This document shows positions 1 to 23,430 of a stretch of 23,430 bases of DNA, one piece after another. This DNA comes from a virus: the IMG/VR virus record IMGVR_UViG_3300042569_000182, positions 1-23,430 of that record; one strand, written 5' to 3'. Under the pieces are notes generated by a model. It did no database searches, had not been told where the DNA came from, and saw only the letters and a list, made by a program, of their open reading frames with translations. How positions within the stretch are numbered: the stretch's first letter is position 1; each line of letters begins with the position of its first letter. The position numbers and the translations under genes are program-made.

Positions 1-93
1 TTCGACCACAACGGCCAGCCTATCCGTGACGCCAACGGCAAGATCAAAAAAGGTCCAAATTATCAGCCGCCAGTGCTTGACGGCCTCTATTGA
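1..93 (+). CDS. C-terminal fragment of an unidentified protein
   Basis: An open frame runs from the first base of the window to a TGA at 91-93 and encodes 30 residues ending in PPVLDGLY. The start lies outside the window. The piece is polar and rich in Gly, Asn, Lys and Asp (FDHNGQPIRDANGKIKKGPN), which looks like an exposed C-terminal tail. I do not recognise the family. It reads in the same direction as the small genes that follow and is separated from them by 44 bp carrying a possible promoter, so it is probably the last gene of an upstream rightward operon. Confidence 0.5.
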   Translation, partial: FDHNGQPIRDANGKIKKGPNYQPPVLDGLY

Positions 94-107
94 AAGTGTG
101 ATACACT
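77..107 (+). promoter_or_regulatory. Possible sigma70 promoter with overlapping inverted repeat
   Basis: TTGACG at 77-82 could be a -35 box, followed by a 19-bp spacer and TACACT at 102-107 as the -10 box. The -10 box is preceded by TG at 99-100, an extended -10. The -10 lies inside a perfect inverted repeat, AAGTGT-GAT-ACACTT at 94-108, which could be an operator. The -35 overlaps the end of the preceding gene, and the spacer is longer than ideal. It would drive the small genes from 138 onward. Confidence 0.35.
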
Positions 108-137
108 TGTGTCACATCAACCAAAGGAGTAACTGTA

Positions 138-347
138 ATGATCAACGAACTTGTCAACTGGGTGAAGAACGCATACACCACACCAAGCGCCGAAGCACTG
201 GCACTGCGCGAGTTGGAAGACAGCAAGCGCAGGCTGCTGGAGGCCCAGACAGCGCGTGAATACGCTGACTCCATGTGCAAGTACCGTGAGGCGCAGATCA
301 AGCGCCTGACGGCCTATTTGCACAAGGCCACTGAGGAGCAATCATGA
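138..347 (+). CDS. Small hypothetical phage protein, helical, 69 aa
   Basis: The start is set by a strong ribosome binding site (AAAGGAGTAA, 123-132) six bases before the ATG. The protein is almost wholly alpha-helical by composition: charged residues are spaced in heptads from about residue 20 to 60 (ELEDSKRRLLEAQTAREY), suggesting a short coiled coil. There is no signal peptide or membrane segment. It is the first of five tightly packed rightward genes, and its TGA overlaps the next ATG in an ATGA junction. I do not recognise a family with a known function; in phages such peptides are usually accessory early proteins. Confidence 0.7.
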   Translation: MINELVNWVKNAYTTPSAEALALRELEDSKRRLLEAQTAREYADSMCKYREAQIKRLTAYLHKATEEQS

Positions 348-451
348 CATGGCCCTTCCCTCCTCCCGGTGGCCCTGTGCCGTGGACTCCGCAGCAGGAA
401 TCCGAGTACCAGCGCCAGCAGCGCAGCCAGTTGCCGGAGGCACCGTGGTAA
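344..451 (+). CDS. Proline-rich micro-protein, 35 aa
   Basis: The ATG at 344 overlaps the stop of the previous gene (ATGA) and is preceded by GAGGAG at 333-338, a good ribosome binding site. The product begins MTWPFPPPGGPVPW, is followed by a Gln/Arg-rich stretch (QQESEYQRQQRSQ) and ends in EAPW. The Pro/Trp-rich head and amphipathic polar tail suggest an unstructured peptide that binds a partner; this is inference. It ends at 451, seven bases inside the next gene, which starts with GTG at 445. The tight coupling on both sides is the main argument that it is real. No function known. Confidence 0.6.
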   Translation: MTWPFPPPGGPVPWTPQQESEYQRQQRSQLPEAPW

Positions 452-783
452 GACGCAAACCATCGACACGGGTAAACGCTTTGGCTGCGGCACACCTGCT
501 GCGCGGTATCCAAGACGGCTGTCACACCTTGTACGAGTTGACTGAGATGTGCGGCCTCCAATACCAGACGGTGTTGAAGTATTGCAACGCGCTTCACAAG
601 TTAAAGGTGATTCACATCTGCGACTGGAGTGAGGATGTCCGAGGTGGTCGCACCCTTCGTGTTTATGCGATGGGGACAGCACCCAATGCACCCAAACCCA
701 AACGACTCACAGGTAAGGAAATTTGCGCCCGGTATCGCGCCAAGCGCAAGCAGCTTCAGATGATTCAAAGGATGGCAGCATGA
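445..783 (+). CDS. Winged-helix DNA-binding protein, 112 aa
   Basis: The GTG start at 445 is preferred because GGAGG lies at 436-440 just before it; the open frame extends to an upstream ATG (349) that has no ribosome binding site and would run over the 35-aa gene. Residues 28-60 look like a winged-helix fold: a helix (TLYELTEMCGL), a second recognition helix (QYQTVLKYCNALHKLKVI) and a beta wing (GGRTLRVYAMG, about 67-77). The C-terminus (about 85-112) is strongly basic and helical. Similar small wHTH proteins occur in phage early regions as transcription regulators. It could be the regulator that binds the palindromes near 22700-23270, but nothing here tests this. It overlaps the next gene by ATGA. 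Confidence 0.65.
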   Translation: MVRRKPSTRVNALAAAHLLRGIQDGCHTLYELTEMCGLQYQTVLKYCNALHKLKVIHICDWSEDVRGGRTLRVYAMGTAPNAPKPKRLTGKEICARYRAKRKQLQMIQRMAA

Positions 784-1265
784 GAAAACGCAGCAAGTAC
801 AGACCAAAGCCCGTGTTGATGAACCCCCTCGGGTACGTCATTGAGTCCATGACCCCAGTGACCCAACACGAGAACTTTCTGTTGGACCTCAAGATCAAAA
901 ACAGTGAGTCGATGGTGTCACTGATGCAGGGCCGCGCCACCAAGGCCGACATGGACATTCTGATCTCCATGTCGAATGTCACCGAGGCGCTGCACCAGAT
1001 GGGTTTTGGCGCGGAATACAAAGATGTCTGCGTTGATGGGAGGTTCGCAATCCTGAAGATCATCGAACGCGCCCGACAGCATGGTCGGTTCACACCCACA
1101 GGGCTAGAGATTCAGACTCTGAATTTACTCATGGAACTGCACGATGCTCAGATGGATGTGATCACGGTGCGCGACATCGAGAAGGCGCTGGCGCTGGTGA
1201 AGTTCAAGATTCAATACGACAAGGACACAATCAAACTGGCCCGAGTGCCGGAGGCGACATCATGA
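780..1265 (+). CDS. Conserved phage hypothetical protein, 161 aa
   Basis: Begins at the ATG overlapping the previous stop (ATGA at 780-783), with AAAGGA at 767-772 as ribosome binding site. The N-terminus is basic (MRKRSKYRPKP). The rest is helical, with the recognisable stretch NSESMVSLMQGRATKADMD and, later, RARQHGRFTPTGLEIQTLN. I have seen this pattern (a repeated 'small residue then helix' arrangement with a GRF.. GLE.Q.L motif) in small hypothetical proteins of beta-proteobacterial phages, but no function is assigned to it. No membrane segment or catalytic motif is evident. It sits in the middle of the rightward small-gene operon and overlaps the next gene by four bases. Confidence 0.65.
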   Translation: MRKRSKYRPKPVLMNPLGYVIESMTPVTQHENFLLDLKIKNSESMVSLMQGRATKADMDILISMSNVTEALHQMGFGAEYKDVCVDGRFAILKIIERARQHGRFTPTGLEIQTLNLLMELHDAQMDVITVRDIEKALALVKFKIQYDKDTIKLARVPEATS

Positions 1266-1471
1266 ACTGCTGTGATGAATACGGGAACTGCAACCAAGGA
1301 CGCGATTGCCCAGTTCGGGTGGCGAGAATTGGGCAGCGCATGAAGTCCGCTGACCTGCTGCCGCCAAGTATCTGGCGTGAACAACTCAAACGGCTTGCGT
1401 ACTGGATGCTGATGGCCTTGATTGGTTTGACCGTGTGGCCGGTGCTGGCTTATTTGGTCTTGCGGGCGTAG
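1262..1471 (+). CDS. Small cysteine-containing single-pass membrane protein, 69 aa
   Basis: Starts at the ATG overlapping the previous stop (ATGA). The N-terminal 18 residues hold four cysteines (MNCCDEYGNCNQGRDCPV) in a C-C-x6-C-x5-C pattern that could bind metal or form disulfides. Residues about 47-67 (YWMLMALIGLTVWPVLAYLVL) form a clear transmembrane helix next to the C-terminus. Small phage proteins with a similar 'C..GRDCP.R' head followed by one helix are known but uncharacterised. This is the last gene of the rightward block; its 3' end overlaps the 3' end of the convergent holin gene by 22 bp. No terminator is visible between the two. Confidence 0.65.
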   Translation: MNCCDEYGNCNQGRDCPVRVARIGQRMKSADLLPPSIWREQLKRLAYWMLMALIGLTVWPVLAYLVLRA

Positions 1472-1818
1472 AACAGGGTGCGGTCACCGAACAGATAGAA
1501 CCCGACGGCACCTGCAAAGTTGTCCACGGACTCGCTGTCGATGCTGTTGATCTTGAGGTAGGCCCAAGTGCCCAGCACAATGACCCCGACAGCAGGGCGC
1601 ATCAAGCGCACAGCAGCCTCAACCCACGGGTATGAGGGGTTGGTACCCCCTGCATCGTTCATCGCTTTGAACATGTTCAGATCGAGTTCGCGCATCTTGA
1701 CGTACTCGTCCACGTTGACCGGCTTGTAGTTGTCGGTTTGAATGAACCGACCAATCAAGGATTTCCCTAAGTCAACGGCCAGCGGGCCAAGGGCTGCGAG
1801 TATGGTTAGCGGGTCCAT
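1450..1818 (-). CDS. Putative 3TM-type holin, 122 aa
   Basis: Likely holin that permeabilises the inner membrane so the adjacent endolysin can reach the cell wall. The start at 1818 is chosen because it is coupled to the endolysin stop (TAATG) and has AAGGAG eight bases upstream; the longer open frame only reads back through the endolysin gene. The N-terminus (residues 4-24, LTILAALGPLAVDLGKSLIG) is a hydrophobic or amphipathic helix, a charged middle follows, then PWVEAAVRLMRPAVGVIVLGT at about 64-84 and a last hydrophobic stretch FAGAVGFYLFG at 101-111. The 'W..a..RP..g' pattern resembles holins of the gene-transfer-agent 3TM family. Last gene of the leftward block. Confidence 0.6.
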   Translation of the reverse strand: MDPLTILAALGPLAVDLGKSLIGRFIQTDNYKPVNVDEYVKMRELDLNMFKAMNDAGGTNPSYPWVEAAVRLMRPAVGVIVLGTWAYLKINSIDSESVDNFAGAVGFYLFGDRTLFYARKTK

Positions 1819-2216
1819 TACGGGTACTCCTTGCGGGGCAGTTGAAAGTGTGGGCCGTCTGTTTGAGGCGTCTGCCAGTTGCCGCCCCATTCGATTGGTA
1901 CACCGACCAGTTTGGACGCCTCTTGCATTGCGTCGTTGATTTTGTGATACAGCGGCCATGACCAGTCAACCTGATCGTCCACCCAAGCACCCAAATCAAC
2001 CGCTTTGGCAAACCCGTCAGCACCGGGGATGTGCCGCGAATTCATGGTCCAACTGGCCCCTGACTCGACCAGCTTTTTTTGGCGAACAGCATCGCGGACA
2101 CCTTCAATCACAGTGAAGTCCACGGTGGTCAGTTGAATGGCCTTCTCGACCACCTTGACCAGATCGGGGTGAACACCCTTGAGTCGCGCTTTGGATCGGA
2201 CACCAAGGCTGTACAT
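1818..2216 (-). CDS. Endolysin, M15-family L-alanyl-D-glutamate-type peptidase, 132 aa
   Basis: Cleaves peptidoglycan stem peptides to lyse the host. The ATG at 2216 follows the stop of the upstream gene directly and is preceded by AAAGG; the extra N-terminal residues of the longer frame are out-of-frame reading of that gene. Visible zinc-site elements are H62 (MNSRHIPG), D74 (KAVDLGAW) and H123 (DGPHFQL), with D120 and the E109-W-G-G-N-W box typical of VanY/CwlK and T5-type endolysins. The 132 residues match a single-domain enzyme without a cell-wall-binding domain or signal peptide, so export depends on a holin. Between XhlA-like and 3TM holin-like genes, completing a lysis cassette. Confidence 0.85.
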   Translation of the reverse strand: MYSLGVRSKARLKGVHPDLVKVVEKAIQLTTVDFTVIEGVRDAVRQKKLVESGASWTMNSRHIPGADGFAKAVDLGAWVDDQVDWSWPLYHKINDAMQEASKLVGVPIEWGGNWQTPQTDGPHFQLPRKEYP

Positions 2217-2217
2217 C

Positions 2218-2445
2218 TCAGTGACCTTTGATCCAACTGAGGCCGAAGCCGATGGCGCTGGAGATAAATGAAACAAATGCCATTCCGGCCCAAAAGCCAC
2301 CGCGCCCTTGGTTGGCAAGGGCCACAAGATGTTCGACATGGCTTTCCATCTTGTCGATCTTGGCACTCATCTCGTCGAAACGGCGCTCGTAATTTTGAAC
2401 GCGCTCCCACAAAACTCCATATTTCACTGGGTCAATCTCAGCCAT
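2218..2445 (-). CDS. Coiled-coil plus C-terminal membrane helix, lysis-associated (XhlA-like), 75 aa
   Basis: Residues 8-45 are a charged helix with heptad pattern (VLWERVQNYERRFDEMSAKI), and residues 51-71 (FWAGMAFVSFISSAIGFGLSW) form one transmembrane helix next to the C-terminus. This architecture matches hemolysin XhlA-like or accessory holin proteins located before endolysins. I chose the ATG at 2445 because GGAAG lies eight bases upstream; an ATG five codons earlier (2460) lacks a binding site but is possible. It follows the ejection gene by about 50 bp and ends one base before the endolysin start. A role as holin, antiholin or membrane anchor cannot be separated by sequence alone. Confidence 0.6.
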   Translation of the reverse strand: MAEIDPVKYGVLWERVQNYERRFDEMSAKIDKMESHVEHLVALANQGRGGFWAGMAFVSFISSAIGFGLSWIKGH

Positions 2446-2493
2446 GTCTACTGCTTCCATGATGAAGGGTGCCTGTATTTTAACTATTTTCGG

Positions 2494-4593
2494 TTAACGT
2501 ACAAACTCGTTTTCAACGAATCGCTCTGGTGCCAGCATGTTGACACCGGCAGCGGTTGTACCTGTGACAGCCGCACGAGTCGGAGCACCCCATTTTGCCG
2601 GATCAGCCATGATTTGCAAAACACGGTTGCGCTCGGCAGCGGGCAGTGACTCCAGCAACTGAGCAGCACCCTCGGGTGTCTTCAGGGCTTCGGTCAGGGT
2701 CGCCATTGTCTTGGTGCCGATCTTGGTTTCCAAGATGTTCAGCGCCTTGTTGGTTGTCGCGGCCACGGCACTCAGGTAGGACGGCAGACGGAACTTGCTC
2801 ATGTTCTGGAGCAGCAGTTCCTTCAGGGCAACCTGACCACCTTCGACTTGGGACTTGATGTTGGCGTTGCGGATGACCTTTGCGGCCTCGTTCTCCAGCG
2901 GTGCCAGTGTGTTCTCGGCCAACTCGACTGCGATGTTGTACTTGCCCGGGCCGAGAATCTTCTCCACGGCCTCTGGGGACTCGTTCTGCACGAGGCGCAC
3001 AAAGGCGTTCTTGTCGGTCTTGAACAGACGCAGGGCTTCGCCGGTCAACTGCTTCTCGGCAATCTTCTGGGACATCTGCGCGTGTTGCTTGAGGTAGTCG
3101 CGGTAGCCTGCGCCACCCGCTGCCTCGATGGCATCGTCGATCACCGGCTTCACACGGCTTAGAACGCCAGCAGCGAGGTTGCGCTGGCTGGTGGCGTCCA
3201 TGCCCGGGCGAAGCTGCTGGATCGCGGCGTTGACCGAGTTCTTGCGAATGGCGTCAAGGGCGCGGGCATCAATGACGCCACCACTGCTGGTCCATTTGGC
3301 AATGTCGTCGCTGACGTTGCGCAGGGAACCCAGCAACACATCGTTGCCAGCAAACTCGGGGTTGTTTGCCACGGTCTTGAGGCTGCGCACCAGTGGCTCA
3401 CCTTCCAGCGGCTTGATGCCCACGGAGCGCAGAGCGCCAGCGGCCTGCTCGGCAAACCGGGCACCTTGACCCAGATCAAGGGATGCTTCAGCGGCCTTGT
3501 TGGCCCAGTCACCAAAGGCTTTTTCAGCCAACTCGCCCGAGTAGGTGTACTTGGTCAGGCCAACGGGCAGATCGCGTTTGATCAGGTTCAGACGGGCACT
3601 GGCGTTGGCAATGTCGCCCAGTTCCATGAGGCGGCGAACCTCTTGCACTTTGGCAGCAGCTTGCTCACCGAGGTCAGCAGACAGACCTTCCAGACGGGCG
3701 ACTTCTTTGCCGAGGTTGGCACGATCAAGGGCGCTTTCACGCATCGGGGTTGTGATCGAACTGACAGCCTTCTTTGCACCTTCTGTGGTTGCCCGGACAT
3801 CGGCGGCTGTTTTGCCACCGGCCAGCTTGGACAGGGCATTGAGCGACACATCGCCTTGGGACTTCTCCAGTGCCGACAGGAAGCGCGGATCGCGGGCCGT
3901 GGCTCGGTCGATCAGGGCTTGGAACGTGGGGCTGTTGATGTCGGCTGCTGCCTGCGCTGCGCTCATGCCTTTACCTTGCCCTGCCTTGAGAGCGTTGAGC
4001 ACTTCGGGCAAGTCTGGGCCGAGGGCGTTGCGGGCGATGTCAGCAGCTTTGTTCTTGGGAATCTGGCGCAGGTCTGCCAGCTTGCCCACACCCTTGGCGA
4101 TCAGCGGGCCAGCCACACGGCCACCAGCTTCAAAGGTTGCACCCTCAAGCACGTTGCGCACGGGTTCAACGACTTGGGCAGCACCCTGACGAGGGGCTTT
4201 CATGCCCATCGCCACATCGGCCAGTTCCAAACCTTCTTTGGCAATACCGTAGCCCAGACCAGCACCGCCCACGATGCCAGCCGGACCCATTGGTGTGCCC
4301 AGCAGACCGCCACCAATTGCACCACCAGCTTCGAGAAGCGGGGCGACAAAGGGACGCGCTGCCTGATAGACACGCTGACCGGTGCTCAGTTCTTGACGGG
4401 CACCGGGCATACCCTCGGACGCAGCCGTGCGGGGGCGCAGCGACTCAGGCAGTTCCGGCGCGGCTGGCGCTGCCGGTGTTGTGAGTTTGCTGATGTCGTA
4501 CCCGTTGGCTTGCAGCTTGGCCGTCAGATCGGCCTTGCTCATCCCATCGGGTACGCCTTTGATGATCGTGCCATCGGGTAAACGAACGTCCAT
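2494..4593 (-). CDS. Large DNA-ejection / internal virion protein (P22 gp16 position), 699 aa
   Basis: Probably carried inside the capsid and ejected with the DNA. The N-terminus MDVRLPDGTIIKGVPDGMSK is a short beta/helix module seen at the head of many podophage internal proteins. Residues about 81-121 are Gly/Ala-rich and hydrophobic (EAGGAIGGGLLGTPMGPAG), a plausible membrane-inserting segment. The remaining 550 residues are mostly long amphipathic helices. It is slightly longer than P22 gp16 (about 609 aa), has no lytic transglycosylase or peptidase motif that I can see, and I recognise it by position and composition more than by residue identity. Its ATG overlaps the stop of the preceding gene (TAATG). 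Confidence 0.6.
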   Translation of the reverse strand: MDVRLPDGTIIKGVPDGMSKADLTAKLQANGYDISKLTTPAAPAAPELPESLRPRTAASEGMPGARQELSTGQRVYQAARPFVAPLLEAGGAIGGGLLGTPMGPAGIVGGAGLGYGIAKEGLELADVAMGMKAPRQGAAQVVEPVRNVLEGATFEAGGRVAGPLIAKGVGKLADLRQIPKNKAADIARNALGPDLPEVLNALKAGQGKGMSAAQAAADINSPTFQALIDRATARDPRFLSALEKSQGDVSLNALSKLAGGKTAADVRATTEGAKKAVSSITTPMRESALDRANLGKEVARLEGLSADLGEQAAAKVQEVRRLMELGDIANASARLNLIKRDLPVGLTKYTYSGELAEKAFGDWANKAAEASLDLGQGARFAEQAAGALRSVGIKPLEGEPLVRSLKTVANNPEFAGNDVLLGSLRNVSDDIAKWTSSGGVIDARALDAIRKNSVNAAIQQLRPGMDATSQRNLAAGVLSRVKPVIDDAIEAAGGAGYRDYLKQHAQMSQKIAEKQLTGEALRLFKTDKNAFVRLVQNESPEAVEKILGPGKYNIAVELAENTLAPLENEAAKVIRNANIKSQVEGGQVALKELLLQNMSKFRLPSYLSAVAATTNKALNILETKIGTKTMATLTEALKTPEGAAQLLESLPAAERNRVLQIMADPAKWGAPTRAAVTGTTAAGVNMLAPERFVENEFVR

Positions 4594-5948
4594 TATTTCA
4601 GGCTCCCAAAGTCGATTACACCGCCTGCTGCTGGCGCAGCGGGTGCGCCGCCGCCACCGGCACGAGAAGCGCGAGATTGAGCGTTTGTCACACCTTTACG
4701 GATCACGTCTTGCAGGTCCATCGCGGCGCGGATGAATTCCTTCTCGTCAGTCGAGGTGGACATCCGGTTGATGGCATCCGTACCCTTTTGACCTTCTTTT
4801 TCCGTGATGGCACCGCCACCCTTGAGCGACTCGAAGGCTTCGAGGAACGAAGCACCCTTGATCTGGTCAAAGCGGGACATGAAGCCAGCGGCATCGGTGC
4901 CGGGAATGAACCGTGCGCCGGGGAGCCATGTGGCACCCACGGCGTTTTGGAAACCGGGGTGGGTCTTCTCACCTTTGAGCAGTTGGCCGGTTTTGGAGTC
5001 ACGCTTGCCGATCAACTCGTCGATCAGGCGCATACCTTCCTCGGCACGACCGATGACCTTCGGCAACGCCTGCATCGCAGCCACATCGCCTTTGGCAATT
5101 GCTTCACCAACGGCTCGTGCGCCACCCATGCGCTGCTGGAACGCTGGGTCGGCATCACGACGAGCGTTCTCCTCAAGCACGGCAACACGGCGACCTTCAA
5201 GGCCAATCCGCAGACCTTCGTTCTTAATGCGCTCGGCTTCGCCGGGGGCCATTGTCTTGGTCTGAGTGCCGATGGTTTTCAGTTCACCGGTCAGCGGCGC
5301 AAAGGTGCGCGACTCGACTTTGCCGCCAAGGTCCGTGGTAGACAGTTGCGGCTTGTTCAGTTCCATGAACTTCTCGGTACCCAGCTTCGACTCGTTGATC
5401 AAACGGTTCAGACCACCGGGGGTCTGCAACAACTGCTGGATGCGCTGCATCGACTGGTCCACTGTGATGCCACGGGCTTCCAATGCTTTGCCGATCACGG
5501 GGTCAGCATGGTTGGCCTTGTGCCATTGCATGTATGCCTCGGCAGCATTGGGTGAGGTTGGGTCAATTGTTTCAAGGAACTGACGCGACTGTTTCAGCTT
5601 GCTGTCAAGCAGATCGACTTGTGCTTTCTGCTGCTTGGTTTTTGCTTCACCGAGTTCCAGCAAGCCCTTTTCAATACCGGGCAGCTTGGAACCAAAGCCG
5701 CCGGTCGAGAGCGATCCGCGCAGCTTGTTGACATCCACTTCACCGGTTTGCGGGTTGTATGCCTCGGCGTATGCGCGGTTCAACGCATTGGTCGATTCTT
5801 GCTCACGCTGAACCTGTTGCATCTGCAACTGGGCCAGTTGGTTTTGCTGCTGTGCGCCTTGGATTGCCATGACCTTGCCGTATTGAGCCAGCGGGTCTTG
5901 AAGTTCGATCCCTCGAACTCCCATTGCGATTGCGGGGTTGATTGGCAT
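4593..5948 (-). CDS. DNA-ejection protein (P22 gp20-like position), 451 aa
   Basis: Second ejection protein, expected to form part of the trans-envelope channel for DNA. After a short head (MPINPAIAMGVRGIELQDPL) residues about 30-60 are Gln-rich coiled coil (QGAQQQNQLAQLQMQQVQRE), and much of the rest is helical with few aromatic residues. The tail is a Gly/Ala/Pro linker (GGGGAPAAPAAGG) ending in VIDFGSLK. This Q-rich start and flexible end are common in internal virion proteins. The ribosome binding site is AAGGACA before ATG 5948. It is close in size to P22 gp20 (about 471 aa) and sits between the gp7-like and gp16-like genes, the same order as P22. Confidence 0.6.
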   Translation of the reverse strand: MPINPAIAMGVRGIELQDPLAQYGKVMAIQGAQQQNQLAQLQMQQVQREQESTNALNRAYAEAYNPQTGEVDVNKLRGSLSTGGFGSKLPGIEKGLLELGEAKTKQQKAQVDLLDSKLKQSRQFLETIDPTSPNAAEAYMQWHKANHADPVIGKALEARGITVDQSMQRIQQLLQTPGGLNRLINESKLGTEKFMELNKPQLSTTDLGGKVESRTFAPLTGELKTIGTQTKTMAPGEAERIKNEGLRIGLEGRRVAVLEENARRDADPAFQQRMGGARAVGEAIAKGDVAAMQALPKVIGRAEEGMRLIDELIGKRDSKTGQLLKGEKTHPGFQNAVGATWLPGARFIPGTDAAGFMSRFDQIKGASFLEAFESLKGGGAITEKEGQKGTDAINRMSTSTDEKEFIRAAMDLQDVIRKGVTNAQSRASRAGGGGAPAAPAAGGVIDFGSLK

Positions 5949-5957
5949 GATTTGTCC

Positions 5958-6656
5958 TTACGGTGCGTAGCCAATTGGGCCTTGACCTGAATAACCAACA
6001 CTTGGAATATTTGATACAGGCGGCACCAGTCGATTCATCATCTGCTGATTCTGATAGTAGTTCAAACCAGTATTCAAAGCACCCGTTAGCGCATTGGCAC
6101 CACCCACGTAACCAGAGGCTCGTGCGGCAGCACCACTCATTTGAATGTCGCCTACGTTTTGGGCAGTCTGCATCCCGGATTGACCAATTTGTTGGGCTGT
6201 GGTTTGACCCACACCGGCCAACGATTGAAGTGGCTGGAGTCGAGCAACACGTTCGGTTTGGTACCGGTTGAATGCGTTCGTGTATTCTTGCGATGCGAGG
6301 TCTTGACCGAACCGCTGAATACCTTTGAGCGTTGAGCCGGACAACAAACCACCACGAGCAGCAGCGGATCGCTCCAGACCTTTCATGCCTTCGGACATGC
6401 GGAACGAGTAGCCCGGGTCTGCCTGAAAGTCAGACATGCTGAAATTTTTGTAGTCGGTCAGCGGAATGAGTTTATTGAGTGCAGTTTTACCTGCCTCCAT
6501 CCATGGCATTTGATCTTGCCGAGTCTGCTCGTACTGTTTGTATTGAAGGTCAGCAGCACGATCTGCGGAAGCAGCCTGCGTAGATGCCGCATCACCTGCG
6601 GCCATGCCGCCAATTACAGCACTGCCTACAACAGCGCCAGCTACCCAAAATGTCAT
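5958..6656 (-). CDS. DNA transfer protein, P22 gp7-like, 232 aa
   Basis: First of three ejection proteins. The N-terminus (residues 2-25, TFWVAGAVVGSAVIGGMAAG) is a glycine-zipper-like hydrophobic helix. Then come AASADRAADLQYKQYEQTRQ and the recognisable core DQMPWMEAGKTALNKL, DPGYSFRMSEGMKGLERSAA and ARGGLLSGSTLKGIQRFGQD, which I associate with phage DNA-transfer proteins of the gp7 class. The C-terminal half is rich in Gln, Ala and Gly and ends QGPIGYAP. It overlaps the cupin stop by ATGA and is followed by the gp20-like gene after a 9-base gap. Length is close to P22 gp7 (229 aa). Confidence 0.75.
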   Translation of the reverse strand: MTFWVAGAVVGSAVIGGMAAGDAASTQAASADRAADLQYKQYEQTRQDQMPWMEAGKTALNKLIPLTDYKNFSMSDFQADPGYSFRMSEGMKGLERSAAARGGLLSGSTLKGIQRFGQDLASQEYTNAFNRYQTERVARLQPLQSLAGVGQTTAQQIGQSGMQTAQNVGDIQMSGAAARASGYVGGANALTGALNTGLNYYQNQQMMNRLVPPVSNIPSVGYSGQGPIGYAP

Positions 6657-7120
6657 GGTGACACCCCGATTTCTTTGTGTTTGACCTGATTACCGAGACT
6701 GTACATCGAATCGGGTTCTACCTCAACCAATTCGGCTTCGGCTTCCTCGACCGTTGTCGCCTCGATGGCGTGAAACGTCATGCAAAGCGCGTCAGTGATT
6801 GCATACACCGCCCGCTTTGTTCCCGGTTTACTTTGAAACAAGTGAGGCCCGGTGACCTCTTGCACATTACCCTCGCCGTCCGTGATTGCCACGGTGCCCG
6901 ACACGATAAGGTACAGGTGTTCTTTTTTGTGAATTGCCCCAACCACCAGCACTCCGGCGTGACGAAACACTTCACGACAGTACATGCCGCCGTGGAAATA
7001 GTGCTTTGTCTCGGGTTCGTATTGCGGCAGTTTTGACAACTCTTGCTGCAACGATTCTACCTTTTGCCGCATCATTTGAGGCGGCGCAACAGCGAACCCT
7101 TCACCGTAAGTCACTCGCAT
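6653..7120 (-). CDS. Cupin-domain protein in the virion module, 155 aa
   Basis: Residues about 40-118 form a single cupin beta barrel: YFHGGMYCREVFRHAGVLVV, then GAIHKKEHLYLIVSGTVAIT (motif 1, H64, E67, H68, G75) and FQSKPGTKRAVYAITDA (motif 2 region, PG at 99-100). The second motif carries Lys/Arg where metal-binding cupins usually have His, so the metal site looks incomplete. The N-terminal 40 residues are helical, and the acidic tail (EEAEAELVEVEPDS) may bind a partner. Cupins of this sort occur beside ejection genes in some podophages; the role is unknown, and a structural or assembly function is more likely than catalysis. TGATG overlap with the upstream gene. Confidence 0.7.
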   Translation of the reverse strand: MRVTYGEGFAVAPPQMMRQKVESLQQELSKLPQYEPETKHYFHGGMYCREVFRHAGVLVVGAIHKKEHLYLIVSGTVAITDGEGNVQEVTGPHLFQSKPGTKRAVYAITDALCMTFHAIEATTVEEAEAELVEVEPDSMYSLGNQVKHKEIGVSP

Positions 7121-7455
7121 CAGGTCACCTCGCGTCCGCTGACGCGCATGTTGATGGCGCTGGCGGTTCCCGCGATTGTACTGATGAAGTCGCCGGGGTT
7201 CAAAACCTGCCCGACCAACTCGGGGAATGTGTACACCTCGGACGGCTGAAGCGCCTTGGTCTTGGTGATCAGGTTGCTGTTGCCAGCAGACCCAGCAGTT
7301 GTGACCAAGTTGACCGAGATCGTGGCAGCACTGGCGCTGTAGTTGGTCGCGGTGAACTTGTCGATGATCGTGGTCACACCGTTGGCGGTGTACTGGGTTG
7401 TCTGGGTGTTTGCGACATCTTTCGATGGCACCAGATTTTTGACGATGACGGTCAT
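7120..7455 (-). CDS. Small beta-rich virion-type protein, 111 aa
   Basis: A Thr/Ser/Ala-rich protein without charged helices, predicted to be beta-sandwich-like: repeating strands TTQYTANGVTTIIDKFTATN, ASAATISVNLVTTAG, LQPSEVYTFPELVGQVL and a closing AINMRVSGREVT. Proteins with this 'NLVPSK..NTQTTQYTA....IDKFTATN' pattern are found next to tail or neck genes in podophages, where they are annotated only as hypothetical or structural. AAGGAG precedes the ATG at 7455. It lies between the coiled-coil needle-like gene and the cupin, with which it overlaps. No catalytic motif. Confidence 0.6.
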   Translation of the reverse strand: MTVIVKNLVPSKDVANTQTTQYTANGVTTIIDKFTATNYSASAATISVNLVTTAGSAGNSNLITKTKALQPSEVYTFPELVGQVLNPGDFISTIAGTASAINMRVSGREVT

Positions 7456-7467
7456 TAGGGTTTCTCC

Positions 7468-7950
7468 TTATTCAAGCATCAGGTAGCTGCGGGAGTCTTG
7501 CTTCCACTTACCTAGGGTTGCATCGTAGATCAGCTTGTCGCCGTCCGATGGGTTCATGGCGCTTACATCGGCCAATTGAGCCAGCATAGCGGTTACTTGT
7601 GCGGGCAGCAACGACAGAGCGTCCACCTGTTTCTGCAACTCGGCTGTCAGTTCGGTGCAAGGGCACTCAATCTTCTTTTCCAGCGCCTCAATCTGCTTTT
7701 CCAACTCGGCCACTTGCGACACCAGATCGCTGGGGCTTGGCTGTGTCTGCACTTCCTGCGTCAGCGTCTGAAGCAGTGCGTCATAACTGGCGATCAACGA
7801 CTCGGCGCTGGGGCTAACCACCGGGTCGTCAATGACGGCGTTCGCCACGTTGTTCAACGACAAGAAGAACAAATACCACGCCCTGCTGACCAGACCCGTG
7901 TTAGGGTCAACCAGCGGCACCCGTGGAGGCGTGATGATTGGGTTAAGCAT
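7468..7950 (-). CDS. Coiled-coil tail protein, possible tail needle, 160 aa
   Basis: The N-terminus MLNPIITPPRVPLVDPNTGL then SRAWYLFFLSLNN is a common head of small phage tail proteins that dock on the gp10-like factor. Residues about 80-100 are a strong coiled coil (VAELEKQIEALEKKIE), interrupted by ECPCTE and resumed at LTAELQKQVDALSLLPAQVT. The end (GDKLIYDATLGKWKQDSRSY) is a small beta motif typical of trimeric fibre tips. Immediately downstream of the gp10-like gene, as gp26 follows gp10 in P22, so a needle-like plug of the portal channel is a reasonable inference. Its start overlaps the gp10-like stop by eight bases. I do not see clear residue identity to P22 gp26. Confidence 0.5.
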   Translation of the reverse strand: MLNPIITPPRVPLVDPNTGLVSRAWYLFFLSLNNVANAVIDDPVVSPSAESLIASYDALLQTLTQEVQTQPSPSDLVSQVAELEKQIEALEKKIECPCTELTAELQKQVDALSLLPAQVTAMLAQLADVSAMNPSDGDKLIYDATLGKWKQDSRSYLMLE

Positions 7951-9382
7951 TCGTCGGACTCAGCAGCAGTTCAGCGCCCATGATGACGATCTTTACGGGG
8001 TCAGTGCCTGACACCTCGTAGACGCGATCACGCAGCTTCAGGGTCATGCCCAGTCTGCGCCAGATGGCGCGGCGATAGTACTCACCGATCTTGCCGATGC
8101 TGATCCAGTGCTCATTGGACCATGTGTGCCCACCATCGTCTGACCAGCGCAGCATGACTTGTGGGTCGCTGCCTTGACCAAGGTTCAGGCCAGTGCCCGA
8201 CTCGCAGTCAAGCTGGAGGCTGTGGTGCGCGGTGCGCTTGAGGTTGTTCTGACCGGTGGGCAGTGCTCTCCACGAGCGTAGCCACTTCTGGATTTGCCCG
8301 TTGTCCGAGTAGTCTTCCAAGTCGAACGAGTAGATGTTGCCGTTCTCAAAGTCACCCACGACAACCTTGTTGTTGAACGACATCTGGCAGTTGCTGCGAT
8401 GGCGAGTAAACGCGCCATTGACAAACCCGGCTCTCTCGTGCCAAGCCTGTGTGGCGGCATCGTACACCCATGTGGTGTTGGCCGTGGGGAAGATCAGCAC
8501 GTAGAAGCTGTGGCCCTCTTGCTGGTACGTGTAGGCAATCGCATCAGTGATGTCGGCGTACTGCTGAATCTGCCACTCGATAGCATGGGTTGAGATGCGC
8601 TGACCAGCGTAGCCGTTGGCTCGGTAGACGATACCCTGACCACGGCGGTCACGGCCAAGCCAGAACAAGCCGTTGTCCATCTTGGCGATGGAGTAAGGGG
8701 CAGCGCAGCCCAACTCGTTGAATGCGCCGGGGATGCGCTCAAGAGGAAAGTCCAGCGCACCGGTGTCAGACCAGACTTCAATCGAGTTGGTTCCAAAGGC
8801 CCAGACCTCGCGGAAGTTGGCAATCACGGCCACCAAGCCGTCAGGAGAACCCTCGGTGCTGGCAAACTCCAGCGGGTCGATAGATGTGCCGTCCAAAAGG
8901 GCAGTGACCCACATTTTCTGGCTGTTCGGCTCGTTGAACACGAAGTAGCCGTCCAGATAGGCCACGGTCACCGCGCCGGGAAAGTCTGGGTCAGTGATTG
9001 CGCCAAATGCGTTTGTGTTGGCGTTGTAGATGTAGCTGGGGCCGTTGGCTGCAATGAACAACTGGGTGCCGTTGTCAGCCATGATGACAGGACCAGTGCC
9101 CGCCACGGTGCCGATCAGCGTGGCAACGTAGGCGTTGTCAATCTTGAACAACTGAGTGCCCGACACCACGAAGCCCACCCCATCGTTTGACGAGAACGCC
9201 CACAATCCACGAACTGGACCAGTGCCGATTGTGTTAAGCAGGTTCAAGCCGGGGGCGCGGTTTAGAAACGCAGGCTCTTTGCCAGCTTCGGGCACGATCT
9301 CGGGGAACAGGTTGACCATGCGGGCATCCGCAGCATTGACACTGCGGGCCACGTAGGATGAACCGAGGATGGGCGTCTTCAT
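7943..9382 (-). CDS. Packaged DNA stabilisation / tail accessory protein, P22 gp10 family, 479 aa
   Basis: Forms the hexameric tail-hub ring under the portal and gp4 ring and helps close the DNA-filled head. The N-terminus MKTPILGSSYVARSVNAADA with RMVNLFPEIVPEAGKEPAFL and APGLNLLNTIG is the hallmark opening of this family, and the body is a beta-propeller-like series of short strands (VRGLWAFSSNDGVGFVVSGT, QLFKIDNAYVATLIGTVAGT, DGYFVFNEPNSQKMWVTALL). Length fits P22 gp10 (472 aa). It follows the gp4-like gene with a TGATG overlap, the same order as P22. Highly expressed structural protein expected in virions. Confidence 0.85.
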   Translation of the reverse strand: MKTPILGSSYVARSVNAADARMVNLFPEIVPEAGKEPAFLNRAPGLNLLNTIGTGPVRGLWAFSSNDGVGFVVSGTQLFKIDNAYVATLIGTVAGTGPVIMADNGTQLFIAANGPSYIYNANTNAFGAITDPDFPGAVTVAYLDGYFVFNEPNSQKMWVTALLDGTSIDPLEFASTEGSPDGLVAVIANFREVWAFGTNSIEVWSDTGALDFPLERIPGAFNELGCAAPYSIAKMDNGLFWLGRDRRGQGIVYRANGYAGQRISTHAIEWQIQQYADITDAIAYTYQQEGHSFYVLIFPTANTTWVYDAATQAWHERAGFVNGAFTRHRSNCQMSFNNKVVVGDFENGNIYSFDLEDYSDNGQIQKWLRSWRALPTGQNNLKRTAHHSLQLDCESGTGLNLGQGSDPQVMLRWSDDGGHTWSNEHWISIGKIGEYYRRAIWRRLGMTLKLRDRVYEVSGTDPVKIVIMGAELLLSPTNA

Positions 9383-10092
9383 CAGAAGTTACCGGCGTAG
9401 ATGTTGAACCGCTGACGGTTTGCCACCACGGCGTAGGGCAAGCTCATCACATCGTATGGGTTGTTGATGCGCTTCAAGTTGCGCTTGCTGGTCATGGCAA
9501 TGCGCTGCACCTGCGGTGAAGGCTCCACGCCAAACTCAGGGGCGATCTCCATTGCCAAGTTGTAGGTGAACGCCCGCATGTAACCCGGTGGGAAGTGCAA
9601 CTCGGTTGCCAGTGTGGCAGGTTGCGTCAACTCTTGCACCGAGATGAAGTGCCACTCCAAGACCTGCGTGGGTCGGGGGTACACGTACATTTCCACGTTG
9701 GGGAATGTGTTGTTGACAAAGATGACCTGCGGAAAGGTCGATGTCGATGTCTTGACAGCGATGCCGTTGTACTGGTCTTGGTTGATGAACTTGATGCCAT
9801 ACGACACGCCGCTCGGGGCTTTGTAGTACGTGCCGTCATCGAGTTGAATGGGGCGGTTGCCCACAAAGTCACCAGTTGGGCCAAGGGTGCGCTTGATCTC
9901 ACCAGAGGGCCACGAGAAGATTTGGTCTTGGGTGCAGAACACGGACAGACGCTCGGTGTTCCACGAGTCGATCATCTGGTTCATTGCAACCAGAGCGTCT
10001 TGACTTGTTGCCGCTGACGCCGTTTCACCTTCGGCAAGAATACCAAGCAGCCTGAGTGCTCGGTTGATCTGGTCGCCAGCGGTATAAGCCAT
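9382..10092 (-). CDS. Head-to-tail adaptor, P22 gp4-like, 236 aa
   Basis: Binds the portal ring and supports gp10. The N-terminus MAYTAGDQINRALRLLGILA, with TSQDALVAMNQMIDSWNTER following, is a helical adaptor core typical of podophage gp4-type connectors. Then come LSVFCTQDQIFSWPSGEIKR and a beta-rich middle (FPNVEMYVYPRPTQVLEWHF), then helical LHFPPGYMRAFTYNLAMEIA. It is longer than P22 gp4 (166 aa), as in many phages of this type. Ribosome binding site AAGGAAA precedes the ATG. The stop overlaps the gp10-like start. P22 gp4 has lysozyme activity; I see no clear catalytic motif here. Confidence 0.8.
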   Translation of the reverse strand: MAYTAGDQINRALRLLGILAEGETASAATSQDALVAMNQMIDSWNTERLSVFCTQDQIFSWPSGEIKRTLGPTGDFVGNRPIQLDDGTYYKAPSGVSYGIKFINQDQYNGIAVKTSTSTFPQVIFVNNTFPNVEMYVYPRPTQVLEWHFISVQELTQPATLATELHFPPGYMRAFTYNLAMEIAPEFGVEPSPQVQRIAMTSKRNLKRINNPYDVMSLPYAVVANRQRFNIYAGNF

Positions 10093-10093
10093 T

Positions 10094-10339
10094 TCAGTTT
10101 CCTTCGGATTCGTCGCTTGCCGAAGTCAGAAAAGAGGGGACTTCGTTGGGCTGTTCGACAGGTTTATCGGTCACTTTGCGAGTCAGCTTGTTACGAACAG
10201 GCTTCTCAGCTATCGGTGCCGCCTCAACGGGCGTATCGGGATTGTACCGTGTCCAGCCGTTTTTTTCATCTTCAATGAGTTCTGTCTCGTTGATGGCGAC
10301 TTTGGCACCGTGAAGGGGGTGTACAAGGGTGATGTTCAT
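10094..10339 (-). CDS. Small hypothetical protein with HP-H-GAK motif, 81 aa
   Basis: The start at 10339 (MNITLVHPLHGAKVA) is preferred because GGAG lies seven bases upstream; the ATG four codons earlier abuts the terminator hairpin and has no binding site. The first 35 residues (VHPLHGAKVAINETELIEDE then KNGWTRYNP) make a compact beta motif seen in small phage proteins located between capsid and connector genes. The rest is Pro/Glu/Lys-rich and likely disordered. Function unknown. It lies directly after the second UUCG terminator and one base before the gp4-like gene, so it opens the tail-gene segment. Confidence 0.6.
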   Translation of the reverse strand: MNITLVHPLHGAKVAINETELIEDEKNGWTRYNPDTPVEAAPIAEKPVRNKLTRKVTDKPVEQPNEVPSFLTSASDESEGN

Positions 10340-10354
10340 TTGGTTCTCCATGTG

Positions 10355-10378
10355 AAAACGGGGCCGAAGCCCCGTTTT
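10355..10378 (-). terminator. Intrinsic terminator with UUCG loop after the decoration-like gene
   Basis: On the minus strand a 10-bp perfect stem, AAAACGGGGC paired with GCCCCGTTTT, closes on a TTCG tetraloop and ends in four T. It lies between the stop of the decoration-like gene (10395) and the start of the 81-aa gene. The hairpin is symmetrical and would also act on the plus strand. Expected to terminate part of the transcripts, reducing expression of the tail genes downstream. Confidence 0.85.
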
Positions 10379-10394
10379 ACCAATTGCTCAAGAA

Positions 10395-10790
10395 TTAAGC
10401 AACGCGATATGCGGTCCAAGTACCATCGCCGGTTTTACGGGCAAGGAATCGGGCCGATGTGTTGGCGCTGACAGCAGCCACACCAACGATGGTCCAACCA
10501 GTGCCAACAACCAAGGTGCCCGCGTTGGTGCCGCCAATGTTGATGATACCGAACTCAAAGGCAGCGTTCACTTTTTGTGCGCTGGTGATGTCGGCTTCCA
10601 GATCAGCCACGGTGGGCAGAGTCAGGTTGACGGCAGCGCCGGTGTATGTGAACAGACCGTTTGCCAGTTGAGCAGCAGTCAGAGTTGCGGCGGCTGTCAG
10701 TGCTGTGGGAGCACCTTGAACCGTCAGATTAGCTTCGCCGAGGTTGCCGTCACCGATTTGATAACCGCCTGCGCCGTTTGGGAGTGCCAT
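10395..10790 (-). CDS. Putative capsid decoration / small virion protein, 131 aa
   Basis: The protein begins MALPNGAGGYQIGDGNLGEA and continues as a beta-rich domain: TLTAAQLANGLFTYTG, AAVNLTLPTVADLEADI, a helical turn, FEFGIINIGGTNAGTLVVGT and a closing FLARKTGDGTWTAYRVA. The pattern 'LTAAQL.nGl...tG..vnLTLPt' is shared with small phage virion proteins encoded next to coat genes; I infer a decoration or head-fibre role, without proof. AAAGGAAATCATC precedes the ATG. It is isolated between two hairpin terminators, so its dosage relative to coat and tail is set separately from its neighbours. No cysteine or catalytic residues. Confidence 0.6.
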   Translation of the reverse strand: MALPNGAGGYQIGDGNLGEANLTVQGAPTALTAAATLTAAQLANGLFTYTGAAVNLTLPTVADLEADITSAQKVNAAFEFGIINIGGTNAGTLVVGTGWTIVGVAAVSANTSARFLARKTGDGTWTAYRVA

Positions 10791-10818
10791 GATGATTTCC
10801 TTTCAGAGATTGATTTTG

Positions 10819-10844
10819 AAAACAGGGGCCGAAGCCCCCGCCTT
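10819..10844 (-). terminator. Intrinsic terminator with UUCG loop directly after the coat gene
   Basis: On the minus strand GGGGC-TTCG-GCCCC forms the core of a longer stem (about 11 pairs including three G-U) followed by TTTT; it starts four bases after the coat stop codon. The core is identical to that of the second terminator at 10355-10378. Expected to give partial termination, leaving more coat mRNA than downstream message. Confidence 0.75.
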
Positions 10845-10847
10845 GGA

Positions 10848-12047
10848 TTAGCCCCAGATGCGGCAACCCATTTGTGGACGAATCGTGTTGTAGCCGTACA
10901 GCACGTCAACACGGCAAGGCATACGGTCGTTGTTGATGTCGTACTGACGAACAACGCGCAGGCTGATACCGTTGTGAACGGCACGGCTAGCCATGTCAAC
11001 GCCTTGTGGCAGCAACAGGTCAGCAGTGGCGAATGCGATGGCATCCTTGTGGTACACCATGTTCTGTGGGTAGCTGGTCGAAGCAGCACCAACGAACACG
11101 ACAGCCTTGCCAGTGGCAGGCAGGGACACCATAGTGCACAGGGCGTTACCAGCCGAGTACATAGGAGCCACGGTCACGGTAGCAGTGGTGGTGGTTGTCG
11201 AAGACGACAAGGCCACGAACTGGAACAGCGAACCGGTGGACTCACGAGTCTGTGGGTTGGCAGCGTAGCAGTCAGCGATGGTGAACACGTCACCAGCGTT
11301 GATAATTTCGCCGGAACCGACAGTCAGAGTCAGAGTGGTTGCGCCTTCGGAGGTTACAGCAGCGCCGGTTGTGTTGCCAGTGGCAGCACGGGTACCGCAG
11401 GTGTGAACCTTGATCGACTGGCTCATGTTGACTTCTTCGTAGCCCAACACTTGCTCACCCATCATGCCGTTCTTGAACTGGCGAGAGATGACATCTGTGG
11501 GGTTGAAGAAACCAGACAGGCCGTTGACCAATGCAGCGTTGGCGGCAGGGTTCACGGTAGCGTAACGAGGCGACATGGTGGCGGCGTTCTCGTTGAGCTT
11601 CTGCTGGGCTTGCAACAGCACCAAAGCGGTAGCGGGGGCAACGCCGGGGGTACCGACACTGTTACCGATCAGCTTGTATGCGTTGGCAACGTCAGCGTCC
11701 ACAGTGGAGGCCAACTGGCTGATACGTGGCTTCAAGACACGCTCTGCGAAGTCGTCCAACTGCATGGTCAATTCAGCGGATGTGAAGTTGATGCCGATGT
11801 GCTTCTGGCTAGAGACAGTCAGAGTGGTGAACTGTTCGTTGTCGTCCTGAACTTGCAGGGCGGCACCGTCAGTGACCAGAGCGCGGTCGGGCAAACGGAT
11901 ACGCAGTGTAGAACCGATCTTGGCACCTTCAACAGCGAAGCTGTCGTCGTACTGGCGGTTTACGTTGCGGGTGATCACCAAGTTGTTCTCGAGGATTTCG
12001 AGAGACTTGCGGGTGATCATGTCAATGGTTAAGAGACTGTTACTCAT
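10848..12047 (-). CDS. Major capsid (coat) protein, P22 gp5-like, 399 aa
   Basis: Forms the icosahedral shell. The protein begins MSNSLLTIDMITRKSLEILE with NNLVITRNVNRQYDDSF, followed by the E-loop-like IGSTLRIRLPDRALVTDGAA and QHIGI-type strands (SQKHIGINFTSAELTMQLDD), all features of the P22 coat family with HK97 fold. The middle (about 210-300) is Thr/Ser-rich and beta-like (EGATTLTLTVGSGE), possibly corresponding to the P22 insertion domain. The C-terminus MPCRVDVLYGYNTIRPQMG closes the A-domain. The length is slightly below P22 (430 aa). AGGAAATCATC precedes the ATG. It follows the scaffold gene by 15 bases and is itself followed by a strong hairpin terminator, as expected for the most abundant virion protein. 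Confidence 0.9.
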   Translation of the reverse strand: MSNSLLTIDMITRKSLEILENNLVITRNVNRQYDDSFAVEGAKIGSTLRIRLPDRALVTDGAALQVQDDNEQFTTLTVSSQKHIGINFTSAELTMQLDDFAERVLKPRISQLASTVDADVANAYKLIGNSVGTPGVAPATALVLLQAQQKLNENAATMSPRYATVNPAANAALVNGLSGFFNPTDVISRQFKNGMMGEQVLGYEEVNMSQSIKVHTCGTRAATGNTTGAAVTSEGATTLTLTVGSGEIINAGDVFTIADCYAANPQTRESTGSLFQFVALSSSTTTTTATVTVAPMYSAGNALCTMVSLPATGKAVVFVGAASTSYPQNMVYHKDAIAFATADLLLPQGVDMASRAVHNGISLRVVRQYDINNDRMPCRVDVLYGYNTIRPQMGCRIWG

Positions 12048-12062
12048 GATGATTTCCTAAAA

Positions 12063-12851
12063 TTAGCGGTTGCGGAGTGCCCGTGCCTTGTCGAGTTGTC
12101 GTTGACGCTCGGCAGCAATCCAATCCGATGTGCTCATGGTCTTGACAGACCGAGGATCGGTGGTGTCAGTGACACCGGGGTTTACTGCTCGTGCGGTCAC
12201 CGGACGAATCGGGTCAGGCGCAGACGAGGTTTTCTTTTGGAAAGGTTCGGCACTCAATTTTGCCTCAACTTTACCAATCTCACGCGCTTGCAACAGTGGC
12301 GACAAGCGAGAAATGCGATCAGCTTCCTTGGGGTTGCTGCCCAGCCAGTAGGCCAGATCAGGTCCAAGGTCAGACGCTTTGATGGTTTCGGCCATCACAT
12401 CGGTGACGCGAAGGTTCGGGTTATACGCAACTTGGTCAAAGTCATCGTATTTAGACCGGGCTTCTTCCTCACGCTCTGCAAAGGTTTCTTCAATCTCAGC
12501 GCGTTGTTTCTGGATTTCCCGATGTTGGACCAGCTTTTCAGCTTCGGCACGGATGAAATCACCGTATGCCTGCGGGCTGTCAAATTGATCTACTGTCGGA
12601 ATATCCGTTGGCATTGCTGGCACGGGTGCCTGCTTTGCCTGCTGCTCACGTTCCCATTTGCGCTGTTCTCTTGCGAGGCGCTTGCCAATCATCGCGTCGA
12701 TTTCAGCCTGCGAGTACTTCTTTTCCTCTTGGGTGCTACCGTCTTGATTCTCAGCTACTACCGGCGCATTTTGTGCATTGTCCGTGGTGGCCGTCACCTC
12801 GGGTGCTTGCGCGGAGTCTACTTCCGCTAAGGTTTGGACTTCATCAGTCAT
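12063..12851 (-). CDS. Scaffolding protein, P22 gp8-like position, 262 aa
   Basis: Guides coat assembly into procapsids and then leaves. The protein is highly charged and helical: acidic N-terminus (MTDEVQTLAEVDSAQAPEVT), then KKYSQAEIDAMIGKRLAREQ with RKWEREQQAK, a long Glu/Arg coiled coil (QKQRAEIEETFAEREEEARS), and a basic C-terminus ending in RQRQLDKARALRNR, which matches the coat-binding helix-turn-helix of P22 scaffold. The 'EIDAMIGKRLARE..KWE' box is common in phage scaffolds. I chose ATG 12851; a GTG at 12884 would extend the protein by 11 residues through the hairpins described separately. The gene sits directly before the coat gene, as in P22. Composition is distinct from its virion neighbours. 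Confidence 0.8.
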   Translation of the reverse strand: MTDEVQTLAEVDSAQAPEVTATTDNAQNAPVVAENQDGSTQEEKKYSQAEIDAMIGKRLAREQRKWEREQQAKQAPVPAMPTDIPTVDQFDSPQAYGDFIRAEAEKLVQHREIQKQRAEIEETFAEREEEARSKYDDFDQVAYNPNLRVTDVMAETIKASDLGPDLAYWLGSNPKEADRISRLSPLLQAREIGKVEAKLSAEPFQKKTSSAPDPIRPVTARAVNPGVTDTTDPRSVKTMSTSDWIAAERQRQLDKARALRNR

Positions 12852-12855
12852 TTTT

Positions 12856-12887
12856 AACTCATGTGAGTTCCCGGTGAACCTCACCGG
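12856..12887 (-). repeat. Two adjacent inverted repeats before the scaffold start
   Basis: Two perfect small hairpins sit side by side on the leader of the scaffold gene. CCGGTGA-N3-TCACCGG covers 12871-12887, and AACTCA-N2-TGAGTT covers 12856-12869, ending four bases before the ATG at 12851. The second contains the only GAG that could serve as a ribosome binding site, so folding could limit initiation. The first could be an operator or an RNA hairpin. Confidence 0.7.
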
Positions 12888-12899
12888 TACGGTTGGGTT

Positions 12900-12929
12900 A
12901 TCTTACAGCAGATTACTCTGGCTGTGCAA
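12900..12929 (-). promoter_or_regulatory. Possible promoter for scaffold and coat genes
   Basis: On the minus strand TTGCAC (12924-12929) and TAAGAT (12900-12905) are separated by 18 bp. The -35 has three and the -10 four consensus matches, so the evidence is weak. It overlaps the 3' end of the preceding gene and lies just before the CCGGTGA hairpin at 12871-12887, which would fall near the transcript start. It would give the assembly genes extra transcription within the late block. Confidence 0.25.
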
Positions 12930-13164
12930 CATTGGTTTGGGCAGCTTTGTATGCGGCCACAACGTCAGCAGTGTGGATGGATGCTGCAATTGCTTGCACC
13001 TTGGCATCTTCACCACTGTAATCGTCACCGGGGGCAACGACATGCCGATGATACGCCCCGCTGATTCGCACACCGTTTTCCAAAATAGTTGTGCGTGTAC
13101 GGACTTGCACAGCCCCGTTTTCCAGCACTTCAATTCGGTCAACAACTTCAGTTTTCTGCAACAT
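12913..13164 (-). CDS. Small conserved phage protein of unknown role, 83 aa
   Basis: Begins MLQKTEVVDRIEVLENGAVQ with VRTRTTILENGVRISGAYHR and HVVAPGDDYSGEDAKVQAIA. This pattern of two beta strands with ENG turns, an HRH-V-PGDD loop and a C-terminal helix is widespread in tailed phages next to tail fibre genes, usually annotated as hypothetical. AAAGGAAG precedes the ATG at 13164. It ends at 12913, just before the hairpins of the scaffold leader, so it is the last gene of the fibre cassette. A structural or fibre-assembly role is a guess based on position. Confidence 0.7.
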   Translation of the reverse strand: MLQKTEVVDRIEVLENGAVQVRTRTTILENGVRISGAYHRHVVAPGDDYSGEDAKVQAIAASIHTADVVAAYKAAQTNVAQPE

Positions 13165-13205
13165 ATTACTTCCTTTCTTGCTTGAGAATCCACTCTAGCC
13201 TTTGT

Positions 13206-13460
13206 TTAACAATCTTCAGCGTCCTGAAAATCAGGCAATGTTTTTAGATGATCATACGCTTGCCTGAATGGATTTTCACCATTTATGTCGTAGGCCGCCT
13301 GAACCACTTGCTCTGCGAAAAATGGTTTGCCTTGCTCTTTGTAGCTTCGCACATGAAAAACGATCGTAACCTTGTCGGTCAACGACACACCTTCGACACG
13401 ATGATATGCGGCTAGTGCCTTGAAGCCGCACGGCGATGTAACTGTTTTTTCGAGTGCCAT
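13206..13460 (-). CDS. Small conserved phage protein after the tailspike, 84 aa
   Basis: The start at 13460 (MALEKTVTSPCGFKALAAYH) is supported by AAAGGAAAGATC in front and by its position 11 bases after the tailspike stop; the longer frame only reads back into the tailspike. The protein is a beta-alpha fold with AYHRVEGVSLTDKVTIVFHV, RSYKEQGKPFFAEQVVQAAY and an acidic end (DFQDAEDC) with a terminal cysteine. It resembles hypothetical proteins commonly found downstream of fibre genes ('..P.GF....AYHRV.....V.F.VRSY'). Function unknown; chaperone or fibre-associated roles are possible but untested. Confidence 0.7.
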   Translation of the reverse strand: MALEKTVTSPCGFKALAAYHRVEGVSLTDKVTIVFHVRSYKEQGKPFFAEQVVQAAYDINGENPFRQAYDHLKTLPDFQDAEDC

Positions 13461-13470
13461 GATCTTTCCT

Positions 13471-15192
13471 TTAAGAAACCGTCGAAATAATTTTCCAAGT
13501 ACCCGGCGTACCTTCAGTTGTGCAAACCCACCCAAATGGCTGGCCGGATGTCTGCACGTTGTTAAGCAAATAATCGCCTTGACGATATGTGCCTGACACA
13601 GGGATGGCACTAGCATAGCCCACCATGTATGGATAGCCATCAGTGTCGCCATCACCAAATGGTTGACGCATCTTGCTGTCCATGTTTCCGTTGATCGGCA
13701 TCAGCGTGTATTTGAAAATCGTGCCAGAAGTGTTGTCGTATCCAAAGGAACACGGCTCGACTTTCAAATTGTCGGGATAGGCTGTCGTAAAACTACCGGT
13801 GAAGATGAACTGGTTGTTTCTGACCCAATCAGTCGTTCTGGTGAAGTCACCGCCAGCAACGCCAGTGATGGATCGCAATTGACCAGTGGCATCTCCCTCA
13901 TCAGCAGACGAAATAAACGTGTTACCAACAATGACGACTTTTTGGTCGTTGTAGTACCGTTCAACAACAATAGCAGACCAGTTTTGCGGATTGGCTGTTG
14001 TCTGTCCATTGTCAATAAACGTATTGCCGACCACATTGATGAGGCCGTGAGTGCGGTAGAAAAGCATGCCCGCAGCACCGCTATTTACAACCATGTTTCC
14101 AGACAAGGTGGATGCGTCAGACGCTGTTTGCTCACCAATCTGGATACCTGATTCGCTGTTGTCTTGCAGGGTGTTGTTGAACACCTTGACTTCTGTGCCT
14201 GTAATTCCAATGTTGAAAGCCGTTATGGTGTTTCCAGTGATGGTGAGTCGAGTTCCTTGTATGCCGAGCTGATTATTAGTTCCGGCAGTGGCACCAGTGT
14301 TGTCACAGACGTTTCCTGTGGCCGAGCATGTGTAATCAACTTTTCCGCCTTCAGCCCAGATTGCCGCATTCAGTTCAGTTCCACGGCAAGAGTTGAAGTT
14401 TTTGAGCGAGTTGCCTGTGACGGAAATGTTGGAGCACAGCGTGACGCCATCGCCCTCAAGCACCACGCCAATGCGAATGCAGTTTTCAATCACGTTTCCG
14501 CTGACTGATACATTTTTTGCGCCGTAGAAGTAAATGCCATCCGCAAACTGAGATGCTGCGATACTTGTTACACCAGCATTTGTTTGGTTGCCCAAAATGC
14601 CGCGAATGACGTTGTTTGCAATAGTCGAATACTGGCAAGATGTATTGATTGCGGCAGTGCCAATCGTTTCAAAGATGTTGTCTGTGATGATGGTGTTTGT
14701 GCAAGCACCGGAGTAAAAACCCTGCTCAAGACCCGTGAACACGTTGTTTTTAACAACAATATTTTTTGACGATGAGCTGTCTATGCGGATACCGCGCTGA
14801 CCGTTTGTAAAACCTACACTGTTGCCAGCACTGTAAGGATTCGGAAAAGGGGTGCTTGTCCAAGTACCACCACCGTCAAAAATCAAACCTTGAATTGTGA
14901 TGTTTTCAACTGCTACGTTGTCGTCAGTTAAAAATCCTTGATCGTCTTCATACGGTGTTGTATATGTGAGAGTCGCGTTATTTCCCGTCAACGACACATT
15001 TGATTTCAGCACCAATTTGGCTGAGACAGTATATGTCCCTGCGGGAAACAACACTACACCGTTGGTCAACGAGTCAATTGCGTCCTGAATAGCCGATGTG
15101 CTGTCAGCTACCCCAGAAGGGTCAGCGCCAAAATCAATGACGTTGGCAGGTGCGCCAGTGATCATTGAGTAGGAAACTTTGGTCAAAGACAT
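13471..15192 (-). CDS. Tailspike with right-handed beta-helix, probable depolymerase, 573 aa
   Basis: The start MSLTKVSYSMITGAPANVID then FGADPSGVADSTSAIQDAID is the classical opening of pectate-lyase-3-like beta-helix spikes, which bind and often degrade surface polysaccharide. From about residue 60 to 470 the protein is a run of short repeated strands with N-rich turns (SKNIVVKNNVFTGLEQGFYS, NTIITDNIFETIGTAAINTS, NVSVSGNVIENCIRIGVVLE), about 15-25 residues per coil. The C-terminus (SGTYRQGDYLLNNVQTSGQP, GWVCTTEGTPGTWKIIS) is a small trimerisation or carbohydrate-binding module. AAGGAACGC precedes the ATG. No head-binding domain is present; that domain is encoded by a separate upstream gene. 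Catalytic residues cannot be assigned by eye. Confidence 0.85.
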   Translation of the reverse strand: MSLTKVSYSMITGAPANVIDFGADPSGVADSTSAIQDAIDSLTNGVVLFPAGTYTVSAKLVLKSNVSLTGNNATLTYTTPYEDDQGFLTDDNVAVENITIQGLIFDGGGTWTSTPFPNPYSAGNSVGFTNGQRGIRIDSSSSKNIVVKNNVFTGLEQGFYSGACTNTIITDNIFETIGTAAINTSCQYSTIANNVIRGILGNQTNAGVTSIAASQFADGIYFYGAKNVSVSGNVIENCIRIGVVLEGDGVTLCSNISVTGNSLKNFNSCRGTELNAAIWAEGGKVDYTCSATGNVCDNTGATAGTNNQLGIQGTRLTITGNTITAFNIGITGTEVKVFNNTLQDNSESGIQIGEQTASDASTLSGNMVVNSGAAGMLFYRTHGLINVVGNTFIDNGQTTANPQNWSAIVVERYYNDQKVVIVGNTFISSADEGDATGQLRSITGVAGGDFTRTTDWVRNNQFIFTGSFTTAYPDNLKVEPCSFGYDNTSGTIFKYTLMPINGNMDSKMRQPFGDGDTDGYPYMVGYASAIPVSGTYRQGDYLLNNVQTSGQPFGWVCTTEGTPGTWKIISTVS

Positions 15193-15201
15193 TTGCGTTC
15201 C

Positions 15202-15837
15202 TTATGCTGTCATGTAGGAAAAGGACAAGTAGAACCTGCCAGATGCGTTGCAGATTGCCGCGTATGTCGGGAATGTGGTTGTTGACGCATCGACAAGATA
15301 CAAATTAGAGCCGGAAATATAGACTCCAGTCATGTTCCTGACAGCAGTTGTCAGCAATGCAGCAGACGAGCCGTTATTGCCAATAGAGCCAGCAACATAT
15401 CCGGCATCAGCAGATGCGAACGGCAAGCCACCAACCTGCAAAGAGCTCGTGTCAGTGTTGTCGATGGACGTAGTGCTGATGACCAGTGAGCAAAAAACGA
15501 ATCGCCCGATCTTTGTGTATTTTGCTTGGTTGAAAGCATAAGTCACTGTGACGTTATCAAGTGTGGGCGTCCATGTGCCTTCCTCGTAATCGTCGAGTAA
15601 TTCACTTGTCATGCCGGTAGCGTGGCTGTCAGCAGAAAAATCAACACCTTGCCCCGATGTGCCAATCACCACACTTCCCGTTGTCGCGGTAAGTGATGCA
15701 ACGCTGACGGCACGACCTGCGGTCAAGTTTGCAACACTTACTTGCTTGGTAGTGCTGCTTTGAACAATAGGTAGAACCTCTGTTCCGGCAAGTGGTGTCG
15801 TTGACGCAGGCAGTGCTGAAATTTTCAAATCGGCCAT
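15202..15837 (-). CDS. Tail fibre protein, 211 aa
   Basis: The N-terminus MADLKISALPASTTPLAGTE with VLPIVQSSTTKQVSVANLTA is a recurrent opening of phage tail fibres, usually an attachment or trimerisation peptide. It is followed by GRAVSVASLTATTGSVVIGT and a C-terminal beta domain (ELLDDYEEGTWTPTLDNVTV, YTKIGRFVFCSLVIS, SGRFYLSFSYMTA), which resembles the 'EeGtWTPt' receptor-binding tip found in many fibres. The gene lies nine bases before the tailspike and nine bases after the head-binding gene, so the three probably make one receptor-binding complex. AAGGATT precedes the ATG. Confidence 0.75.
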   Translation of the reverse strand: MADLKISALPASTTPLAGTEVLPIVQSSTTKQVSVANLTAGRAVSVASLTATTGSVVIGTSGQGVDFSADSHATGMTSELLDDYEEGTWTPTLDNVTVTYAFNQAKYTKIGRFVFCSLVISTTSIDNTDTSSLQVGGLPFASADAGYVAGSIGNNGSSAALLTTAVRNMTGVYISGSNLYLVDASTTTFPTYAAICNASGRFYLSFSYMTA

Positions 15838-15846
15838 TTTTAATCC

Positions 15847-16350
15847 TTAGAAGTAAGCAACTTCAATCGAAGACGTGACAGGAGGTGCTTCTGAGAAAGT
15901 CAAAACTGCATTCACGACAGAATACGTGTTTTTTTGCTGGTACACACCATTGATGAACACGTTTGTGGAATTTTCATTAATTGGGGCACGAGTCAATGTG
16001 TAACTCGCTTGAGCACCAGTGCCTGTGAAATTTTCAATCGTCGAGGAGCCAGCGGCCAAGCCTAACAAGTTGTCCCAAGTTGCAATCAATACATCGTTGG
16101 AGTCTTTGAGAACAAATTTGTAATTGACACCAGCGGACACCCAAATTTCACTGCTGCCGGGTACACGACCTGCTGCATCAAAAACGATTGGGTTGGTGTG
16201 CGCAACATTGCCTGCGGATGTCGTGTACGTGACCTGCGGAGTGGTTGTGCCAGCGGCGTATGTGTACAGCTTACCACCGGTGAGAGGATTACCATTGTTG
16301 TCAAAAAACTGGGCACCTGCGCCGCCCACGGGTGAGAGAAAAACGGCCAT
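15847..16350 (-). CDS. Head-binding adaptor of the tail fibre/spike, 167 aa
   Basis: The sequence AVFLSPVGGAGAQFFDNNGN, PLTGGKLYTYAAGTTTPQVT and NPIVFDAAGRVPGSSEIWVS is the well-known virion-attachment domain, related to the P22 tailspike head-binding domain, normally fused to the N-terminus of a fibre or spike. Here it ends as a free protein after a second beta module (ENFTGTGAQASYTLTRAPIN, NVFINGVYQQKNTYSV, EAPPVTSSIEVAYF), the 'f.GdG.q..ftL...p' fold also seen in fibres. It probably bridges the tail hub to the two downstream receptor-binding proteins. GGAGTAACAA precedes the ATG. Confidence 0.8.
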   Translation of the reverse strand: MAVFLSPVGGAGAQFFDNNGNPLTGGKLYTYAAGTTTPQVTYTTSAGNVAHTNPIVFDAAGRVPGSSEIWVSAGVNYKFVLKDSNDVLIATWDNLLGLAAGSSTIENFTGTGAQASYTLTRAPINENSTNVFINGVYQQKNTYSVVNAVLTFSEAPPVTSSIEVAYF

Positions 16351-16353
16351 TTG

Positions 16354-16512
16354 TTACTCCAACAGAATAAAGCCGCCGTCCTCTTGAACGAGGTTGTCGC
16401 CGTCTTCAGCTAAAAGGTTGCTCTGAGCTTGTTCGCTGCCGCGACCGCCGAACAGTGCAATGATGCCACCCAGCCCAATGCCAACAGCGTTGCGAACAGC
16501 AATAAAGCTCAT
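16354..16512 (-). CDS. Small hydrophobic-headed virion-region protein, 52 aa
   Basis: The ATG at 16512 overlaps the previous stop (ATGA); the longer frame upstream is out-of-frame reading of the 100-aa gene. Residues 8-22 (NAVGIGLGGIIALFG) are a glycine-rich hydrophobic helix, and the C-terminal half repeats an acidic LL-x-EDG motif (SNLLAEDGDNLVQEDGGFIL), a short beta repeat found in several phage tail proteins. It ends three bases before the head-binding adaptor start. It could be a fibre accessory or a small membrane peptide; I cannot tell which. Confidence 0.55.
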   Translation of the reverse strand: MSFIAVRNAVGIGLGGIIALFGGRGSEQAQSNLLAEDGDNLVQEDGGFILLE

Positions 16513-16811
16513 TTTGTGTTCATCGGTTTGCAGTACACAGTGCCACCAGAAGAAATCTGGATGGCGCTCACTCGCCACAGGCCAGATGTGCCGGTGGGGA
16601 TTTTGAACGGGATTGGTGTGAAAGCAGGAATCGGTGTGCTGGCAGTTGTTGCCACAGCGCCTTCACCCACCTCAACGTAGCAGGGTTCTGTGGACCAGAC
16701 CATGACGCCTTCAGGACCAGCGGGCCAGCCAGATGTGTTGGCCGCTGTGCCTGTGAATGCAGCAGTTTGAGCCGGGAAGTTGGCTTTGGCGAGGGGGTTG
16801 AGAAGTTCCAT
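16509..16811 (-). CDS. Small beta-rich virion protein, 100 aa
   Basis: The start has AAGGAGCCATC directly upstream. The sequence is Pro/Ala/Thr-rich with short strands (AAFTGTAANTSGWPAGPEGV, MVWSTEPCYVEVGEG, GLWRVSAIQISSGGTVYCKP), typical of a compact beta sandwich; similar small proteins lie near portal and fibre genes in podophages and are annotated as structural. Two cysteines (in EPCYVEV and VYCKP) could pair. It follows the 254-aa virion gene by about 24 bases and overlaps the 52-aa gene. No known function. Confidence 0.6.
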   Translation of the reverse strand: MELLNPLAKANFPAQTAAFTGTAANTSGWPAGPEGVMVWSTEPCYVEVGEGAVATTASTPIPAFTPIPFKIPTGTSGLWRVSAIQISSGGTVYCKPMNTK

Positions 16812-16835
16812 GATGGCTCCTTGTGGGTATTGTAC

Positions 16836-17600
16836 TCAATAGCCCGGTGAATTTTGAATGAGGATGATGTTGAAAAACGAACTGGCCGAGTTGTTGCTGG
16901 CAGAGCCAATGACTGACGCACCAATACAATTTTTTTCGGGGATGCGGTACGGAGGGGAAAAGTCGTACTGCACAGAGCCGTTGTTCAACGTCGAAACTGC
17001 ACCTACGCGAAGGATACCATCAGGACCGTGTTGCTTCAAGAACGCTGTGACTGAGGTAGACCCAGAAGCTTGACCTGTGGTGATGACACCCTCGGTCATG
17101 TAGCCGGTATAGCCAGCCGGGACGCAGTAGTGACCGGTTGTGCGCTGGTTGTAGCCAGCGGCAATCAGGTCGTACAGGGTTGTGCTGACCTTGGCGGTGA
17201 TCTCGCCTGCGTTTGCGCCACCAGACCCAACTGTTGCCACGTAAAACTGGTTGACGTACAGATACGTGCGCACGGTAGATACCGGGGTCGTGCCGTCCAG
17301 AGTCACCGTTTCGTAAACGATCTCGTAGTTGTCATTCACACCCTCGATGTACACAGTGCGTGCGCCTGTGCCAGCGGAGTCATCGGCAGCGTTTGTAGAC
17401 ACGATACTGAGCACCGAGGCCACTGTGGGGTGCGGGATTGTGCCGCCATCAGGCCAGATCGACTCCTCAGTGGTGTCCACATCGGGGTTGTAGCCAAACA
17501 CGGTCACCACGGAGTGCCCACCGATCAGATTGCGAGACACCTGAAGGTCAAACGGTTCGGTGCGGCCAAAGTAACTGAGTGATGCGGTGGGTGTTGTCAT
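16836..17600 (-). CDS. Virion structural protein, 254 aa
   Basis: Begins MTTPTASLSYFGRTEPFDLQ. The protein is nearly all beta: DNYEIVYETVTLDGTTPVST, YLYVNQFYVATVGSGGANAG, ITAKVSTTLYDLIAAGYNQR, HYCVPAGYTGYMTEGVITTG and a closing IPEKNCIGASVIGSASNN. The string 'V..f.va.vGsGGaNaG.I......dlI.aGyNq....yc.VPaG.tgym' is shared with structural proteins of several marine and freshwater phages; its place in the virion is not known to me. The start overlaps the stop of the ferritin-like gene (ATGA). It may be a head decoration or a portal-proximal tail protein. Confidence 0.65.
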   Translation of the reverse strand: MTTPTASLSYFGRTEPFDLQVSRNLIGGHSVVTVFGYNPDVDTTEESIWPDGGTIPHPTVASVLSIVSTNAADDSAGTGARTVYIEGVNDNYEIVYETVTLDGTTPVSTVRTYLYVNQFYVATVGSGGANAGEITAKVSTTLYDLIAAGYNQRTTGHYCVPAGYTGYMTEGVITTGQASGSTSVTAFLKQHGPDGILRVGAVSTLNNGSVQYDFSPPYRIPEKNCIGASVIGSASNNSASSFFNIILIQNSPGY

Positions 17601-17959
17601 GCCAAAAACCTCAGTTTATAGAGCGCCGACAGGTAGACAGCAATGATCTCGTCAATGATGTTCTGCAAGGTTGTGTCAGTCTTGCCGCAGACCTTGTACC
17701 GGTTTTCCTCGATGTACGCCAGCGAGTCCTCCAAGAACGGCAAAATTGCACCGTCTTTGCGGGCTGACTTGAGCGAGATGGGGCCAATTAGACCATGACG
17801 GCCTTGGTACGCCTCGGCAAACTTGTCGGCGGCGTCCAGCACATCCTCGTAGAAGTGCCGCAGCGCCTTGTGTTTTGAGTATGAACGGGTGTTGAGGTGG
17901 ACGGAATGGGCCACATCCCGCGCCAAGAACAACTCACCCATGAAATCAGCGCAACTCAT
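17597..17959 (-). CDS. DUF5856-type ferritin-like protein, 120 aa
   Basis: A small all-helical protein with the recognisable core SVHLNTRSYSKHKALRHFYE then DVLDAADKFAEAYQGRHGLI (residues about 19-58). The histidine, aspartate and glutamate residues (H18, H21, H30, D45, E49) are spaced like those of Dps/ferritin-like four-helix bundles, and the family is known from phage genomes, where its role is not established. Its ATG overlaps the portal stop (TAATG) and its stop overlaps the next start (ATGA), so it is tightly coupled to portal expression. It could be a virion or chaperone-like factor; DNA protection by iron binding is a speculation from the fold. Confidence 0.7.
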   Translation of the reverse strand: MSCADFMGELFLARDVAHSVHLNTRSYSKHKALRHFYEDVLDAADKFAEAYQGRHGLIGPISLKSARKDGAILPFLEDSLAYIEENRYKVCGKTDTTLQNIIDEIIAVYLSALYKLRFLA

Positions 17960-20142
17960 TACATCATCCCTTCAGGTGGCATTTGACCTTGTTCGGGGGC
18001 CATTTGAGGCTGCATCTCAGGCATTTGCGGTGCACCACCAACCAGATCGCCAGTGTCCATCGCTGCGGCAATTGTGCCCATCACGATGTCCTGAATCTGC
18101 TCGGGCGACATACCGGCTTGTACAGCGGAAATTCGCTGTGTTTCAGCAGAATACGCTTTGATGTCAGCTTCAAACTGCTTGATCTGCATCTCACGGGCTT
18201 CCATGCTCTGGTTGACGTTTTGCAACATCTGGAACATGTTCTCCATCTCAGCGGCCATCGCTTCCATTTGCTGGTTTGCAGCGGCCAAGGCTGGATCGTC
18301 TTCGTCGGCCAGCACTTTGGGGTCGATGGTTTTCTTGAACCGCTTGGCGAGGTCTTGAGCACCGGGCCAGTCCATGTTCTTGACGAACAGATCGCCAGCG
18401 ACTTGCCACAACTGTGGGTTGCCTTGCAGCAACTGGGCCATGCTCTCCAGAGCCTCTTGACGCTTGGTAGCGTAGCCGGGGCCGGTGATCACGCGCACAT
18501 CGTACTTGCCGACAGCGGGGTTGTAGATTTTCTCAATCAGCACACCTTCTTGGTCCACGATCCGCTTGACAGGTTCTTCCTGCATCGGGTTCATCTTGAC
18601 GGTCGATGGCTCACCATCTTCGCCAATGATGCGGGCAATGCGCTCGGTGTCGTAAATCTTGGGGATCAAGTCCACGAGTTGACGACCAATGTGACGAATT
18701 GCACGGGCCAAGTTGTCAACGTAGTGATATGTGCCGATGTCGCCTTCGCGCTGGCGGGCCAAGATAGCTTTGCCAGAACGCTCATTGCTGGTCATGCCCA
18801 GCGATGCGTTGTACTGGCCGGTGGCCGACTTGATGTCCTCGGCAGCACCCGCCTTGGCTTGCAGCAGGCCGCTGGAGGCCATTGGAGGCTGTGCCCGCTG
18901 GGGTAGTGGCAACACCGCGCCTTGGCCGTCTGTAACGTCTGGATTGACCTCCAGATAGGGCCAGTTGTTCGTGTTGGCAGTCTTCCACTGCTGCTCGTAG
19001 CCTTCAAACTGACCGCCGTACCCGATGAACGGGGCTTTGGGGGCCAGCGCCAGCATCTCAGCTTCCTGCGACACCCAGTAGTTGTACATGCGCTGGGCAT
19101 CCTTGGCGTTGCGCACCAAGCCCGACACGTACATCTGGCCGTCCACCTCAAACTCGTTACCGACCACGCGCACCACGGGGATGTAGGCACCGGCCCACTC
19201 GCGTTCCTCGAGGATGTCGTAGCCGTTGATTTTGCACCACTTGACCTTTTTGCGGTCAGCTTCACGGGTACGGATCGGCTTGCCGAACATCATGCGCAGA
19301 GCCTTGTCTTCGGGTGTGCCCGTGAACGCAGTCTGGTTGCCGGGGTACAGGTTCAGTGTGTGCTTCTCGTACTCGATGTAGAAGTACTCAGCGATGCGGA
19401 TGGTGTTCTCACCAATCCACTGGGCGATGGACTGATCGCCCACACCAAGGCTCATCAATGTGCTGATCGGCGCGGCATCGGGGTACAGACGCTCGTACTC
19501 AGCTTTGGTCAAGTCTTCCGTGACGAAGCACCAGCGGGCATCTGCGCCCGTGGGGTCTTGGATCATGGGGTCCATGTACACGCTGAAGCTGTTGCGAATG
19601 CGCCCGATCTTGATGTCTTGATCGAATGTCTTCTCGTCGCAGTACTCCGTCAGCAAACGGATGTAGCCTTCACCGTAGGACACTTGGTTTTCGCAGGCGG
19701 TGTCGTAGGCCACGTCAGCATCGGAGATGTACTCGATGTGACGAATCACGCCGTTGAACACGTCTGCCACGTCAACATCGGCCTTGTCGTCAGCCGGGAT
19801 CACTTTGATGCCGGGACGGTTCATGCGCTGCTCGTTCGTCACTTGATGAACGTGCTGTGGCAGCTTGTTGATGGTGAGGCACGGGCGGGCGTTGATCGTT
19901 TGACCCTGCACGGCACCACGAGTTTGGAGCACGTCAGCAGGCCACTGCCACTGGTTGTCTGGGGAGCCTGCGTAGAACCGCAGATCGTCAAGTTCGTCTT
20001 CCCGGGTCTGAGAAAACGCTGACATAGCCATTGTCATGCGTGAACGCGCAACGGCCAAAATTTCCTCGGAACCGCCTTTTGACGGGTACGGTCCGTTTTT
20101 TGCCACATTTCCTGCGGCTACGATTCCGGTGGTGTCTTTCAT
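17959..20142 (-). CDS. Portal protein, P22 gp1-like, 727 aa
   Basis: Forms the twelve-subunit ring through which DNA is packaged and ejected. The size matches P22 portal (725 aa). Characteristic segments include LDDLRFYAGSPDNQWQWPAD, RPCLTINKLPQHVHQVTNEQ then RMNRPGIKVIPADDKAD, and later ATGQYNASLGMTSNERSGKA. The C-terminal part (about 630-690) is a long coiled coil (NQQMEAMAAEMENMFQMLQN) that may form a barrel like that of P22, and the last 25 residues are Met/Pro/Gln-rich (MPEMQPQMAPEQGQMPPEGM), likely disordered. Its ATG overlaps the GroES-like stop. No frameshift seen. Confidence 0.9.
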   Translation of the reverse strand: MKDTTGIVAAGNVAKNGPYPSKGGSEEILAVARSRMTMAMSAFSQTREDELDDLRFYAGSPDNQWQWPADVLQTRGAVQGQTINARPCLTINKLPQHVHQVTNEQRMNRPGIKVIPADDKADVDVADVFNGVIRHIEYISDADVAYDTACENQVSYGEGYIRLLTEYCDEKTFDQDIKIGRIRNSFSVYMDPMIQDPTGADARWCFVTEDLTKAEYERLYPDAAPISTLMSLGVGDQSIAQWIGENTIRIAEYFYIEYEKHTLNLYPGNQTAFTGTPEDKALRMMFGKPIRTREADRKKVKWCKINGYDILEEREWAGAYIPVVRVVGNEFEVDGQMYVSGLVRNAKDAQRMYNYWVSQEAEMLALAPKAPFIGYGGQFEGYEQQWKTANTNNWPYLEVNPDVTDGQGAVLPLPQRAQPPMASSGLLQAKAGAAEDIKSATGQYNASLGMTSNERSGKAILARQREGDIGTYHYVDNLARAIRHIGRQLVDLIPKIYDTERIARIIGEDGEPSTVKMNPMQEEPVKRIVDQEGVLIEKIYNPAVGKYDVRVITGPGYATKRQEALESMAQLLQGNPQLWQVAGDLFVKNMDWPGAQDLAKRFKKTIDPKVLADEDDPALAAANQQMEAMAAEMENMFQMLQNVNQSMEAREMQIKQFEADIKAYSAETQRISAVQAGMSPEQIQDIVMGTIAAAMDTGDLVGGAPQMPEMQPQMAPEQGQMPPEGMM

Positions 20143-20387
20143 GCGTCGAATACTCCGAGGGTGTGTGATTCCCTCATGACCAGAAGGTTGTCACCTTCCC
20201 ATTTTAAGTCCTGACCGATGGAATCACCAAATAGCACCTTGTCGCCGACTTTCACGTCTTTTGCGTCAGGGCCAGCGGAGATTACCACACCTGTGCCTGT
20301 TTGTTTCTGCTTCAGAAGGATGAAAAGCTCGTGTTTTTCCATGTCTGGGCGCACGATCAGGCAGTCTTGCAGGGCTTGAATGGTCAT
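20139..20387 (-). CDS. Phage-encoded GroES-like co-chaperonin, 82 aa
   Basis: Expected to cap GroEL and help fold phage proteins, most likely the coat. Strand order follows bacterial GroES: MTIQALQDCLIVRP, mobile-loop region MEKHELFILLKQKQ with hydrophobic ILL in place of the IVL that binds GroEL, TGTGVVISAGP, DVKVGDKVLFGD, and WEGDNLLVMRESHTLGVFDA. At 82 aa it is shorter than GroES (97); the missing piece is the roof beta hairpin, replaced by PDAK, a reduction also known in T4 gp31. The conserved V-K-V-G-D-x-V-x-F box makes the assignment firm. It lies between the terminase and portal genes with ATGA overlaps on both sides, which is early in the late block. Confidence 0.8.
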   Translation of the reverse strand: MTIQALQDCLIVRPDMEKHELFILLKQKQTGTGVVISAGPDAKDVKVGDKVLFGDSIGQDLKWEGDNLLVMRESHTLGVFDA

Positions 20388-20536
20388 TTTTTGGGCTTCA
20401 TTGTGGGTTTTTTGGCAGCTTCACGCTTGACCGAATAGGCAATCGCAACTGCTTGTTTTTGGGGTTTTCCGGCTGCTACTTCAGCCTTGACGTTCTTGCG
20501 AAACGCCTCTTTTGAGGGTGATTTGACAAGTGGCAC
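20384..20536 (-). CDS. Small basic helical protein starting with GTG, 50 aa
   Basis: The GTG at 20536 lies two bases after the terminase stop, with GGGAAG in front. The protein reads PLVKSPSKEAFRKNVKAEVA then AGKPQKQAVAIAYSVKREAA and a Lys/Pro tail. This 'K..S..AF..N...E..AGKpqkQAvAIAYsv.R.A' pattern is a frequent, uncharacterised small phage protein; the basic tail suggests nucleic acid binding. Its TGA overlaps the GroES-like ATG. It was easy to overlook because it lacks an ATG and is short. Confidence 0.75.
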   Translation of the reverse strand: MPLVKSPSKEAFRKNVKAEVAAGKPQKQAVAIAYSVKREAAKKPTMKPKK

Positions 20537-20538
20537 AG

Positions 20539-22080
20539 TTAACTTCCCATCCATGAAGTTGTGGCTGCACCGTTTTGAGCGTTGCGCCGGGTGATTGTGC
20601 GGTCATTGTACTCCCGATGTGCCACAGGGTACGCGAAGGTCACGGCGATGGCGTCAGCCGCATCGGGCGATGCTTGTCCACGGGCTTTCATTTCCTTCTT
20701 GCCTTCCAAAAAGATGGTGCCTGCCGAGTTGGGCTTCTTCATCGGGCCGATCAGGTCGGACTTGAGCAGCCTGTCTTGTGGGATGCTGGCGGTCTTGAGC
20801 CAGTCGCGCATCGCACCCCAAATCTCAGCCCGCTTGTTACCCCACATGGTCGGGTTCTTGGCCTTCCAGCCGAAGTTGACCCCGCGCACTTTGTACTTCT
20901 GCTCGGTCAATCTGTCAAGGATGCCGTACCCCAGACCCCCCTCGTCGATCACGGTCAGTGCTGGCCGGTACTCCTCGATGGCGTCGATGACGTGGCCCAC
21001 GGTGGTCATGGTGTCGTCACCACGGAACCGCTTGATCGCCACGATGTCCCGCCCTTGGCGCACGGCGATCACGGTGCTGTCCATGCCGCCCCGGGCCGGG
21101 TCTACGCCCACGATGATGGGCGCGGTCATGTCTTTGTGCAGTTGCCGCTTCATGGCGTCATCGACAAGGTGTGGTGCGATGAACTGGTCTTGGCCCGACT
21201 TGGGGAAGTCACCATAGACCTCGACCCGGGCCTCGTCCGAGTCCTCACCGTACTCGTTGATGATCTGCTGATAGATGGTCTTGTCGGTGCCCTCGACTGT
21301 GCGGGCGTCGATCTTCTCGCTCTCCCAGAACTCCCGCTTGCTGCCGTCCACGGCCTCGTAGAAGTACCCGGTGTTGCGCCGTCCGTTGCTGAACGCGAAC
21401 CAGTACCGGTCCAAGATGTTCTCTGTAAAGAAGCCCGCAGCCACGGACCAGATGCTGTCCGGGATACCGCTGGCCTCGTCGAAGATCACCATCATGCCGT
21501 CCATGTTGTGCACACCGGCGTAGGCGTCTGGGTTCTCCTCGCTCCACAGCTTACCCTCGGCACCCCAGTACCGGGTGCCTTTACGCAGGTCACGCTCGAC
21601 CAGTTCAGTCAACCAGTTGGCCGGGTTCAGGCTCGTGGCCGTGGGTTCCCACCAGTGGGCGTTGATCGCCATCGTGACCCACTTGGTCAACTCACCCCAC
21701 GTCACCTTGCGCAACTGGTTCTCGCTGTTGGCCGACACGATGACGGAACTACCTATCCGAGTACTCAGCATCCACAAGATTAGCCACGACACGAGGGCCG
21801 ACTTGCCCACCCCCCGGCCAGAGGACACAGCCCTGCGCAGCGCGTCGATCAACTGGTCGTTGCTCAGTTTGCCCCGGTTCTCCTTGATGAAGTCCCGTAT
21901 CCTGCGCAGTGCCCTACGCTGCCATGCACGAGGGGCTTTGAAGTGTTCGAGGGGTGTGTTCTTCTGCCCCCAAGGGAACACAAAGAGCACAAACGCCTCA
22001 GGGTCGTCCTTGATAGACGGACTCCAAAGCTGGCTCATCAGGGTCTGCTCGTCTTCTGGGCTGTACCGGGGCTTCTGCAT
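20539..22080 (-). CDS. Terminase large subunit, ATPase and nuclease, 513 aa
   Basis: Motor that packages DNA into the procapsid through the portal and cuts it. Walker A is SSGRGVGKSAL at about 86-96; Walker B is MMVIFDEASG at about 196-205 with the catalytic E202; the coupling motif is the SNG at 231-233. The nuclease part begins at about 320 with VGVDPARGGMD (D327), continues with VIDEGGLGYG (D379) and ends with SPDAADAIAV (D473, D476), the acidic triad that binds metal. The length matches P22/Sf6-like large terminases. It overlaps the small subunit by TGATG. No intron or frameshift is evident. Confidence 0.95.
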   Translation of the reverse strand: MQKPRYSPEDEQTLMSQLWSPSIKDDPEAFVLFVFPWGQKNTPLEHFKAPRAWQRRALRRIRDFIKENRGKLSNDQLIDALRRAVSSGRGVGKSALVSWLILWMLSTRIGSSVIVSANSENQLRKVTWGELTKWVTMAINAHWWEPTATSLNPANWLTELVERDLRKGTRYWGAEGKLWSEENPDAYAGVHNMDGMMVIFDEASGIPDSIWSVAAGFFTENILDRYWFAFSNGRRNTGYFYEAVDGSKREFWESEKIDARTVEGTDKTIYQQIINEYGEDSDEARVEVYGDFPKSGQDQFIAPHLVDDAMKRQLHKDMTAPIIVGVDPARGGMDSTVIAVRQGRDIVAIKRFRGDDTMTTVGHVIDAIEEYRPALTVIDEGGLGYGILDRLTEQKYKVRGVNFGWKAKNPTMWGNKRAEIWGAMRDWLKTASIPQDRLLKSDLIGPMKKPNSAGTIFLEGKKEMKARGQASPDAADAIAVTFAYPVAHREYNDRTITRRNAQNGAATTSWMGS

Positions 22081-22640
22081 CAGTTCTCCAACCTTGGTGT
22101 TACGTCAATCACCTCACCCTCGATCACCCGGGCTTGGGCCTGCGCCAGCGCCTCAGTGATGGAGATGGTGCCACCCAGTTCAATTTGTTTCGTCTCGCCG
22201 TAGCGTTTCCTGTTGTGCGCACCCATGAGCCACTTGCGCGTGTCGATGCGCAGCTTGTCCCGGTTCACCGTGTCGTTCGAGTTGGCGTCGATGGACTCGA
22301 CCCCATCGGCAATTTCCAGAATCTCCCCGGCCAAGAACTCAGTGCGCATCTCCTGCGCTTCCTTGAACCGTTCGTGGCGGGTGGCATCCCGCTTGACCCA
22401 GCGCAGGAAGTCCTCATACGAGATGGCCCGGTGGTCATCCTCAATCAGCGATTGCAGGGACCGGCCACGGTAGATGTCCTCCACGATGCGCTCGAATATC
22501 TGCTCATATTCGACATGCAGCAACGCCCTTGCAGCCTTCGAGGTTCTGAGGGGTTCTGGGTCAGGCACGGTCAGCCAGTTTGGCAGTTGGTTTTCACTGG
22601 CGACAGCCGTGCCTACGAACGAGGTGTTCTCTTGTTTCAT
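22080..22640 (-). CDS. Terminase small subunit, 186 aa
   Basis: Recognises the packaging site and feeds DNA to the large subunit. The central region (about 50-140) is helical and contains IVEDIYRGRSLQSLIEDDHR and SYEDFLRWVKRDATRHERFK then EAQEMRTEFLAGEILEIADG, which follow the helix-turn-helix plus coiled-coil pattern of Sf6 gp1-like small terminases. The C-terminus (ISITEALAQAQARVIEGEVI) is the part expected to contact the large subunit. First gene of the leftward late block. No clear ribosome binding site precedes ATG 22640, so initiation may be weak or the leader may fold. TGATG overlap with the large subunit. Confidence 0.8.
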   Translation of the reverse strand: MKQENTSFVGTAVASENQLPNWLTVPDPEPLRTSKAARALLHVEYEQIFERIVEDIYRGRSLQSLIEDDHRAISYEDFLRWVKRDATRHERFKEAQEMRTEFLAGEILEIADGVESIDANSNDTVNRDKLRIDTRKWLMGAHNRKRYGETKQIELGGTISITEALAQAQARVIEGEVIDVTPRLEN

Positions 22641-22698
22641 AGTGGTACGGATGCTATCACATGCGGATGGTTTTGTGTAACACGGGATTTACGGGGTA

Positions 22699-22728
22699 AG
22701 TGTACCCACTGGGTTTTTACTTTTTGAA
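22699..22728 (-). promoter_or_regulatory. Leftward sigma70-like promoter for terminase and the late block
   Basis: On the minus strand TTCAAA (22723-22728) and TACACT (22699-22704) are separated by 18 bp; both have four of six consensus bases. The 11-bp palindrome 22704-22714 touches the -10 box, and a 14-bp perfect palindrome (22725-22738) overlaps the -35 box. The transcript would start about 50 bases before the small terminase ATG. Its layout mirrors the rightward promoter at 23248-23276. Confidence 0.55.
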
Positions 22729-23270
22729 AAATTTTTCACAGTTTCTGTGATGCCTACGTAGCCGGGCCATCGACCCCGCTGGCCCTACCCCCTCCCCTCG
22801 CCCCAGCGACTCCCGGGCACCACTGCAACCACGCACCCAGCACAGACACCCCAGCAACCCGGCACCCAGTGGGTGCGGAGATTCGCGCACCACTTGCACC
22901 CAGTGGGTCCATGTGTCCGGGTACTTTGGGCGGGCAAAGTGGGCGAGAAACTCGGGCACCCAGTGGGTCCGGGGTTCAATCGAGAAGCCGGGGAAATTCC
23001 CCAAAATCTGGGGAAAGTAGGCACCCAATGGGTCAAAGTTATGCGATTTGGGGGCCGTGGCGACACTTTCACCTTTCGCGCAGGCAAGGCGAAAATCAGA
23101 GTACTTTTTAAAAGCACTAGAAATCCAGAATCTCCAGAATCGACCCCCTGAGATAAAAGGGCAATTTGTCACCACGTACAAAGTGACACCGTGAACCCTA
23201 CCCAGTGGGTTAGGGAAAGCCCCTAGAAACTTTTCTTCTTTGATTTGTTGACAATGTGGACCCAATGGGT
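22704..23270. repeat. Seven copies of an 11-bp interrupted palindrome, ACCCA-N-TGGGT
   Basis: Copies lie at 22704-22714 (centre C on the plus strand), 22864-22874 (G), 22898-22908 (G), 22958-22968 (G), 23023-23033 (A), 23200-23210 (G) and 23260-23270 (A). All arms are perfect. Start-to-start distances are 160, 34, 60, 65, 177 and 60 bp. The outer copies sit against the -10 boxes of two divergent promoters. A half-site (GCACCCAG) is at 22833-22840. I noticed no full copy elsewhere in the window. Dimeric-regulator operators fit best; origin iterons or terminase-binding sites are alternatives. Confidence 0.9.
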
Positions 23271-23276
23271 TAGAAT
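23248..23276 (+). promoter_or_regulatory. Strong rightward sigma70 promoter with operator in the spacer
   Basis: TTGACA (23248-23253), a perfect -35 box, is followed by an exact 17-bp spacer and TAGAAT (23271-23276), five of six consensus. The palindrome ACCCAATGGGT (23260-23270) fills the downstream part of the spacer and abuts the -10 box, where a bound protein would block RNA polymerase. The transcript would begin about 33 bases before the ATG at 23317. Confidence 0.85.
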
Positions 23277-23316
23277 TGAGCACATTAACAACCCGTAACC
23301 GTAAGGAACCGACACC

Positions 23317-23430
23317 ATGAACCGCCACGCCTTAACCTACATCGAGATGTATCCTGAACCCGTGGACACCCGCGAACCTTCCCCGCTGATGATTTGGGCG
23401 GGTGCAGCCTTCGCACTGGGTGCCATGTAC
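23317..23430 (+). CDS. Start of an unidentified rightward gene, cut by the window end
   Basis: The ATG at 23317 is preceded by AAGGAA (23303-23308) and lies about 33 bases after the predicted start of the strong rightward promoter. The 38 visible codons read MNRHALTYIEMYPEPVDTRE, then PSPLMIWAGAAFALGAMY, a hydrophobic stretch that may be the beginning of a membrane helix. The frame stays open to the last base. As the first gene behind a regulated promoter, divergent from the late block, it should be an early gene. Family not recognised. Confidence 0.65.
   Translation, partial: MNRHALTYIEMYPEPVDTREPSPLMIWAGAAFALGAMY

Follow-up and report, generated by a model that had tools for sequence, protein, structure and literature searches.

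A palindromic operator array at the early/late gene boundary of uncultured freshwater podoviruses and its candidate regulator, RepC

A 23,430-bp stretch of viral DNA, referred to below as the window, carries near its right end seven exact copies of the palindrome ACCCANTGGGT in the gap between the small terminase gene and an oppositely oriented gene. Which protein such an array serves, and which transcripts that protein governs, are the questions addressed here. The window is a complete IMG/VR record, itself a genome fragment; a second record of 36,370 bp (G001) is 99.97% identical to it over all 23,430 bp and thus reveals the gene content beyond its right end.

The array and its genomic setting

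An initial annotation of the window had claimed seven perfect palindromes and none elsewhere, and this description stands (Table 1): 0.03 exact copies are expected by chance, none of 100 shuffles reached seven or more, and a search of the whole 23,430-bp window found no exact copy outside 22704-23270. A single copy with one mismatch lies at 21677. The sites do not scatter into coding DNA, neither in the window nor in 12 near-complete relatives, in each of which the exact copies are confined to one stretch of 0.3-1.4 kb. The expected conservation was likewise found, with at least 117 arrays distinct in their sites among the listed matches of a paired-site pattern scan and other loci. From these, 108 arrays of related uncultured podoviruses, deduplicated on site sequence, could be oriented.

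Arrays of this group hold 3-17 operators. The commonest gap between successive sites in the related arrays is 59 bp, with 60 bp also frequent, and no helical phasing was found across all sites of these arrays. The inner operators are almost devoid of conserved flanks, so that the 11-mer alone appears to be the unit. The purine at the centre of the outer sites, read in promoter direction, was proposed as a feature of the operator; it proved to be a bias, with 69-74% purine in the related arrays, and not a rule. Rfam gave no match, the array is absent from Rhodoferax phage P26218 and from podovirus MW202483, and literature searches on the 9-mer core and on comparable switches in phages that are lytic or uncultured returned nothing relevant.

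Genomes of the group consist of an early/replication arm and a late/structural arm that are transcribed divergently, and the array occupies the single point of divergence, in the gap that separates terS from the first early gene, which supports the earlier proposal of an early/late control region. The nearest GenBank relative, phage DSL-LC05 (OR003940) of the proposed Luchaoviridae (PMC10611076), has the same gene map, four exact sites and a gene annotated 'repressor protein C'; in the text of that paper, 'repressor', 'palindrom' and 'promoter' are all absent. The hypothetical protein of DSL-LC05 at 33492-33857 (locus L197) is probably a translated operator array, with repeated HPVG peptides, and likely a spurious ORF. 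Between terL and the portal gene of the window, 20139-20387 (minus strand) encodes an 82-aa counterpart of the DSL-LC05 protein annotated as co-chaperonin GroES. Two genomes, G009 and G015 (loci L215 and L227), are chimeric: they share the early module, RepC and the array, TerS and TerL are only 43-47% identical, and the tested DSL-LC05 capsid and tail genes found no match in them.

Table 1. Features of the region between the terminase genes and the first early gene, in window coordinates
Feature	Position	Strand	Evidence and remarks
terL, large terminase	20539-22080	-	PHROG phrog_2, E 3e-41; 92% to phage DSL-LC05
terS, small terminase, first late gene	22080-22640	-	PHROG 1482, E 4e-24; conserved CACTATG start
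Late promoter (proposed)	22651-22679	-	weak -35 TACACA (22679-22674), 17 bp, extended -10 TG-A-TAGCAT (22659-22651; hexamer 22656-22651); predicted start ~22644
O1 operator	22704-22714	-	exact match; ACCCAGTGGGT when read leftward; proximal to late promoter; centre 22709, 53 bp from late -10, ~-65 relative to predicted late start
A-tract and GTGATGCC...GGCCCTACCCCC element, late side	22720-22830		alignment; also present in relatives whose operators differ or that lack ACCCANTGGGT
O2 operator	22864-22874	+	exact match
O3 operator	22898-22908	+	exact match
O4 operator	22958-22968	+	exact match
O5 operator	23023-23033	+	exact match
...ACCCCC...TAAAAGGGCA.TTTGTCAC element, between operators	23105-23182		alignment; kept across operator classes
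O6 operator	23200-23210	+	exact match; 60 bp upstream of O7
Early promoter (predicted)	23248-23276	+	-35 TTGACA (23248-23253), 17 bp, -10 TAGAAT (23271-23276); 11/12 match; promoter scan; conserved; predicted start ~23283
O7 operator	23260-23270	+	exact match; occupies early-promoter spacer, abuts early -10
First early gene, small predicted protein	23317-23430	+	runs off contig; homologue G001:9455-9598

RepC as the candidate array-binding protein

Comparison of genomes indicates that one small phage protein, RepC, very probably binds the array. Its gene, of 100-140 codons and labelled 'repressor protein C' in DSL-LC05, lies within the early arm in complete genomes that carry the array, on the early strand and downstream of the early promoter; in G001 this early-operon XRE gene occupies 7325-7741, outside the window and about 1.7 kb beyond its end (about 2 kb rightward). 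A search with the RepC protein by itself led to loci that, where enough upstream DNA was available, have an array of exact or one-mismatch sites, in most cases 1.2-3.6 kb upstream. Among loci selected by TerL that retain about 4.3 kb or more of upstream DNA, the array accompanies canonical RepC in 34 of 34 and is missing from both loci without RepC (2/2), while divergent RepC is found with an array in four and without one in two (Fisher p 6e-4 for array presence, canonical RepC versus all others). The idea of one regulator with a palindromic operator gains support. The binder originally suggested, a winged-helix protein encoded at the window's left end (349-783), is rejected: unlike RepC, it is present in only some of the compared genomes and missing from many that carry arrays.

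By both fold and sequence profile, RepC belongs with the XRE/Cro-C1-type proteins. HTH_3/HTH_31 profiles match 9-10 of 16 members (E up to 0.1, best 6e-7), G001 RepC on its own falling under the Pfam cut-offs, and the solved structure nearest in sequence is the helix-turn-helix (HTH) domain of MqsA (E 2e-5). AlphaFold2 predicts an HTH fold of five helices (27-37, 42-49, 53-61, the third, 68-83 and 85-89), with pLDDT >90 in the core and neither helix nor strand in residues 1-26. Foldseek places it with the HTH domains of MqsA and HigA2 (probability 0.99) and with P22 c2 (0.98), at E-values of 0.16 or worse. The near-invariant Lys58 of RepC, which is not kept in the TWRNW and TLRHW classes described below, aligns with MqsA Arg101, a residue reported to be important for DNA binding (PMC5422877). 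The operator of MqsA, AACCT-N3-AGGTT (PMC4894380), resembles the one studied here in being a palindrome with N3 between its half-sites (ACCC-N3-GGGT here); however, the antitoxin, whose C-terminal domain is the HTH (PDB 3fmy, 3gn5), has an N-terminal zinc-binding domain and a toxin partner, MqsR, whereas no folded domain is predicted at the N-terminus of RepC.

The operator changes along with the recognition helix of RepC. Helices of the type TWRNW go with AACCCATTG (12 per locus), TLRHW with CACCCAGCGGA or CACCCAGTGG variants, SALYxW with (G/C)ACAATGTGA (6 per locus), and TFHKW with ACCCGCTGGGT mixed with some canonical sites; these divergent classes are few, with 2-5 loci each, and were chosen after the data had been seen and the hypothesis formed. 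Their operators sit at the same place as the canonical array. TerS sequence does not track the operator. Other repeats occupy the same gap in G004 (loci L046, L205 and L206), L049 and L056, namely AAACATC-N11-GATGTTT, TGACC-N4-GGTCA and TGTCACA repeats, the first of these being that of G004, a genome without RepC.

Promoters and the placement of operators

Both promoters discussed here are sequence predictions. The initial annotation had named two promoter strings, of which a promoter scan finds only the early one. Its claim that an operator lies inside the early promoter is correct for O7 and extends to relatives: in 54 of the 108 arrays a promoter with at least a 10/12 match holds an operator, mostly the rightmost site, in its spacer, against 1.3 for random positions. 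This placement fits repression of the early promoter. In four loci (L245, L246, L247 and L251), coding-like DNA lies just upstream of the early promoter and two operators about 24 bp apart surround the -35. A terminator-like hairpin, TTAGGGAAAGCCCCTAG, follows O6 immediately (23210-23226), and many relatives retain the TTAGGGAAAGCACCTAGAA motif some 30 bp upstream of the early -35. No consensus RNA fold emerged for the element upstream of the early promoter from an alignment that was poor and mixed.

The late side differs from the original proposal. The leftward string TTCAAA (22728-22723)-18-TACACT (22704-22699), placed at the leftmost operator, is present in the sequence, but the promoter scan misses it and none of the 108 arrays has a comparable leftward promoter there, so that it is not supported as the late promoter. 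The conserved one lies about 50 bp nearer to terS. In all 72 distinct leaders its -10 (nAnnnT) ends 9-11 nt before the terS ATG (34 at 9, 36 at 10 and 2 at 11); relatives often show a TG extension and a weak -35, and the -10 was also recovered without using the ATG. With the -10 just before the ATG, the terS mRNA leader is predicted to be only a few nucleotides long. At 22638-22656 (minus strand) and in homologues, terS is apparently leaderless or nearly so, and the CACTATG start is conserved.

The distance from this -10 to the nearest operator is 32-34, 41-44 or 52-54 bp in 57 of the 72 leaders. The nearest-operator positions are strongly phased at 10.5 bp (Rayleigh p ~1e-15, 72 distinct leaders), phasing is slight or absent for the second and third operators (p 4e-3 and 0.26, respectively, at 10.5 bp), and the signal persists when the ATG is not used (R 0.73 at 10.5 bp, n=83). 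The non-independence of loci from one clade was addressed by leader deduplication and by a TerS tree, of modest support, on which the distance class changes about 32 times. The phase is kept in the AACCCATTG and ACAATGTGA loci, at 52 and 42-43 bp in most of the loci read (some counted by eye). In 8 of the 72 leaders the nearest exact operator is 86 bp or more from the -10, and in the TLRHW class no operator is visible by eye at the late promoter.

A nearest operator that moves in helical-turn steps, with farther ones unphased, suggests that RepC contacts RNA polymerase at the terS promoter. Such phasing indicates an interaction, not its sign, and some repressors likewise act through polymerase contact from upstream. 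For CRP, position-dependent activation with ~10.5-bp periodicity is established (PMC6301791). From the layout of the predicted terS promoter, the contact most likely activates the late genes. The earlier idea that one regulator silences both arms is less likely than early repression combined with action on the late promoter from upstream, since the O1 promoter on which it relied is unsupported and the conserved one is found some 50 bp closer to terS.

A proposed early/late switch and its alternatives

We consider it probable that the array is the operator set of RepC, through which RepC would repress early transcription and, most likely, activate late transcription. A broader proposal, to which we lean with more reserve, is that RepC is a dual regulator (early off, late on) in widespread uncultured freshwater podoviruses, whose specificity would have changed several times (ACCCANTGGGT, ACCCGCTGGGT, AACCCATTG, CACCCAGCGGA, ACAATGTGA) while most classes retained the promoter geometry and with it the helical phase relative to a terminase gene that appears to lack a leader. 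On phage entry, host RNA polymerase would use the near-consensus early promoter, and RepC, made early from the early operon, would bind ACCCANTGGGT, presumably as a dimer. As it accumulates, RepC would fill O7 and shut off early transcription, including that of repC itself. At O1, upstream of the weak terS promoter and on a fixed face of the helix, it would most likely aid the start of polymerase, from a position near -45, -55 or -65 depending on the phage (-65 here), and the inner operators may raise local occupancy. We infer binding, dimerization, early repression and late activation alike from sequence.

RepC might instead bind the array and only repress, early and late, through polymerase contact from upstream or in the manner first envisaged, with the late activator being something else. 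The early-promoter geometry is typical of a repressor, XRE proteins are mostly repressors, and in some relatives a winged-helix gene ends the early operon. We nevertheless judge this unlikely: a weak late promoter with a phased operator upstream is the usual activated layout, a repressor site would be expected to overlap the promoter, and the winged-helix protein occurs in only some array-bearing relatives. Dual regulation by RepC also has to be set against lysogeny, with RepC as an immunity repressor able to silence the whole phage; multi-site operators at early and late promoters do resemble immunity regions, and a lysis/latency switch had been suggested. This suggestion finds no support and the reading is improbable, given that no integrase (PF00589), serine recombinase or resolvase (PF00239), as would be expected for a lambdoid-type lysogeny switch, was found in 16 near-complete genomes, that a RepC scan of 84,980 host species genomes gave one weak match (42% over 47 residues), and that repC lies within the early operon and not in a divergent repressor unit.

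Two functions unrelated to transcription fit less well still. A repeat cluster in a non-coding gap, near conserved AT-rich and GC-rich elements and beside the early/replication arm, could represent iterons, direct repeats bound at the origin by a phage initiator, yet copies at either end of the array hold fixed positions relative to promoters and the other conserved elements persist where operators differ or are absent; GC skew, which has no clear switch at the array, is uninformative. Iterons are thus a very improbable reading of the repeats, and a replication origin may nonetheless overlap the region. A packaging site (pac or cos) recognized by TerS would explain why the array adjoins terS, as cosB does in lambda, but we give it hardly any credence. 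The 11-mer is unchanged while TerS drops to 36-47% identity (the array being constant over TerS identities of 36-99%), G004 and L038 have TerS 75-77% identical and yet lack the array, and the operator varies with RepC; TerS divergence and this co-variation led us to reject the packaging site.

The dual role proposed for RepC has partial counterparts among known phage regulators. From adjoining operators at OR, lambda CI shuts one promoter and activates its opposite, a dual role also summarised in PMC3100819. The lambda switch is located between cI and cro and serves lysogeny, whereas the array here lies between early and late units. The p4/p6 early-to-late switch of Bacillus phage phi29 is another parallel, in which an early DNA-binding protein, acting from one multi-site region, shuts down early promoters and turns on the late one (PMC3100819). 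RepC, too, is an early phage protein, with dual regulation suggested by geometry; p4, in contrast, recognizes imperfect repeats (CTTTTT-15-AAAATG) and also needs p6, against a predicted XRE/HTH protein and an 11-bp palindrome here. The stoperators of cluster A mycobacteriophages provide many sites per repressor, and motif and repressor diverge together, as here (PMC6550527). They are, however, asymmetric, oriented with transcription, spread genome-wide and engaged in superinfection immunity of temperate phages (PMC6550527), whereas the present sites are palindromic and confined to one gap, in phages in which no integrase was found.

If the proposal is correct, it predicts how transcription is switched in an abundant group of uncultured phages that to date is known from assembled genomes only, and suggests a function for a protein family that mostly matches phrog_2104 (unknown function). 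It would also offer a natural series of regulator-operator specificity changes at fixed promoter geometry, useful for testing how phage circuits change specificity, and the helical-turn steps would be an unusually clear evolutionary trace of a protein-polymerase contact, read from metagenomes alone.

The conserved elements at 22720-22830 and 23105-23182 are possibly an origin, an UP element or an RNA feature. Copies of the palindrome also occur, 2-11 at a time, in unrelated large contigs (G011, G017, G018 and others) without a match to the tested DSL-LC05 genes, and these were set apart. In one of them, the 171-kb contig G018 (L235), 8 kb of which were read and matched none of the group's genes that were tested, 11 ACCCACTGGGT copies lie at the contig end (88-392), mostly in 21-bp steps.
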